Origin: an uncultured Chitinophagales bacterium
Lineage (GTDB): Bacteria > Bacteroidota > Bacteroidia > Chitinophagales > JAHDHT01
Assembly: GCA_938023075.1 (NCBI GenBank)
Contig: CALHDG010000056.1
Coordinates: forward strand, 1 to 62,518
Length of the DNA: 62,518 nucleotides
Direction of reading: 5' to 3'
The notes beneath the pieces were generated by a model, which saw only the letters and a program-made list of their open reading frames with translations, was not told where the DNA came from and made no database searches. The position numbers and the translations under genes are program-made. Below are positions 1-62,518 of the stretch, in pieces (position 1 is the first letter of the stretch; the number at the start of each line of letters is the position of its first letter).

Positions 1-884
1 GCACTGCCATAAGATGAAGATACATTAATACCAATACCACTTCCTTGATTATAAATTTGATTGTTTTCAATAACTAAGCCTTTTTCACAAGAGCTTACGT
101 GAATACCTGATCCGTTACTAATATTGCTAATTTCATTATTACTTATTATCAAACTATCCGGACTATCACTGTAAATAGTATAGTAAGAAGTGCTGGTAGC
201 ATTAGAAGTAAATTGATTGTTGTTAATAGTTGCTCCAATAAGATTACCGGATAAATAAATCCCATAACGATTTCCGGTAAATGCATTATTTTCGATCAGT
301 ATGTTTTCAAAGAGTGTGTTCCCCCGTGTATAAATTGACGATCCGTTAGTGCTGCTGCTGCTAAATACCGAGTTGATGACCGAGATGTTGCTGGTTCCGT
401 TATTCAACAATAACATATCATTATAAGAACCACTGCTGGTTTGAAAGGTAAGCCCATCCAATATTATATGATCTGTGCCATCCAAAAATATCAGGTAATT
501 TTTTGATGAAGAAGCATCGTGCTGAATGGTTACGTCCGAAGCATTGTTGGTTTCGGATTGAAAGGTTATGGTGTTGGTTGAAGACACGCCTACAATTTCT
601 TCGATGGCAAGCTGTTCGTTGTATACACCTGTTCTAATATTAAAAACAACCGGCGCATTAATTCCGTTGAGGCTTAAGGCATTGACTGCTTCTGTTAAGC
701 TTGCATAATCTGGTGAAGTACCACCAATGGTGTAACTGCCAGAAAGTTGTGCAAAACCTACCGTATTCATCATCAATAAAAAAATGAATACAAGTAAGGC
801 ATTACATTTTATGAAGTGATGAAATTTATAGATTAGATATGCATATAGGGAGTTTATTAGCACGTTTAGTTGGCTTAGATTCAT
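1..884 (-). CDS. Parallel beta-helix surface protein, N-terminal part (cut by window edge)
   Basis: The frame is open from an ATG at 884-882 down to base 1 without a stop, so the C-terminus lies outside the window. A long N-terminal segment with a hydrophobic core (about residues 25-45) ends in FAQ, a likely signal peptide. It is followed by the SGSYTIGG..SPDYASLTEAV pattern that opens many Bacteroidota right-handed beta-helix proteins. Downstream the sequence has short N/S/G-rich turns such as IENNQIYNQGSG repeating every 20-25 residues, the rungs of a parallel beta-helix. Such proteins are usually cell-surface or secreted and often carry a T9SS tail, which cannot be seen here. An exact TAnnTTTG promoter box lies 42 bp upstream. 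The fold is well supported; substrate and function are unknown. Confidence 0.75.
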   Translation of the reverse strand, partial: MNLSQLNVLINSLYAYLIYKFHHFIKCNALLVFIFLLMMNTVGFAQLSGSYTIGGTSPDYASLTEAVNALSLNGINAPVVFNIRTGVYNEQLAIEEIVGVSSTNTITFQSETNNASDVTIQHDASSSKNYLIFLDGTDHIILDGLTFQTSSGSYNDMLLLNNGTSNISVINSVFSSSSTNGSSIYTRGNTLFENILIENNAFTGNRYGIYLSGNLIGATINNNQFTSNATSTSYYTIYSDSPDSLIISNNEISNISNGSGIHVSSCEKGLVIENNQIYNQGSGIGINVSSSYGS

Positions 885-1268
885 GGTTAATTAATTTTGC
901 GTGTGTGCTAAAAGTATACATGCTTCAAAAATAAAGCCAAGTTGATAAATTAAAGTGACTTAATGCTTTAAAATAGGTCATAAAATATCTTATTAAATTT
1001 TACCTTTTGACCCAAATAAGAAGCCATTATTAATTAAAGATTTCAGCATAAGCTATATAGAAATTAGCTATAAAAACGATATGGCTACTTAACCTTTTTT
1101 TGTTCATCTAAAATATTATTTGTTGGCAATTAAAATTATAGCACACATCAAAATTATTTAAATCGTTTAGTTGTCATTTGTATACAGTATGAAGTAACTA
1201 TACTATTCTTTTTAAATTTTTTCTGATGATAATTTTTATATTTACCATCGTATAAATTTTATTAATTT
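885..1268. other. Divergent intergenic region, no gene seen
   Basis: This AT-rich spacer separates two divergent genes. Apart from the minus-strand -7 box at 926-933 I see no ORF, tRNA or strong hairpin. The plus-strand promoter of the lipoprotein gene is probably in the last 60 bases, where only imperfect -7 boxes occur. Confidence 0.5.
926..933 (-). promoter_or_regulatory. -7 promoter box TATTTTTG for the beta-helix gene
   Basis: This is an exact match to the Bacteroidota -7 consensus TAnnTTTG on the minus strand, placing a transcription start near 920 and giving a leader of about 36 nt. No convincing -33 box was identified. Confidence 0.5.
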
Positions 1269-2198
1269 ATGAATTTACTTAATATTTTCAGATTAAAAGA
1301 TAAATTAACGTTTATATTTATAAGCATTTCTATTTTTATGTTGTTGAGTTCTTGTAACAAACAGATAACGCAAAATAGAGTGTTTGTAAATAAACAAGCT
1401 CAACAACGCTTTACAAAAGCCGAGCAATTTGTTGAGCAACATTTTAAAAATTATGAAGTAGCAGAAGAAGTATTATTTGAATTTCATGTAATCTATTTTA
1501 ATAATAATGATGAGTTTACGATCTCCAAATTGGGTGCGTATCAATCAGTAGCGGAGTTGGCAGCCGATAAACAATTACTCTTTCAAATTACTGAAAACCA
1601 AAAAGAAAGTTACACCGGTTATATAATGTTACGCAATTATGATTTGTATAAAGAAATAGAAATATTAGATGAAACCGATGTGCTTTTTTATTTTCCAGAT
1701 GCAGTTAAAATGCAAACCGATTATAAAACTAAAGCGTTTTATGAATTGGATAATTACATACAAACCTATTTAAATGAATATAATGCTGCCGATACTGATT
1801 TAATTTTATGGGCTATTCCTGTTGCAGAAAGTAAATTGCAATTTGATAAAAAAGTGCAGATGGGCTCCGGTGTTTCAACTAGAGAAATTTTGTTAAATGC
1901 CTTCGAAAACAAAATACCAATTTTAGAAGATGCCATTTATGTTGAGTTAGCTCCTAAACAGGTTTTACAGCAATATCGTATTGTAGATTTATACAACGAA
2001 TTACAGATAGTTAAAAATTATTTAAAAGCCAACAAAGCCAATGCAGATGCAGTAACTTTATTAAATAGCTTGAAAAAAAAGCAAACTCAATTATCTGATG
2101 AATTTTCGGAATTGAATAAACAACTAATTAATGTTAATGAAAACGAAACTATTTTGCGGCAGATGCTTATTCAAATACTAAATAAAATTGAAAATTAA
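1269..2198 (+). CDS. Predicted lipoprotein of unknown function
   Basis: The 309-residue product starts with a basic N-terminus, a hydrophobic stretch (about residues 13-27) and a lipobox LLSSC, so it should be processed by signal peptidase II and anchored by the cysteine at about residue 29. The rest is soluble. The last 60 residues (ANKANADAVTLL...LNKIEN) are Leu/Lys/Glu/Gln-rich with heptad spacing and likely form a coiled coil. I do not recognise the family. The next gene begins 18 bp downstream on the same strand, so the two may be co-transcribed, but that gene is itself doubtful at its 5' end. Confidence 0.7.
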   Translation: MNLLNIFRLKDKLTFIFISISIFMLLSSCNKQITQNRVFVNKQAQQRFTKAEQFVEQHFKNYEVAEEVLFEFHVIYFNNNDEFTISKLGAYQSVAELAADKQLLFQITENQKESYTGYIMLRNYDLYKEIEILDETDVLFYFPDAVKMQTDYKTKAFYELDNYIQTYLNEYNAADTDLILWAIPVAESKLQFDKKVQMGSGVSTREILLNAFENKIPILEDAIYVELAPKQVLQQYRIVDLYNELQIVKNYLKANKANADAVTLLNSLKKKQTQLSDEFSELNKQLINVNENETILRQMLIQILNKIEN

Positions 2199-2216
2199 TT
2201 TTAAACCACACATATT

Positions 2217-2777
2217 ATGAACTACAGCAACGTAAATACGACAGACTCCCTATTGATATTTAGCTTCGATTGTAAGGCAAAGCCCACAGCAAAACGAAGC
2301 GGAGCGAGGATTCCGTTTTACACTTGGAACGTATGTTGGCGTGAAAAGCAAGACGACTACTTATGCGGCTTTGGAAGTTTCGCCTTAAATATTATTGTTG
2401 GTGTAATGATGATGATCTGTTGTTTTTCACTTGACACCTCAGCACAAAAGAATGTCCAAAACACCCATAACACCCAAAATGCCCATAACACCCAAAATGC
2501 CCATCAATTAGTGAAAGAAATTAAGGCTTTACTGCCTTATAGAAATGTAGAATCGAAAATTGATTACACAGTAATGCCAACCATATTAAGTATACAGGCA
2601 AAAAGTTATACCGGCTTATACAATTATGCCCAATATTTGCAACAATCGTTTTCTAACGGCACAATAGCAAATTTTAATGAAAGCTGTTTGAATCACATTG
2701 CTTCAAGAAAAATAAAAAACCCGAACAACAAAACAATTTTTAAGGATAAGCCAGGGAGCAAACCTCATATTTTTTGA
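2217..2777 (+). CDS. Hypothetical secreted protein; 5' third probably not coding
   Basis: The frame from 2217 gives 186 residues, but the first ~62 look unlike protein: they are rich in Arg, Lys, Cys and Trp and their DNA (aggcaaagcccacagcaaaa, gaagcggagcgagg) resembles intergenic repeat sequence. A more credible start is one of the three consecutive ATGs at 2406-2414, giving MMMICCFSLDTSAQ, a short signal peptide, and a product of about 120 residues. An N/T/Q/A/H-rich repeat follows, then a conserved-looking stretch VKEIKALLPYRNVESKIDYT. The 3' end overlaps the convergent anti-sigma gene by 13 bp. Family not recognised; it may be a gene remnant. Confidence 0.4.
   Translation: MNYSNVNTTDSLLIFSFDCKAKPTAKRSGARIPFYTWNVCWREKQDDYLCGFGSFALNIIVGVMMMICCFSLDTSAQKNVQNTHNTQNAHNTQNAHQLVKEIKALLPYRNVESKIDYTVMPTILSIQAKSYTGLYNYAQYLQQSFSNGTIANFNESCLNHIASRKIKNPNNKTIFKDKPGSKPHIF
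2464..2502 (+). repeat. Two-copy 18-bp tandem repeat inside the hypothetical gene
   Basis: Two identical copies of cccataacacccaaaatg (2464-2481 and 2482-2499) are followed by a partial third copy. In frame they encode an Asn-Thr-Gln-Asn-Ala-His repeat directly after the predicted signal peptide. The unit length is a multiple of three, so copy number can change without a frameshift. Confidence 0.8.
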
Positions 2778-3490
2778 TTAATTTTTTTCAATAGCCGGTT
2801 AGCATTGTTGTAATTGGCAGAGGTTTTTTTTATTTGGTTTAAATAATTACGGGCTTCAATTTTATTGTCTTGAAGTAAGTGGCTTAGGCTAATATACCAC
2901 AAAGCATCTTCGGTAAAATTATTGGGTGATTCAATAACCTTTTCAAAGTTTTCAATTGCCTTTTTATTTTTGCGAGGATTTTGATATAGGTAACTTAAGC
3001 CAAGATAAAAGTACTCAAGATTACCGGGTTGCTCAATTTTTTCGAAAAAACCAGCTGCTATATCATACTGTTCGTTTTGATATGCTTCAATTGCGGCTTT
3101 TAAATTGAGATTATCACGCTCATGTTCCCCCATTAATGTAGTTGGGCTTGGTGGAGCTTCGCTAATATATTGACTAGTTAATGTATTTAAATCAACCGAA
3201 TCATTCAATTGAAAAAGTAATAAACCCAATACTCCAAATAACAATAGAGCTGCAATTCCAAAAATTGGTCTAAGCAAAGTACGGATCTTAGGTTTTGCTT
3301 CATCAACCACAGGTCTGTTTTTAAGTAATTCTTTTTTAAGGTCGGTTTTATAATCGGCAAATAGTATGCTTCTTATTTCAACCTCATCTTTAAAATCTTC
3401 ATCACTTTCAATTAAAGTTTTAAATTGATGCCATTCAGCATCGTTTAATTCATTCATCAAATATTGTTCGAGTAAAAATTCTCTATCCAT
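2765..3490 (-). CDS. TPR-containing anti-sigma-factor-like membrane protein
   Basis: The 241-residue protein has an acidic N-terminal cytoplasmic segment (MDREFLLEQYLMNEL...), one transmembrane helix (about residues 73-92, IFGIAALLLFGVLGLLLFQL) and a C-terminal helical region with TPR-like pairs (AAIEAYQNEQYDIAAGFFEKI, AIENFEKVIESPNNF). The N-terminal opening, with YLMNELNDAEWHQFKTLIESD, matches the short segment that anti-sigma factors of this phylum use to bind ECF sigma factors. It lies 6 bp downstream of the ECF sigma gene on the same strand, so the two are almost certainly one operon. I infer that it holds the sigma factor at the membrane; no direct anti-sigma domain signature was verified. 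Confidence 0.7.
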   Translation of the reverse strand: MDREFLLEQYLMNELNDAEWHQFKTLIESDEDFKDEVEIRSILFADYKTDLKKELLKNRPVVDEAKPKIRTLLRPIFGIAALLLFGVLGLLLFQLNDSVDLNTLTSQYISEAPPSPTTLMGEHERDNLNLKAAIEAYQNEQYDIAAGFFEKIEQPGNLEYFYLGLSYLYQNPRKNKKAIENFEKVIESPNNFTEDALWYISLSHLLQDNKIEARNYLNQIKKTSANYNNANRLLKKINQKI

Positions 3491-3496
3491 ATTTGT

Positions 3497-4069
3497 TTAA
3501 TTTTTGTTGTTCATCAAGTTTAGGGTGTGCTTCTTTAAATTTTTAAGGCAGCGCGCTTTGGTTGTTTTCAATGAGTTATAGCTCGCATATCCTAATTCTT
3601 CGGTTAAGTTTTTAAGTTTAACGCCTTCTTTTAAACGATCTAAAATTTTTTTACAGGCAGCCCCCAAATTGCTGTAGGCTTTTTGGTATGCAGCTATCCG
3701 GTTTTTTTCATCTGTTTTTAATTCATTTAAGATTTCTGTTTTTAATAATGGATTAAATGAAGCATCATATATTCCTTTTTGTTCACTCAAATAGGCTTCT
3801 GCTTTATCTACATCAATCGGTATAATTTTATATTTACTTGTTTTTGTTGATAAATAGATGTTTTTTGCAACCGTAACTAACCAACCCCTCAAATTAATTT
3901 GTTTAAAGGTGTTGTTTTTAACCTGCATTTGCAATTTTACCAAAGCATCCATAAAGCAATCTTCTGCATCTTGTTTTTGACACTTTAAATGTGCCATTAA
4001 CCAATTTACACAATATTGATAATGCTCATTAAAAACACCGTTTAAATCAAAGTTTTCTTTATTATCCAT
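3497..4069 (-). CDS. ECF-type RNA polymerase sigma factor
   Basis: The 190-residue length is typical of extracytoplasmic-function sigma factors. Region 2 is visible near residues 12-75 (HYQYCVNWLMAHLKCQKQDAEDCFMDAL...LRGWLVTVAKNIYL) and region 4, a helix-turn-helix, near 150-182 (VKLKNLTEELGYASYNSLKTTKARCLKNL). Family knowledge says such factors redirect RNA polymerase to a small regulon and are held by a co-encoded anti-sigma protein, here the adjacent downstream gene. The divergent CHAT-TPR gene begins 88 bp away, so the shared spacer could hold promoters for both directions. The regulon cannot be inferred from this window. Confidence 0.85.
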   Translation of the reverse strand: MDNKENFDLNGVFNEHYQYCVNWLMAHLKCQKQDAEDCFMDALVKLQMQVKNNTFKQINLRGWLVTVAKNIYLSTKTSKYKIIPIDVDKAEAYLSEQKGIYDASFNPLLKTEILNELKTDEKNRIAAYQKAYSNLGAACKKILDRLKEGVKLKNLTEELGYASYNSLKTTKARCLKNLKKHTLNLMNNKN

Positions 4070-4157
4070 AAATAAACTTACCTTTATTTACGGCGTCACA
4101 TTAATAACCAAAATATTAAAAAAGGTAAACATCCGCAAAATAAAATTTTTAAAATTT

Positions 4158-7100
4158 TTGATAAACTTAAGGTTAAATAATACAATTACCAAGCCTAAAA
4201 AAACACCGATTGCGTCTTTTAGGCTAACTTTTAGTCTATTGATTAGCTTTTGTCTTGTTTGTATATGCTGTTTTTCTAATAGTATCGAAAAAAGTAATTT
4301 TGACTTTTACTTAGCAGAGGGAGAATTTTATGTATCAAACTTGCAATTTGATGAAGCTGAATTGAATTACCAAAAAGCCATTAATTATTGCGATAGTTTA
4401 AAGAATAAGATTTGCTCAATTAAAGCAAGTAATCATTTAATTAAGCTTTGGATAGATATAGCAAATTACCAAGAGGCAGACAGTTTGCTTAGTCAAAATT
4501 TAAACTTGATTAAAAAACATCAATTCAACAATATTGGAGTTAAACAAAACACATATTATTTACAATCACTTTTACAACTTAAGCAAGGAAACTATAAAAA
4601 GGCATTAGAAATAAAAGAATTTATTAAAGTAAAAAATCGACAATTTACTGACAGTGTTCAGCTTGCTTTGATTTACGAGCTTAAAGGATTGATCAATATA
4701 GAATTAGATGCCAATCAAAAGGCATTTGAGTGGTTTAACGAGGCTTATGCTATGCATCCTAAAAAAAACATGAAAGCTGCAGTAGCCAACTATCACTTTA
4801 ACACCGGTTTATATTTTTTTAGTCAAAAAGAATTTTTAACCGCAGAAAAAAAGTTGATTAAATGTTTGGAGTTACGAAAAGACCTCCTTAATCCAAAACA
4901 TTCATTAATTGCTGATTGCTATTTTTGGTTAGGAAAAATTCAATTGAAAAAAGAGCGATTTGAACAAGCTGATAGTTTGCTACAACTTTGCTTAAGTAGC
5001 AGAAAAGCTGTATTTCAAAATGAAATGCATCCCTCTCTTTCAGAAAGTTATGAAGGCTTAGCACAGTTACAACAACAACAAGCTAATTATACCGAGGCTT
5101 TGCAATATTATCAATTAAGTATTAAGGTTTTAAAAAATACATTCCAAAAGGCACATCCTCATCTCGGTAAACTTTATAACAATCTTGCCAGTGTTCAGCA
5201 AACAACCCACGACTATCAAAACGCCTACAAGAGTTACACCAAAGCTTTAAGCCTTTTTAAAAAATTTTACGGTAACACACATCAATATTATTTAAAAACT
5301 TTAAACAACTTTGGCATATTAAATATGAATGCCCAAAAAATGGATGCGGCATTAGCTAATTTTAAGCAAGCCATTGCCATAGCTGAAAATGCTTCGGTAG
5401 AGCCATCTTTATTGGACCGGTTGTATTACGATACGGCAGTATTATTTTTTTATTTAGATAATTATAATAGGATGAATGATTATTTAAATAAAGTGAAAAA
5501 TTTTTCCTTCTATCAAAGAATTGAACTAGCTAAAATGCTTTATAACAATAAAAATTATTCTGCCGCCCTTAATTATTTAATCCTTGCAAATACCGAAAAA
5601 GGACAACAAAATTTGACTGACCAAGCCGATTTACACTACCGTATTGCTCAATCAAATTATGCCTTGTATAACAAAAACGGAGACTATCTGAACTTGGATG
5701 AAGCTCAACAAGCTATACGAAAATGTGATACGCTTATTCAGCAAAGAAGAAAAGAAGTAGGTGAACTATTGCGATTTAATGAAATGATTAGACCGGCATA
5801 CAATTTGGGGCTGCAAATTTTTGATACTGGTTTTCAAAACACAAATGATTCTATATATATTGATTTGGCTTTTCAATTTATACATACCAATAAAGCCCAT
5901 GTGCTACTTAATCGCCTAAACGAAAACAAAGCTATACAGTTGGGTTTAAACCAAAGTTTGATTAAAAAAGAAAACAACTACCGGCGCGAAATTAACCGTT
6001 TGCGTAAAGAGGAAAATCAGGTAAAAAATAAAGATTCTGTCCGGCAAAAATTACGAACAATTCAAAATGAATATAAAACTTTTAAACGTCAGTTAGAAAA
6101 AGAACATCCGCAATACTACACCCTTAAATACAATACCAAAACGGTTAATATTACTCAAATACAAACTCATATAGATAATCAAACTTCGGTAATTGAGTAT
6201 TTTTTAAGTGAAGATATTTTGTACATTTTACAAATAGAAAAAAACAAAAAGCGGTTTTTTAAGGCTCCAAACCCTGCTGATTTATTTCAGCAAATTGATG
6301 CTTTTAGACAAACGATTAAATGGGGCATTATTGATAGCATACCGCCTTCGCGTATTTATAAAACATTTGTTGAGCAAGCAACTACCTTGTACAATTATAT
6401 ATTACAACAACCCTTAAAAGCTATTGCTTCAAAAAATATACAGCAACTGTTAATTATTCCTGATAATCAGTTAAACTATTTGCCTTTTGATTTACTGCTT
6501 AGTGATAGCCTACAAACCGACAACAAAAATTTCACTGCACTATCTTATGTTTTAAAAAAATATGCGGTTGGTTATGCGTATTCTTCTTCTTTTTTAACAG
6601 ATGCTTTTCAAAAAAAACAACCAAAGCATGCATTAAATTATATTGGTTATGCGCCAAGTTATGAAAGTACTGCTGCTCAAATGGTAGAAAGCGTAAGCCA
6701 ACAAAAAAATAATACATTTAGCTTAAGGGGAGATTACAGCAACCTGCTGTACACCAGTAAAGCGGTTTTAAAAATAGATTCATTATTAAATGGTGAAAGT
6801 TATATTAACGAAGCCGCCAGTAAACAACAATTTTTGAAAAATGTGAACCGGGCTAAAATACAACACCTTGCCATGCACGGCGAAGTGGATGATGAAAATC
6901 CACAAAATTCAAAATTAATTTTTGGGGAAGAAGACTTAACCATGGGCGACTTAAACACTTTGCAAATTAACGCAGATTTAATGGTGTTAACCGCTTGCAA
7001 TACCGGCACCGGTCAACTAAAAAACGGTGAAGGGGTGATGAGTTTGTCACGGGCATTTGCCTATGCCGGTTGCCCTAGCGTAATTATGAGCTTATGGAGT

Positions 7101-7403
7101 TTACCCGATAAACAAACTGCTCATTTAAGCGAATTATTTTTTACTTTTCTTAAAGAGGGTATGCCAAAACACAAGGCTTTACAACAAGCCAAGTTAAGCT
7201 ACCTGCAAAAACCGGCTAACAATTTTTCCGCTCATCCATTTTTTTGGGGCGGCTTAGTGGCTACCGGTAATATGGAGCCTGTTTTTAAAGCTGAAACAAC
7301 AAATACACCTATTTATTGGTATGCCTTGTTGCTCTTACTAATCCCATTACTTTTATATATAATAATATTAATAAAATATAAATATAAATATAAAAGCAAC
7401 TAA
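4158..7403 (+). CDS. TPR-CHAT caspase-like protein with C-terminal membrane anchor
   Basis: The 1081-residue protein has an N-terminal hydrophobic segment (residues 18-41), many tetratricopeptide repeats (about 50-520, for example EALQYYQLSIKVLKNTFQKA), a coiled coil (about 600-660) and a C-terminal CHAT domain (about 755-1045). The CHAT catalytic pair is intact: His907 in LAMHG and Cys947 in TACNTG. One transmembrane helix (about 1055-1073) precedes a short basic tail. CHAT proteases are caspase/separase relatives that cleave partner proteins; the TPRs usually sense or recruit them. The only usable start is TTG at 4158, because no in-frame ATG or GTG precedes the signal-like segment. It is divergent from an ECF sigma/anti-sigma pair, suggesting linked regulation. 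Target unknown. Confidence 0.85.
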   Translation: MINLRLNNTITKPKKTPIASFRLTFSLLISFCLVCICCFSNSIEKSNFDFYLAEGEFYVSNLQFDEAELNYQKAINYCDSLKNKICSIKASNHLIKLWIDIANYQEADSLLSQNLNLIKKHQFNNIGVKQNTYYLQSLLQLKQGNYKKALEIKEFIKVKNRQFTDSVQLALIYELKGLINIELDANQKAFEWFNEAYAMHPKKNMKAAVANYHFNTGLYFFSQKEFLTAEKKLIKCLELRKDLLNPKHSLIADCYFWLGKIQLKKERFEQADSLLQLCLSSRKAVFQNEMHPSLSESYEGLAQLQQQQANYTEALQYYQLSIKVLKNTFQKAHPHLGKLYNNLASVQQTTHDYQNAYKSYTKALSLFKKFYGNTHQYYLKTLNNFGILNMNAQKMDAALANFKQAIAIAENASVEPSLLDRLYYDTAVLFFYLDNYNRMNDYLNKVKNFSFYQRIELAKMLYNNKNYSAALNYLILANTEKGQQNLTDQADLHYRIAQSNYALYNKNGDYLNLDEAQQAIRKCDTLIQQRRKEVGELLRFNEMIRPAYNLGLQIFDTGFQNTNDSIYIDLAFQFIHTNKAHVLLNRLNENKAIQLGLNQSLIKKENNYRREINRLRKEENQVKNKDSVRQKLRTIQNEYKTFKRQLEKEHPQYYTLKYNTKTVNITQIQTHIDNQTSVIEYFLSEDILYILQIEKNKKRFFKAPNPADLFQQIDAFRQTIKWGIIDSIPPSRIYKTFVEQATTLYNYILQQPLKAIASKNIQQLLIIPDNQLNYLPFDLLLSDSLQTDNKNFTALSYVLKKYAVGYAYSSSFLTDAFQKKQPKHALNYIGYAPSYESTAAQMVESVSQQKNNTFSLRGDYSNLLYTSKAVLKIDSLLNGESYINEAASKQQFLKNVNRAKIQHLAMHGEVDDENPQNSKLIFGEEDLTMGDLNTLQINADLMVLTACNTGTGQLKNGEGVMSLSRAFAYAGCPSVIMSLWSLPDKQTAHLSELFFTFLKEGMPKHKALQQAKLSYLQKPANNFSAHPFFWGGLVATGNMEPVFKAETTNTPIYWYALLLLLIPLLLYIIILIKYKYKYKSN

Positions 7404-7416
7404 AAACTTACTAAAT

Positions 7417-7734
7417 TCATATGCGTCTTTTATACTTTACTTTTTCTTTTGTATTGGCAGTATGATTCTTCTGATAAAATGAAGGATCTTTTTTAGCCAC
7501 CCATTTGATAAATTTAGCTATACTTTCATGAGCTAGTAATTTTTCAATGGTATTAAATTCTCTTTTCAATTCTTTTTCACTAAAAGTGGCGTGTATTTTT
7601 TGATGACAAATATTGTGTATAGTAATTGTTTCACCACCTTTACCACCTCTCGATTTTGGAATTAGATGATGTTTAGAAATATTCACCTCACCTAACACTC
7701 TATTACAAATAGAACAAGTAACTGCAGCTTCCAC
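7417..7734 (-). CDS. Small HNH endonuclease family protein
   Basis: This 105-residue protein has a CSIC zinc-type pair (residues about 7-10), the core KHHLIPKSRGGKGGETITIHN and the following CHQKIHATF, which together form a complete HNH metal-binding motif. The C-terminal helix ESIAKFIKWVAKKDPSFY is characteristic of a widespread short stand-alone HNH family. It is probably a metal-dependent nuclease; the biological substrate is not known. Its start lies 1 bp after the stop of the upstream GNAT-like gene, so the two are likely translated from one mRNA. It converges tail to tail with the CHAT gene (13 bp apart). Confidence 0.85.
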   Translation of the reverse strand: MEAAVTCSICNRVLGEVNISKHHLIPKSRGGKGGETITIHNICHQKIHATFSEKELKREFNTIEKLLAHESIAKFIKWVAKKDPSFYQKNHTANTKEKVKYKRRI

Positions 7735-7735
7735 G

Positions 7736-8692
7736 TTATTTAATTTTATTTTTATTTAATGAAGATTGATCAATTTTCACAAAATTCTCATAACGTACTT
7801 CTTTTCTTAAATTGGCTTTGGCTGTTTTAAAGGAAGGTAAGTTATCCATATCAATGGTACCCCAAACAATTTCATCGGCTGTACAAATTTCATCAATATA
7901 TTTTCGTTGAATAGCTTTTGCCAATCCCCTACCCTTCCAAACCTCATTGATCATAATTTCCATAAAATATATTCCAGAATGCCCTAAAAATTCTTCTCTT
8001 CGTGCAGCAATAATTCCAATGGACTTGTTATTATATTGAACCTCTTTTAAAAGCCCTGCAAGTCTACAAGCTTCCATGTCTTTCAAATTATTACAGGGCA
8101 CTTTGTTTTTTAATTCAGGATTTTGTTGATGAAATTTTTCGTATTCTTCTACATAAGGCTTAAGGTAATTATCACTTTCCGGACTAATTAAATTCATATG
8201 TTTCTCCTCCTCAAATTCAATAGCCTCTTTTATTAAAGAAGCATGCTGAACTAAAGAACAGTTGCTTCTAAAGTTTGACAATATTTTTTGCTTAGTGTAG
8301 TATCTTATATATATTGGATTAAATGGCGTGAAATATTTAGCCAGAGTGGAATCATATATTGCTAATAGTTCTTTTTTAGTCGTTTCAAAATCAGTTAGGA
8401 TGTTTACAAAAGCCTTGTCAGGTTGACCATTTAAATGTCGAATGCCACATATTATCTTTCCTTTTGTAACAATGTCAATCAAATGTTCTGCATAATGTTC
8501 TTTTTCTGTATTAGGAATATTGAAAAAATTGCATCTCCTTGTTTTTACTTTCTCGCTATTTAGCTCTTCATATGCTGCTTGAATTTCGTTAGATAATCCG
8601 TTTAAGGCTTTTTTTGTATCTATAGCTAAGCCTTTTAAATTATAGGTTGATAAAGAAATTTTGGCAAAATTTTTAAAGTGATTTAATGGCAC
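7736..8692 (-). CDS. GNAT-fold acetyltransferase-like protein
   Basis: The 318-residue product has an uncharacterised N-terminal helical region and a C-terminal part with a GNAT-like acetyl-CoA loop: MEIMINEVWKGRGLAKAIQ (about residues 245-263), where W-K-G-R-G-L-A fits the R/Q-x-x-G-x-G/A motif A. It is followed by EIVWGTIDMDNLPSFKTAKA, typical of the beta-5 strand and helix 4. The acceptor substrate is unknown. It is the first gene of a two-gene unit with the small HNH protein. A -7 promoter box (CAAAAATA on the plus strand) lies 85 bp upstream. Assignment rests on the C-terminal motif only. Confidence 0.6.
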   Translation of the reverse strand: MPLNHFKNFAKISLSTYNLKGLAIDTKKALNGLSNEIQAAYEELNSEKVKTRRCNFFNIPNTEKEHYAEHLIDIVTKGKIICGIRHLNGQPDKAFVNILTDFETTKKELLAIYDSTLAKYFTPFNPIYIRYYTKQKILSNFRSNCSLVQHASLIKEAIEFEEEKHMNLISPESDNYLKPYVEEYEKFHQQNPELKNKVPCNNLKDMEACRLAGLLKEVQYNNKSIGIIAARREEFLGHSGIYFMEIMINEVWKGRGLAKAIQRKYIDEICTADEIVWGTIDMDNLPSFKTAKANLRKEVRYENFVKIDQSSLNKNKIK

Positions 8693-8776
8693 GTACTTTT
8701 ATTTTATTACAGTATGCTTTTATTTTAAGATTGATTCATCATCGAAAATTTAAAAGCATTTCATTTTGATAATTCT

Positions 8777-8784
8777 CAAAAATA
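8777..8784 (-). promoter_or_regulatory. -7 promoter box TATTTTTG for the GNAT/HNH unit
   Basis: Exact TAnnTTTG match on the minus strand, 85 bp upstream of the GNAT-like start, within the spacer shared with the divergent hydrolase gene. Confidence 0.45.
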
Positions 8785-8841
8785 CATGTTATTTAGATAG
8801 CAAAATAAAGGCTATTAATTTAATTTGAAAATTAACAAAAT

Positions 8842-9741
8842 ATGAAGTTTATCAATACACCAACTAAACGGTTTACCGGTTTAAAAGATTATCCATTTAA
8901 ACCCAATTTTATTGAAATTAATAATGGCTTACAAATGCACTATGTTGATGAAGGACCAAAGGATGCAAAACAAACTATATTACTATTACACGGAGAACCA
9001 AGTTGGTCTTATCTATATAGAAAAATGATACCTGTTTTATCCAAAGCCGGGCACAGGGTTATTGCGCCCGATTTAATCGGCTTTGGAAAATCATCTAAAC
9101 CGATAGAGTTTGATGATTATTCCTATCAAAATCATGTTAATTGGACGAGCGAGATTTTAAAACAATTAGACTTAGATAACGTTACACTTTTTGGGCAAGA
9201 TTGGGGTGGCTTAATTGGGTTTCGCTTAGTTGCTCAATATGCCGAAAAGTTTAGTAGCATGGCTATTGCCAATACTACTTTTCCTATGGGTATTAGTGAT
9301 CTATCTAAAATAGCTGTATTTACTCAATGGAGAGACTATGCTAAAAAAACAGACAAAATGAATGTGGGAAAGGTTCTTCAAAATTCAACAGTTAATCAAT
9401 TAAGTGATGAGGTAATAGCCGCTTATTGGGCTCCTTTTCCTGAGAAAGCTTATATGGCGGGGGCAAAAATATTTCCTTCTTTAGTTCCTATAGAAATGGA
9501 TAACCCGGAATGTTTGCTGAATAAAAAAATTTGGAAAGAAACATGGTTAACTTGGGAAAAGCCATTTTTGACCCTCTTCTCAGATAAAGACCCCATGTTT
9601 TCGGGGCAGGACATTTATTACCAAAAAAATATACCCGGAGCCTTAGGGCAAGCACATCAAGTAATAAAAGATGGCGGACATTTTTTACAAGAAGACAAAG
9701 GAAAAGAAATTGCAGATGTATTAGTTAATTGGATGCAGTAA
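8842..9741 (+). CDS. Haloalkane dehalogenase-like alpha/beta hydrolase
   Basis: The 299-residue enzyme carries the signatures of haloalkane dehalogenase subfamily I: oxyanion-hole motif HGEPSWSYLYRKM (residues 50-62), nucleophile elbow GQDWGG with Asp120 followed by the halide-binding Trp121, a catalytic acid in FSDKDPMF (Asp248 or Asp250) and catalytic His280 in GGHFLQED. An alpha-helical cap lies at about residues 150-225. Family members hydrolyse carbon-halogen bonds to an alcohol and halide, although some act as epoxide hydrolases; the real substrate cannot be read from sequence. It appears to be a single-gene unit, divergent from the GNAT/HNH pair. Confidence 0.85.
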   Translation: MKFINTPTKRFTGLKDYPFKPNFIEINNGLQMHYVDEGPKDAKQTILLLHGEPSWSYLYRKMIPVLSKAGHRVIAPDLIGFGKSSKPIEFDDYSYQNHVNWTSEILKQLDLDNVTLFGQDWGGLIGFRLVAQYAEKFSSMAIANTTFPMGISDLSKIAVFTQWRDYAKKTDKMNVGKVLQNSTVNQLSDEVIAAYWAPFPEKAYMAGAKIFPSLVPIEMDNPECLLNKKIWKETWLTWEKPFLTLFSDKDPMFSGQDIYYQKNIPGALGQAHQVIKDGGHFLQEDKGKEIADVLVNWMQ

Positions 9742-9941
9742 CAACAAACCAATGTTGGTAACTTCAATTAATATGAGCTTTAAGCGAGGTTTATCACTTA
9801 TACACGAGTGTAAAAAATTGAGCTTACTCGTGGGATTGCTTTTTGTCAATCATTCCAACAAAGCAGAACACACCTTTTGAAGCGTATGTTGAACTGACTA
9901 AGGCATTATTCAACTTTGTCGAAATTAATTTACGTACTTGC

Positions 9942-10289
9942 TTATTTAAACATTGTACTTTTCTTAAACTTTTTGATAAGCAGATAATAAAAAATTGCCC
10001 GATATTTGTTTCGGTTTGAACTTCCCATTTCTTTGCAAACTTCTTTCAAAGCTTCGTCTAACTTAGGCGTATCCTTCAATTCCAATTTCTTCAACAAAAA
10101 GTTTTTTCTAATGCGAGCCATTTCTTCTTTATCAGAACAAGCTACTATTGCAGAATCCTTCCTATATAAAGATGGACCGCAAGCCTTAGCTGCTCCTTTT
10201 AAAACTGCCTGATCAATTTTGGCACCGCCGATTTTTTTCTTAGTCATATCGGCAACGAAAGTCTCCATTAGTTCGTCGAATTTTCCCAT
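9942..10289 (-). CDS. DUF2853 family protein
   Basis: The 115-residue protein matches the DUF2853 pattern from memory: a helical N-terminus, ACGPSLYRKDSAIVACSDKEEM (about residues 36-57), FLLKKLELKDTPKLDEAL, and the conserved tail GSSNRNKYRAIFYYLLIKKF. Members are small soluble helical proteins of unknown function, common in Bacteroidota and Proteobacteria. No partner gene is adjacent: porP is divergent and about 290 bp away. Confidence 0.85.
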   Translation of the reverse strand: MGKFDELMETFVADMTKKKIGGAKIDQAVLKGAAKACGPSLYRKDSAIVACSDKEEMARIRKNFLLKKLELKDTPKLDEALKEVCKEMGSSNRNKYRAIFYYLLIKKFKKSTMFK

Positions 10290-10403
10290 AATAAATTTTA
10301 AATGTTCGTAAAATTATTTTATTTAAAAAGATAAAATTATTTTTTTTATTGATAAGTCCAACAAGAAGTTATCCACATTATTTTTTCACATAAAACAATA
10401 CGA

Positions 10404-10411
10404 TAAATTTG
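10404..10411 (+). promoter_or_regulatory. -7 promoter box TAAATTTG upstream of porP/sprF-like gene
   Basis: Exact TAnnTTTG match 170 bp before the porP start. It would give a 5' leader of about 160 nt; a closer degenerate box (aatttagc at ~10555) cannot be excluded. Confidence 0.4.
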
Positions 10412-10580
10412 AAGGAAGATTCCAAAAAATGATTGAGTACTTAGTTACGCCATTTCGCCGTTAGTTTTACATATTTCTGTTAAAATTCATTTTTTTAAGG
10501 CGAAAACCCCATGTTTAATTTACATTTATGCTTTAATCTTGATTCAATTTATTTAATTTAGCACATTAACATTTTAATCC

Positions 10581-11627
10581 ATGTTTAATTACATAAAAAA
10601 GATATATTTTATTGTTTTTCTAAGCTGTATAAGTTTATTGAGTGTACAAGCCCAAGACATTCATTTTTCGCAGTTTTATGCCAGCCCGTTAACGCTTAAT
10701 CCTGCAATGACGGGTAACTTAAACGGTAGCTATCGTTTAACGGCAATTTTTAGAAATCAATATGCAACCATTCCTGCACCATATAATACTTTCGCTGTTT
10801 CCGGCGATATGTCCGTTTTAAGAGGCATGCTTAGAGGTGACCATGCCGGCATTGGTATTGTTGCCTACAATGATGTTGCCGGTGAAGGTGATTTAAGTAA
10901 TACAACCGTATTATTGTCTGCTGCTTACCATAAAAGTATGGATCGTTTTAAAGCACATAATATTTCTGTTGGTATACAAGGGGGCTTTACCCAAAAAAGT
11001 GTTGACTTTACTAAACTTACTTTTCCTAATCAAATTGGAGAAAACGGACCCGACCCCATTTTAATTAATGCCGGTATTAATGGAGAACCTATACAAAATA
11101 ATTCATTTAGTTATTTTGATTTTAATGTAGGTGCCATGTACACCGGTAAAATGACTGAAGGCATTAGTGGATATGGCGGTATTGCTTTGCATCACTTTGG
11201 GCAGCCTAAAGAATCTTTTCTTGGTTCAGATAATCGCTTAGGCTCTCGTTTGGTAGCACATGCTGGTGGTGAAATTTTTATCAATGAAACCTTTAGTTTG
11301 TTACCGAGTGCTATTTTTATGCAACAAACCGGTGCCCGCGAATTAAACGTTGGTACTGCCATTGGATATAATTTTTTAGAGAATTCTCGTAACGATGCCC
11401 GTACTGCTTTATTTATGGGTGTTTGGTATAGAATACCGCACGAAGTTATTTTTGTAGGCGGTATTGATTATAAAGATTTACGTTTTGGTATCAGCTATGA
11501 TTTAACCGTTTCTGATTTACGCATAGCCAATGCTTCTCAAGGAGGTTTTGAAATATCGGTAGGCTATGTTGGCAAATTGTTTGATGCTAAAAGACGTGCA
11601 CCAATGATGTATTGTCCAAGGTTTTAA
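10581..11627 (+). CDS. PorP/SprF family outer-membrane protein
   Basis: The 348-residue protein begins with a signal peptide (FIVFLSCISLLSVQAQ, cleavage about residue 24) and then the family opening QDIHFSQFYASPLTLNPAMTG. Repeated amphipathic strands with aromatic girdles follow, and it ends as a beta-barrel. PorP/SprF proteins sit in the outer membrane and bind T9SS components or attach secreted and gliding proteins. Many paralogues occur per genome, often beside OmpA-type proteins; the OmpA gene 2 kb downstream fits that pattern although it is on the other strand. This copy is probably an accessory paralogue rather than core PorP. Confidence 0.9.
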   Translation: MFNYIKKIYFIVFLSCISLLSVQAQDIHFSQFYASPLTLNPAMTGNLNGSYRLTAIFRNQYATIPAPYNTFAVSGDMSVLRGMLRGDHAGIGIVAYNDVAGEGDLSNTTVLLSAAYHKSMDRFKAHNISVGIQGGFTQKSVDFTKLTFPNQIGENGPDPILINAGINGEPIQNNSFSYFDFNVGAMYTGKMTEGISGYGGIALHHFGQPKESFLGSDNRLGSRLVAHAGGEIFINETFSLLPSAIFMQQTGARELNVGTAIGYNFLENSRNDARTALFMGVWYRIPHEVIFVGGIDYKDLRFGISYDLTVSDLRIANASQGGFEISVGYVGKLFDAKRRAPMMYCPRF

Positions 11628-11686
11628 ATTTTGATTTAGCTTTCAATTTCGTTTTTTTAGAACAAACGAAAGTTATATAGTATTTG

Positions 11687-12877
11687 CTAATAGCTATTAG
11701 ATGTAGTTATATTTTTCTTTTCGTATAAAGCTATTAAACCAAAGATAGGTCCTAATGCTAACACTGTATAAATATAGGTTGGGTTTATTGATGCCTGTAA
11801 TATATTCAGCAGTTGGATACTGATTATTGTAATTGAAAAACCAATACAATTTACAATGGTCAATGCTGTTCCTTTTATTTCTGCTGATGCATTTTGAGCC
11901 ACTAAAGTTGAGAAGAGAGGCGAGTCTGCAATCACAACCATTCCCCAAAAAATAAGAAAACCAATAAACAAGCTTTCAGAATTAGTCATAAAGATCAACG
12001 GTGAAATTAAACAGCAGACACATGATAAGATCAAGGCTAATCGTGCTATTCGTTTAGTTCCAGCTGTTTGTGCAAGATAACCGCCTAGTACACAGGCAAG
12101 CCCGCCTATTCCTATAATAACGAAAGATAATAACGGGATATTAAAGGTTGCTTCAACGTGTTTTATACTATAGGTTTTTAATATGATCGGTACAAAAGCC
12201 CAAAAGGCATATAACTCCCACATATGGCCAAAATAACCGAAGGCGGCAGAGCGAAATTTCCGATTCTTAAATACATCAAAAAAGGCTGATATGTTTAAAC
12301 GGTTTCCAGGTTTCCGGTATGGACCATCGGGCACCATTATCAACATCAATAAACCTCCTATTATGGCAAGAGATGAAGTGAGGAGGAGTACCGATTTCCA
12401 TGGAAATGCTTCCGTTATTTCTTTTGCTAAATGAGGAAATGCTGTACCAAGCACCAAAGCGCCAACTAAAAATCCAAGTGATTTACCCAATCCTTTTTCA
12501 AAATGATCAGCGGCTATTTTCATCCCAACAGGGTATATGCCAGCTAAAAAGAAACCCGTAATAAAACGAAGTGATAGGATACTGGCTAAACAGTTTTCCT
12601 CCAATATTATTCCAACATTAAACAGGGCACCCAGTAAAGCACAGGCTAAAAACACTTTTGAAGGTGAAAAACGGTCAGCAATAGTCAAAATAGCAAAAAT
12701 CAGCGTACCTGAAATAAACCCAAATTGTACAGCTGATGTTAAGTGCCCTAAAGCACTAGCATTAAGGTTAAAATTTATGATAAGCTCACTCATTACAGCA
12801 TTACCCGCAAACCATAGTGATGTGCAACAAAACTGAGAGATTACGATTATCGGAAGTATTAATTTATGCTCTTTCAC
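11687..12877 (-). CDS. MFS transporter
   Basis: The 396-residue protein has about twelve hydrophobic helices arranged in two six-helix halves, the layout of the major facilitator superfamily. A motif-A-like loop is seen between helices 2 and 3 (TIADRFSPSKVF, about residues 66-77), and a second related loop follows in the C-terminal half (LAQTAGTKRIARLA). The N-terminus LPIIVISQFCCTSLWFAGNAV resembles transporters of the nitrate/cyanate-like drug-efflux branch, but the substrate cannot be assigned. It stands alone, convergent with porP and upstream of a repeat cluster. Confidence 0.8.
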   Translation of the reverse strand: MKEHKLILPIIVISQFCCTSLWFAGNAVMSELIINFNLNASALGHLTSAVQFGFISGTLIFAILTIADRFSPSKVFLACALLGALFNVGIILEENCLASILSLRFITGFFLAGIYPVGMKIAADHFEKGLGKSLGFLVGALVLGTAFPHLAKEITEAFPWKSVLLLTSSLAIIGGLLMLIMVPDGPYRKPGNRLNISAFFDVFKNRKFRSAAFGYFGHMWELYAFWAFVPIILKTYSIKHVEATFNIPLLSFVIIGIGGLACVLGGYLAQTAGTKRIARLALILSCVCCLISPLIFMTNSESLFIGFLIFWGMVVIADSPLFSTLVAQNASAEIKGTALTIVNCIGFSITIISIQLLNILQASINPTYIYTVLALGPIFGLIALYEKKNITTSNSY

Positions 12878-13092
12878 TTATAGTTTTTTCTATTACAACC
12901 AATGGTAATGCCAAACACGGTATGGACGTCGTAGCCTTTAACTGAGAAAACATAACATTCTGAACTAAATTATATTCTTTGACATCTTAAAATTACTCTA
13001 AAAAAATGACAAGTTTATCAAAGTGGTTGATACATTTCTGTTTTCGAGTGCCTCTGTTTTTATTTTTCTACGTAGAACCGAAGTTTTTAAAC

Positions 13093-13213
13093 TAGCCCCG
13101 ATTGCAGCGGTTATGCCATTTTGCGTGGCTTTTGCAGCGCAGGCAAATGGCATTTGAGCGGAAAGCGGGACGGGTGTTACTATAAAGCATAATAGTTTCG
13201 CTTCAAAAAATAT
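13093..13213 (+). repeat. R1 structured repeat, copy 1
   Basis: It begins TAGCCCCGATTGCAGCGG and ends near AAGCGGGACGGGTG plus a TTTCGCTTC box. The outer stem pairs 13097-13100 (CCCG) with 13166-13169 (CGGG); the inner stem pairs ATGCCATTT with AAATGGCAT. It lies inside the R3-type element. Confidence 0.8.
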
Positions 13214-13228
13214 CAAAAAAGTGTCAAC

Positions 13229-13386
13229 TACTTTATTTAAGTTTCGGTAGTAAAATAATTGCTGTTCCAATGGAACCTGCTCTATTGTGTCAACAAAAGC
13301 ACTGTCACTTTACTACAACAAGTGAACAGGTCATTTGGATGTTTACTATGAAATAAATACTAATACCGAAACTTAAGTACTTTATT
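13229..13386. mobile_element. R2 MITE-like element, copy A, with 9-bp direct repeats
   Basis: The 140-bp body (13238-13377) has terminal inverted repeats TAAGTTTCGGTA and TACCGAAACTTA. It is flanked by the identical 9-mers TACTTTATT at 13229-13237 and 13378-13386, a likely target-site duplication. The core shares GTTCCAATGGAACCTG and ACAAGTGAACAGG with copy B, of which it is an internally deleted version. It encodes nothing, so it would need a transposase supplied from elsewhere. Confidence 0.8.
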
Positions 13387-13391
13387 ATTTA

Positions 13392-13547
13392 GGAATGATG
13401 AGAATAAATTTACCATCTATGATAAAGGATTTTTTTGATAAACGAGGTGAAAAAAGCAATCTTAGTGGGGAACCAAGACGAGGCTTTTCAATGAAGTATA
13501 TCGAAAAATTGCAAAGTCAGAATGTAAATTTATTTTTTTCTCATTCC
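13392..13547 (+). mobile_element. R4 element, copy 1 (156 bp)
   Basis: The ends are inverted repeats, GGAATGATGAGAA and TTTTTTCTCATTCC. A TTA trinucleotide flanks both sides (13389-13391 and 13548-13550), consistent with a 3-bp target duplication. A 70-codon ORF across it is not conserved in the other copies and is not a gene. Confidence 0.75.
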
Positions 13548-13650
13548 TTAGATAAACTTGTTAAAAAAATCGATGAACAAAATTTTGGTGATTGCATACT
13601 GCTATAGTACACTTGCATCATTTAGATATCGCCTCTATGCACGACACACT

Positions 13651-13683
13651 AAAAAAGGGATCAGAAGTACTTCTGATCCCTTT
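13651..13683 (-). terminator. Rho-independent terminator of the OmpA gene
   Basis: A perfect 30-bp palindrome (13654-13683, arm AAAGGGATCAGAAGT) is followed on the minus strand by a six-base T run. It lies 22 bp beyond the OmpA stop codon. Confidence 0.9.
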
Positions 13684-13704
13684 AAAATATCTTAAAATGT
13701 ATAC

Positions 13705-15633
13705 TTATTTATCAATAAATATAGAGCTTCCGCTTCCTGTACCATAGTAAGAATCACTTGAAACCGGATTAGGGTTAATGTAACCTTCTTCACCAGGACA
13801 AGGACCTAAATCATAATAACTTGATGCTGCAGCACCTGTTAAAAATTCGACTCTACGGTTTAAGTAGTGCTCACCATCTTTTTTCGCACTAGCAACTAAG
13901 TTAGAAGTTTCACCTTTAAAGCTCTTTTTTAAACGGTAACGATCAATACCATAATTTTGTACTAAGTAATCAATAGCTGCTTGCGCTCTTCTACAAGATA
14001 ACTTATTGTTGTACTCATCACCAGCACGAGTATCGGTATGACCAACAACCGCTACTTCCATACTTGGGCAAGCCTTCATAGCAGTTGCCACATGGTGTAA
14101 GTGTGGATAAAACTCTGACTTTAAATCAGCTTTATCTAAATCAAAATGAATCATAGGTAAAAACCAATCGCAAGCAGAAATGGTGGTTTGAATCGGTTCA
14201 GGACAATCACACTTAGGCTCAACTATCGGACGCTCTGCAACACCATCTTTATCAACATCTCCAATTAAATCATAAGCAGTAAATGGTTGCTTATCTTCGC
14301 AATCAATAACACCGTCACCATCACTATCTAAACTTACTCCTCTGGTATTTACCGGGCAACCTTCTGGAGTATCAGCTTCATCATCAAACTCATCGGGTAC
14401 ACCGTCACCATCTTTATCTTTCAACTCATAAGGAGGAGGGATTTCTAAATCATTAAACTTTTGTAGTTCTTCGTAAGTATAATCTAAAGGACTCATCCAA
14501 TACAAAGGTTCAACAGATTTGTCTCCGCCAAGGTTAAAGTTTAAGGTAGCATTAGTGAAGGAATAGGTATCAAAATCTCTTGATAAACCGCCCCATTCTT
14601 GCCAACGTTGTCCATCTAATAAATCATCTCTGGTAATGGTAATTTTGGTATCTAAACCTAAGTTAATCATTTCAGTCAATTTGAAACTAACACCAGTACC
14701 AACGTGAACAGTTGGTTGAAAATTAAAGTTATCGCCAAACCATAAGCCACCAATATCATCACGATGACGTTCTGCCTCTGACTCATAAGTTTTGTCAGAC
14801 ATATCTTTTAACTCTTTCAAAATTTCTTTTCGGTTTTCCCATAAACCTTGAGTAATGCCATCAACCACACTTTGATAGTCATATTGCAAATCTTTTAATT
14901 CATTTGAACTAACATTACCATCATTTAATTGATTCATGCGCGTACTGTAAACCAAACCGCCAAAACCAGCAAATGCGTGGAAATTCATTAAATTTCTTTT
15001 GCTATGAAACTTAAGGTTGTTTAAATTAACGACACCAGAAAGAGAGATATCTCTAATTTGAGTTTTGTAGTTGTGATAAACAAAACCAGGTCCATAAGGT
15101 TCACCACCTTCATCTAAATCTCTGGTATAATTAGGCGTTGGAAATTCATTAAATGTATCATAAATGCTTGTGCTACCATCAAGACCAATATTTCCGGATA
15201 AGGCTGGGTTTCTGGTATCTTCAACATTAAAACCATAAGAAGGCTCCCAATTTTGACCAAAAGTAGTACCGCCCATACCGCTTAGTCTAACAGAAAACAA
15301 GTATCCTATTGATCTACGAACGTGCAAACCCAAACCGTAACCCGGTAGTCCAATAACTCTAGAGGCGGGATGCACATCTCCGTTAATGTGCAAAGAACCT
15401 AAGTCTACACCAATTTCAGTTTTATGCTTAGGTTTTGCCGGATGGGTATACTTGCTGTCCAAAAACTTATCTTGTTGATCTTGTCTTTTTTCAGGAATGT
15501 ACTCTTTGTACTCACTATCTCTCCACTCAGGATATGGATATTTATCCCACTTTTTTTCCTGTGCAAACATAACCGTACCTATTAAGATACCAACTATCGT
15601 TAACAGGCTAATTTTTTTTGTAAGGCTTAACAT
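13705..15633 (-). CDS. OmpA family protein with thrombospondin type-3 repeats
   Basis: The 642-residue protein has a signal peptide (about residues 1-24, ending MFAQ) and an N-terminal beta-barrel-like region. Calcium-binding TSP3 repeats follow at about 400-470 (KDGDGVPDEFDDEADTPEGC, DSDGDGVIDCED, DVDKDGVAE), then a C-terminal OmpA peptidoglycan-binding domain at about 500-610. The OmpA domain shows IHFDLDKADLKSEFYPHL, VVGHTDTRAGDEYNNKLSCRRA and the NRRVEF end. It should link the outer membrane to the cell wall. Such proteins often work with PorP/SprF paralogues, and one is 2 kb away. A -7 box lies about 130 bp upstream, and a strong terminator follows the gene. Confidence 0.92.
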   Translation of the reverse strand: MLSLTKKISLLTIVGILIGTVMFAQEKKWDKYPYPEWRDSEYKEYIPEKRQDQQDKFLDSKYTHPAKPKHKTEIGVDLGSLHINGDVHPASRVIGLPGYGLGLHVRRSIGYLFSVRLSGMGGTTFGQNWEPSYGFNVEDTRNPALSGNIGLDGSTSIYDTFNEFPTPNYTRDLDEGGEPYGPGFVYHNYKTQIRDISLSGVVNLNNLKFHSKRNLMNFHAFAGFGGLVYSTRMNQLNDGNVSSNELKDLQYDYQSVVDGITQGLWENRKEILKELKDMSDKTYESEAERHRDDIGGLWFGDNFNFQPTVHVGTGVSFKLTEMINLGLDTKITITRDDLLDGQRWQEWGGLSRDFDTYSFTNATLNFNLGGDKSVEPLYWMSPLDYTYEELQKFNDLEIPPPYELKDKDGDGVPDEFDDEADTPEGCPVNTRGVSLDSDGDGVIDCEDKQPFTAYDLIGDVDKDGVAERPIVEPKCDCPEPIQTTISACDWFLPMIHFDLDKADLKSEFYPHLHHVATAMKACPSMEVAVVGHTDTRAGDEYNNKLSCRRAQAAIDYLVQNYGIDRYRLKKSFKGETSNLVASAKKDGEHYLNRRVEFLTGAAASSYYDLGPCPGEEGYINPNPVSSDSYYGTGSGSSIFIDK

Positions 15634-16108
15634 ACGTTACTACTTTTATTTAAATTTATAATTTTCTTTAAATGTTAAATATGGTTTAAAATTAATTGAA
15701 TCTAATATAAATGTCAAAAAATAATTAATACCAGATAACTATGGTATTATTACCAACTACAAACATACAATTTGTTTTTTAAATGAAATAAGTTTTTTAG
15801 GCTTTGTTTCATATTATCTGCATAACAGACAGTGCAAAAATACATCTTTTATCTACTCAATTAAAATATAAAGTGCCTATTTAGAGTTAAAAATTTAAAT
15901 TTTGTTAAAGAGTGGTGGTTTGTAAGAGGTTCTTGCAATTAAGATGGTAAAAAAGTGGCGTTTTAAGCCTCTTTTAGTATTTTTTTATCATCTACTTTTT
16001 AATAGGGTTGCCTCGCCAGCAAAATACACTTTAACAAAATTTAAGGAGTAGGTACACACTAAAATATCAAAAGCTACTGTATCTATTTAAAACACCATGC
16101 TTTATTCT
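15634..16108. other. Gap between asnS and the OmpA gene
   Basis: These 475 bases hold the OmpA promoter (-7 box at 15760-15767, minus strand) and otherwise AT-rich DNA. No ORF, RNA gene or clear hairpin was recognised. A short inverted AAAAAGTGGCG/AAGCCTCTTTT stretch near 15950-15980 could be the asnS terminator, but it pairs poorly. Confidence 0.5.
15760..15767 (-). promoter_or_regulatory. -7 promoter box TATGTTTG for the OmpA gene
   Basis: Exact TAnnTTTG on the minus strand. The start site would fall near 15754, giving an unusually long leader of about 120 nt. Confidence 0.5.
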
Positions 16109-17542
16109 CTAAAATTCGGCATTGCCCGGCGTACGAGGAAAAGGAATTACATCTCTAATATTACCCATGCCCGTAATAAATAAGATGATTCGCTCAAAAC
16201 CTAAACCAAAGCCGGCATGCGGTGTACCGCCAAACTTACGCAAGTCCAAATACCATTGGAGTTCTTCTTCATGTACATTCATTTCTGTCATACGTTGTTG
16301 CAGTTTGTCTAAACGTTCTTCGCGTTGAGAGCCTCCAATTACTTCGCCAATTCCTGGAAACATTACATCTATGGCGGCTACGGTTTTATCGTCCTCATTC
16401 ATACGCATATAAAAGGCTTTAATATCTTTCGGGTAGTCGCGAACAATTACCGGTTTCATAAATTTCTTTTCTACCAGCCAACGTTCGTGTTCCGATTGCA
16501 GATCAATGCCCCACTCTACCTCATATTCAAATCTACCTTTTTTGTAGGGTTTAGAGTTCCGTAACAAATCAATAGCTTCTGTGTAAGTAATCCGTTCAAA
16601 ATCATTATCTACTACAAAACGTAAGGTTTCTAATAAACCCATCGGACGACGATCTTCCTTCTTCATTTGTTTTTCCATCTGCTGAATGCGCTCATCTAAA
16701 AAAGCCAGATCATCGGGATAGTTGTTTAAACAAAAATTAATCAGATACTTTACAAAATCTTCCGCAAGATCCATGTTATCAAAAATATCGTTGAAGGCCA
16801 CTTCCGGTTCAATCATCCAAAACTCAGCCAAATGCCGTGAGGTATTAGAATTTTCTGCCCGGAAAGTGGGACCAAAAGTATACACTTTACCTAAAGCCAA
16901 AGCGCCCACTTCCGCCTGCAATTGGCCTGATACGGTAAGGTTGGTTTGCTTTCCAAAAAAGTCTTGCTTCCAATCCACTTCACCATTTTCTGCTAATGGC
17001 GGATTTTTGGCATCTAAAGCACTTACCCTAAACATCTCTCCAGCACCTTCTGCATCAGAACCTGTTATAATTGGTGTATGCAAATAATAATAACCGTTCT
17101 CATGAAAATATTGATTAACGGCATATGCCACTGCATGACGAATTCTAAAAACCGCACTAAAGGTGTTGGTACGCATTCTAAAATGGGCATGCTCGCGCAA
17201 AAATTCCATCGATTGCTTTTTAGATTGTAAAGGATATACATTTAAATCGGCTTCACCAAGCACTGCTACACTTTCGGCTTGTAGTTCAATGGCTTGTCCG
17301 GCACCTTTCGATTCTACCAATTTTCCAGTAGCGGCTATACAAGCGTGAAAACCTATTTTTTTAACAATCGCTTCCTCAATTACCTCCGAATTAATTACTA
17401 CTTGTATATTTTTAAAACAAGAGCCATCATTTAAAGCCACAAACTGATTATTTCTAAAAGCCCTTACCCAACCTTTTACGGTTACCGTTTCACCAATAGA
17501 TGGGTTTTTTAGTAGGGCTGAAATTTCTATACGTTTACTCAT
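16109..17542 (-). CDS. asnS: Asparaginyl-tRNA synthetase
   Basis: The 477-residue enzyme ligates asparagine to tRNA-Asn in the cytosol. An N-terminal OB-fold anticodon domain (about residues 14-100: VTVKGWVRAFRNNQFVALNDGSC) precedes the class II catalytic core. Motif 2 is FGPTFRAENSNTSRHLAEFWMIEPE and motif 3 is GFGLGFERIILFITGMGNIRDVIPFPRTPG at the C-terminus. The PRTPG ending and the family length separate it from AspS, which is longer. It is a single-gene unit with a clean -7 box TACCTTTG 56 bp upstream. Confidence 0.97.
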   Translation of the reverse strand: MSKRIEISALLKNPSIGETVTVKGWVRAFRNNQFVALNDGSCFKNIQVVINSEVIEEAIVKKIGFHACIAATGKLVESKGAGQAIELQAESVAVLGEADLNVYPLQSKKQSMEFLREHAHFRMRTNTFSAVFRIRHAVAYAVNQYFHENGYYYLHTPIITGSDAEGAGEMFRVSALDAKNPPLAENGEVDWKQDFFGKQTNLTVSGQLQAEVGALALGKVYTFGPTFRAENSNTSRHLAEFWMIEPEVAFNDIFDNMDLAEDFVKYLINFCLNNYPDDLAFLDERIQQMEKQMKKEDRRPMGLLETLRFVVDNDFERITYTEAIDLLRNSKPYKKGRFEYEVEWGIDLQSEHERWLVEKKFMKPVIVRDYPKDIKAFYMRMNEDDKTVAAIDVMFPGIGEVIGGSQREERLDKLQQRMTEMNVHEEELQWYLDLRKFGGTPHAGFGLGFERIILFITGMGNIRDVIPFPRTPGNAEF

Positions 17543-17597
17543 GTTCTATTTATAGCAAGGCTATTATTTGTTTGTTATAATATATAATATAAAGTTG

Positions 17598-17605
17598 CAA
17601 AGGTA
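17598..17605 (-). promoter_or_regulatory. -7 promoter box TACCTTTG for asnS
   Basis: Exact TAnnTTTG match on the minus strand, followed by C as in the extended consensus. It gives a start near 17592 and a leader of about 50 nt. Confidence 0.6.
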
Positions 17606-17657
17606 GTTAGTTTTTAACAATAGAGAAATTATCAATTAATAAATAATGATATCATAA

Positions 17658-18036
17658 ACTCAAGTTTCGGCAATTATTATGGCAATGGAATATATCCCAA
17701 TGTAGTTACTAACAAAACAAGTGAGCAGGTTCATTTGGATGATAGTTTCCTGTATTTTAATAACTGAAGTTTGGGTAGAAGCTACTTTTTTTAAGTTTAT
17801 GATTTTCAACTATTTGTAAAGATTCAATAATCATTGTTATACTTAAAATTTTGTTTTTGTGATGCTTTTCAAGTCGTTTAAATTGTATATGATAAAACTT
17901 GTCATCTCCACCGAAGGGTTAGATCTTACATAAACACCTACTTTTCTTTGAATTGAGGGGAAGATTTCTCATTTCATTCGAAATGACAGAATTTTAACGA
18001 CAACTTTGAACATTACTTCACTGCCGAAACTTAAGT
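17658..18036. mobile_element. R2 MITE-like element, copy C (longer, degenerate)
   Basis: The ends ACTCAAGTTTCGGCA and TGCCGAAACTTAAGT form terminal inverted repeats like those of copies A and B. The left part keeps the family core (ACAAGTGAGCAGG then TTCATTTGGATGATAG), but the right part is about 200 bp of unrelated sequence with no long ORF. No matching direct repeat flanks it, so it is probably older or rearranged. It fills most of the 497-bp gap between asnS and the TlpA-like gene. Confidence 0.65.
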
Positions 18037-18039
18037 TAG

Positions 18040-19449
18040 TTATATCTTTAAAAATCGTTTAACATCATAAACCCCTTTAGGTTTCGCCACAATTTGATTA
18101 TCTTTATTTAATAAAAACAATGCCGGCGTAGTAGATACATAATAGGCTTTAGCAGCCGGTGTTTCCCACTTTTTAAAGTCGCAATAGCTCAACCATTCGT
18201 GGTTTTTGGCTACCTGATTATATTCGTTTTTATCGGTATCTAAAGAAACGGTCACTACTTCTACACCGGCATTTTTTAGTTGAGGATACATCTTTTGCAA
18301 TTGCGGAATTTCTTGCATACAATGTGCACACCAACTCGCCCAAAAAACTACCAATTTATAAGTATTATCTAACTGATATAAACTTTGATTATCATTGATC
18401 GAAATGTCCGCAGCAGTGTTACCAATTTTCATTTTACGATATTGCTCAAAACGCCGGGTTACATCTTTGGTTTCATCTACTGCACAGCCATCGCCTTCTA
18501 AAATGAGTAAGCTTAAATGTTCGTTGGCATCGCTGTAATTTTTTTGTTCGAACATATTATAAATAAACGTACCAGCAAGTATAAACTGATCTTCATCAAA
18601 ACTTGCTTGATTCATGGTATGATCGGTAATCCGGTTTAGTGCTTTAGTTTTCGCATCGTTCACCAAACCTTGCGCTTCTACTAATTGATAGGCGTTGGTT
18701 AAAATATCTTCACTGCAAGCGCATGATTGAACCGTTTTGCCAGTTAAATCAATTTTTTTAAAGGCTTCAACGTATTTTTGATTATCGAAAGAAGCCAACT
18801 GTGTGGCAACCCGCATACCTTGTATGCTATGTCGTAATTTTAAATAATCTTTTAAATAATAGTTAGCCGGTACAGTGTTCATAAATTGATTAATATCTAA
18901 ACTAGCTTTTGTTCTAAGTTCTTGAGCTAAGGCATAATCTTTATCGCCGGGCTTATAATTTTCGGTTTGTACCATTACCGTTAACCATTGCAATTCTTTA
19001 TTCAGGTAATTTTTAAAAGCTTCATTTTCGGCATCGTTTTCAAAAGTAAAGCCGCCAATATTATCAGCATTAGGAGCCGTAAAGGTAATCTCCTGTCCAT
19101 TTAAAATAATCGGCACTTCAGCACCCTTATAAATTTCTATGGTTCCAACCCCTTTATAATCCGATGGATAGTACAACGTAAAATTTCCCTTGGTATCAGT
19201 CGTATCGCCAAAAATAGGTGCTTCGGCAAAGCCTTTGGATATTTTAATTCGTACGGGCGTATTTTTCAACTCGGTAAAAGTACCGTTGATGGTTACGCGG
19301 TCATCTTCCTCCGCACGATCTACTTTGGCTTGCACATTACTTTCGCAAGCCATCAGTAAGTTAGCGAATAGGTAAATGACTATTAACCAATAGGCATTTA
19401 AGTTGGTTTTAGCGGAATTACCAATAGTTAGCCGGTTGTTTTTAATCAT
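18040..19449 (-). CDS. TlpA-like thioredoxin-fold lipoprotein
   Basis: The 469-residue product has a hydrophobic N-terminal segment ending in the lipobox LLMAC (about residues 31-35), so it is likely a periplasmic lipoprotein. Residues about 48-150 look like the beta-sandwich DUF4369-type domain (VTINGTFTELKNTPVRIKI). A helical middle follows. The C-terminal TlpA/AhpC-TSA thioredoxin domain has the redox site WASWCAHC near residue 370 and the cis-proline-type TTPALFLL. It should reduce or exchange disulfides in exported proteins; the specific partner is unknown. A -7 box lies 42 bp upstream. Confidence 0.85.
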   Translation of the reverse strand: MIKNNRLTIGNSAKTNLNAYWLIVIYLFANLLMACESNVQAKVDRAEEDDRVTINGTFTELKNTPVRIKISKGFAEAPIFGDTTDTKGNFTLYYPSDYKGVGTIEIYKGAEVPIILNGQEITFTAPNADNIGGFTFENDAENEAFKNYLNKELQWLTVMVQTENYKPGDKDYALAQELRTKASLDINQFMNTVPANYYLKDYLKLRHSIQGMRVATQLASFDNQKYVEAFKKIDLTGKTVQSCACSEDILTNAYQLVEAQGLVNDAKTKALNRITDHTMNQASFDEDQFILAGTFIYNMFEQKNYSDANEHLSLLILEGDGCAVDETKDVTRRFEQYRKMKIGNTAADISINDNQSLYQLDNTYKLVVFWASWCAHCMQEIPQLQKMYPQLKNAGVEVVTVSLDTDKNEYNQVAKNHEWLSYCDFKKWETPAAKAYYVSTTPALFLLNKDNQIVAKPKGVYDVKRFLKI

Positions 19450-19490
19450 AATTGATTTAAAATTTTAAAGATATATTTATTAAAGTGCTA

Positions 19491-19498
19491 CAAAAATA
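19491..19498 (-). promoter_or_regulatory. -7 promoter box TATTTTTG for the TlpA-like gene
   Basis: Exact TAnnTTTG on the minus strand, 42 bp before the start codon. Confidence 0.5.
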
Positions 19499-19762
19499 AA
19501 TGAAAAATTGAAAGTGGAGTGATGAATACGTTTAAATATTGCTATTTCTTTATAAGATAAATTATTTTTTCTGAGAGTAGATGTGACGAATTTAATATAC
19601 TTCATCTAAAACGCGAGTTAATTGTAGGGGCAGATTTTAATGGTTTAGCAGACAAATAAAAAAGTAGCTTGTTGATAATGCGATCAAATATTATGTCCGC
19701 TGAAGTATACCTTTATATAAGGCAGAGTAAACAAATTATTTCCTATTCATAATACTTTTGAG

Positions 19763-19794
19763 CTGATAGAACTTTTGTTCTATCAGTTTTTTTT
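19763..19794 (+). terminator. Orphan rho-independent terminator on the plus strand
   Basis: A perfect 10-bp stem, CTGATAGAAC with GTTCTATCAG around a TTTT loop, is followed by eight T residues (19787-19794). Both neighbouring genes are on the minus strand, so on the plus strand it terminates no known gene. The preceding 260 bases contain no ORF; an untranslated RNA is possible. A TACTTTTG box at 19753-19760 touches the stem and is too close to serve a product ending here. Confidence 0.8.
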
Positions 19795-19846
19795 GTTTAC
19801 CAATTGGCAAGATAGCGGTTATTAAAATGTTGCGAGCTTAGAAGTA

Positions 19847-19970
19847 TAACCCTGATAGGAGCGGTTATGCTGCCTGAAGCGTTGGCTTTTGCAGTTGAGC
19901 CGCAGCATTTGAGTGGATAGCAGGCTGCGCGTTTTTAAGTAATCCATTTGTTTTGTTTCAAAAAAAAAAC
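19847..19970 (+). repeat. R1 structured repeat, copy 2
   Basis: It reads AACCCTGATAGGAGCGGTTA and ends GGATAGCAGGCTGCGC. The outer stem is CCTG with CAGG, the inner stem ATGCTGC with GCAGCAT. It ends just after the stop of the sulfotransferase-like gene, in the 530-bp gap that otherwise holds only the orphan terminator. Confidence 0.8.
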
Positions 19971-19979
19971 ATAGCGAAA

Positions 19980-20696
19980 TTAGATTACCAATGCCTTTTT
20001 AGAGAGGGTTTCATAAAAAGGCAAACATTGGTTGGCTAACTTTTCTAAAGCGGTTGTCATCGTAAAATTTTCGCTTTGGTAGGGTTGAAAACCGGTTGAT
20101 TGATGTACGTTTTGGTACCAGTATTTTGCCCAAACGCCATCTTCTTTCCGTGCCCCGGCTTGCCATTGTAACATGGCTGATTGGAAAGGAATATCAATTG
20201 CATTACACAACCTTTGCAGACAGGCTTTTGGCTTGCTTAAGAGCACTTTTGAATCTAACACAATAGGATTTTCTAAAGCATTCAACACTTCAACTTGTTG
20301 TTGTATGCCGATATCTTGCATGGTAACTTGTTGACGCACTTTCGCATATGAGCGAATAATTAAACGAGGATCTCTTATAAAAATAATATTAATAAAACCG
20401 GATAAAAAATCATATTTCCGCTCCCATAAATGATGGGTCATTTGTTTAAAAAACACTATAGGGGTTTCATAATTTTTTAACAAAACGGAATTTATTAACT
20501 GAGGCAAGCGATGTTCCATAATGTTTAAAATTGTTGCTTTAGCAGGATGATCGATAGCTACATTTTGCAGATAGTAAGCATACAAGGGTTCGTCTACAAC
20601 GGTAGTATCTGCCCTTTGCGCAAAACTATACATCAGTGCGGTTGAAACATTGCGTGGGCTACTCCATAAGTTTATTCTAATGGTTGAAGTGGACAC
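19980..20696 (-). CDS. Sulfotransferase-like P-loop protein
   Basis: The 238-residue protein opens with IRINLWSSPRNVSTALMYSF (about residues 6-25), the strand-loop-helix that binds the 5'-phosphosulfate of PAPS in sulfotransferase-like proteins, followed by DTTVVDEPLYAYYL. A second conserved piece, FINIIFIRDPRLIIRSYAKV (about 101-120), resembles the 3'-phosphate-binding IRDPR motif. The transferred group and acceptor are unknown, and some relatives are annotated only as sulfotransferase-like. It lies 5 bp downstream of ferritin on the same strand, so it probably shares its transcript. Confidence 0.75.
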   Translation of the reverse strand: MSTSTIRINLWSSPRNVSTALMYSFAQRADTTVVDEPLYAYYLQNVAIDHPAKATILNIMEHRLPQLINSVLLKNYETPIVFFKQMTHHLWERKYDFLSGFINIIFIRDPRLIIRSYAKVRQQVTMQDIGIQQQVEVLNALENPIVLDSKVLLSKPKACLQRLCNAIDIPFQSAMLQWQAGARKEDGVWAKYWYQNVHQSTGFQPYQSENFTMTTALEKLANQCLPFYETLSKKALVI

Positions 20697-20701
20697 TTTA
20701 A

Positions 20702-21199
20702 TCAGGCTGCTTCGGTTGATTTGCCATTTAAATATTCATCAATAAAATATAAACCCCTACCCTCTAAACCAATCAATTCAATTTTATCTAAAATACCTCT
20801 AAACTGCTCTTCCTCTTCCAACTGCTCGTCAATAAACCATTGCAAAAAGCTGTTGGTTGCATAATCTTTGGCAGCAGTAGCCACCTCAACAATTTGATGG
20901 ATGGATTTGGTAACTGCCTGCTCTTGCTTGTAGGCTTTTTGCACTACATCTTTAATGTTTTTAAAATTTTGCGTGGGTTTAGTAACCGAACCAATACTTA
21001 CTTTGCCGCCTGCTTCATCAATATATTGTACAAATTTTAGCATGTGCATACGCTCTTCTTCGGCTTGTTTCAAGAAGAAAGCCGCACTTCCTTCCAAATT
21101 ATTTGCCGCACACCAGCAAGCCATAGCTAAATAACCTTGCGAGGCATTACCCTCCATTTCAACTTGTGCGTTTAACAATTGTTCTATTTTTTTAAGCAT
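20702..21199 (-). CDS. Ferritin
   Basis: The 165-residue protein has the four-helix ferritin pattern and size: MLKKIEQLLNAQVEMEGNAS (helix A with a diiron Glu), then QAEEERMHMLKFVQYIDEAGG (helix B, E-x-x-x with H), the GGKVSIG turn, a Glu-rich helix C and WFIDEQLEEEEQF (helix D). It stores iron as ferrihydrite in a 24-mer shell after oxidation at the diiron site. No haem-binding Met typical of bacterioferritin stands out. It has its own promoter (TATTTTTG at 21229-21236), which overlaps the T-tract of the upstream trxA terminator. The sulfotransferase-like gene follows 5 bp later. Confidence 0.93.
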   Translation of the reverse strand: MLKKIEQLLNAQVEMEGNASQGYLAMACWCAANNLEGSAAFFLKQAEEERMHMLKFVQYIDEAGGKVSIGSVTKPTQNFKNIKDVVQKAYKQEQAVTKSIHQIVEVATAAKDYATNSFLQWFIDEQLEEEEQFRGILDKIELIGLEGRGLYFIDEYLNGKSTEAA

Positions 21200-21227
21200 A
21201 ATTTCCTTTTTTAAAATTACTTTGTTG

Positions 21228-21266
21228 GCAAAAATAAGAACAGCCCGCCATAAAGACGAGCTGTTC
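21228..21266 (-). terminator. Terminator of trxA
   Basis: The stem GAACAGC (21238-21244) pairs with GCTGTTC (21260-21266). On the minus strand it is followed by a T-rich tail (TTATTTTTGC). It lies between the trxA stop and the ferritin start. Confidence 0.75.
21229..21236 (-). promoter_or_regulatory. -7 promoter box TATTTTTG for ferritin
   Basis: Exact TAnnTTTG on the minus strand, 30 bp before the ferritin ATG. The same T-rich bases form the tail of the trxA terminator, so the terminator T-run doubles as the next promoter. Confidence 0.5.
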
Positions 21267-21292
21267 GTAATTATTTTTTGAGGATGTGCATT

Positions 21293-21610
21293 TTACATCC
21301 TTTCCTGAATTTTTTTAGCCAAGGCATTTTTAGGTACGGCACCCACTTGTTTATCTACAACTTCTCCGTTTTTGATAAACAAAATAGTTGGAATATTCCG
21401 TACGCCATATTTTTGCGATATTTCAGGATTTTCATCCACATTTACCTTACCTATTGATACTTGACCATCATATTCTTTTGATAATTCATCAATTATAGGA
21501 CCTACAATTTTACAAGGTCCACACCAGGGTGCCCAGAAATCTACTACTGCGAGTTTTTCGCTATCTAACACGGTTTCCTGAAAGTTAGCGTCTGTAAATT
21601 CTAATGCCAT
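21293..21610 (-). CDS. trxA: Thioredoxin
   Basis: At 105 residues this is a canonical cytosolic thioredoxin: VVDFWAPWCGPCKIVGP with the WCGPC redox site (about residues 28-32), VDENPEISQKYGVRNIPTILF with the cis-proline, and the GAVPKNAL end. It reduces disulfides in ribonucleotide reductase, peroxiredoxins and other targets using thioredoxin reductase, which is not in this window. It has its own promoter (TATATTTG, 54 bp upstream) and terminator, so it is monocistronic. Confidence 0.97.
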   Translation of the reverse strand: MALEFTDANFQETVLDSEKLAVVDFWAPWCGPCKIVGPIIDELSKEYDGQVSIGKVNVDENPEISQKYGVRNIPTILFIKNGEVVDKQVGAVPKNALAKKIQERM

Positions 21611-21663
21611 TTTTTAAACTTTAATTATTTTAATAAGATAACTCTATTTGCTTCGAATAAGTT

Positions 21664-21671
21664 CAAATATA
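21664..21671 (-). promoter_or_regulatory. -7 promoter box TATATTTG for trxA
   Basis: Exact TAnnTTTG on the minus strand, 54 bp upstream of the trxA start. Confidence 0.55.
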
Positions 21672-21712
21672 AAATTTAAGTTTCAGACTTTACGTTTTAT
21701 TAACGACATTTA

Positions 21713-21868
21713 GGAATGAGAAAAAATAACTTTACATGCTGACTTTGCAATTTTATGATATACTTCTTTGAAAAGCCTCGTATTAGTTCCCCATTAAACC
21801 TTCGTTTTAGCCTCGTCTATCAAAAAATTGCTTTATCAAAGATGGTAAATATATTTTCTCATCATTCC
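21713..21868 (-). mobile_element. R4 element, copy 2 (156 bp, inverted)
   Basis: It has the same 156-bp length as copy 1 and an obvious base-by-base match when reverse-complemented, including GGAATGATGAGAA, TTTACCATCT, TTTTTTGATA and CGAGGCTTTTCA. Flanking trinucleotides are TTA and TCA, so any duplication has decayed. It fills half of the 316-bp gap between trxA and trpB. Confidence 0.75.
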
Positions 21869-21926
21869 TCATAAAAAAAAGCTGATAACCCATTTATTTG
21901 AAGATATGATCCATTAGTTCTGGAGC

Positions 21927-23090
21927 TTACAAATGCTTCATATAGCTCTCCAAATCTTTGTCACCTCGTCCGCTTAAGTTAAACACTATAATGTCATCCG
22001 GTTGAAAGGGTTGTTTGGGTAAAATGGCAAGGGCATGGGCAGTTTCCAAAGCTGGAATAATACCTTCTAACTTAGATAATTCAAAACCGGCTTGCAAGGC
22101 TTCTTCATCGGTAGCGTGCAGGTAAGTGGCTCTTTGGGTTTCTTTTAAATGAGCGTGTATAGGTCCAATACCCGGATAGTCTAAACCGGCAGAAATGGAA
22201 TGCGGTTCAATTACTTGTCCGTCTTTATCTTGAATCATAACAGTTCGGCTGGCATGCAATACACCTGGCGAACCTAAAGCCAAGGTTGCTGCAGTTTCTT
22301 TAGTATCAACTCCTTTACCGGCAGCTTCCACACCAATTAATTGTACTTCCACATCTTGCATATAATGATAAAAAGCGCCAATGGCATTACTACCGCCACC
22401 TATACAAGCAATTACGTAATTTGGTTTTTCACCTTCTAATTGAGCTATAATTTCCTCACTAATCACCGATTGAAAGCGGGCAACCATATCTGGAAATGGA
22501 TGTGGACCAACCACCGAACCAATAATATAATGCGTATCTTCCGGGTTATTAATCCAATCGCGCATAGCGGCGTTGGTGGCGTCTTTTAAACTTTGGCTGC
22601 TGCTGTATTCTGGTCGTACTTCGGCACCCAACATTTTCATACGGGCTACGTTGGGCGCTTGGCGTTCCACATCTTTGGCACCCATATATACAATGCATTC
22701 TATGCCCATTAAGGCGCAAACGGTTGCGGTGGCCACTCCGTGTTGACCGGCTCCTGTTTCGGCAATTATTCTTTTTTTGCCGAGTTTTTTAGCGACTAGA
22801 ATTTGACCTATTGTATTGTTTACTTTATGCGCACCGGTATGGCACAAGTCTTCCCGTTTTAAATAAATTTGAGTTTGATATTTTTCGCTAAGTCGCTTGG
22901 CAAAATAAAGCGGAGTTGGTCGCCCAACATATTGTTTTAACAAGTAATGAAATTCTTTTTGAAAAGCCTCATCATAAATAATACTTAAATATCGAGTGCT
23001 CAATTCCTCTATATTTGGATGTAATAATTCTGGTATAAAGGCTCCTCCAAATTCACCATAAAAACCTAATTCGTCAACTTCGTATTTCAT
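21927..23090 (-). CDS. trpB: Tryptophan synthase beta chain
   Basis: The 387-residue PLP enzyme condenses indole with serine to give tryptophan. It shows FGGAFIPE, the PLP-lysine segment HTGAHKVNN (Lys89), [10 protein letters not shown], the phosphate-binding CIGGGSNA, and the DYPGIGP and LSGRGDKD motifs near the C-terminus. It overlaps trpF by 4 bp (ATGA-type overlap), implying translational coupling. The usual partner trpA is not downstream here: the next 316 bp hold an R4 repeat, then trxA. It is a TrpB1-type enzyme by length and motifs. Confidence 0.97.
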
Positions 23091-23719
23091 TTTTGTATAA
23101 TTCCTAATTGTTGTTTAAATGTTTTAATTTTCTCTATGTTTTTTAAGCCTGGTTCAATTTCGAAACCGCTATTAATATCAACTCCAAAAAATTGCGGATG
23201 TTGAATAGCTTTTAAATGTACAACATCTTGTGGAGTAATGCCACCGGCAACAAAAAAAGGTATCTGACCAGCATAATTATTTAAAACAGACCAGTCAAAT
23301 TTTTTACCAGAACCGCCATAATTGTTGGTTTTGGTATCAAATAAAAAGTAATCGCAGTACGGTTCATACGGTTGTGTTTTATCAAAGTTGAAATACTCAT
23401 CTACTCCAAATGCTTTAGAAACCTTAAAATGTTTTTGTACTTGATTACAATAGTTGGGTAGTTCATCTCCGTGTAATTGAATAAGCTCTAATTCATATTG
23501 TTTTCCTATCGAGATAATAGTTTCCAAAGATTCATTCACAAAAACACCCACTCTTATTATTTTTTTTTGTTGAGCATTTTCCATTTTCTCTATCGTCAAA
23601 TTTTTGGCATAACGCTTCGATTTCTTATAAAAGATAAAGCCTATAAAGTTTGGCTCAATAGAACTCAAAGCCTTAATATTCTCTTCATACTTCATACCGC
23701 AAACTTTTAGTTTCATCAA
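23087..23719 (-). CDS. trpF: Phosphoribosylanthranilate isomerase
   Basis: The 210-residue TIM-barrel enzyme converts N-(5-phosphoribosyl)anthranilate to CdRP in tryptophan synthesis. The opening [13 protein letters not shown] carries the catalytic Cys of the KxCG motif. The [24 protein letters not shown] and [11 protein letters not shown] segments follow in family order, with the phosphate-binding DINSGFE near the end. It overlaps trpB by 4 bp and is 6 bp downstream of the isochorismate-synthase-like gene. Confidence 0.95.
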
Positions 23720-23725
23720 TACAAA

Positions 23726-24802
23726 TTAATAATTCCTCATTAAAACGTTTCCAATAGTTTCGCTTTTGTGCTCGGTTTCTTGCCATTCCAATGCTGGATC
23801 GGAATCTTTGGTAATTCCTCCACCCACAAAAGCTAAAGTATGTTGATTGGTAATTTTGGCACATCGCAAATTCACATACAAATCTAAATCATCCAATTCA
23901 TTAATGAAGCCTAAATAACCCGTATAATATTGACGGTGATGAATTTCGGTTTTTAAAATGCAATCAATAGCTTCTTTTTGAGGATAGCCGCCAACTGCCG
24001 GCGTAGGGTGTAAGGCTTTCAAAAAATTAGTAAGTTGGTTGGTTGACAGGTTAAATTCAAAAGCCGTTTTAAGGTGCTGTAAACTACCCGCTTCAATGGT
24101 TTCTGTTTTACTTTGACTTCGCTGTTTTAGGTTAAATTGTTTAAGCAAACCTTTAATAAATATAGAAACCAAGGCTTGCTCTTCCTTTTCTTTATCGCCC
24201 CAAGCCGTTTTTTTTTGTTTGATGTTTTTGGTGCCTGCCAAAGCCACCGTTTTGGCAATTCCATTTTGGTAAGATAATAATCGTTCAGGGCTGGCACCTA
24301 GCCAAATACCATTGTCTGGCAATTGAAACAAATAGCAAAAAGCATTGGGATAAGTTTTTTCTAAAGTTAAAAAGGTTTTGACCAAATTGTTTACAGGAAT
24401 TGGATTGAACGCTTTTATCCGGCTATAAATGGCTTTTTGTAAAATGGATTGTTGAATTAAATGTTGATATCTTTTTAGATGAGCCATGTAAGTGGTCTGA
24501 TCAATACACGTTTCATTGCATACTTTATTTCTTTGCTTTCCGAGATCAACAATATCACTTAATAATATACTTTCAAAATTGCTGGTGTAAATATCTGGTT
24601 TAATATATCTAATTGAACAATATTCATCAGGCATAAATGGATGAATTAAAAAGCCTTTTTTCAACGGACTTAAATTTTCTACTGGCTGAGAAAAACTATA
24701 TTGAGCAATTAAGTTGATTGCTTTATTAGGATATCTAAATAAAGCAAAGGGGATGTGATATTGAATATATTTTCGGATAATCGCCTTAAGATGTTGCATC
24801 AA
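23726..24802 (-). CDS. menF: Isochorismate synthase (chorismate-binding family)
   Basis: The 358-residue protein is a chorismate-utilising enzyme: IWLGASPERLL, LAGTKN, LHPTPAVGGYP, YYTGYLGF, LYVNLRCAKI and FVGGGITKDSDPALEWQETEHKSE occur in the family order. In the diagnostic stretch LQKAIYSRIKAF, Lys123 occupies the position of the catalytic base of isochorismate synthases, where anthranilate and aminodeoxychorismate synthases have Gln. Length also fits MenF rather than TrpE. The expected role is making isochorismate for menaquinone. Its position directly before trpF-trpB is unusual, so a role in tryptophan synthesis cannot be fully excluded. Confidence 0.8.
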   Translation of the reverse strand: MMQHLKAIIRKYIQYHIPFALFRYPNKAINLIAQYSFSQPVENLSPLKKGFLIHPFMPDEYCSIRYIKPDIYTSNFESILLSDIVDLGKQRNKVCNETCIDQTTYMAHLKRYQHLIQQSILQKAIYSRIKAFNPIPVNNLVKTFLTLEKTYPNAFCYLFQLPDNGIWLGASPERLLSYQNGIAKTVALAGTKNIKQKKTAWGDKEKEEQALVSIFIKGLLKQFNLKQRSQSKTETIEAGSLQHLKTAFEFNLSTNQLTNFLKALHPTPAVGGYPQKEAIDCILKTEIHHRQYYTGYLGFINELDDLDLYVNLRCAKITNQHTLAFVGGGITKDSDPALEWQETEHKSETIGNVLMRNY

Positions 24803-24813
24803 TTTGATTTGGC

Positions 24814-25191
24814 TTAATGAAACAACTCTTCATCTCTTATCAGCAACAAAATGGCAGTGTGCGGAACAATCACATATTTTTCTTGGTTAAATTCTATTTG
24901 ATAAGAGGACTGCTGAAAAAAAACAGCTAAATCACCCTCTTGCGCTTGTAGGGGAATATATTTACCTTGTTTTTGGTCGTCTTTCCATGCTTCTTCAATT
25001 TCGTTAGAAGCAATGGCATAACCCGGTCCTGATTTCACCACATAACCACTGTTCATTTTCGCATTTTCTTTTACACTGGGTGGAAGATACAATCCGGTTG
25101 CAGTTCGCTCGTTATTTTTTATGGGTTTAATAAGAACGCGATCTCCAACAATGATAAAATTACTGATATCCTGTGCTTGTAAATTGATGAT
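24814..25191 (-). CDS. GroES-like co-chaperonin with no canonical start codon
   Basis: The frame reads a GroES fold: NFIIVGDRVLIKPIKNNER, then TATGLYLPPSVKEN, SGYVVKSGPGYAIA, YIPLQAQEGDLAVFF and VPHTAILLLIRDE at the end. The only ATG/GTG/TTG before the mobile-loop region is TTG at 25092-25090, which would remove about 30 conserved N-terminal residues including the GDRVLIKP strand. The frame stays open to a TAG at 25218-25216; no canonical start lies between, and an in-frame ATG sits beyond the TAG at 25233-25231. Initiation at ATC 25191-25189 is therefore provisional. This is the divergent ~125-residue Bacteroidota paralogue rather than the main GroES (no groEL nearby). It is 11 bp upstream of the menF-like gene. 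Confidence 0.7.
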   Translation of the reverse strand: MINLQAQDISNFIIVGDRVLIKPIKNNERTATGLYLPPSVKENAKMNSGYVVKSGPGYAIASNEIEEAWKDDQKQGKYIPLQAQEGDLAVFFQQSSYQIEFNQEKYVIVPHTAILLLIRDEELFH

Positions 25192-25436
25192 TTTTCTATT
25201 TTGTTTGGTACAAAACTAATTTAAAATTTTCATCTTTTTATATGGATTCCAAGCTTTTTGATCTAAACAAATCATTAAAATTAATTTTTGATCAATAAGG
25301 AATTGGTGCTGTATCAATCTACATTATTAAAAATCTGTCAAATACGCTTTTAAAAAATGTAATTTAATTAGTTCATTTTTTGAATTGTTTTTTTAACTTT
25401 AACTAACTTTTTTTAACAAATTAAAATGTATAAAGT

Positions 25437-25715
25437 ATGATTGGAACTATAATTGGTCTATTAACTGGTGCCTTAGGTGGTAACCTTGCCGGAGGTTTAA
25501 TGAAGAATTTTTCTCTTGGTACACTTTGGAATTCTGTAGTTGGAATTTTGGGTGGTGGTATTGGAGCTTCTATACTGGGAGCCATTGGATTATCTGGCGG
25601 CGGCGGAGAAACTATGGAAATTGGCAACATTTTAGGTAGCGTTGGAAGCGGCTTAGTAGGCGGTGGTGTATTAATGGCAATTGTAGGCTTTGTAAGAAGT
25701 TTGCTAAACAAATAA
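25437..25715 (+). CDS. Small glycine-rich membrane protein
   Basis: The 92-residue product is almost entirely Gly, Ala, Leu, Ile and Val with small GGG motifs. It forms about two to three membrane helices (residues 3-22, 32-54, 66-88) and a final LRSLLNK-type basic end. It recalls the GlsB/YeaQ/YmgE class of small stress-related membrane proteins in composition, but I cannot confirm that family. It is monocistronic, with a clear intrinsic terminator 23 bp after the stop. Confidence 0.7.
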   Translation: MIGTIIGLLTGALGGNLAGGLMKNFSLGTLWNSVVGILGGGIGASILGAIGLSGGGGETMEIGNILGSVGSGLVGGGVLMAIVGFVRSLLNK

Positions 25716-25737
25716 AATACATATGTATACTTAAGTG

Positions 25738-25771
25738 AAACCCGTTATTTTTAATAATAGCGGGTTTTTTT
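25738..25771 (+). terminator. Rho-independent terminator after the small membrane protein
   Basis: The stem AAACCCGTTATT pairs with AATAGCGGGTTT (with one G-T pair) and is followed by a run of eight T residues. Confidence 0.9.
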
Positions 25772-25838
25772 GTTGTAGATGTTTTGAAAATAGATACACC
25801 TTAAGAGGTAATTTTTTTTATCCCCGAAAATATATTTT

Positions 25839-25846
25839 TACATTTG
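25839..25846 (+). promoter_or_regulatory. -7 promoter box TACATTTG for the SCP2 gene
   Basis: Exact TAnnTTTG match followed by C. The transcription start would be near 25852, which places a TTG at 25844 upstream of the mRNA and supports ATG 25880 as the true start. Confidence 0.6.
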
Positions 25847-25879
25847 CCTCACTTAATAACAATTTATATTAATAATAAA

Positions 25880-26173
25880 ATGACAGTACAAGAAATTACA
25901 GAAAAAGTAGTTAAACGTGCCGAAGGGCAAGAACCTATAGGTAACAGTATTAAATTTCAATTTGATGAAGGGGTAGTGCACATTGACGGCAAAGGTGAAG
26001 GCAATGAAATTACCAATGATGACAAAGAAGCCGATGCAACAGTTAAGGTTAGTTTAGATGATTTAAATAGTTTGTTATCAGGAGATTTAAATCCGATGGG
26101 TGCCTTTATGTCGGGCAAAATTAAAATTGATGGTGATATGGGCGTCGCTATGAAATTGCAAAAACTTTTTTAG
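25880..26173 (+). CDS. SCP2 sterol-binding domain protein
   Basis: The 97-residue product (starting MTVQEITEKVV) has the SCP2 pattern: KFQFDEGVVHIDGKGEGNEI, then DATVKVSLDDLNSLLSGDLNPM and GAFMSGKIKIDGDMGVAMKL. SCP2-fold proteins form a hydrophobic tunnel that binds lipids or acyl chains; the ligand in bacteria is rarely known. The open frame continues upstream to a TTG at 25844, but that lies on top of the -7 box, so ATG 25880 is chosen. It stands alone between a terminator and the etf operon. Confidence 0.9.
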   Translation: MTVQEITEKVVKRAEGQEPIGNSIKFQFDEGVVHIDGKGEGNEITNDDKEADATVKVSLDDLNSLLSGDLNPMGAFMSGKIKIDGDMGVAMKLQKLF

Positions 26174-26390
26174 ATAAAAGCTACCTAATTCTCCCCAATT
26201 TACTATTGATTGTAGCGGATATGCAATTGATCAATATCCGTTAATCAGCAAAAAGATAGTAGCTGACAACCAAGGCTATGTTCATGTGCGAGTTCTTAAA
26301 ATTTCACTTCACATCTTAGTTAAACATTACACAAATGAAAATTTGCCTTAATTTCGACCTTTGAGGCAATTATTTAATTATACAAAGTAC

Positions 26391-26398
26391 TATCTTTG
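26391..26398 (+). promoter_or_regulatory. -7 promoter box TATCTTTG for the etf operon
   Basis: Exact TAnnTTTG followed by C, 24 bp upstream of etfB. The leader would be about 18 nt. Confidence 0.6.
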
Positions 26399-26421
26399 CA
26401 AAAATTTAAAAAAATAATTAT

Positions 26422-27156
26422 ATGAAGATATTGGTCTGTGTTTCAAAAGTGCCAGATACAACTACCAAAATAGAATTTACCGATAACCAATTTAAAGCCG
26501 ATAATGTTACTTGGATAATGAACCCAACCGACGAATGGTATGCTTTAGTAAGAGCGGTTGAGTTAAAGGAACAACATGGTGGTACGGTAACCATAATTAA
26601 TGTAGGTGGTGCCGAAAATGATCAAATTATTAGAAAAGCCTTAGCTATTGGTGCTGACGATGCCGTTAGGGTAAATGCCGAACCCACCGATGCTTATGAA
26701 GTGGCTAGTCAAATTGCTTCGCATGCAAAAGAGGCTAATTATGATATGATATTTACTGGGAAAGAAACTATTGACTATAATGGTTTTGTAGTAGGTGGTA
26801 TGCTGGCTGAATTGTTAGATTTACCGTATATTTCATTAGCCTCTAAATTAGATAGTGATGGCAGCAAAGCAACCATTGAACGAGAAGTAGAAGGAGGAAA
26901 CGAAATTATAGAAGTAAGCGGAGCTTTTGTTGTAAGTACCCAAAAAGGAATTGCGGAACAACGTATACCCAACATGAGAGGTATTATGAGTGCAAGAACC
27001 AAGCCTTTGCAAGTGGTAGAACCAAATGGAGAAGGTGCTTTAAGTACCATTCAATCGTATGAATTGCCTCCTCAAAAAGAATCGGTGAAGCTGATAGATG
27101 CTGAAAACGTTGGAGAATTGGTAAAATTACTACACGAAGAAGCTAAAGTAATCTGA
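26422..27156 (+). CDS. etfB: Electron transfer flavoprotein beta subunit
   Basis: The 244-residue subunit opens MKILVCVSKVPDTTTKIEF and contains NPTDEWYALVRAVELKE, the AMP-binding GKETIDYNGFVVGGMLAELLDLP, and KGIAEQRIPNMRGIMSARTKP with the family recognition loop. With EtfA it forms a soluble FAD/AMP heterodimer that takes electrons from acyl-CoA dehydrogenases and passes them to the quinone pool. It is the first gene of etfB-etfA-bifunctional nuclease, with 45 bp to etfA. Confidence 0.96.
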   Translation: MKILVCVSKVPDTTTKIEFTDNQFKADNVTWIMNPTDEWYALVRAVELKEQHGGTVTIINVGGAENDQIIRKALAIGADDAVRVNAEPTDAYEVASQIASHAKEANYDMIFTGKETIDYNGFVVGGMLAELLDLPYISLASKLDSDGSKATIEREVEGGNEIIEVSGAFVVSTQKGIAEQRIPNMRGIMSARTKPLQVVEPNGEGALSTIQSYELPPQKESVKLIDAENVGELVKLLHEEAKVI

Positions 27157-27201
27157 TAATTATTGTACAAATAAAATAAATAATTTTAGTAAGAAAAATA
27201 C

Positions 27202-28173
27202 ATGGTTTTAGTATATATTGATAATAGTGAAGGGCAAATAAAAAAAGCCAGCTATGAAGTGGCGGGTTACGGAGTAGCTTTAGCTGAACAAATGGGTACC
27301 GAAGCAGTAGGTATTTGTGTTGGTAATGTGGCTAACGATGCCTTAAGTACACTCGGTGAATATGGTTTATCCAAAATATTAAATGCCCAAAATGAGCATT
27401 TAAATTATTTCGATTCGCAAGTGCACACTAAAGCAGTTGCCAAAGCAGTAGAATCTACCGGAGCTGAAGTAGTTGTTTTATCGCACAATTATAATGGCAA
27501 AGCCTTGTCGGCACGCCTCTCAGCCCGTTTAAAAGCAGGTTTAGTAGCAGGCGCAGTTGAATTACCTGACACAAATAATGGATTTTTAGTAAAAAAGTCT
27601 GTATTTTCGGGAAAGGCTTTTGCCAACTACGAATTAAAAACTGATAAAAAAGTGATTTCTGTAAATCCTAATGCTTTTGGACTGCATAAAAAAGGTGGTA
27701 CAGCCACAGTTGAAACTTTTGATGCCGGCATTAGTGCAGATGATGTAAAGGTAAAAGTATTATCGGTGAATAAAGTTTCGGATACCATTGCTTTGTCTGA
27801 TGCAGAGTTGGTGGTTTCTGCCGGCAGAGGTTTAAAAGGACCGGAAAATTGGGGTATGATTGAAGAGCTTGCCAATACCTTAGGGGCAGCAACAGCTTGT
27901 TCCCGTCCGGTTTCGGATGTTGATTGGCGACCCCATCACGAACATGTTGGGCAAACCGGTATAACTATTCGACCAAACTTGTATATTGCCGTGGCAATAT
28001 CGGGTGCCATACAACATTTGGCGGGTGTAAACAGCAGCAAAACTATTGTAGTGATTAATAAAGACGCTGAAGCACCATTTTTTAAAGCAGCAGATTATGG
28101 CATAGTGGGTGATGCTTTTGAAGTAGTACCTAAGCTAAATGAAGCCATTAAAGCTTATAAAGCATCTGCCTAA
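27202..28173 (+). CDS. etfA: Electron transfer flavoprotein alpha subunit
   Basis: The 323-residue subunit has the N-terminal ETF domain (MVLVYIDNSEGQIKKASYEV) and the C-terminal FAD domain: VVSAGRGLKGPENWGMIEELA, ATACSRPVSDVDWRPHHEHVGQTG, YIAVAISGAIQHLAG and INKDAEAPFFKAADYGIVGD. FAD sits in this subunit. It is co-transcribed with etfB and only 8 bp before the bifunctional-nuclease-like gene. Confidence 0.96.
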   Translation: MVLVYIDNSEGQIKKASYEVAGYGVALAEQMGTEAVGICVGNVANDALSTLGEYGLSKILNAQNEHLNYFDSQVHTKAVAKAVESTGAEVVVLSHNYNGKALSARLSARLKAGLVAGAVELPDTNNGFLVKKSVFSGKAFANYELKTDKKVISVNPNAFGLHKKGGTATVETFDAGISADDVKVKVLSVNKVSDTIALSDAELVVSAGRGLKGPENWGMIEELANTLGAATACSRPVSDVDWRPHHEHVGQTGITIRPNLYIAVAISGAIQHLAGVNSSKTIVVINKDAEAPFFKAADYGIVGDAFEVVPKLNEAIKAYKASA

Positions 28174-28181
28174 AATAACAT

Positions 28182-28775
28182 ATGCAAAAAATTGAGTTAG
28201 AAATAGTAGCCTTATCCCACAGCATTACGCAATCGCATTCATATGCTGTGGTGTTGGGTGAAACTACGGGTAACCGGCGCTTGCCTATCATAATTGGTGG
28301 AAACGAGGCGCAAGCCATTGCCTTAGCTTTAGAAAAAATGTCGCCTCGTCGCCCACTGACTCACGATTTAACGAAGAGCATTTGCGATGAATTTAAAATT
28401 ACCTGTACCGAAGTAATTATCGATAATTTGGTAGAAGGGGTTTTTCACGCGAAGTTAAATTGTACCGATGGCGAAAAAGAATTTTTAATTGATAGCCGTA
28501 CTAGTGACGCCTTAGCTTTGGCTGTCCGATTTCATTGTCCGGTATATACTTACGAATTTATATTAGATCAGGCAGGCATTATTTTAGACGATGAATTTGG
28601 AGCTACCGATGGAAAACGACCCAAGAAAAAAGTGCATATTAAAGATGGTGGAGACTACAGTGGCTTAACCTTAGAAAACCTAAATACAAAGCTCAAAGAA
28701 TTTTTAGATAACGAAGAGTACGAAAAAGCCATCTTAATTAGAGACGAAATTAACAAGCGCGAAGGCAACGACTGA
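28182..28775 (+). CDS. Bifunctional nuclease family (BFN/DUF151) protein with UVR motif
   Basis: The 197-residue protein has an N-terminal BFN domain (about residues 1-135: LGETTGNRRLPIIIGGNEAQAIALALEKM, PLTHDLTKSICDEF, IDSRTSDALALAVRFHCPVY) and a C-terminal UVR-type helical hairpin (LENLNTKLKEFLDNEEYEKAILIRDEI). BFN proteins are reported as DNase/RNase in plants; the bacterial role is unclear. UVR motifs mediate protein contacts, as in UvrB. It lies 8 bp after etfA, so co-transcription is expected although no functional link is obvious. Confidence 0.9.
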   Translation: MQKIELEIVALSHSITQSHSYAVVLGETTGNRRLPIIIGGNEAQAIALALEKMSPRRPLTHDLTKSICDEFKITCTEVIIDNLVEGVFHAKLNCTDGEKEFLIDSRTSDALALAVRFHCPVYTYEFILDQAGIILDDEFGATDGKRPKKKVHIKDGGDYSGLTLENLNTKLKEFLDNEEYEKAILIRDEINKREGND

Positions 28776-28886
28776 TTAATTCAATTCCGATATTAAACAT
28801 CCAACATCCAATTTATGTGTTGAAACGAACCCAATTTTTCACTAGGTAAGTGATGTTTAAACTTTCTTCTTAAATTAGTATAACAA

Positions 28887-29357
28887 TTATTTTTTTTGTT
28901 TCTGTTCAATAGTCCAATCGATATCCCATTTTTTTACATAATCTTCTATAGCACCAAGCCCAACTTTTTGTCGTCTTTCATTTACATACTCGGGTTCCAA
29001 TAAATCATCAACATAATACCTTCCATGTTCATGTTTACCAATTTGTGAACCATAAATTTGTTGTTTGCCCTCTTCTAAATTTACCCGATCTATTAATAAA
29101 GCAAGTGAGCTCCAACTTGCTTCCTCATTTTCTGCAGCTTCTTTTATTAAAGGCAAACATTTTTTTCTGGTTTCAATATCAGAATGTTGAACCACCAAAT
29201 ATTCTACTATAGCTAGTTTAAGGTGTCCTTCCTTTCTCAAACTATCCGCAACAGACGATTGAGCATATGTAAAATTAATAGAAACGACAACTGTAAATAA
29301 GGTAATTATTAATGTTTTCGTGAGAAAATTATTTAATGTTTCAAATTTATTATAAAT
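28887..29357 (-). CDS. DUF6624-like secreted protein; start codon probably ATT
   Basis: Residues after the signal region match the DUF6624 pattern: YLVVQHSD, LPLIKEAAENEEASWSSLALLIDRVNLEEGKQQIYGSQ and LEPEYVNERRQKVGLGAIEDYV. A TTG at 29240 would start after the export signal. The same frame continues upstream through a good signal peptide (FLTKTLIITLFTVVVSIN then FTYAQ) to a TAG at 29360-29358, without any ATG, GTG or TTG. The first codon after that TAG is ATT (29357-29355), giving a 156-residue secreted protein. Either ATT is the start or the 5' end is mutated. Function unknown. Confidence 0.6.
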   Translation of the reverse strand: MYNKFETLNNFLTKTLIITLFTVVVSINFTYAQSSVADSLRKEGHLKLAIVEYLVVQHSDIETRKKCLPLIKEAAENEEASWSSLALLIDRVNLEEGKQQIYGSQIGKHEHGRYYVDDLLEPEYVNERRQKVGLGAIEDYVKKWDIDWTIEQKQKK

Positions 29358-29526
29358 CTATATACATAATGGTAACAAATTAGATATTTTTATTGATTTT
29401 TTAACGAATTGAATAGAAACTTGATTTGGTAACTACTGTGTAGATTAATAAAACAATATTTTTTCGTCTACTTTTTATTATTTTTATATCTTAAACCAAT
29501 AATACCAATCTTAAAACAATACATAT

Positions 29527-30843
29527 ATGGCAATACTTCAAGCACTGCTTGGCATTATCGTTTTATTGGGGATTTGTATCCTTTTAAGTGCCGATCGATC
29601 AAAAATTAACTGGCGTTTAGTAGTTAGTGGCATCTTGTTGCAATTTATATTTGGTTTTTTGGTATTAAAAGTACCTTTTGTTGAAACCGGATTTCAATGG
29701 GTAGCCGATGGTTTTGTAAAGCTATTGTCTTACACCGATGCTGGAGCAGAATTTGTGCTGGGTAAATGGCCCACGGTAGCTCAAGTTACTGATGGCATTA
29801 GCGGAGAAATAGTGACAGTAGGTTATATATTTGCTTTCAAAGTGTTGCCTACTATCTTGTTTTTTTCTGCACTGTCTTCTTTGCTGTATTATTTAGGCAT
29901 CTTACAAATATTGGTATATGCTTTTGCCTGGTTGATGAATAAAACGATGCAGTTAACTGGCGCGGAAAGTTTGGCGGCTGCCGCTAATGTATTTATAGGG
30001 CAAACCGAAGCACCTTTGGTAGTAAAACCTTATTTGGAAGACATGAGTAAGTCAGAAATTATGGCTTTAATGACGGGCGGAATGGCTACTATAGCCGGCG
30101 GTGTTTTTGGAGCTTATGTTGGTTTACTCGGCGGTGGAGATGCACTTCAACAGGCGGCGTTTGCTAAACATTTGTTGTCGGCTTCCATCATGTCGGCGCC
30201 TGCCGCCTTGGTGGCTGCTAAAATATTGTTTCCTGAAACCTCCGACAATGTAGACCGTGAAATTAATATACCTAAAGAGAAAATAGGTTCTAACGTTTTA
30301 GATGCGATTTCTAACGGTACGTCCGATGGCTTAAAGCTGGCTTTTAATGTTGGAGCCATGTTGTTGGTTTTTACCGCTTTTATGGCAATGCTTAATGGTA
30401 TTTTTGGTGCGATTGGCAACCTAACCGGCTTAAACGATATGGTGGGAAACTGGACCGATAATCGCTACACTTGTTTTAATCTTCAATTTATTTTTGGGAT
30501 GTTGTTTGCTCCTATTGCGTGGTTAATTGGTGTGGGGAGCCAAGATATCATGTTGGTTGGGCAGGTAATTGGAGAGAAGACCATTCTGAATGAATTTTTT
30601 GCTTACGTTACCCTTGGGGATATGAAAAAGGAGCATTTAATTTCGGATCCTAAATCGGCAATTATTGCGACTTATGCCCTATGTGGATTTGCTAATTTTG
30701 CTTCTATTGGTATTCAAATAGGAGGCATTAGTGCTATTGCACCGGGGCAACGAGAAACACTTTCTGCTCTTGGTATTAAGGCTTTAATTGGTGGTACGGT
30801 GGCTTGTTTATTAACCGCTGCTATTGCGGGTATGCTGTTGTAG
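29527..30843 (+). CDS. Concentrative nucleoside transporter (NupC/CNT family)
   Basis: The 438-residue membrane protein follows the CNT order: an N-terminal helix region (GIIVLLGICILLSADRSKINWRLV), the gate domain FAFKVLPTILFFSALSSLLYYLG, the conserved GAESLAAAANVFIGQTEAPLVVKPYL, MTGGMATIAGGVFGAYVGLL, and a C-terminal part with YALCGFANFASIGIQIGGI. CNTs import nucleosides with Na+ or H+. It is a single-gene unit ending just before an R1 repeat. Confidence 0.92.
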   Translation: MAILQALLGIIVLLGICILLSADRSKINWRLVVSGILLQFIFGFLVLKVPFVETGFQWVADGFVKLLSYTDAGAEFVLGKWPTVAQVTDGISGEIVTVGYIFAFKVLPTILFFSALSSLLYYLGILQILVYAFAWLMNKTMQLTGAESLAAAANVFIGQTEAPLVVKPYLEDMSKSEIMALMTGGMATIAGGVFGAYVGLLGGGDALQQAAFAKHLLSASIMSAPAALVAAKILFPETSDNVDREINIPKEKIGSNVLDAISNGTSDGLKLAFNVGAMLLVFTAFMAMLNGIFGAIGNLTGLNDMVGNWTDNRYTCFNLQFIFGMLFAPIAWLIGVGSQDIMLVGQVIGEKTILNEFFAYVTLGDMKKEHLISDPKSAIIATYALCGFANFASIGIQIGGISAIAPGQRETLSALGIKALIGGTVACLLTAAIAGMLL

Positions 30844-30909
30844 GTTTGAAATTTCAAGATCAAAGAGCTAATTTTTGAACCCTTGTAAACACGAGCGAAC
30901 CTGGAAATT

Positions 30910-31032
30910 TAGCCCCGATTGCAGTGGTTATGCTACTTGAAGCGTTTGCATGTGTATAGCTGTAGCATTTGAACGGAAAGCGGGCTGCGCCTTTGAACAT
31001 ATCACCCATGTTTCGCTTCTAAAAAAAACATA
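30910..31032 (+). repeat. R1 structured repeat, copy 3
   Basis: It starts TAGCCCCGATTGCAGTGG and ends AAGCGGGCTGCGCC plus TTTCGCTTCT. The outer stem is CCCG/CGGG as in copy 1, but the inner stem is ATGCTAC with GTAGCAT. It fills the gap between two convergent genes. Confidence 0.8.
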
Positions 31033-31048
31033 TGATATTTAAATAAAT

Positions 31049-32323
31049 TTAATGAACATCAATAGGTTCGCTTAAATGTTCTTCTCCTAATACTTTATTT
31101 GCGAGTTTGCCTACGGTTAAGCCTTGTATTAAAATGGAAAAGACCACTACCACATAGGTGATGGTTAAAAATAAATCGCGGTGCATATAATCTAACAAAG
31201 ATAAAGCGAGGGCAATAGAAATGCCGCCACGCAAACCGCCCCAAGTCATTAATAAAGTAGTGTTGGGCACAAAGTTGAGTTTTTGTTTGAAAAATTGAAT
31301 AGGGGCAAATAAGGAGATATAGCGACTGAGCAAAACTACTGGAATAGCAATTAAACCCGCAATAATATAACTGCCTTGTAAGCTGAGTATCAACATTTCG
31401 AAACCAATGAGTACAAATAAAATGGCATTCATAAACACATCGACCAACTCCCAAAATTTGTCTACATAGCGTTCGGTAATTTCACTCATAGCGGTGCCTC
31501 TTACGGTATCGTGCCCTACAATTAAGCCGGCAACTACTACACATAATGGTCCGGATAAATGTAATTGAGTAGCTAACCAATAACCACCCATCGCAATGGC
31601 GAGGGTGATCATTACTTCTACATCGTAATCATCAATTGACCGTAACAAGCGAAAGGCTAAGAAGCCGAGTACTGCGCCCAAAGCAATACCTCCAAAAACT
31701 TCTACCCCAAACAATTCTGCAATATGCGCTACGGAAACCTGTCCTTCATTTCCCTTTTTTGCGATTTCAAAAATGGTTAGAAACACCACCACGCCAACCC
31801 CATCATTAAAAAGGGATTCACCTACAATTTTGGTTTCTAATTTTTTTGGTACACCTGCTTTTTTTAAGATGCCTAATACCGCTATGGGATCAGTTGGTGA
31901 AATTAAAGAGCCAAATAACAAGCAATAAATATAGGCAACTTCAAAACCCATTATTTGCAATATGTAGTACATGGCGGTGCCAACGATAAAGGTAGATGCC
32001 AAAACACCAATAGTGGCAAATATTAAGATTGGATAACGTTGTACTTTTAGCTGATCGAAATTGGTATGTAGTGCTCCGGCAAACAGTAAAAAGCTCAACA
32101 TCACCTCCAAAAGCAATTTCCCAAAATCGATTCTGCCTATAAAATCGTTGGCTAAGTTGTAAATGGAGTCGGTAAATAAAGTGCTCGCAAAAATGCCCAA
32201 GGTCATTACTATTGCGATAAGCATTAAACCGATGGTGTCGGGCAATTTTAAAAAACGATTGTTGATATAGCCGAAAATTGCCGACAATACAATTAATATA
32301 GTTACTACTCCAAATATATCCAC
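31049..32323 (-). CDS. Na+/H+ antiporter, CPA1/NhaP type
   Basis: The 424-residue protein has about twelve hydrophobic helices. Diagnostic CPA1 segments are visible: SLISPTDPIAVLGILKKAGVPKKLETKIVGESLFNDGVGVVVFL, with the transport aspartates (TDP and FND), and MTWGGLRGGISIALALSL. It should exchange cytoplasmic Na+ for H+ and aid pH and salt homeostasis. It converges with the nucleoside transporter across an R1 repeat, and the transketolase-subunit gene is 45 bp upstream on the same strand. Confidence 0.92.
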   Translation of the reverse strand: MDIFGVVTILIVLSAIFGYINNRFLKLPDTIGLMLIAIVMTLGIFASTLFTDSIYNLANDFIGRIDFGKLLLEVMLSFLLFAGALHTNFDQLKVQRYPILIFATIGVLASTFIVGTAMYYILQIMGFEVAYIYCLLFGSLISPTDPIAVLGILKKAGVPKKLETKIVGESLFNDGVGVVVFLTIFEIAKKGNEGQVSVAHIAELFGVEVFGGIALGAVLGFLAFRLLRSIDDYDVEVMITLAIAMGGYWLATQLHLSGPLCVVVAGLIVGHDTVRGTAMSEITERYVDKFWELVDVFMNAILFVLIGFEMLILSLQGSYIIAGLIAIPVVLLSRYISLFAPIQFFKQKLNFVPNTTLLMTWGGLRGGISIALALSLLDYMHRDLFLTITYVVVVFSILIQGLTVGKLANKVLGEEHLSEPIDVH

Positions 32324-32368
32324 TTGTTCATATTTAATAGGTTTTAATGTATTTAGCTATTGAAAAGG

Positions 32369-33337
32369 TCAAGCCTGTTTTCGAGCCATCACTTTTTCTA
32401 CAGCTTCAATAATATTTGGTGTATCAATACCATATTTCGTCATTAATTGAGCGGGTGTACCACTTTCTCCAAAGCTGTCGTTTACAGCTACCATCTCTAT
32501 TGGGCTTGGGTTTTTTATAGCCAACAATTGAGCGATACTATCGCCTAAACCACCATTGCGTTGATGCTCTTCGGCGGTAACTACGCAACCGGTTTTATTC
32601 ACTGATTGTAAAACCGCTTCATTATCTAACGGTTTTATAGTATGCATATTTAAAATTTCAACTTCAATACCTTTTGCCGCCAAGGCAATAGCTGCTTCAA
32701 TAGATTTCCAAACCATAATACCGCAAGCAATTAGGGTCACGTGTTTTCCTTCCTGAATCAACTGGGCTTTACCAATTTCAAAGGTTTCATTCTCCTTGGT
32801 AAAATTGGGTACTTTCGGTCTGCCAAAACGCAAATATACTGGTCCATCCCAAGTTGAAATAGCTAGCGTAGCCATTTTGGTTTGATTATAATCGCAAGGC
32901 ACCACCACCGTCATACCCGGCAACATTTTCATCATTCCGATATCTTCTAAAATTTGATGTGTCGCTCCATCTTCGCCTAAGGTAATGCCTGCATGCGAGG
33001 CACATAATTTCACATTTTTGTGAGAATAAGCGACGGACTGACGAATTTGATCGTACACTCTGCCGGTTGAAAAATTAGCGAAGGTGCCGGTGTAAGGTAT
33101 TAAACCATTTATGCTTAAGCCCGCAGCTACCCCAATCATGTTCGCTTCGGCAACGCCGCATTGGTAAAAACGATTGGGGAATTCATCTTTAAAAGCATTC
33201 ATTTTTAAAGAGCCGGTTAAATCGGCGCACAAAGCAATTACTTTTTCGTTTTGTTTGCCCAATTCGTGTAAGCCTACACCAAAGCCGCTGCGAGTGTCGC
33301 TTTTTATCGTTAAATCGTAATCTTGTAATGCCATCAA
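32369..33337 (-). CDS. Transketolase, C-terminal subunit
   Basis: The 322-residue protein is the Pyr-plus-C-terminal half of a split transketolase. The pyrimidine domain shows RSGFGVGLHELGKQNEKVIALCADL, YQCGVAEANMIGVAAGLSI, FATFSTGRVYDQIRQSVAY and SHAGITLGEDGATHQ; the C-terminal domain has EEHQRNGGLGDSIAQLL. It needs a separate N-terminal subunit that binds the TPP diphosphate. That subunit is not adjacent: the upstream 350 bp contain only a repeat. So it must be elsewhere in the genome, or the pair has been separated here by repeat insertion. It belongs to the pentose phosphate pathway. Confidence 0.9.
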   Translation of the reverse strand: MMALQDYDLTIKSDTRSGFGVGLHELGKQNEKVIALCADLTGSLKMNAFKDEFPNRFYQCGVAEANMIGVAAGLSINGLIPYTGTFANFSTGRVYDQIRQSVAYSHKNVKLCASHAGITLGEDGATHQILEDIGMMKMLPGMTVVVPCDYNQTKMATLAISTWDGPVYLRFGRPKVPNFTKENETFEIGKAQLIQEGKHVTLIACGIMVWKSIEAAIALAAKGIEVEILNMHTIKPLDNEAVLQSVNKTGCVVTAEEHQRNGGLGDSIAQLLAIKNPSPIEMVAVNDSFGESGTPAQLMTKYGIDTPNIIEAVEKVMARKQA

Positions 33338-33433
33338 TGGTTTTTTTATAATAGAGATTTAAATAATTTTACAATGATACATCGCGTTCTTTTAAAAAGC
33401 AATTAACTACACAACAATAAATTAAAGTACTTT

Positions 33434-33623
33434 AAAGCAGTTTGACCGTAGAGGTCGCAATTTTTGCGACCCTAAAATGCCTAAGACTCAATTACTGTAT
33501 AATAGCACACAGGCTTTAACTTAAAAGTAGTTTTAGAAATCATGAATTTGTTTTTTGCAAGCACAAAAATTGGTCGCAAAAATTGCGACCACTACTAAAG
33601 TGTTAACCACCTTGATAAACTTG
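33434..33623 (+). repeat. R3 repeat, copy 1 (190 bp)
   Basis: It aligns without gaps to 52834-53023 with about 13 mismatches (roughly 93% identity by hand count). It contains an inverted pair, GGTCGCAATTTTTGCGACC near the left and TGGTCGCAAAAATTGCGACC near the right, and ends in ACCTTGATAAACTTG, the R3 terminal sequence. No ORF runs through it. Confidence 0.85.
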
Positions 33624-33689
33624 TTGATTAATCCGATGAATGATGCGCTTTGACCGAAAATAATTGCTTTATACAAATATAATTATCGG

Positions 33690-33870
33690 ATGTTGAAGAA
33701 GTTGGAAGAAGAATATTATGAATTACAATTTCAAGAAAATTACTCATCCGGACAGGATTTTATTGTTGGCGATACTTTCGTTAAAAATACTGGCAGTAGC
33801 CGCAAGCTATGGCTGTGTTTAAATCTCATCAAAAATGCGTTCAAAACTTTAGTGTCACTTTTTATAATTA
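33690..33870 (+). pseudogene. Possible transposase C-terminal relic
   Basis: Two overlapping frames give fragments that recall the tail of IS4-type DDE transposases: NYNFKKITHPDRILLLAILS in the frame starting at 33718, and GSSRKLWLCLNLIKNAFKTL in the frame starting at 33690. The junction would need a frameshift. A 16-base stretch (33818-33833, TTTAAATCTCATCAAA) recurs exactly at 43286-43301, where the translation is again F/C-L-N-L-I-K. No catalytic residues are present. The call rests on weak resemblance. Confidence 0.3.
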
Positions 33871-33882
33871 AATTGGTATAAT

Positions 33883-34830
33883 TTATTTAGCTAAGCCAAT
33901 AATATTATACAATTTAACCAACTGATTATATTGTTCTAACAATTTCTGTTGATGATCAGTGAATTTTTTGTAGGTGCCTCTTTCACCGGCTTTTTCCAAT
34001 TCGTCGGTAATTTCTTTAGCGGTATCGGCAAAATCGTATTCTAAACTTTTATAAAAACGATCAAATTGTTTGGTGTATTTTTTATCGTATTCGTTTTTGT
34101 GGAGTACTTTCATAGCATCACTTTTAGCTACACCGCCACGTAACCGGAGCACTTCTATTTTAACACTAGTAATCGCTTCTGGAGTGTAGTTTAAAATTTT
34201 ATCTAATATTGATTTGGATAAACGCAAATCGGTTTTCATTGGCGTAACTAAAGGACCTAAAGGGCTTTGTTGGTCAATCACTTTTTCCGCATCAGTTGAT
34301 TGATTCATAATCTGTTTAACAATAGATTGATGCAATTGCACCAAATCATCAATTTTAAAATTGGTATCTCGCAATAATGAATCGAACTTCACAAATTCAT
34401 CTTCTTTAAAATCACATCCATTAATATCATCATTAATCGCAAAGCAAAAGTCATCTAATTTGTTTAGGCTTTTCCGGTATAAGTCTATTTTTTCTTTAAA
34501 GAAAGATTGATCATTGGCACTAAATGATGCTGGCGGATTGGTTGCCTCTCTAAACAAGCGCGTAGTTTGCGTTTTTCCATTAGAGCAATCAAAATGGATT
34601 GGCGTTTCTTTATCTATTTCAGCTTTATCTCTTTCTTTTTCTAACTGGGCAATTTTTTTCTGATAAGTATTTACTTTTTGGTAGTATTGATTAGTTAACG
34701 CGATTACATGGTTGGCATAGCGAATAATTTCGGCAGAGTTATCTTGAGCAAAACCCGGTATAACACAAAGTAACGCAAACAACAATAAAAAATAAAATCT
34801 CATGATATTGGTAAAACTATTTTGTTGCAT
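33883..34830 (-). CDS. Secreted helical protein of unknown function
   Basis: The longest frame gives 315 residues, but the internal ATG at 34803 is the better start because it directly begins a signal peptide (MRFYFLLLFALLCVIPGFAQ), giving 306 residues. The mature part is mostly alpha-helical, with coiled-coil-prone stretches (YQKKIAQLEKERDKAEI; EITDELEKAGERGTYKKF) and two Cys in DDFCFAINDDINGCDF. The family is not recognised. The DinB gene lies 75 bp upstream on the same strand. Confidence 0.7.
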   Translation of the reverse strand: MQQNSFTNIMRFYFLLLFALLCVIPGFAQDNSAEIIRYANHVIALTNQYYQKVNTYQKKIAQLEKERDKAEIDKETPIHFDCSNGKTQTTRLFREATNPPASFSANDQSFFKEKIDLYRKSLNKLDDFCFAINDDINGCDFKEDEFVKFDSLLRDTNFKIDDLVQLHQSIVKQIMNQSTDAEKVIDQQSPLGPLVTPMKTDLRLSKSILDKILNYTPEAITSVKIEVLRLRGGVAKSDAMKVLHKNEYDKKYTKQFDRFYKSLEYDFADTAKEITDELEKAGERGTYKKFTDHQQKLLEQYNQLVKLYNIIGLAK

Positions 34831-34905
34831 AATTATTATATCAACTCATTGGCAATTTAAATTTGAAATTTGGGTATGATGTTTTTTTGCATTGGTTTTA
34901 TATAT

Positions 34906-35448
34906 TTAGTTTGGATAATTACGATGATTTTTAATCCGGTCTATTTGTTTTTTATGATGATTAATATGCATTTTAAAAAACAGCATCATTTGCAGGCAAT
35001 TAAGTCTACCCGAAAACGGATGTTTGTATATTAACTTCTTTAGTGTAGCATCATCATAATTATCCATAAATTTTCGCAAGGCTTTGCGGGCAATTTTCCA
35101 TCTTAATTTCACATCATCAAAATCGGGTTCTAAAGTAGGTGTAACTTGGGTTGGTCTTCTTTTTATTCTAATAAATGGTGCCTTTAAAAAAAATTGTAAC
35201 AACCAAAAACGAAAAGTTGCTTTTAAGGAGTAATCTTCTAATTTGCTAGGGTCTAAAATTTTTTTGTTTACATAGTTAACGCTTGCAGTTTCTGCTAACA
35301 TCAAATGCTCAATTACTTGCAACAAACTCCATTTTTGGGTACGAGGTTTAAAATTGAGTTGTTGTATAGAAAGTTGATGAAACTCACTCAGAATAGCGGC
35401 TTTTAATTGTTCAATTTCCTCAAATGTGCTATTTAATTGCATTCTCAT
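34906..35448 (-). CDS. DinB-like metal-binding four-helix protein
   Basis: The 180-residue protein shows the DinB/YfiT pattern: LNFKPRTQKWSLLQVIEHLMLAE with the first His (about residue 48), and HINHHKKQIDRIKNH at the C-terminus with the second His pair (about 161-165). Together these supply a divalent-metal site in a four-helix bundle. Some DinB-superfamily members are thiol-dependent transferases; most are uncharacterised. A -7 box TAAATTTG lies only 14 bp upstream, so the leader is very short. Confidence 0.8.
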   Translation of the reverse strand: MRMQLNSTFEEIEQLKAAILSEFHQLSIQQLNFKPRTQKWSLLQVIEHLMLAETASVNYVNKKILDPSKLEDYSLKATFRFWLLQFFLKAPFIRIKRRPTQVTPTLEPDFDDVKLRWKIARKALRKFMDNYDDATLKKLIYKHPFSGRLNCLQMMLFFKMHINHHKKQIDRIKNHRNYPN

Positions 35449-35461
35449 AAAAGTAAAATTA

Positions 35462-35469
35462 CAAATTTA
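35462..35469 (-). promoter_or_regulatory. -7 promoter box TAAATTTG for the DinB-like gene
   Basis: Exact TAnnTTTG on the minus strand. Transcription would begin about 8 nt upstream of the ATG. Confidence 0.5.
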
Positions 35470-35671
35470 TTTTTGAAAAGAAATTTTTATTGAAAACCAA
35501 CTGTAAAGTGTAAAAAAACAACTTCAAATCTTAACTAATTTTAAGTATTCTAATTTGATTTAGCCAAACTAAAACTATCGAATTTGACGTTAAGTAAACA
35601 TACTAATTTAACGGTTTTTAGTCTATTAGTGTAAAATAGGTTAACTTTAAGAAACTTTAAAATAGTACTAA

Positions 35672-35679
35672 TAGTTTTG
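35672..35679 (+). promoter_or_regulatory. -7 promoter box TAGTTTTG overlapping the histidine kinase start
   Basis: Exact TAnnTTTG ending 5 bp before the GTG start codon. The transcription start would coincide with the start codon, implying a leaderless mRNA. Confidence 0.5.
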
Positions 35680-35684
35680 TAGTT

Positions 35685-37145
35685 GTGCAGAAGGTAAACA
35701 TCAATCTCGTCATATTGCTTATTACAGTTTCCTTAATTGGATTAACGATGATTCAATTTACTTGGATAAGTGAGTCTTTACAAAACCGCGAAGAACGTTT
35801 TAATGACTCGGTCAATCAGGCATTAAGTGCCGTAGCAAACAAAATTGAAGATATAGAAGCTGCCAACGTCTCTAGGCAAAATAAGAGAACGATCAGAAAC
35901 TACCTTAACTCTACCGACCCTTATATTATTGAACACGATAGTGTAAGCGATATTGAATATGTATTATATCATAATTCTTGTTCTAATCCAGAATACCATA
36001 TTAATATTGAAACAGCACGTGCCGTTTTTAAAGAAATTAAACGCAGAGGAGATGTTATAAGCTACATTGGTTTTAGATGGTTATTAAACCCCGAACCAAT
36101 TGAAAATAGAATTAGCTATGAGTTTGTAAACGAATTGTTGGGTAGGGAATTATACATGAATGATATTAAAACAAATTATGAATGTGCCATAAAAATACCA
36201 AGAAATAACCGGCTATTAATTAATAATTCATTAGATCCAAGAACACTTTTAGATGCAGAGTATAAAACCTTTTTGTTTAGCTCAAATCCTTATCAGCGAC
36301 CTGCAGAATTGTTTTTACACTTCCCTAATAAACGCAACTATTTATTAAGTAAGATACAATTGATGCTGATTGCCTCTTTATCGTTTATTGCGGTGATGAT
36401 CATTTGTTTTGGTCTCGCCATTCGTACCATATTCAGGCAAAAATTAGTAAGCCAAATGCGTACCGATTTCATTAACAATATGACGCACGAATTAAAAACC
36501 CCTATTTCAACCATTTCGTTGGCAAGTGAAATGATAAAAGCCCACAGTTCTGGAATAAAAAATCCACAAATTTTAAAATACAGCAACATCATTTTTGATG
36601 AAAACAAACGACTTGGCAGACAGGTTGATAAGGTATTAGAAATGGCTGTTATTGATCGCGGTCAAATGAGATTGAGTATTACAAAACTAAACATCCACGA
36701 TATTATTTTGCAAGCTAAGCAAAAAACAGAGTTGAAAATGGAAGATAGAAGTGGGATAGTAGAAACCTATTTAAATGCACAAGAACCCGAAATAGAAGGG
36801 GACAAAGTACATATTACTAACATAATTTTTAACTTATTAGATAATGCTGTAAAATACACAGGCGATTCGCCCGTTATTAAAATATACACCCAAAATATGG
36901 AACACGGCGTAGAAATAAGTATAGAAGATAATGGTATTGGTATGAACGATGAAGCGCAAACCAAAATTTTTGACAAATTTTACCGTGTACCGACCGGAGA
37001 TATTCACGATGTAAAAGGTTTTGGCTTAGGATTAAGCTACGTTAAAAAAATACTAGAAGTCCATCACGGAACAATAAAAGTAAAAAGTGCCTTAAAAAAA
37101 GGAACTACCTTTACCATATTCATCCCTTTTAAGTTTATAAATTAA
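35685..37145 (+). CDS. Sensor histidine kinase
   Basis: The 486-residue membrane kinase has TM1 (about residues 8-27), a periplasmic sensor region of about 190 residues and TM2 (about 226-248). The dimerisation/phosphoacceptor domain carries His268 in NNMTHELKTPISTISLA, and the HATPase domain shows the N-box NIIFNLLDNAVKYT, the G1 box EDNGIGMND and G2 KGFGLGLSYVK. It should phosphorylate the response regulator encoded 15 bp downstream. The GTG start is forced by the reading frame. The signal sensed is unknown. Confidence 0.92.
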   Translation: MQKVNINLVILLITVSLIGLTMIQFTWISESLQNREERFNDSVNQALSAVANKIEDIEAANVSRQNKRTIRNYLNSTDPYIIEHDSVSDIEYVLYHNSCSNPEYHINIETARAVFKEIKRRGDVISYIGFRWLLNPEPIENRISYEFVNELLGRELYMNDIKTNYECAIKIPRNNRLLINNSLDPRTLLDAEYKTFLFSSNPYQRPAELFLHFPNKRNYLLSKIQLMLIASLSFIAVMIICFGLAIRTIFRQKLVSQMRTDFINNMTHELKTPISTISLASEMIKAHSSGIKNPQILKYSNIIFDENKRLGRQVDKVLEMAVIDRGQMRLSITKLNIHDIILQAKQKTELKMEDRSGIVETYLNAQEPEIEGDKVHITNIIFNLLDNAVKYTGDSPVIKIYTQNMEHGVEISIEDNGIGMNDEAQTKIFDKFYRVPTGDIHDVKGFGLGLSYVKKILEVHHGTIKVKSALKKGTTFTIFIPFKFIN

Positions 37146-37160
37146 CTAATAAAACTATAT

Positions 37161-37958
37161 ATGACAGAAAATACGATAAAATTATTATTAGTAGAAGATG
37201 ATCCGAATCTTGGTACTATGCTTAAAGAATTTTTAGAAACTGAAAATTTTGAGGTCTCTTTGGGAACTGATGGAAAAGAAGGTTTAGATCTATACCAACA
37301 TCAAGTTTTTGATATTTGCGTGTTAGATGTAATGATTCCGAAAATGGATGGTTTTACCTTGGCGAAACTAATCAGACAACGCAACACGAGTATTCCAATA
37401 ATTTTTCTAACGGCAAAATCTTTAAAAGAAGATAAGATTAAAGGTTTTCAAATAGGCGCAGATGATTATTTGACCAAGCCGTTTAGCATGGAAGAGTTAA
37501 AATTGCGCTTGAATGCCGTTTTAAAACGGACGATGCTTAACCAAGAAGAAGATGATGCCGGAAAAATTTACGAAATAGGTGATTTTAGATTCGATTTTAC
37601 CACACAGTTACTTGAAATTAATGACGAAAAACAACGCTTAACCACCAAAGAAGCTCAGTTGTTACGCTTGTTATGCAGAAATTTAAACAAAGTAACCGAG
37701 CGAGAAATTGCCTTAAAACGCATTTGGGGTAACGACGATTATTTTACCGCTCGCAGTATGGATGTTTTTATTACCAAACTTAGAAAGTATTTAAAGAAAG
37801 ACCCAACCGTAGAAATATTAAACGTGCACGGTACAGGCTTTAAGTTAACTGTAAATACTGAGCCATTAGAGGGAGAAAACAATGCTACGATAGCAGCACC
37901 AACAATTAAAAAAGCGGAACCTGTAGAATCTGCTGAAGCACCTAAAGTAGAAGAATAA
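37161..37958 (+). CDS. OmpR-family response regulator
   Basis: The 265-residue protein has a receiver domain (residues about 5-120) with the acidic pocket VEDD, phosphoacceptor Asp56 in VLDVMIPKMDG, FLTAKS and the conserved Lys in LTKPFSMEEL. A winged-helix DNA-binding domain follows (about 135-230: LTTKEAQLLRLLCRNLNKVTER, SMDVFITKLRKYLKKDP, NVHGTGFKL). An extra low-complexity Ala/Pro/Glu tail of about 30 residues (IKKAEPVESAEAPKVEE) is unusual. Its partner kinase is immediately upstream. Confidence 0.95.
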   Translation: MTENTIKLLLVEDDPNLGTMLKEFLETENFEVSLGTDGKEGLDLYQHQVFDICVLDVMIPKMDGFTLAKLIRQRNTSIPIIFLTAKSLKEDKIKGFQIGADDYLTKPFSMEELKLRLNAVLKRTMLNQEEDDAGKIYEIGDFRFDFTTQLLEINDEKQRLTTKEAQLLRLLCRNLNKVTEREIALKRIWGNDDYFTARSMDVFITKLRKYLKKDPTVEILNVHGTGFKLTVNTEPLEGENNATIAAPTIKKAEPVESAEAPKVEE

Positions 37959-38145
37959 AACCACTACAAATAATATTTTTATTATTTTGTATTGGTTTGA
38001 TGTGAAATATACAGGGATTCAAATAATTCGGTTACCTGCTTTTTAAACTCTCCGATTTTTTTTGGGCACAACCCCGAAATTTGGGAAAGCTGTTTTAGTT
38101 AAGTCTATTTGTCTAATGATACCGTATTCTAAAATCAATTAAGAA

Positions 38146-41073
38146 TTATCTAAGTGCGTTAAACAGCAAATCTACCGGATGAACCGCTTTTTTACCCGTA
38201 CCATCTTCAATTTGGGTTCTACAACTTGCGCCGGTAGCGGCAATATAGCTATTAGAATTGGCTTGTCTTACTGTTGGAAAAACCACTAACTCCCCAATAT
38301 CCATAGACAGTTGATAATGGTTTTTTTCATAGCCAAAAAAGCCTGCCATCCCACAACAACCTGAAGGAATCAACTCGACCGAATAATTTTTTGGTAATGA
38401 AAGGAATTTTTCTGTTAAGCCAATATCAACCAAAGCTTTATGGTGACAATGCCCTTGTAATAAAATATGGGCTGCTGTGTCCCTAAAGTCATTGGTTGTA
38501 ATATTTCCTTTATCAATTTCATTACTCAAAAACTCATCAATTAACAAAACATTTTTACCCAAATTAGCAGCTATTTCTTGTAAATGAGGTGGAGCGAGTT
38601 TTGGATATTCCTCCCGAAAAGGTAAAACTGAGGGTGGCTCTACACCAACCAAGGGCAATTTATTATTCACCACACCACTTAAAGCCTTTACATTTTTAAC
38701 TACTATTTTTTTTGCCTGATCTAACAAACCCAAAGAAATTTGCGCTCGCCCACTATCATAATTACCTGGTATCTCTACTTCATAACCTAATTTAAACAGC
38801 AATTGAATAGCTCGTATGCCAATTTCTGCATCATTAAAATTAGTAAATTCATCTGCCAGAAAAAGTACTTTACCTTTAATAGGGGCTGTGGCTTTTAGTT
38901 GCCTTTTATTTTTCTTAAACCATTTTACTATTGTAGTAGCAGGCAACAAAGGCATATTTCTTTTAGGATGCAAACCCAATATTTTCTTCATTAAACCGCC
39001 GGTCAACTGATTCTTCATAACAAAATTGTTGAGCGTGGGAGCAACGGAAAATATTTGGTTAAAAAAATTAAGATTAGCCGTAAGCCGGGTACTTAAAGGA
39101 ATACCATTGCTTTTATAATACTGATATAGAAATTCCGATTTTAAGGTGGGCATATCTACATTACTTGGGCACTCCGAAGTACAACCTTTGCAAGAGAGAC
39201 ATAAATCCAAAATATCTTTCAATTCTTCACTATCAAAACGGTTTTGTTTGGTTGAATAAGTGAGCACTTCCCTTAGCAAGTTGGCACGGGCTCGTGTTGA
39301 ATCTTTTTCGTTTCGGGTAGCCATATAACTGGGGCACATTGTACCACCTGAAAAAGCTAACTTCCGGCAATCTCCCGATCCATTGCATTTTTCTGTAGCT
39401 CTTACAATACCTTCAGTGTCCGAAAAATTAAAAGCCGTTTTAATTGCCGGTGTTTGATGTCCGCTGGAGTATCGTAAATTATCCAACATCGGTTTGGGGT
39501 CAACTATTTTTCCAGGATTGAATATATTTTTTGGGTCCCAAACGTATTTTATTTGTCGGCAAAGTTCATAATTGTGTTCACCAATAATTTTTGGTATGAA
39601 GTTTGCCCTCACTCTGCCATCCCCATGTTCACCACTCATAGAGCCGTTGTATTGTTTTACTATGCTTGCGGTTTCTTCCCCAATATGCTGAAACATTTGC
39701 CGGTCTTCCTCATTTTTTAAATTGAGGATAGGCCTCAAATGTAATTCACCGGCACCTGCATGCGCATAATACACTAAACGTTGTTGGTACTTTTTCATCA
39801 TTTGAGTTAATTCTTCAATATAGTTGGGTAAATCATTTACATCAACAGCCGTGTCTTCAATAATCGCAACTGCTTTTGCATCACCGGGCACATTTGCCAA
39901 TAAACCCAAACCGGCAGCCCGCAAAGCCCAAACCTGTTTTATTTTTTGTTTGCCTTCAACTATTGGGTAAGCATAGCCAAAACCTTGTTCTTTTAAATTG
40001 TTAATTATGGTTTTTGCCTTTTGGTAAGATGCTTGTTCATTATCATCCCCACATTCAATAATTAAAATGGCTTGTGGATCATCTTCAATAAAAAAACGAT
40101 AGGGTTTATATTTTATACTGGTTTTGGTGCAGTCTAATACAATTTTATCCATCAATTCAACTGCCCGAGGCTGATGTTTCATAATTTTTGGTACTGCGCG
40201 TAAGGATTCGTCAACAGAATGAAAATGAGCGCAAACCAAATGCTGATGTTTAGGTGGCAGTGGCGATAAACTTAGTTTTATTTCTGTTATCATACATAAA
40301 GTACCTTCAGAGCCGGCAATCAAATCGCTTAAATTAAACGATGCTTGTCCATTACAATTTTCAAAGGCTTGCAACAAACTATCTAAAGCATATCCTGTAT
40401 TTCTGCGGGTAACGCTAGCTTTCGGATATTCTGTTTTGATAGATGAAATGTTCTCCTGTTTTGAAAACAATTGACTAATATGTTGATATAATTTATTTTC
40501 TAAGCGAACCCCCGTCTTTTTGATGTTGAAATTTTGTTTATCTAATTTTGAAAAAACTACTTCTGAACCATCACTTAATAAGCAAGTTAAGGCTAACAAA
40601 TGATCTCTGGTAGTTCCGTATACAATTGAATACGAGCCACAACTGTTGTTAGCCACCATGCCACCAATCATAGCCCGGTTAGCGGTAGAAGTATTCGGTC
40701 CAAAAAACAAGCCTTTGTCTTTTAAAAAATGATTCAATTCATCGCGAATAACGCCCGGTTGAACTTTCACCCATTGTTCGGCTTCATTCAATTCAACAAT
40801 TTTAGTAAAATGTTTACTTAAATCCACCACAATACCATTACCCACGCATTGCCCGGCTAAAGAAGTGCCGGCTGCTCTCGGAATTAAAGATGTTTTATGT
40901 TGATTGGCAAAGTCTATTAAACGCTGAATATCTTTTTTATTGATAGGATAAGCCACTGCAAGCGGCAACTCCCGGTAAACCGAAGCATCTGTCGCATAGA
41001 TTTTTCGAATCAAATCATCATATAAAAGCTGCCCATTAAGTGTTTTTTGTAGCTCAAGCAATTTTTGTTGCAC
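38146..41073 (-). CDS. FAD-binding and (Fe-S)-binding dehydrogenase, YdiJ/GlcD-GlcF type
   Basis: The 975-residue fusion has an N-terminal FAD-binding type 4 domain (about residues 30-220: IPRAAGTSLAGQCVGNGIVVDLS, GPNTSTANRAMIGGMVANNSCGSY), an FAD-oxidase C-terminal domain (about 240-540, ending FNPGKIVDP) and a ferredoxin-like region with EKCNGSGDCRK and LSCKGCTSECPSNVDM. Two C-terminal cysteine-rich CCG domains follow (SGCCGMAGFFGYE). This layout matches D-2-hydroxyglutarate or D-lactate dehydrogenases that pass electrons to the quinone pool. It is monocistronic, with a -7 box about 50 bp upstream. Confidence 0.9.
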   Translation of the reverse strand: MQQKLLELQKTLNGQLLYDDLIRKIYATDASVYRELPLAVAYPINKKDIQRLIDFANQHKTSLIPRAAGTSLAGQCVGNGIVVDLSKHFTKIVELNEAEQWVKVQPGVIRDELNHFLKDKGLFFGPNTSTANRAMIGGMVANNSCGSYSIVYGTTRDHLLALTCLLSDGSEVVFSKLDKQNFNIKKTGVRLENKLYQHISQLFSKQENISSIKTEYPKASVTRRNTGYALDSLLQAFENCNGQASFNLSDLIAGSEGTLCMITEIKLSLSPLPPKHQHLVCAHFHSVDESLRAVPKIMKHQPRAVELMDKIVLDCTKTSIKYKPYRFFIEDDPQAILIIECGDDNEQASYQKAKTIINNLKEQGFGYAYPIVEGKQKIKQVWALRAAGLGLLANVPGDAKAVAIIEDTAVDVNDLPNYIEELTQMMKKYQQRLVYYAHAGAGELHLRPILNLKNEEDRQMFQHIGEETASIVKQYNGSMSGEHGDGRVRANFIPKIIGEHNYELCRQIKYVWDPKNIFNPGKIVDPKPMLDNLRYSSGHQTPAIKTAFNFSDTEGIVRATEKCNGSGDCRKLAFSGGTMCPSYMATRNEKDSTRARANLLREVLTYSTKQNRFDSEELKDILDLCLSCKGCTSECPSNVDMPTLKSEFLYQYYKSNGIPLSTRLTANLNFFNQIFSVAPTLNNFVMKNQLTGGLMKKILGLHPKRNMPLLPATTIVKWFKKNKRQLKATAPIKGKVLFLADEFTNFNDAEIGIRAIQLLFKLGYEVEIPGNYDSGRAQISLGLLDQAKKIVVKNVKALSGVVNNKLPLVGVEPPSVLPFREEYPKLAPPHLQEIAANLGKNVLLIDEFLSNEIDKGNITTNDFRDTAAHILLQGHCHHKALVDIGLTEKFLSLPKNYSVELIPSGCCGMAGFFGYEKNHYQLSMDIGELVVFPTVRQANSNSYIAATGASCRTQIEDGTGKKAVHPVDLLFNALR

Positions 41074-41080
41074 TGTTGTT

Positions 41081-41096
41081 TTATTTATTAATGCAA
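41081..41096 (+). repeat. Direct repeat DR1 flanking the PtuAB cassette
   Basis: TTATTTATTAATGCAA recurs with a single-base insertion at 43321-43337 (after ptuB) and with one change at 44343-44359. DR1 and DR2 bracket the 2.2-kb defence pair. Confidence 0.5.
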
Positions 41097-41121
41097 GTTA
41101 AAGTAAAGATGGTTTAAGTTA

Positions 41122-41129
41122 CAAACTTA
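41122..41129 (-). promoter_or_regulatory. -7 promoter box TAAGTTTG for the FAD/Fe-S gene
   Basis: Exact TAnnTTTG on the minus strand, 48 bp upstream of the dehydrogenase start. Confidence 0.5.
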
Positions 41130-41284
41130 TTTAAAGCTATATGCAAATTTTTTGGTATTTCACATTACACTTATATTGTTTTAATAGTGCCAAGTTGTAG
41201 AATATTGTTTTTAAAAACTTTAATGAGACTAATGTTTATATTTCATAATTTTGATACAAGCATTATTCAAGTCTTTATTTTTAA

Positions 41285-41292
41285 TACCTTTG
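41285..41292 (+). promoter_or_regulatory. -7 promoter box TACCTTTG for ptuAB
   Basis: Exact TAnnTTTG on the plus strand. Transcription would start near 41298, downstream of a possible TTG start at 41251, so translation from GTG 41317 is favoured. Confidence 0.6.
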
Positions 41293-41316
41293 TATTGTAA
41301 AAAGATTATTGTAATC

Positions 41317-42633
41317 GTGAAAATAAAGTCATTTAAAATTGAAAATATTGGTAAATTTTCAGACTTAGAAATAAATTTTTCTAAAAATGATCATATTGAT
41401 AACCATATTGTAATAATTGGAAATAATGGATCTGGGAAAACAACTATTCTTGAATCTATAGCTTTATCTCTTAGTTGGTTTGTTGCCAAAGTAAAGAGTG
41501 CCAAAAGTAGCGGTACGGCAATTCAAGAATTAAAAGTAAAAAACGACTCGCCGAGTGGAAATATTCAGATTGTGGTCAATAATTATGATAAAGATTTTAG
41601 CTGGACTTTAGCAAAAGCAAAAAGGGGTCGGAAAAACGGAACACGTACTAATTTGGACGGGCTAAATAAGTTGGTTGACATTTACAGAACCAATTATACA
41701 AATAATGATTTTACCTCATTTCCTGTATTAACTTATTATGATGCAAATAGAGGCGTATTGGATATACCCTTGCGTATCCGAACGAAGCATAATTTTGAAC
41801 AATTAGACGGTTATCATAATTCTTTAAAAGGCATAGTTGATTATAGGACTTTTTTTGAATGGTTTAGGCAGCGAGAAGATGAAGAGAATGAAGATAAAAT
41901 CAAACTATTAGATTCTTTCAAAACAAAAAATGTAGCTGATTCTAAAATATTGGCGCAAGTTAACAAAGTTGCCGACAAACAATTGGATTGTGTAAGGAAA
42001 GCCATATCTACTTTTTTACCTGAATTTAGCAATATTAGAGTTGAAAGAAAACCAAGATTGCATTTAGCAGTAAATAAAAATGGTAAAAAACTAAATTTAG
42101 AGCAATTATCTCAAGGCGAAAAATTAACAATGGCTATGGTAGGTGATATAGCCAGGCGACTTTCTATTCAGTACCCAAGTTTAACTAACCCTTTAAATGG
42201 TGAAGGAATTATTTTAATTGATGAGGCAGAGTTACATATGCACCCAAAATGGCAAAGGAAGTTAGTGAAAAGATTAAATGAAACTTTTCCAAAATGTCAA
42301 TTTATTTATTCTACTCATTCTCCTCTTTTGATAAGTGATTTTAAGGATGTAAAATGTTACTCCTTAAACGATGAATTACTAATTCCTGTAAATCAATTAT
42401 ATGGTTTAGATGTTAATCAGGTATTGTTAGAAGCTATGGATACAAATATTAGAAATGTTGAGGTTCAAGCAATTGTTGATGATTTTAGAGATTCAATATC
42501 TTCAAAAAATATTAACAAAGCCAATCAATTACTGAAAAATTTAAATGAACACCTACCAGAAAATCATATTGAAATGATTAAATCGAGATTGTTGATTAAA
42601 AAATTGCATATAGCAAATGAGAAAAATCAATAA
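41317..42633 (+). CDS. ptuA: Septu-like defence ATPase PtuA (AAA/SMC-type)
   Basis: Starting at GTG 41317 the protein is 438 residues, opening MKIKSFKIENIGKFSDLEI, the typical strand-forming start of OLD/RecF-like ATPases. Walker A is GNNGSGKTT (35-43), the ABC signature LSQGEK is at 264-269, Walker B ILIDEAELHMHP carries Asp302-Glu303, and the H-loop is YSTHSPLLIS. The frame extends to a TTG at 41251, but that precedes the promoter box. It overlaps a TIGR02646-type HNH gene by 17 bp. This ATPase-HNH pair is the hallmark of Septu (PtuAB) anti-phage systems, in which PtuA assembles with the PtuB nuclease. No retron reverse transcriptase is nearby. Confidence 0.82.
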   Translation: MKIKSFKIENIGKFSDLEINFSKNDHIDNHIVIIGNNGSGKTTILESIALSLSWFVAKVKSAKSSGTAIQELKVKNDSPSGNIQIVVNNYDKDFSWTLAKAKRGRKNGTRTNLDGLNKLVDIYRTNYTNNDFTSFPVLTYYDANRGVLDIPLRIRTKHNFEQLDGYHNSLKGIVDYRTFFEWFRQREDEENEDKIKLLDSFKTKNVADSKILAQVNKVADKQLDCVRKAISTFLPEFSNIRVERKPRLHLAVNKNGKKLNLEQLSQGEKLTMAMVGDIARRLSIQYPSLTNPLNGEGIILIDEAELHMHPKWQRKLVKRLNETFPKCQFIYSTHSPLLISDFKDVKCYSLNDELLIPVNQLYGLDVNQVLLEAMDTNIRNVEVQAIVDDFRDSISSKNINKANQLLKNLNEHLPENHIEMIKSRLLIKKLHIANEKNQ

Positions 42634-43249
42634 AGGAGTTGAACCGATTTCTCTAACAAATTTTAAAAATGAGAACCCGTTGCTTAAGTATTCAGATTTA
42701 AATGAAGGTCGCGAGTCGATAAGAGTAGATATTAGAGCTGCTTGTCTCAAGGAGCAATATTTTTTATGTGCCTATTGTTGTAATAGAATAAATGACACAA
42801 ACAGTCATAATGAACATATTATTCCTCAAAAATCCAATGAGGGAGCCAATTTAACTTTAGATTTTGAAAATAATATAATAGCCTCTTGTGAAGCCCCTTT
42901 TCATTGCGGACATAAAAAGGATAATAAGATCATTGCCCTGACTCCTTTAATGAATAAATGTGAGTCAGAAATTGTTTATCAATTAAATGGTAAAATGACA
43001 CATACTACTCCTGAAGCTCAAGCAACAATTAGTACGTTAAACCTAAGAATAAAAGCACTTGAAAATAAAAGAAAACAGATTATTGATTTAGTATTATTTA
43101 ATTATGTGGATGATTTAGAAAATATAGCATTAGAACAAGATTATTTTTTGAAACTTATTATTGAGGAGTTGTCAACTCCAAATGACGAAGGGAAATTAGA
43201 AGCTTTTACGCCAGTAATCGTAAATGTTTTAAGACATTTTAATTCATAA
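42617..43249 (+). CDS. ptuB: Septu-like HNH nuclease PtuB (TIGR02646-type)
   Basis: The 210-residue protein starts MRKINKGVEPISLTNF, the usual opening of this family. The HNH/zinc core contains CAYC (51-54), HNEHIIPQ (64-71), a central Asn-rich strand (LTLDFENNIIASC) and CEAPFHCGHKKDNK. The C-terminal half is helical. It overlaps the ATPase gene by 17 bp, implying coupled translation and a stoichiometric complex. In characterised Septu systems the nuclease degrades DNA when the ATPase is triggered by phage; the trigger for this one is unknown. Confidence 0.82.
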   Translation: MRKINKGVEPISLTNFKNENPLLKYSDLNEGRESIRVDIRAACLKEQYFLCAYCCNRINDTNSHNEHIIPQKSNEGANLTLDFENNIIASCEAPFHCGHKKDNKIIALTPLMNKCESEIVYQLNGKMTHTTPEAQATISTLNLRIKALENKRKQIIDLVLFNYVDDLENIALEQDYFLKLIIEELSTPNDEGKLEAFTPVIVNVLRHFNS

Positions 43250-43270
43250 GATTTTGCTTAATTTAAAATA

Positions 43271-43320
43271 TATTATCAAACGGTTTTTAAATCTCATCAA
43301 AGCATTTTGCACAATTCTTG
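43271..43320 (+). pseudogene. Short sequence shared with the 33.8-kb transposase-like relic
   Basis: TTTAAATCTCATCAAA at 43286-43301 is identical to 33818-33833. Both translate as F/C-L-N-L-I-K followed by a hydrophobic tail. It sits between ptuB and direct repeat DR2, so it may be the scar of an element that carried or bordered the cassette. Confidence 0.3.
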
Positions 43321-43337
43321 TTATTTATTAAATGCAA
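43321..43337 (+). repeat. Direct repeat DR2 flanking the PtuAB cassette
   Basis: TTATTTATTAAATGCAA, one base longer than DR1 (41081-41096). The following ~35 bases of DR1 and DR2 also show patchy similarity (TTAA and AAACTTAT blocks), so the duplicated stretch may be longer and decayed. Confidence 0.5.
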
Positions 43338-43432
43338 TTTAAGCTATTAGTGACTTAACTAATAAACTTATGGGTAGTTTATATTAAAATTTTAGTGACC
43401 AATAGCAATGAATCAGTCTATTGAATACACTT

Positions 43433-44023
43433 ATGTCTCGTTTGCACAATGATATAGAATTCTTAAATTCATTAAGAGATGATTTGAATAACATTATAAA
43501 TGAGTTTAAATTTTACTTAGATTCGTTAAATGAAGTTCAATTAAATTGGAAGGAAAATTCTGAAAAATGGGCTATTGCTCAGCAATTATGCCATATTAAG
43601 TTACATAATGATACATTATTAGACATCTCTTTGCAAGAAACCGGCAGAGCTATTGAAAGTGGGGTTCGTTCTCCAGATAAACCTTTCCGGTCTTGCGCTA
43701 TGGGTAGTTTGTATACTGGTATTATCAGTCCAACTTCTAGTTTTAAATTCCGCTCAATTGCTCAGTTTATGCCAAATAATACCGTAAGAAAGAGTGATTT
43801 AAAAGCGAAACTTATTCCATCTACCAACAAAATATTTAATTTAATTGATTTGGTAGATCAGCAAAAAGTGAATATGAATGAAGTTATCTTTTCTGTTCCT
43901 GGCTCTCAGCACTATAAATTTCCGGTTGGCGATGTGATTAAAATTATGTTAGTCCACGCTAAACGGCATTTATCTCAAATTAAAGACATTGTCAATCATC
44001 CAGATTTTCCTCAAGAGAATTAG
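43433..44023 (+). CDS. DinB superfamily protein
   Basis: From ATG 43433 the product is 196 residues (a TTG four codons earlier is less likely). It has the four-helix pattern with a first metal-His region WAIAQQLCHIKLHN and a second, IMLVHAKRHLSQIKDIV, near the C-terminus. The NWKENSEKWAIAQ segment matches the W-S-x-x-Q entry of DinB-like proteins. It differs clearly from the other DinB gene at 34.9 kb and is not its duplicate. Function unknown. It lies downstream of ptuAB but 180 bp away, with repeats between, so I do not consider it part of the defence operon. Confidence 0.75.
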   Translation: MSRLHNDIEFLNSLRDDLNNIINEFKFYLDSLNEVQLNWKENSEKWAIAQQLCHIKLHNDTLLDISLQETGRAIESGVRSPDKPFRSCAMGSLYTGIISPTSSFKFRSIAQFMPNNTVRKSDLKAKLIPSTNKIFNLIDLVDQQKVNMNEVIFSVPGSQHYKFPVGDVIKIMLVHAKRHLSQIKDIVNHPDFPQEN

Positions 44024-44130
44024 TAGTTTATAGAACCGAGATGCCAGAGGTCAGATCGCTTCGATGCTAAAAGCTAGTGCATTAAGCACTAAATAAACCA
44101 GCATATTTTTATAGTAATTAAAATGTATTT

Positions 44131-44351
44131 TATTTATTTAAGTTTCGGTAGTAGTATTTATTTCATAATAACTTGAATATAAATTATTTATAGAAATTGA
44201 AGTACTCAATGTTAATTTAATTCAAAATATAAAATCATCCAAGTGAACCTGTTCACTTGTTGTAGTAAAGTGGCAATGCTTTTGTTGACACAATGGAACA
44301 GGTTCCATTGGAACAGCAACTATTTTACTACCGAAACTTAAGTTATTTATT
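44131..44351. mobile_element. R2 MITE-like element, copy B, with 9-bp direct repeats
   Basis: The 203-bp body (44140-44342) has ends TAAGTTTCGGTAGTA and TACTACCGAAACTTA and is flanked by TTATTTATT on both sides (44131-44139 and 44343-44351). Relative to copy A it is inverted and carries about 60 bp more internal sequence. The shared core contains the palindrome TTCCATTGGAA. Confidence 0.85.
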
Positions 44352-44377
44352 TAATGCAAGCACTAGAAGTGCTACAT

Positions 44378-44488
44378 CTTGGTAGCTAAGCAATTTAATT
44401 AAGCTCCAGCGGAGCGACACTTTTAATAACTTTGGGCGGTATCGCTCCTACAGAGCTTAACTAATATGTAGCCTTTTATGCTACCAAG
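44378..44488. repeat. Nested inverted repeat, possible structured RNA or DNA hairpin
   Basis: Three stems nest inside one another: CTTGGTAGC (44378-44386) with GCTACCAAG (44480-44488), AAGCTC (44401-44406) with GAGCTT (44453-44458), and GGAGCGA (44411-44417) with TCGCTCC (44442-44448). The nested arrangement over 111 bases is unlikely by chance. It lies between the R2 copy B and the M23 peptidase stop. I recall similar CTCCAGCGGAGCGAC sequences in other Bacteroidota intergenic DNA but know no named family. Confidence 0.65.
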
Positions 44489-44581
44489 CCGTCATCCCTC
44501 TGAGAATATCTTTGTATAGTAAGTATACATAGTATAATGACGAGCTAAACTTAGTAATTTAAGCACTATATCGGCAACTTT

Positions 44582-45637
44582 TTAGTCATCCCAAAGCCAT
44601 GGTCTTCTTTTTTCTATAAACGGCAATGGACGAACGTAGCCAAAACCTAGTGTATCTTTGGTGTAAGCCTTTCCAATGGGGGTATTGATATTTTTACGAA
44701 TTTCAAGGTGCAGATGTGCTGGAAAATGTCCGTTAGCATCACCAATAGTACCAATTTGCTGACCACGCAATACTTCTTGTCCTTCACTTACCATTAATTG
44801 ATCTAAATGTGCGTATAACGATTCAATAAAACGAGGTTTTTCATAAGTGCCAATGTTGTGAATAATACGCACAATGTTTCCCCAACTGCCCTTATTCATT
44901 TTCGACCAATACACCGCTCCGTCGGCAATGGCATAAACCGGATCGCCTAAGTCACTATTTCCGCCACCGTGCCCATTCCAATCTTCACCAAGGTGATTGT
45001 TGTTGCCAAAAATTTGAGCAATATAATAGCCGTTTCCATTTGGTGCTCCAACCGGCATATCAAAACCGTCAACCGGGCGGCAACGGCTTAATAAAGCCAG
45101 TGAAGCAGGATTAAACCGCCTTGAATATGCATCGGTAATTTGAAAAGTAAATCCATTGGGATATGCCGTAATGATAGAGTCGGGTACCGTTTCTATATCA
45201 CCATATTTTTGTTTCCATTTAGCATATTTTTGTTGATATTCTTTATCATACAATGAAAAATCAACCGAAGATTTTTGTTGTTGCTTTTTTTGCTGTTGCT
45301 GTTTTTTTTGTTGTTGTTGAATGCGTTGTTGTTCTTCAATCTCCCAACTAGTTGGTTCTATCGATTGAAAACCGGATTGCATCACTTTGGTCGGCAATTG
45401 TCGTTCTTTTTTTGCCTCAACAGATCCCATAATCAGGGTATTTTCTTTTATTGGTTGTTTAATACCAATTAATTTGTTGGGTACTTTTGTTGAAATGGCT
45501 CTTGGAACGTGCGCATATGGATTTACCGGTTTGCGCATATTAAATGCCAATATGCATAAAAGAACAATTGCTATTATGCTAATTAAAATATGTATGCTTT
45601 TATCAGAAGCCATCAATGGTTGTACAGTTATATTCAC
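44582..45637 (-). CDS. M23 family metallopeptidase (LytM-like)
   Basis: The protein has one N-terminal membrane helix (about residues 15-31, IHILISIIAIVLLCILAF), a low-complexity Gln/Lys linker (about 100-125) and a C-terminal M23 domain. The zinc ligands are in HLGEDWN (His and Asp, near 215) and HLHLEIR (near 307), with the AHLDQLMVSEGQEVLRGQQIGTIGDANG core between. It should cut peptidoglycan cross-bridges from a membrane anchor, unless it is a non-enzymatic activator. The GTG at 45637 overlaps the hutH stop by 4 bp; an ATG at 45613 is an alternative start. Confidence 0.88.
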   Translation of the reverse strand: MNITVQPLMASDKSIHILISIIAIVLLCILAFNMRKPVNPYAHVPRAISTKVPNKLIGIKQPIKENTLIMGSVEAKKERQLPTKVMQSGFQSIEPTSWEIEEQQRIQQQQKKQQQQKKQQQKSSVDFSLYDKEYQQKYAKWKQKYGDIETVPDSIITAYPNGFTFQITDAYSRRFNPASLALLSRCRPVDGFDMPVGAPNGNGYYIAQIFGNNNHLGEDWNGHGGGNSDLGDPVYAIADGAVYWSKMNKGSWGNIVRIIHNIGTYEKPRFIESLYAHLDQLMVSEGQEVLRGQQIGTIGDANGHFPAHLHLEIRKNINTPIGKAYTKDTLGFGYVRPLPFIEKRRPWLWDD

Positions 45638-47151
45638 GAGTAAATATGGTTGATGTGTAAATTGCTGATGAATTGGGTTGTTTTTACTATATCTTCTTGC
45701 AAAAGACGATCTTGCGTATTAAAAGACACAATTTTACGATAATCGTTTATTATTTTAGCAATTATCGGGCTACTTTTCTTATTTCCAAGATCATTTTCTC
45801 TAAAATGCAGGGCTTGAGCGGCAACCAAAAATTCAATTGCCAGTATATTTTTAACGTTTTCAATAATATCATAACATTGCGTGGCAGCATTTGCCCCCAT
45901 ACTAACATGGTCCTCTTGTCCATTGCTAGAGGTAATACTATCTACCGAAGCCGGGCTGCATAGTTGCTTATTGGCACTTACTAAAGCTGCCGCAGCATAT
46001 TGTGGCATCATTAAACCAGAATGCAAACCGGGCTGATGAATTAAAAATTCGGGCAAACCATGATGTCCATTTAAGAGTTTAAAAATTCTTCTTTCTGCAA
46101 TATTCCCAAGTTCGGCAACCGCAATTTTCAAAAAATCGAGATGTAAAGCTAAAGGTTGCCCATGAAAATTTCCACCTGAAAGAATTAAATCTTCATCAGG
46201 AAAGATCAATGGATTATCCGTAACGGCATTTATCTCATTTTCCACTATTTGTTGTACTTGATGGAATACATCAAAACTAGCACCGTGTACCTGTGGAATA
46301 CATCTGAAAGAATAAGGATCTTGAACTTGCGGTTTGTCCATTGCCGATAACTCGCTATCTTTTAAAATGGATAGAATGTTTTTGGCAACCACTTTTTGAC
46401 CAAATTGATTGCGAACATAGTGAATTAAATGATGAAACGGTTTAATAGATGCTCCATAAGCATCAATACTTATCGCGGCAATTAAATCAGACAATTGGGA
46501 AATATGATGAGCTTCATGTACACACCAAACCCCATAAGCACTCATAAATTGTGTTCCGTTTAAAAGCGCAATGCCTTCTTTTGACACCAATTGAAGTGGT
46601 TTCCAGTTGAGTTGTTGTAAAACATCTACTGACTTTATTTTGTTATTTTGATAATTAACCCAACCCTCACCAATTAACGGCAAGGCTAAATGTGCCAATG
46701 GAGCTAAATCGCCGGAGGCGCCTAATGAGCCATATTTATAAATAACCGGCAATACATTTGCGTTAAACATATCAATTAATCGTTGAACCGTTTCTAACCG
46801 CACACCGCTATGCCCATAAGCCATGTTTTTGGCTTTTAACATCAACATTAATTGTACTATTTCTGTAGGAATTTCATTACCTAAACCAACCGCATGCGAA
46901 AGTACCAAGTTAGTTTGTAACTGAGCAATTTGATCATTAGGTATTTTAACTTTACATAACGATCCAAAACCGGTGTTAATCCCATAAAAAGTTTCGGCTG
47001 TATTTTGTAATCGTTTTTCAAGATAGGTACGGCAGTTTTTAATTTTACTTGTTGCTTCTTCCGCTAGGTTTAATTGAGTATGTCTATTTAGTAAATGCAT
47101 CGCATCATCTATACTTAAAAAATTAGACGATATTGTATGGTTTTTACTCAT
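45634..47151 (-). CDS. hutH: Histidine ammonia-lyase
   Basis: The 505-residue enzyme (ATG 47151; the frame also allows TTG 47157) converts histidine to urocanate and ammonia. The autocatalytic MIO triad Ala-Ser-Gly lies in GSLGASGDLAPLAHLAL (about residues 145-147 from this start). Other family blocks are YGINTGFGSLCKV, YGHSGVRLETV, QDPYSFRCIPQVHGA and SSNGQEDHVSMGANAA. The remaining hut genes (hutU, hutI) are absent. It overlaps hisS at its start by 8 bp and the M23 gene at its end by 4 bp, so the three genes are translationally linked. Other MIO lyases are possible but the motif set favours histidine. Confidence 0.9.
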   Translation of the reverse strand: MSKNHTISSNFLSIDDAMHLLNRHTQLNLAEEATSKIKNCRTYLEKRLQNTAETFYGINTGFGSLCKVKIPNDQIAQLQTNLVLSHAVGLGNEIPTEIVQLMLMLKAKNMAYGHSGVRLETVQRLIDMFNANVLPVIYKYGSLGASGDLAPLAHLALPLIGEGWVNYQNNKIKSVDVLQQLNWKPLQLVSKEGIALLNGTQFMSAYGVWCVHEAHHISQLSDLIAAISIDAYGASIKPFHHLIHYVRNQFGQKVVAKNILSILKDSELSAMDKPQVQDPYSFRCIPQVHGASFDVFHQVQQIVENEINAVTDNPLIFPDEDLILSGGNFHGQPLALHLDFLKIAVAELGNIAERRIFKLLNGHHGLPEFLIHQPGLHSGLMMPQYAAAALVSANKQLCSPASVDSITSSNGQEDHVSMGANAATQCYDIIENVKNILAIEFLVAAQALHFRENDLGNKKSSPIIAKIINDYRKIVSFNTQDRLLQEDIVKTTQFISNLHINHIYS

Positions 47152-48514
47152 TGCCAATACTATCTTTTAAAATCGAAATAATGGTTTTGATATCGGCTTC
47201 TTGTTGTTCTCCATTTTGCATGTTTTTTAGGGTGAGTTTTCCACTTTCCAATTCGCGGCTGCCAGCCAAAATTACGAACGGTATGTTTTTATCATTCGCA
47301 TATTTCATTTGTTTTTTTAATTTGGCTTGCGTTGGATAAAATTCGGTTTTCAGACCAGTTTGTCGTAATTGAGTGGTTAATTGAAAAACCTGTTGTTCGG
47401 TTTCTTTATCAAAATTAATCAACAAAACTTGGGTAATATTTGTGTTTGATGTTGGAAAGAGGTTTTGATCTTTCATTACATCATAAATGCGATCTAATCC
47501 AAAAGAAATACCTACTCCTGAAACGCCGGGTAAACCAAAATTACCTGTTAAATTATCGTATCTGCCACCGCTTCCAAGGCTACCTGAAAAGCCTGCTGCT
47601 TTAATTTCAAAAATAGGACCGGTGTAATAATCTAAACCTCTTGCTAAAGTAGCATCAATTTTCACTTGTTGCTTGGTTTCATCATCTATTAAACTTAATA
47701 TTTTATTCAGCTCTTGTAAACCAACTTTACCTGTTTCGGTTTGCGCTAACTGTTTGGCAACTTCGCTATTTAAAAAATCAGACGAGTTGTTAGCAATAGC
47801 TTTTACTAAGTCAAAGGTTTTTGCGTTAAAACCAGCTTCATTTAACAGTTCAATTACTTTGTCAATTCCTATTTTGTCTAACTTATCTAAAATAACAGTA
47901 AACGAAGTTAGTTTATCTTGTTTGCCACTCAACTCCACCATAGCCACTAATAACTTCCGTGTGTTTAAATGAATGTTCATTTCAATACCCAATTGCTTAA
48001 ACACCTTAGCAAAAATTTGAATCAACTCCACTTCATTTAATAAACTATCACTCCCAAGTACATCCGCATCGCATTGCCAAAACTCGCGGTAACGTCCTTT
48101 TTGTGGGCGGTCTGCCCGCCAAACCGGTTGTATTTGATATCTTTTAAACGGAAATGTAAGCTCATTTTGGTGCATCACCACATAACGCGCTAACGGTACG
48201 GTTAAATCATAGCGTAAGCCTTTTTCACTAATGTTTGGTAATAGGCTTTTATAGTTTTTTTCTTCAAGATGCTGTTGCTCTGCTTTCTTCAAATAATCTC
48301 CAGAATTTAACACTTTAAACAACAGCTTATCGCTTTCTTCACCACCTTTTCCATTCAAAGTTGTTAAGTTTTCCATTACCGGTGTTTCTATTGGCATAAA
48401 ACCATATAGCTCAAAAACTGATTTAATGGTATTGATAATATATTGGCGTTTTTGAACTTGTTCTGGTCCAAAATCGCGCATTCCTTTGGGCAAGCTTACT
48501 TTAACTTTTGACAT
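47144..48514 (-). CDS. hisS: Histidyl-tRNA synthetase
   Basis: The 456-residue class II synthetase charges tRNA-His. Visible signatures are the KGMRDFGPEQ start, motif 1 around FMPIETPVMENLTTLNGKGGEESDKLLF, motif 2 in QIQPVWRADRPQKGRYREFWQCDADVLG, the histidine-specific LARGLDYYTGPIFEI, and motif 3 GVSGVGISFGLDRI. A C-terminal anticodon-binding domain follows (VLLINFDKETEQQVFQLTTQL). It leads a three-gene unit with hutH and the M23 gene and has a -7 box TATCTTTG 18 bp upstream. Confidence 0.97.
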   Translation of the reverse strand: MSKVKVSLPKGMRDFGPEQVQKRQYIINTIKSVFELYGFMPIETPVMENLTTLNGKGGEESDKLLFKVLNSGDYLKKAEQQHLEEKNYKSLLPNISEKGLRYDLTVPLARYVVMHQNELTFPFKRYQIQPVWRADRPQKGRYREFWQCDADVLGSDSLLNEVELIQIFAKVFKQLGIEMNIHLNTRKLLVAMVELSGKQDKLTSFTVILDKLDKIGIDKVIELLNEAGFNAKTFDLVKAIANNSSDFLNSEVAKQLAQTETGKVGLQELNKILSLIDDETKQQVKIDATLARGLDYYTGPIFEIKAAGFSGSLGSGGRYDNLTGNFGLPGVSGVGISFGLDRIYDVMKDQNLFPTSNTNITQVLLINFDKETEQQVFQLTTQLRQTGLKTEFYPTQAKLKKQMKYANDKNIPFVILAGSRELESGKLTLKNMQNGEQQEADIKTIISILKDSIGNE

Positions 48515-48531
48515 CTTTTTTAATTGGTACG

Positions 48532-48539
48532 CAAAGATA
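48532..48539 (-). promoter_or_regulatory. -7 promoter box TATCTTTG for hisS
   Basis: Exact TAnnTTTG followed by C on the minus strand; transcription would start about 12 nt before the hisS ATG. Confidence 0.6.
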
Positions 48540-48553
48540 GGGATTTAGATTTG

Positions 48554-48630
48554 AAGTTAGATGCCAGATGCTAGAAGTCAGAGCCGAGATGTCAGATGCC
48601 AGAGTCGAGATGCCAGAACCGAGATATGAG
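48554..48630. repeat. Degenerate tandem repeat GAGATGCCAGA(A/G)(C/T)C
   Basis: About five imperfect copies of a ~14-bp unit (gatgccagatgctagaagtc, gccgagatgtcagat, gccagagtcgagat, gccagaaccgagat). The same unit occurs once at 44032-44054 (gaaccgagatgccagaggtc). It lies between the hisS promoter and the neighbouring gene end. Confidence 0.6.
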
Positions 48631-48634
48631 ATTT

Positions 48635-50062
48635 TTAGTTTTTAAAGATGTTATTTTCTATTTGATGTATGGTTTCCCAACTTAAATAAAAAAAGGACTC
48701 AAAAGTACTGTTGTGTATAGGTTTTAAATTTTTTGTTGAAATTGCTTTTTTTAAGGTTAGAATGCCTTTTGTTTGACTCTTTTTTTTCGTTGATTTTAAA
48801 TAGTACATAAACGAATTAAATAAATATTCCATCAACATATCGTTTTTTAAACAATAATGACTGAGTATTTCCAAAATTCTGAAAGTATATTGATGTGCAT
48901 ATATTTTAATTTTTACATATGGTTCAATAACATCCAATACCTTTTCAAATTGTTGGTTATATAAATAAGCCAATGCAATTTGTGTAACCGAAGTTGCAAT
49001 AAAGTGTTCAGATAAATCTTTTTTATTGACGTTTATAAAATGTTGATATTCTTTTGCAAATGAAAGTGCTTTTTCAAATTGTTCACTATTGTTGTAGGCG
49101 TTTTGCGGAAATAGAAATTGTAAAATATGTAGCCAATAACTCTCCTTCGAAACATCTTTATTTTTGTATTGACCAATTTGCTTCATTATTTTTTGATGTT
49201 CTTGAAAAAAACTTTGATAATTGCCGGTACTTAAAAAGCTGTTTAAATAATTGATGGAATCTACCAGATAAACAGAAAAATGGTTCTCAATAAAATGAGG
49301 ATACTGTTTAAACAATTCAAAAATTTTCTGAATGTAAAAATTTCTGCTTGTTGTATCATTTTCAAAACGGGCTAATTCTGATTTGGTAAAAAAAAAGATT
49401 CGTTTAGCATCATAAGGATAATCTTGTGGAAGTGCTTTTTGATGAAAAAAATTTATTTCTTTTAAATAGGCAGTAATCATTTCAATTTTTTCCTTATTTG
49501 GAATTGAAGATAAATGTATATCGCTTAGACTAGCGATGCTTTCAGAGCGGTTCAATTGTTTTAAATAGTATTTCCGTTTTTCAATGTATGTATTAAATTC
49601 TTCTGAAGTTATAGTATTGGATACATTACTGCTGTACAATTTTCGAATAATTACCGATAATTCGTAGCAAGTGGTATAATCTTCATATTTATTAGCAATT
49701 AGTAAAGTATTGTCAATTAAGTCTTTCGCCTTTTTTAAAAATCCCTTTTCTATTAGGATAGTAATAGTGTTGAGCGTGTTTCTTTTTTCAATTTCTGCAG
49801 AATGCCGTATACTATATTGAATCAAACTATCCATTACCTTTTGCCTTAAGTAATTTTTATTTTGGGTTAGATTGTTGATGTACTTTCTACCTTTAAATTT
49901 TTTTTGGAGTTCTTTATTATCGCATACATCAGTTTTATATAAATCTTCTAATAATTGAAGTAAATGAACTTCGTTGTTTTTTATTTTTCGTTTTACATAG
50001 CTTTTCTCCAATGAAGTAAGCGACCTTACTAAATTATGTACGAAATTTTTTGAGTTGTTCAT
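48635..50062 (-). CDS. Helical-repeat protein of unknown function
   Basis: The open frame runs to 50167, but the ATG at 50062 is a better start (MNNSKNFVHNLVRSLTSLEK), giving 475 residues. The opening NLVRSLTSLEKSYVKRKIKN recalls a Bacteroidota family of TPR-like proteins starting L-x-x-S-L-T-x-x-E-K-x-Y-x-K. The rest is alpha-helical with repeated helix pairs (AKDLIDNTLLIANKYEDY; FEKVLDVIEPYVKIKIYAHQ). It lacks a signal peptide and membrane helices, so it is probably cytosolic. Role unknown. Confidence 0.65.
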   Translation of the reverse strand: MNNSKNFVHNLVRSLTSLEKSYVKRKIKNNEVHLLQLLEDLYKTDVCDNKELQKKFKGRKYINNLTQNKNYLRQKVMDSLIQYSIRHSAEIEKRNTLNTITILIEKGFLKKAKDLIDNTLLIANKYEDYTTCYELSVIIRKLYSSNVSNTITSEEFNTYIEKRKYYLKQLNRSESIASLSDIHLSSIPNKEKIEMITAYLKEINFFHQKALPQDYPYDAKRIFFFTKSELARFENDTTSRNFYIQKIFELFKQYPHFIENHFSVYLVDSINYLNSFLSTGNYQSFFQEHQKIMKQIGQYKNKDVSKESYWLHILQFLFPQNAYNNSEQFEKALSFAKEYQHFINVNKKDLSEHFIATSVTQIALAYLYNQQFEKVLDVIEPYVKIKIYAHQYTFRILEILSHYCLKNDMLMEYLFNSFMYYLKSTKKKSQTKGILTLKKAISTKNLKPIHNSTFESFFYLSWETIHQIENNIFKN

Positions 50063-50322
50063 CTTAATATAGATAGTAGATAATTTAGGGAAGAAAACGT
50101 GATAATAAACATGCCTTAAACATAAATAAATTTTTGCAAAAAATAAGCATAAATAACACAATATCAATTGCTTACAAAATAATAAAGTGTATTTAATTTT
50201 TGTAAAGTTACGATATTTATCTCTTTATTTAGCTCAAAATACCTCATATTTGTAAAGCAAAAACAGCGAGATGCCCATTATTTAAACACGTATTTATCCT
50301 ATAATTACATTAATAACCAAAT

Positions 50323-51036
50323 ATGAACTTTTTTAAATTTTTGTACCTATGTTTATTTAATCTATTAGTAATTAGTAATCTGTTTAGTCAAGAAGATGCT
50401 GATTCTCTTACACTAGATTGCCAAGATTTACCGGAGCTGTTAATTACTGAAATTACAGATGATCGCTTTGTAAGTTACACGTGGGACTATAAGGGTGCTG
50501 CAAATTTTTATATATTAGAATATAAAGGAATTGACGATTGTGTACAATTAAATATTTCTGACCAAGACCCTGATGATACAACTCCGGGTGAGATAGACAA
50601 TGTTCCTACAGATCCACTCGGTATATTTTGCCCACCAGATGTTTGGACGGTAGTGCCTGTGCCAACTTTAAAGACTCAACTATCAAATTCAACTTCTAAT
50701 AAAAACGCTAATGAATTTAGTTTAAGTTTATTTTTGCCCTGTATACTTTTTGAATTTAGAATGAAAGTAGTTTGCAATAATGATACCTTGTATTCTAATG
50801 TTGTACCATATCTTTATTCTGATGGTAATTGCCCAGACTGTTTACCAGAAAGGACCATAATCAGCAATCATGAAACGGATATCACCATTCAGACAGGTAA
50901 TAGAATTACCTCTAATGTGGATGTAATGGCAAACGTTACTTATATAGCCGGTGAACGAATTGAACTAAAAAAAGGATTTTCTACCCAATCTGCATTTAAT
51001 TTCCATATAAAAACTGAATCATGCCCAACACCTTAA
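50323..51036 (+). CDS. Secreted protein with C-terminal 3-coathanger-stack-like repeat
   Basis: The 237-residue product has a signal peptide (LYLCLFNLLVISNLFS, about residues 6-21). The C-terminal ~55 residues (NHETDITIQTGNRITSNVDV then MANVTYIAGERIELKKGFST) match the pattern of a beta-stack module common at the end of Bacteroidota surface proteins, where V-x-A-G-x-x-I-x-L-x-x-G-F repeats. Several Cys pairs (LDCQDLP, DGNCPDCLPE) suggest disulfides. Specific function unknown. Confidence 0.6.
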   Translation: MNFFKFLYLCLFNLLVISNLFSQEDADSLTLDCQDLPELLITEITDDRFVSYTWDYKGAANFYILEYKGIDDCVQLNISDQDPDDTTPGEIDNVPTDPLGIFCPPDVWTVVPVPTLKTQLSNSTSNKNANEFSLSLFLPCILFEFRMKVVCNNDTLYSNVVPYLYSDGNCPDCLPERTIISNHETDITIQTGNRITSNVDVMANVTYIAGERIELKKGFSTQSAFNFHIKTESCPTP

Positions 51037-51211
51037 GTTCCCCTAAATCTATAAAAATATCCATACGTAGTCGTGTCATTAAACACTCACATTTATAAAA
51101 TGCCCAATTGCTTAAAAATTTCCCTAAACCAAAATAACCCCAAAACTAAAAATCGCCCTTTTTTTTAAATTACTATTGCTTTATAGGATAAGCATGTTCA
51201 TTCCAAAACTA

Positions 51212-51241
51212 AAACGGAAGGCGAACCACCGTCTTCCGTTT
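51212..51241 (+). terminator. Hairpin, probable terminator after the secreted protein
   Basis: The 9-bp stem AAACGGAAG pairs with CTTCCGTTT and is followed by a T/A-rich stretch. It lies 170 bp after the preceding stop and 22 bp before the LytTR start, so it could also regulate that gene. Confidence 0.6.
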
Positions 51242-51263
51242 ATTTAAATTAAAATTAAAAAAT

Positions 51264-51647
51264 ATGCAAAACGATACAATATGTTTGCACAAATCTAATA
51301 AACACGTTTGGTTGCCGCTTAAATCTTACAAAGCAAAAGTGCCGGTAAACAAAATAATACGATTAGAAGCACACTCCAACTACACCAGATTTTACGTTAA
51401 AGACCAACAAGATTTAATCATTGCCTCAAAAACATTAAAATATTATCAAGAAAAACTTGAAGATCAACAATTCATCAGACCACATCAGTCGCATTTGGTA
51501 AACCTGGCTTACATTGCAAATTACTCTACTCAAAATGGAGGTTGTTTAATATTAAAAGATCAAACCAAAATTGAGATTTCACGCCGGAAAAAAAGAGCCG
51601 TTTTGAATAAGCTGCTCATTTCGCCATTTCATAAAACACCTATTTAA
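51264..51647 (+). CDS. Orphan LytTR DNA-binding protein
   Basis: The 127-residue protein is nearly all LytTR domain: VPVNKIIRLEAHSNYTRFYV, IIASKTLKYYQEKLEDQQFI, RPHQSHLVNLAYI and LKDQTKIEISRRKKRAVLNKL. LytTR proteins bind paired direct repeats upstream of target genes and often control extracellular peptides, toxins or quorum-sensing loci. It lacks a receiver domain, so phosphorylation control is not expected through this protein. A 99-residue secreted or membrane protein gene follows 65 bp downstream, and a peptide-export locus lies 2 kb further on the same strand. Confidence 0.88.
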   Translation: MQNDTICLHKSNKHVWLPLKSYKAKVPVNKIIRLEAHSNYTRFYVKDQQDLIIASKTLKYYQEKLEDQQFIRPHQSHLVNLAYIANYSTQNGGCLILKDQTKIEISRRKKRAVLNKLLISPFHKTPI

Positions 51648-51712
51648 CATAAAAAAACATTTATTAACTTTATAAGTTTTCAAATATTAACTATAAATCT
51701 TAATTTTACCTT

Positions 51713-52012
51713 ATGAGAAACTTATGGTATATTATAATACTTTTTTCTTCTCTCAGCTTGGTCAGTTTTGATTCATCGAAAGATTCGTTGACTAAAAATG
51801 CTCAAAAAATTACTATGGACGCAGATAGCATACAACAACGCTACATTGAAATGTTAACAGAATTGAAAGAACGCGATAAAGCAAAAAAGGGTTTAACCTC
51901 TAAGGCTTTATCAACCATGCCAATTAAAAAACCTGAAGGAACACATTTTATTTTAAAAGCATTACCAGATAGTACTATACATTTTAAGCTACTACATAAA
52001 GATAAACCTTAA
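51713..52012 (+). CDS. Small exported protein of unknown function
   Basis: The 99-residue product opens with a hydrophobic segment (LWYIIILFSSLSLVSF, residues 4-19), a signal peptide or anchor. A charged helical region follows (IQQRYIEMLTELKERDKAKK) and a short C-terminal strand pattern (GTHFILKALPDSTIHFKLLH). No known family was recognised. It is close downstream of the LytTR gene and may be co-transcribed with it. Confidence 0.55.
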   Translation: MRNLWYIIILFSSLSLVSFDSSKDSLTKNAQKITMDADSIQQRYIEMLTELKERDKAKKGLTSKALSTMPIKKPEGTHFILKALPDSTIHFKLLHKDKP

Positions 52013-52062
52013 AAGCATTTTGAAAGATACAAATTTGTTAATTTGTACAATATTTTACACTT

Positions 52063-52251
52063 CTAATTAGTTTCTACAATTTTCACGTATCCCCCACTTA
52101 TTTTTTCGTCATAATTTTCGATTGCAACCAAAGAAACTGCTTTACCATTGAAGTGTACATTGGTAAAGAAATTTAAAAGTGGTCGTGGACCACTTTTAAA
52201 AAGATATGTAAGATAGAGTTGCCCGGAAATATGTACACTTGATTCGGTCAA
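52063..52251 (-). CDS. Doubtful 62-codon ORF, possible gene fragment
   Basis: The frame begins at TTG 52251. Its C-terminal two thirds reads protein-like (HFNGKAVSLVAIENYDEKI), but the coding DNA is crossed by a perfect 13-bp-stem hairpin (52172-52200) that encodes the SGPRPLL stretch. It may be the remnant of a gene interrupted by a terminator-like sequence. No homologue is recognised. Confidence 0.2.
   Translation of the reverse strand: MTESSVHISGQLYLTYLFKSGPRPLLNFFTNVHFNGKAVSLVAIENYDEKISGGYVKIVETN
52172..52200. terminator. Perfect 13-bp hairpin with GTG loop
   Basis: TTTAAAAGTGGTC and GACCACTTTTAAA pair perfectly around a GTG loop. The arms end in A/T runs on both strands, so it could terminate transcription in either direction, including the end of the LytTR/small-protein unit. 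Confidence 0.65.
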
Positions 52252-52253
52252 AG

Positions 52254-52284
52254 AAAAAGTAGCTCGTGGAGCTACTTTTTTCTT
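52254..52284 (+). terminator. Strong hairpin terminator with GTG loop
   Basis: AAAAAGTAGCTC and GAGCTACTTTTT pair perfectly around the same GTG loop as the hairpin 54 bp upstream. A T-rich tail (TTTTTTCTTTTT) follows on the plus strand. Confidence 0.85.
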
Positions 52285-52748
52285 TTTAAGGCGTTGCTTG
52301 TTATGGTGTTTTTAATAAAATTATGGCAGATTTTAAACCTCTGATTCAACAGCATTAACTTTTTAAAGTTAAAATATATTAAAGTTGCTAAAATCCTTAT
52401 AAATACCGGCTTATGTGAATATTAATTATGCAACTTTCATAAAAATCACTTAAATTTGATAAACAACAAAAGATATTTTAGATGAGAAACAACGTAATTA
52501 TATTAATAGAAATTGAGCCTGAATAGCTGCTCTTTTCTACATCAATTAACATTTATTTTTTTCAAATTATTTAATTTATTAATGCTCTTTATATTAAAGC
52601 TCTTCTCTTAAGGAGTTTAAAATAATTTTTTTTGTGTTAGTACGTAATATAGATGTATTTCTTTCTAAAGCAAACTTATTTAGGAACATTGATTAGTTTT
52701 TTGAGTTTACTTCCCTTTCCATAATGTTTTATTTGTTATGATGATAAT

Positions 52749-53023
52749 GGACAAGTTTATCTAAACAATAAAGTAGTTGACATTTTTTACTCAATTTTTC
52801 CAGTCTTTTTTTTAAGAGTATGTAACAATATACAAAGCAGTTTGACCATAGGGGGCGCAATTTTTGCGACCCTAAAATGCCTAAGACTCAATTACTGTTT
52901 AATAGCACACAGGCTTTAACTTAAAGGTAATTTTAGAAATCATGAATTTGTTTTGTGCCAGCACAAAAATTGGTCGCAAAAGTTACGACCGCTACTAAAG
53001 TGTCAACCACCTTTATAAACTTG
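52749..53023 (+). mobile_element. R3 repeat element, copy 2, with inverted ends
   Basis: The left end has ACAAGTTTATCTAAACAATA followed by AAGTAGTTGACA; the right end has TGTCAACCACC followed by TTTATAAACTTG, imperfect inverted repeats. The 190-bp core 52834-53023 aligns gap-free to 33434-33623. The left end is an uninterrupted version of the element end that is split by R2 and R4 at 13.2-13.56 kb. Confidence 0.75.
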
Positions 53024-53195
53024 TGTGATAATGTGACTAATTTCATATTAACACTTGCAGTATATAGCTAAAATATCTGCTATCAAATCAAATATTTATA
53101 TCTTAATTTGCTATTGAAACTTAAGATACTAAGTTTGTGAAACTTCATCTTTCATACATTCATATCAATCGATTAGTCAATTATTGTTTCGCTAT

Positions 53196-53352
53196 GGAAT
53201 GATGAAAAAATACATGTTCAAATTTTAGCAAAGAGATTTTTTGATATACAAGTTAAAAAACGCAGGCTTAGTGGTGCTAAGACGAGTATTTTTAATGAAG
53301 TAGATCGGAAAATCTCAAAAGTAAAAATTGACAGTTGTTTTTGAATTATTCC
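53196..53352 (+). mobile_element. R4 element, copy 3 (157 bp)
   Basis: This is the most diverged of the three R4 copies. It keeps GGAATGATGA at the left, the internal GATTTTTTGATA, TTAGTGG and GACGAG blocks in order, and ATTATTCC at the right. TAT flanks both sides (53193-53195 and 53353-53355), a 3-bp duplication as at copy 1. Confidence 0.6.
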
Positions 53353-53635
53353 TATGGTATGTTAGGAGTATTCTTTTTGTCTAAAAAAACAAAGAAAATA
53401 TTTTATCCAATACCATCATTAATATTGTCATTTTAATATAATTACAAACATATTATATTAATCATATGAATTATTTTCGCAAGAAAATTGCTGTTTTTTG
53501 TCCATGAATACTTTATTTATTGCTTTTACTTTTGATGAAGAATTTAAGAATTCATCCAATTCAGGAAGCAGCCGAAAATCCTGTCTTTCGAGACGAACAA
53601 AGCGAGTAGGCATAACCTTTTAATTATTTTTAATT

Positions 53636-53698
53636 ATGAGCGCAATTAAAAATTTGAACACTGTTGAAGGTGGTCCAATTGAATTAGTTGAATTTTAG
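53636..53698 (+). CDS. Candidate 20-residue Gly-Gly leader peptide
   Basis: The ORF ATG 53636 to TAG 53696-53698 encodes MSAIKNLNTVEGG followed by PIELVEF. A Gly-Gly preceded by hydrophobic positions is the cleavage signal recognised by C39-peptidase ABC exporters, and such an exporter begins 190 bp downstream on the same strand. A core of only seven residues (PIELVEF) is unusually short, so it could be a tiny signalling peptide, the stub of a truncated bacteriocin precursor, or chance. A hairpin follows the ORF, as often found between precursor and transporter genes. Recognition is by position and motif only. Confidence 0.45.
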   Translation: MSAIKNLNTVEGGPIELVEF

Positions 53699-53723
53699 AT
53701 TAATTCAGTAACATTTTAAAACT

Positions 53724-53764
53724 TGAAGTGGAAGGTATACAATCAACCATGGGTTTCCACTTCA
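53724..53764 (+). terminator. Hairpin between peptide ORF and exporter (possible attenuator)
   Basis: TGAAGTGGAA (53724-53733) pairs perfectly with TTCCACTTCA (53755-53764), followed by a weak T-rich tail (TTTTAAAAT). Partial termination here would make more peptide mRNA than exporter mRNA. Confidence 0.6.
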
Positions 53765-53890
53765 TTTTAAAATAGATTTAAGAACAAGTGCTCTTTCGCA
53801 TCTAACAAAAATCACCTACCTTTGAATTAGAAACTATAAACATATTAATTTATTCAATCAAATAAGAAGCAACAAAATAAAGTTCTCCCT

Positions 53891-56065
53891 TTGAAAAAAC
53901 CATTTCCCTTTATTAAACAAGCCGGCATGATGGAATGCGGCACCACTTGCCTTGCCATGATTTTTAAGCATTATGGCTACTATAACATATCAGAGGTGTT
54001 GACAAGAGTATGCAATGTAAGTAAGCAAGGCACCAATTTGCAAATGTAGTCCGATGCAGCCGAGCAATGTGGTTTTACGCCAGAGGCTTATCAAATAGAA
54101 TACAAATATTTTTTAGAAATTACTTTGCCTTGTATTGCCCATTACGAAGGTAATCATTTTATTGTTGTGTACAAGGCAACTAAAAACCACGTTTGGGTAG
54201 CTGACACCGCTTTTGGAAAAGATAAAATACCAAGAGTAATTTTTGAAAAGAAATGGAATGGCATTGTACTAGTGTTGAAACCAGGTCCTGATATTTTCAA
54301 AAACAAAGATATGGAAGACTTGGTGCAGCATTTCCGACAGAAAAAAAAATCGTTGTATAGCCAATTTTACCAGCCTGCTATTCAGCCATTTAAGAAAGTA
54401 ATTTTTGAAATATTATTGGCTACCTTTATACTACAACTATTGGGTTTGGCTTTACCCTTTTTTACCAAAACTATTGTAGATAGTGTGTTGGTCAATTCAA
54501 ACATCAAATTACTCTACGGCATTCTGGGTGGATTAATTGGAGTATTTTTATTGCAAATATTATTGCTTTATGTACGTAACATTTTACTGGTGCAAAGTAA
54601 AGTGGGTTTTGAGTTGGAGTTTTTTAGCCGCTTTTTTCAACACTTCATCCGCCTAAAACAAAGCTATTACGATAACCATAAACGCGAAGATTTTATGGCG
54701 CGTTTTCGGCTTAATTTGCGTATTCGGCAATTGGCAAATCCGGTATTGGTAAAAAATGCGGTAGACTTATTATTTATACTTGGTTACATCCCTTTACTGT
54801 TTTTCTTCAATGTAAAATTGGGTTTCCTTGCGTTAATCTTTTCCAGCATTTACTTGTTACTCACTTTATATTTCACACCTATTATTATTCATTTATTAGA
54901 TAAAATATTTTATAAAGATGCTGGCGTATTAGGCAAATTTTTAGATGCTTTGTTGGGCATTAAATCAGTAAAATTATTAGGTGTGGAACGCGACAAATAT
55001 TGGAAATGGCGCAATGAATACAAACGAAATTTAAATGTAGTGTTAGATGCCGAAACAACAGAAATCAATTTATCTTCTTTTCAATATAGCGTGTATTACT
55101 TCAGTCAGGTAGCTATTTATTGGTTTGGTGCTTATCTGGTTTTTAATAAAGAAATTTCTTTAGGAGAGTATCTTGCCTTCATCACTATTTTTATGATTAT
55201 TATGAATGCGCTGAATAGTGTATCTATTTTATGGAAGAGTTTAACCAGCCTTAAAGTATCATTAGATCGAATTAATGATGTACTAATTGAAGAACCCGAA
55301 ATTGAAATGAATAGGCTGCAAGTACCTAAAATTAATCGCTTAACTTTTGAAGAGATTTATTTTAAATATAATGAACAACAACCTAAACATATTTTAAACG
55401 GTTTAAATCTAACTATTGAAGCTGGCGAAAAAATTGGTATCGTAGGTAGAAATGGTGCCGGTAAATCTACCTTAGTGAAACTGATGGTTAATTTTTACGA
55501 TCATTACAAAGGTAATATATTAATTAATGATACAGAGTTAAGGGAGTTTGATGTAAGTGCTTTACGCCGAAAGGTGTTTTTGTTTCCACAAGACATTTAT
55601 TTGTTTAACGGCACTATTAAAGAAAATATTTTATTTGCCAATCCATCTGCCAGTATCGAAGAGGTAATTATTGCCGCCAAAAAAGCTGATTTGCATGATT
55701 ATGTAAAAACCTTGCATCTCGGTTATAATCAAATGATTGGCAATGTCGGAGCTGGTTTATCCGGTGGGCAAAAATTAAAAATTGGTTTTGCCCGTTTGTT
55801 CATTGCCAATCCTGAGGTGATCATTTTAGATGAAGCCAGTAGTCAGTTAGATGTAGAAACCGAAAAGAAAATTATAGAAGCCATTAATGAAACCTATCGT
55901 GATAAAACGATTATTTCGATTGCGCACCGGGTTCATACCTTAAAAAATTCTGATCGAATTTTAGTAATAGATGAAGGTAAGATTGCCGAAGCAGGTACGC
56001 ATTTTGAGTTGATGGAGTTAGATGGGATTTATGCGAGCTTTTTGAATACTTATGTTAATTTTTAA
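53891..56065 (+). pseudogene. C39-peptidase ABC exporter interrupted by an in-frame TAG
   Basis: The full frame of 724 codons opens (TTG 53891) KKPFPFIKQAGMMECGTTCL, with catalytic Cys16 of the C39 peptidase, His89 in EGNHFIVVY and Asp105 in VWVADTAFG. A TAG at 54047-54049 (codon 53) interrupts the peptidase domain in the stretch TNLQM-stop-SDAAEQCG; a single-base change from TTG (Leu) would explain it. Downstream, an ORF from TTG 54125 encodes the rest: six membrane helices and the ABC domain with GIVGRNGAGKST (Walker A), LSGGQKLKIGFARL, VIILDEASSQLD and the H-loop IAHR. If TAG is a true stop, peptide cleavage is lost although transport parts remain. The HlyD-type partner follows 10 bp later. 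Confidence 0.85.
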
Positions 56066-56075
56066 ATGATAACTA

Positions 56076-57392
56076 ATGAATAACAACCATACTCCAATTG
56101 ATCATTTTAAAGATTTAGAACCACAACAATACAGTAATATGTATTTTGAATCGGATGTGCCCTTGGCGGATGTGCGTAAAAATGCTTTGCGTGTTTTAAT
56201 TTATGGTTCACTACTAATTGTGGGCATGCTGTTATTTTTGAGCTTTATGATTCACTTTCCGACTGAAATAAATGTGCCCGTCATTATTAAAAATGAAGGT
56301 AAAGAAGAAGTGATTCGATTTCCTTATAATGTATATGTTGATCAGAAATTTGTGAAGGTAAATGATATGGTTAAGAAAGGTGATCCACTAATCAGTATTG
56401 GCGCGCCTCAAATAACTAATTTAATTCAACAAATAGAAAAGGGCAAAGTCAATTTAGATTTGCAAAACACATCAGAAGCACAGGTTTTTCAAGATCAAGT
56501 GAATTTATTAAGATCAGAAACAACCATTTTAGAAAATGAAATAGATGCCATTCAAAAGGAGATCAATGATTTAAAAGACCAACGTAATACGGAATGCGAT
56601 GCACTGCAAAATGTATATTTAAGCAATCTTAAAATATATAAAGTCAAAAAACAAGCATATGAAGCCGGTGCAATAGCCAAAATTGATTATCAAACTGCAG
56701 AAAAGGAAAAAGTACATGCCTTTGATGCCTTGCAAACCAAAATGCGATCATATAAAACCTTAATCAATACTAAAGCCTCAGAAATAGAGGTCATTCAATC
56801 TAAAATTAATCGAAAGAATAAAGAAATTCAAACTATTAGAAGCGAATACAACAGTGCTTATCAAATAGTAGATACTGATTTAAAATTAGCAGAAAATCAG
56901 TTAGCGTATAATTTTGGAGATTATACAGTTGTGGATGGAAAGTTGACTTTGGTAGCGGAGAAAAGTGGCAAGGTCGCTTATTTGTTTGAAGGTGAAAGGG
57001 AATTAAAGAGTGGGCAAATTTTATTAAAAATTCGAAACGACTTACGAGCCTATTATGCACAAGGCGAAGTGCCACCACAAGCTATTGGAAAGTTTAAAGA
57101 AGGGCAAAAAGCAGCTTTAAAAATTACCTCTTTCCCTCATTTTGAATGGGGTGTAATGGAAGGAGAGGTTGCTGTGCTAAGTAAATCGCCCAATGAAAAT
57201 GGTAATTTTTTGATGCGTTTAGACATTAATAATTATGGCAACCTAAAACCTTTAGTACAATTAGGTATGGATGGTATGGCAACTATTTTAATTGAAGAAA
57301 AAAGTTTTGCGTCGCACGTTACACATACCTTAAAACGCAGCTATTACAATTCTACCGAGCTACCAAGCGAAGTTGAACAAGAAAACAACTAA
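56076..57392 (+). CDS. HlyD-family membrane fusion protein
   Basis: The 438-residue adaptor has a short cytoplasmic N-terminus, one membrane helix (about residues 36-60, RVLIYGSLLIVGMLLFLSFMI) and a lipoyl/barrel-sandwich half-motif. A long coiled coil follows (about 110-275, LRSETTILENEIDAIQKEIN), then the second lipoyl half (LTLVAEKSGKVAYLFEGEREL) and a beta-barrel (DLRAYYAQGEVPPQAIGKF). It links the inner-membrane ABC exporter to an outer-membrane channel; a TolC-like protein is not in the window. It is 10 bp downstream of the exporter and intact, suggesting the exporter nonsense is recent. Confidence 0.9.
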   Translation: MNNNHTPIDHFKDLEPQQYSNMYFESDVPLADVRKNALRVLIYGSLLIVGMLLFLSFMIHFPTEINVPVIIKNEGKEEVIRFPYNVYVDQKFVKVNDMVKKGDPLISIGAPQITNLIQQIEKGKVNLDLQNTSEAQVFQDQVNLLRSETTILENEIDAIQKEINDLKDQRNTECDALQNVYLSNLKIYKVKKQAYEAGAIAKIDYQTAEKEKVHAFDALQTKMRSYKTLINTKASEIEVIQSKINRKNKEIQTIRSEYNSAYQIVDTDLKLAENQLAYNFGDYTVVDGKLTLVAEKSGKVAYLFEGERELKSGQILLKIRNDLRAYYAQGEVPPQAIGKFKEGQKAALKITSFPHFEWGVMEGEVAVLSKSPNENGNFLMRLDINNYGNLKPLVQLGMDGMATILIEEKSFASHVTHTLKRSYYNSTELPSEVEQENN

Positions 57393-57484
57393 ATTCCATA
57401 ATTCAACAAGTGGGTTAAGCATCAAATTTTGTCCGATATCAATTTTCACCAATTCACGATAAAACAACAATCAACCTCCGGTCA

Positions 57485-59842
57485 TTAATTTTTCACAATT
57501 TTTCCATTCAATATTTCAGCCTGATCAACAGAAAGCGTATACAAATAAATGCCACTACTTAAGCTAAGGGTGTAAAAATTTTGCAAGCCTAAATCGAGTC
57601 TAGTATTAATTAATGCATTACCGGTTAAATCATAAATTTGTAAGTCAACCATACCATTAAGGGTAGTAATGGGGTCAGAAAATTCCAAAATAAAATCTTT
57701 CGGATTAACTCCTGAATACATGTTGATACAAATATTGTCAAGCCCATCTTCAGCCATAACCTCATCAATGCTAACATAATTATCATATACGATACCAGTA
57801 TTAAACTTACGCGGGCACATGGCAGACCAATGATTAAAAATCGTATCTCTATAGGCAATTCCATGTGCGTATTCATCTACAAAAACCCGTGCACTTATAG
57901 TGGCATTATAGTTAATGGCAATTGGTTCGGTATATAGCTGAGAGGCTGAATTATTAGGCTCTGCCGGGTCGCTTCCATCTAAAGTATAATAAATTTCACC
58001 CACTGCATTGGGGTTTGTTAAGCTCAGCTGATAGCCAACCGGCACATCCCCACCAAGCTTACTTAACTTTGGGGCACCAATAAATTTGGGGTAATAATTA
58101 TTCTCACCATAGCGCAAATAATACAACAATCCTCTCTCTGCATCAAAAAGTTCTGGTATTATTTCATTCAAATATTTCGTCTTTTCAGCCAACACGTGGG
58201 TATTATAATCTATCAGATTTTCTCTAACATCCCCCCATCGAGCTAATTCTAATAAGCTAGCTTTGTTAATGGATCGTTCTAATTCATCATAAGTACTCAA
58301 CAAATTATTAGCATGCAATACACCATCTTCTTCAATACAATTGCATTGAACTCTATCGCCAAAGGCTCTTTGATATTGTTCTGCACCTCGCAATAATTTA
58401 TCCAATTCGTTAGGATGGTAGGCATCTGAAGAATGAAATATCCTACTGGTATAAATTGGTGAATCGTTTAGCGCAAATTCTGCATCCCAAGGAAAAAACT
58501 GCCATAATCCACCGGCTTCTTTTTTCTTGGCAGCATACCAATTGTTTGCTCCCCAATCGGTATTAACCAATAAAGCATTTAATAAAAAATAATCAATAAA
58601 CGCATTCACATCTAACGCATTCTTAATTTCTTCATACATATCATTTAAACTTTCTTGAACAGGAATAAAGGTATTGTGGTAAGGAAAATTATAGATCGTA
58701 TCCATTTCTACATCTCTGGCAACATGGTACAAATGTTTATAGTTAAGTGTGTCGCCCGCAACTAAACCGTTTTCACTCATCACATCATAATCTTGCGCAT
58801 TTCCGTTTTGGTAAGATGCCATAAAATCGGCATTGGGTATTTCACATAAATCATACATTCCCCAATATAAACCATTTAAAAACACATGAACAAATTGGCT
58901 ATGCGGAGAAAGATGACCCATTGAACGATACAAATTTCTGGTCCATTGATCTTTGTGAAACTGGGTTTTTTGCCTTCTGCCTCTGTCCCAATCGTGTGGT
59001 GAACAATGTTCGATCATTCGTAATTTCAATGCTTTATAAGATTGAGCAGCCTCTGCTCCAAAGAGTGCATAATCTAATGCCCCATCTCCATATTGTTCCT
59101 CAAAAGTTAATTGCAAGCTGTGCTTATAGTAGTCATATCTCCGACTAACTGCTTCCCCTGCAATACTTAAACCAGCCTCTATACAAAAAGCAGTTGTTCC
59201 ATCGGTATTAATCATTTCAACAGAAGCTGGCACCGTTTCATCTTCAAATGTATGGTTATAAATACCAGTATTTACGTCAAATAAATTAGCTTTATCTGTA
59301 ATAATTGATAGTGTTGGAATTTGAGAGAAACCGTCAATAAGCTGATCACTATAATTCGGGTTACTCAACACTTCAGTATCCATTTCATAATCGGCATTTT
59401 GTGTAACTGACAGATATTGAGGATTATATCCAGTTGAGTTTGGATCAAAAAGATTGGTTATTCCAGTACCCCAAACAGCAGGATAGTTCAACTCACTGAT
59501 TACATCTACGTTGTTTTGTTGTAACACCTGATCTAAAAAAATAAAACTGGCTGATTTTTTTGCTAAAGTTGTGCCGGCAATAGCCCAAACCCTAATAACT
59601 GTTGTTTGATTAATTAATATGTTGTCAGAGGGATTGTGTAAAATACGGGTGAAAGAAGTTGAAGGATCGGAACCATCAGTTGTATAAAATATGGTAGAAG
59701 ACTCGGTAGCGTTAATAGTTAGCTGAAAGGCTTGGTCATAAAAACCACTTGGTTCGCTAATGTCGATGTTTGCATAGCAAAGGTGCGATAATAACAACGC
59801 TGCTGCCACAACCAATGTGGCAAGTATAGTTTTGGATTGCAT
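57485..59842 (-). CDS. CotH kinase-like T9SS cargo protein with chitobiase-type domains
   Basis: The 785-residue protein has a signal peptide (about residues 1-25, LLLSHLCYANI) and a first CHB_HEX-type domain (SGFYDQAFQLTINATESSTI then FYTTDGSDPS). The large CotH-like region spans about 185-540 (IPTLSIITDKANLFDVNTGI, SIAGEAVSRRYDYYKHSLQL, KLRMIEHCSPHDWDRGRRQK, FLNGLYWGMYDLCE, WQFFPWDAEFAL). A second YYTLDGSDP repeat near 620 and a T9SS type A sorting tail (LQIYDLTGNAL...GIYLYTLSVDQAEI) end the protein. CotH-family proteins can phosphorylate surface proteins in spores; here it is probably a cell-surface protein of unknown target. Confidence 0.88.
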   Translation of the reverse strand: MQSKTILATLVVAAALLLSHLCYANIDISEPSGFYDQAFQLTINATESSTIFYTTDGSDPSTSFTRILHNPSDNILINQTTVIRVWAIAGTTLAKKSASFIFLDQVLQQNNVDVISELNYPAVWGTGITNLFDPNSTGYNPQYLSVTQNADYEMDTEVLSNPNYSDQLIDGFSQIPTLSIITDKANLFDVNTGIYNHTFEDETVPASVEMINTDGTTAFCIEAGLSIAGEAVSRRYDYYKHSLQLTFEEQYGDGALDYALFGAEAAQSYKALKLRMIEHCSPHDWDRGRRQKTQFHKDQWTRNLYRSMGHLSPHSQFVHVFLNGLYWGMYDLCEIPNADFMASYQNGNAQDYDVMSENGLVAGDTLNYKHLYHVARDVEMDTIYNFPYHNTFIPVQESLNDMYEEIKNALDVNAFIDYFLLNALLVNTDWGANNWYAAKKKEAGGLWQFFPWDAEFALNDSPIYTSRIFHSSDAYHPNELDKLLRGAEQYQRAFGDRVQCNCIEEDGVLHANNLLSTYDELERSINKASLLELARWGDVRENLIDYNTHVLAEKTKYLNEIIPELFDAERGLLYYLRYGENNYYPKFIGAPKLSKLGGDVPVGYQLSLTNPNAVGEIYYTLDGSDPAEPNNSASQLYTEPIAINYNATISARVFVDEYAHGIAYRDTIFNHWSAMCPRKFNTGIVYDNYVSIDEVMAEDGLDNICINMYSGVNPKDFILEFSDPITTLNGMVDLQIYDLTGNALINTRLDLGLQNFYTLSLSSGIYLYTLSVDQAEILNGKIVKN

Positions 59843-60005
59843 GAATATTTATAATTTGTTAATGTATTATTTATACATAAAACATGATCTTCTGTAAGTG
59901 CGGATTAATTGAAGATCAAATCAAATGATGAAGTGTATTTACTTAATAACTACTACTTAGGTTACAACTTTCGTACCATATTTTTTTGTCATACATATTT
60001 TTCAA

Positions 60006-61907
60006 TTAGGCAGCCTCTGCTTCTTGCGAGTCATTTTCTATTGGGTCTTTAAAATTTTCATCTACTACATCCTCTTCTACTCTTAAGTTATTCACAATAA
60101 ATTTTTGACGTTCTGGTGTATTGCTTCCCATATAGTAAGTCAATAATTCTTTAATAGTCATCTCTTTTTTAACCATCACTTGTTGCAAACGAATATCTTC
60201 TCCAATAAAGCCTTCAAATTCATGGGGTGATATTTCGCCTAGACCTTTAAAGCGGGTAATTTCGGTTTTGCCACCCAATTCTTTTATGGCTTGTTGTTTT
60301 TCTTTTTCCGAATAACAGTAAATCGTTTTCTTTTTGTTGCGCACTCTAAAGAGGGGTGTTTCTAAAATTTTCAGATGCCCTTTTCTTACCAAATCCGGAA
60401 AAAACTGTAAAAAGAAAGTCATAATTAATAGGCGAATATGCATTCCATCCACATCAGCATCGGTTGCTAAAATTACATTGTTGTAGCGTAGCTCATCTAA
60501 ATCATCTTCAATATTTAACGCATGCTGCAACAAATTCAGTTCTTCATTTTCGTAGACTATTTTTTTTGTTTTATTGAAGCAGTTGAGCGGCTTTCCACGT
60601 AATGAAAAAACCGCCTGCGTTTCCACATCTCTGGCTTTGGTTATGGAGCCACTTGCCGAATCTCCCTCTGTTATAAATATGGTGGTTTCAGGATGTCGTT
60701 CTTTATTCTTTTGTGTAAAATGAACTCTGCAATCTCTTAATTTTCTGTTATGTAAGTTGGCTTTCTTTGCACGTTGATTGGCTAATTTTTTAATGCCTGC
60801 CAACTCTGTCCGCTCTTTTTCCGATTGCAAAATTCTTTTTTGTATCGCTTCAGCAATCGTTTTATTTTCGTGCAGATAATTATCAATTGAACGGCTAACA
60901 AAATCAACTATGTAACCTCTAACCGTTTGACCACCTGGTGCCATATGCGAAGAACCCAGCTTTGTTTTAGTTTGTGATTCAAAAACAGGTTCTTCAATTC
61001 TCACACTAATCGCTCCAGCTATAGAAGCTCTAATATCCTTTGCATCATAATCTTTTTTAAAGTGCTCTCTGCATCCCTTCACTATCGCTTCCCGAAAAGC
61101 CGCCAAATGCGAACCTCCTTGAATGGTATATTGACCATTAACAAAACTGTAATATGTTTCACCATATTCGTTGGTATGCGTTATAGCAAATTCAATATCT
61201 TCTCCACTTAAATGAATAATGGGGTAGCGAATTTCATCTTCATTGGTTTTGTTAGCAAGTAAATCGAATAAACCATTTTTGGAGTAATATCGTTTATCAT
61301 TCAAATACAAACTCAAGCCTGCGTTTAAATAAGCATAGTTCCAAATCTGATCATTTAAAAAATCAGGTAAAAACTTATATTTTTTAAAGATGCTTTCATC
61401 CGGTTTAAAGTGAAAGTAGGTTCCGTTTACCTCATCAGTTTTTTGTATGTTATAATTTTTTTGAAGATTGCCTTGTTCAAACTCCACTACCTTTTTTCGT
61501 TTATCCCTAATCGACTCAACTCTAAAATAATTAGATAAGGCGTTTACAGCCTTGGTCCCTACCCCATTTAAACCTACGGATTTTTTAAACGCCTTTGAGT
61601 CGTACTTTCCACCGGTATTAATTTTAGAAACACAATCAACAACTTTGCCCAGTGGAATGCCGCGTCCATAGTCCCTAACCGAAACTTCAGTATCGCTAAT
61701 TTTAATTTCAATTTTCTTACCAAAACCCATCACATATTCATCAATGGAGTTGTCAATAATTTCTTTTACTAAAATATAAATACCATCGTCCTGCGAAGAA
61801 CCATCTCCCGTTTTACCAATGTACATACCCGGTCTCAATCGAATATGCTCTCTCCAGTCCAACGATTTAATTTCCGCTTCGGTATATTGTACAGTTTGAT
61901 CTGCCAT
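60006..61907 (-). CDS. parE: DNA topoisomerase IV subunit B
   Basis: The 633-residue protein has the GHKL ATPase fold ([44 protein letters not shown] and [21 protein letters not shown]), the transducer domain, and the TOPRIM core ([42 protein letters not shown]). The shorter length and motif style favour ParE over GyrB. With ParC it decatenates chromosomes. parC is not downstream here, where the CotH gene lies. A -7 box TAAATTTG lies 23 bp upstream. Confidence 0.93.
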
Positions 61908-61929
61908 AAATAAGTAACTTATTAGACTA

Positions 61930-61937
61930 CAAATTTA
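61930..61937 (-). promoter_or_regulatory. -7 promoter box TAAATTTG for parE
   Basis: Exact TAnnTTTG on the minus strand, 22 bp before the parE start codon. Confidence 0.55.
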
Positions 61938-61950
61938 TTAATATTTTCTT

Positions 61951-62070
61951 AGAAGCGAAACTGTAGAAACTCGTATAAACTTTTGTCCTGCTATCCGCTC
62001 AAATCCCATTTGGCAAACGCTTCAAAATGCCCTTCTTCAGCAAATGGAATAACCGCTCCTATCAGGGCTA
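61951..62070 (-). repeat. R1 structured repeat, copy 4 (inverted)
   Basis: Read on the minus strand it begins TAGCCCTGATAGGAGCGGTT and ends GGATAGCAGGAC plus TTTCGCTTCT. The outer stem is CCTG/CAGG as in copy 2; the inner stem is ATTCCATTTG with CAAATGGGAT. Confidence 0.8.
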
Positions 62071-62123
62071 AACAGCCAACTTCGCTCGCTCGTAGTTACC
62101 ACACTTTAGTATGGATTCACAAC

Positions 62124-62162
62124 AAAAAAATCCCTCTGCCGGACTAACCAACAGAGGGATTT
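62124..62162 (-). terminator. Rho-independent terminator of the downstream T9SS cargo gene
   Basis: AAATCCCTCTG (62128-62138) pairs with CAGAGGGATTT (62152-62162). On the minus strand a seven-base T run follows, 28 bp beyond the stop codon. Confidence 0.9.
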
Positions 62163-62190
62163 GAAACTATCTTTTATCAATACACCATAC

Positions 62191-62518
62191 CTACTCCTTC
62201 ACTACTTTGTAGTACTTGAAGCTTGCATCAGCATATTGTAATTTAATTAAGTAAACACCCGAAGCCTCATCGCTCAAATCAAAACGCTCGTTGTAAACAT
62301 CGGCTGCTATGCCGGTCGTTCTGCTTTGTACTATGCTGCCATCTAAACGATAAATCGTTGCGCGCTGTGGTTGCGAAATACAATCTACACAATTCACATC
62401 AAATAGACCGCTCGTTGGGTTTGGATAAATATTTACACCATAATGTAAAGCTGGATTTTGTCCTTGCTTAGCCGCATTGGCACCGCAACTGTAGCTACCT
62501 GAGGCAAAGCCGGTACAA
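62191..62518 (-). CDS. T9SS cargo protein, C-terminal fragment (cut by window edge)
   Basis: The frame is open from base 62518 to the stop at 62191, so only the last 108 residues or so are seen. They contain a type A T9SS sorting domain: NIYPNPTSGLFDVNC, then a Cys-rich turn, RATIYRLDGSIVQSRTTGI, FDLSDEASGVYLIKLQYADA and the KVVKE end. The domain directs export through the T9SS and is removed at the cell surface. Nothing can be said of the catalytic part. An internal GTG at 62397 is not the real start. Confidence 0.88.
   Translation of the reverse strand, partial: CTGFASGSYSCGANAAKQGQNPALHYGVNIYPNPTSGLFDVNCVDCISQPQRATIYRLDGSIVQSRTTGIAADVYNERFDLSDEASGVYLIKLQYADASFKYYKVVKE

Follow-up and report, generated by a model that had tools for sequence, protein, structure and literature searches.

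A putative minimal double-glycine precursor gene with a DUF805b-type RNA and an interrupted C39 exporter in a Chitinophagales bacterium

The window analyzed here, a stretch of 62,518 nucleotides, is contig C56 of the 6.1-Mb genome of an uncultured Chitinophagales bacterium. On its plus strand lie, in this order, a 14-codon ORF, a repeat fragment, an RNA element, a 20-codon ORF, a hairpin, a C39-peptidase ABC exporter frame and an HlyD-family adaptor. The 20-codon ORF (MSAIKNLNTVEGGPIELVEF, 53636-53698) consists of a 13-residue leader, MSAIKNLNTVEGG (53636-53674), a 7-residue core, PIELVEF (53675-53695), and a TAG stop. The hairpin between this putative cargo and the exporter has its core at 53724-53764 (+), and A/T pairs lengthen it to 53715-53771 (−15.7 kcal/mol, z −3.7); no T run follows it and no terminator-like site was seen there. 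The adaptor, a 438-aa open frame at 56076-57392 (+), matches HlyD_3 (1.7e-7) and, below the cut-off of that model, TIGR01843 (7.9e-11). An initial annotation had described the ORF with its VEGG leader end, the hairpin core and an HlyD adaptor after the exporter, and all three hold as described, the hairpin with its extension. A stand-alone LytTR DNA-binding protein is encoded at 51264-51647, about 2 kb upstream of the mini-ORF, as a possible cognate regulator; we recognized no counterpart of it in the orthologous stretches that we read.

The exporter had been described as a C39-peptidase ABC transporter. Its reading frame (53891-56065, +) and its three domains, Peptidase_C39 (1.7e-30), ABC_membrane and ABC_tran, are present when the frame is read through, but an in-frame stop, TAG at 54047-54049 (codon 53), breaks the frame after 52 codons, inside the C39 domain. 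Since the TAG separates the Cys motif (MMECGTTC) from the His motif (HFIVV), neither fragment contains a whole peptidase. The three exporter orthologues, in the genomes G098, G694 and G639, all have an uninterrupted frame, with Leu, Leu and Met at the TAG column in a by-eye alignment. In each of them the C39, membrane and ATPase domains of a PCAT reside in one protein, as they do not in the window. No other Pfam C39 domain was found in the genome. Unless the TAG results from misassembly, export is therefore broken here: either the system was recently broken or the assembly is wrong at this codon. Recoding of the stop codon is unsupported, there being no internal stop among the other ABC matches listed for the genome.

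The RNA element (53563-53611, +) was recognized by a match to half of the Rfam model RF02914 (DUF805b, a cis-regulatory class) and by alignment to the copies in G098 and on contig C11 of the window genome. The AGGA and TCCT strands of its stem (53563-53566 and 53579-53582) pair at 4/4 positions, a pseudoknot joins GCC (53571-53573) to GGC (53609-53611), and an inserted hairpin (GTCT-TTCG-AGAC, 53583-53594) precedes AAAG, making this a long variant. With the consensus stem and the pseudoknot, the conserved blocks GAAAA and GAGTAGGC are present. The match scores 17 bits over half the model, below the gathering cut-off of 35.6 bits; the C11 copy, which also has an inserted hairpin, likewise matches half the model (17-18 bits for the two copies), and the G098 and G694 copies exceed the cut-off with 43.0 and 46.2 bits. 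The window element is of the DUF805b type and is not a member of RF02914 by score. The blocks AGGA, GCC, AAAATCC and GAGTAGGCA are common to the regions upstream of the window ORF, the C11 ORF and the G098 cargo. Among 18 copies, the pseudoknot triplets (GCC/GGC, ACC/GGT, GCU/AGC or GCU/GGC) pair at 54/54 positions, and 0 of 10,000 reshufflings did as well, against a shuffle mean that is already 49.2 and with related copies that are not independent. The inserted hairpins of the C11 and C32 copies fold better than shuffled sequences, and those of the window and C216 copies do not.

The window copy shares with DUF805b RNAs the stem, the GCC/GGC pseudoknot, the GAAAA and GAGTAGG blocks and the position just upstream of an ATG, which lies 24 nt past the end of the element. 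It differs in the hairpin inserted before AAAG, in its sub-cut-off score and in its target, a mini-ORF and not a lipoprotein or secreted-protein gene. Genes of the latter kinds follow most other copies in this genome, G110 and G076, the target ATG usually being 20-35 nt after the element. On contig C32 a hairpin-bearing element has no ATG or ORF at the expected place. A second, 24-codon ORF had been proposed at 53535-53609; it exists as an open frame, but because it overlaps the conserved RNA element it is most likely not a gene. Elsewhere, an element with an insert on contig C216 of G000 (42071-42119, L193) stands directly before a T-run hairpin, with only an 11-codon ORF following, and contig C182 of G110 has three DUF805b elements about 1.1 kb apart (L182, L186 and L188), each preceding a member of a single secreted-protein family. 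A Flavo-1 RNA (RF01705) at 61980-62073 (−) of the window is barely over its cut-off. A literature search of limited scope returned nothing on DUF805b, nor on Hint domains with double-glycine leaders, and is not evidence of absence.

Several ORFs of 14 to 24 codons in the genome are likely mini-genes; two have a Gly-Gly export leader, with cores of 7 or 11 residues. The paralogue of the window ORF, MYEIKNLNTVEGGAGIIVIVDPVF on contig C11, has the leader MYEIKNLNTVEGG, which also ends in Gly-Gly, and the 11-residue core AGIIVIVDPVF. Over the 13 leader codons, 34/39 bases are identical between the two; three of the differences, in codons 2-3, alter residues and the two later ones are synonymous, leaving the last 10 leader codons unchanged in amino acid sequence, and the cores differ. 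The C11 ORF has its own DUF805b-type RNA, 23 nt before the ATG, and stands alone as a unit with no exporter nearby. By protein, a search with the 20-residue query recovers it at E 0.28 only. Peptide matches outside this genome, in 199 genomes of the order, fell inside long frames, in a different reading frame of a gene or across an internal stop, and were dismissed as chance.

The 14-codon ORF of the window (MRNNVIILIEIEPE, 52482-52526, +) lacks GG and is related to the C-terminal 14 codons of a mini-ORF on contig C106 (MKNNVIILIEIEPE; L102, − strand). The two regions are 82% identical over 92 nt (blastn, E 3e-19), and within the ORF the differences amount to one K/R substitution, a pair of synonymous changes and TAA versus TAG as the stop. 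On C106, a DUF805b-type element is followed by MNQTKGISMKNNVIILIEIEPE, a 14-22-codon ORF, and a hairpin with a T run; no recognizable DUF805b element stands in front of the 52482-52526 ORF. Both ORFs have Asn-Asn where GG would stand, which counts against a pure export reading; the mini-ORF family may not depend on GG. The repeat fragment at 53188-53354 (+) has an inverted counterpart of 93% identity next to the C106 mini-ORF and weaker copies (about 75%) at 13393-13537 and 21722-21867 of the window, and is possibly the remnant of a mobile element.

About 790 genomes, in overlapping draws, yielded the three exporter orthologues, a small sample. The nearest genome, G001 (same family, 83% complete), has none, and no further close orthologue was found in the families of G098 or the order of G694. 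A scan of wider genome contigs returned mostly ATPase-domain matches besides the G098 contig, and viral contigs returned no match. G098, from the same taxonomic order as the window genome, has in sequence a DUF805b element, a 180-residue protein with a GG leader and a Hint domain (GG-Hint), a hairpin, an exporter 59% identical to the aligned part of the window exporter, and HlyD. The leader of its cargo ends NCLKSIYGG and is followed by PIDPFALIDG and then by the Hint domain from CFEEG. In G694 the order is DUF805b, a 190-residue GG-Hint protein (51% identical to that of G098, with VIIIQDIVIDG before Hint), a 40-residue precursor with the leader end MRTVKGG and the core GPIITEDIVF, a hairpin, the exporter and HlyD. 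In G639, where no DUF805b match was found at E 0.01, a 47-residue precursor (LKKIKGG, then the core QTPTHRVNYAKGKGAIA) precedes the exporter and HlyD. Taken together, the orthologous loci indicate a module of RNA, GG cargo, hairpin, C39 exporter and HlyD that is represented in four Bacteroidota; in G098 and G694 a similar 10-11-residue segment stands before Hint. By eye, the mini-cores resemble these segments (PIITEDIV and VIIIQDIV; GGPIE and GGPID), a suggestive likeness.

For the G098 and G694 cargo, the Hint assignment is based on TIGR01445, matched above cut-off, together with Pfam matches short of their cut-offs and weak similarity to PDB 2lwy; a single-sequence structure prediction of the G098 protein gave no usable model (pLDDT 33). 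Like Hint and other bacterial intein-like domains, both proteins have a CFEE[GS]TL start and a TDNHPF motif; they differ in standing behind a GG leader and a 10-11-residue segment, and no C-terminal His-Asn, usual in such domains, was seen. The window genome has no Hint homologue at E 0.001.

Residues −4, −7 and −12 of C39 substrate leaders are hydrophobic by rule, and the LahT co-crystal shows leader residues −4 and −7 (PMC6363468). The window leader, with V at −4 and L at −7, matches the latter two, and its Ser at −12 is not hydrophobic; the residue there is Tyr in C11 and Leu or Ile in the orthologous precursors. The C11 paralogue, the short precursors of G694 and G639 and V−4/L−7 argue for a very small GG-leader gene beside a C39 exporter. 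That much of the initial proposal is supported; a working minimal export system in this genome is not, given the TAG in the peptidase domain. Short GG ORFs upstream of orthologous exporters, suggested as a check, occur in G694 and G639, and G098 has only its 180-residue GG-Hint protein. A longer precursor in relatives, which was to have marked the ORF as a truncated stub, is found in part: G098 and G694 have GG-Hint proteins, and G694 also has a separate short precursor.

ORFs consisting of a leader, [VIL]xGG, 5-20 residues and a stop numbered 15, a density of about 1 per 150 kb, in the 2.2 Mb of strand-bases covered (loci examined, some redundant). Such an ORF lies within 1 kb upstream of 3/4 exporters of this subfamily (window included) and of 0/28 other C39 exporters, a contrast that is an upper estimate, biased upward, because the pattern was written after members had been seen; its leader length was loosened once, since the first version missed the window ORF. 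The C11 paralogue, which agrees with the window ORF in leader and upstream RNA, does not depend on this pattern.

The 20-codon ORF is very probably a real gene. That it is merely a chance open frame near an exporter might be supposed from its length and from the little statistical weight of a 20-residue query, which finds its paralogue at E 0.28 by protein, but the paralogue at the DNA level, the RNA context and spacing, the low background rate and the orthologous short GG precursors make this highly improbable. We lean, with some reserve, toward a tiny double-glycine precursor controlled by the RNA within an RNA/cargo/exporter module. The TAG in the exporter, Ser at −12 of the leader, the two Asn-Asn mini-ORFs and the low score of the window RNA weigh against this reading. 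The RNA element, the paralogue, the conserved order and the stop codon are features of the sequences themselves; the PIELVEF peptide would be translated, exported, cleaved and used in signaling or competition.

The ORF could instead be the leftover of a GG-Hint precursor minus its Hint domain, beside an exporter that is already a pseudogene, so that neither works now. GG-Hint cargo at the equivalent place in G098 and G694, the GGPI[DE] common to the window ORF and G098, the TAG in the exporter and the genome without a Hint homologue are all consistent with such decay. Set against this, the C11 copy is just as short, with only synonymous differences in its leader after codon 3, the short GG precursor of G694 adjoins a GG-Hint gene and an exporter frame that are both intact, and no Hint remnant is recognizable after the window ORF; we consider decay unlikely, if deserving of some weight. 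It is improbable that the mini-ORFs are peptides or mere tails of small intracellular regulatory transcripts (DUF805b-type RNA, ORF and terminator) whose Gly-Gly has no role in export: short GG precursors or GG-Hint cargo are kept directly upstream of orthologous exporters, and hydrophobic −4 and −7 residues fit C39 recognition, even though the C106 unit has element, ORF and T-run hairpin without GG, the C11 unit is without an exporter and the C32 element is without an ORF at the expected place.

If the window ORF is a double-glycine precursor, the DUF805b-type RNA on the mRNA presumably controls cargo expression, and read-through from the cargo into the exporter genes may be restrained by the hairpin. 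The 13-residue leader would dock, as a recognition signal, on the C39 domain of the neighboring exporter, which would cut after Gly-Gly, and the 7-residue acidic, hydrophobic core would leave through the ABC transporter, HlyD and an outer-membrane channel. A further step, release or transfer of the short segment by the Hint domain, is conceivable in G098 and G694. In the window genome this path would be blocked if the TAG is real. A broader and doubtful proposal gives peptides of one kind, acidic, hydrophobic and 7-11 residues long, two routes of synthesis: mini-ORFs of 20-40 codons would encode them directly, or they would lie between GG leader and Hint and be freed or attached elsewhere by the Hint domain after C39 cleavage. 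Both routes would mostly be governed by DUF805b-type RNAs.

To our knowledge, exported peptides of this size have been little described outside Gram-positive bacteria, and genes of such length are easily overlooked by gene finders. A GG leader, a free or Hint-fused core of 7-11 residues and a DUF805b-type RNA together provide a search pattern for such genes, and the orphan RNA class DUF805b gains a small, testable target set.

The nearest known systems are the PCAT/AMS C39 systems with double-glycine peptides, such as LahT and the microcin V exporter CvaB, with a 15-residue leader (PMC6363468, PMC10231218). The locus shares with them the C39-TMD-NBD architecture, an HlyD partner and a cargo gene upstream of the exporter, and the window leader shares GG at −1/−2 and hydrophobic residues at −4 and −7. 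It differs from them in a core of only 7 or 11 residues and a leader of only 13, and, in the window, in a −12 residue that is not hydrophobic, a DUF805b-type RNA upstream and an interrupted exporter frame.
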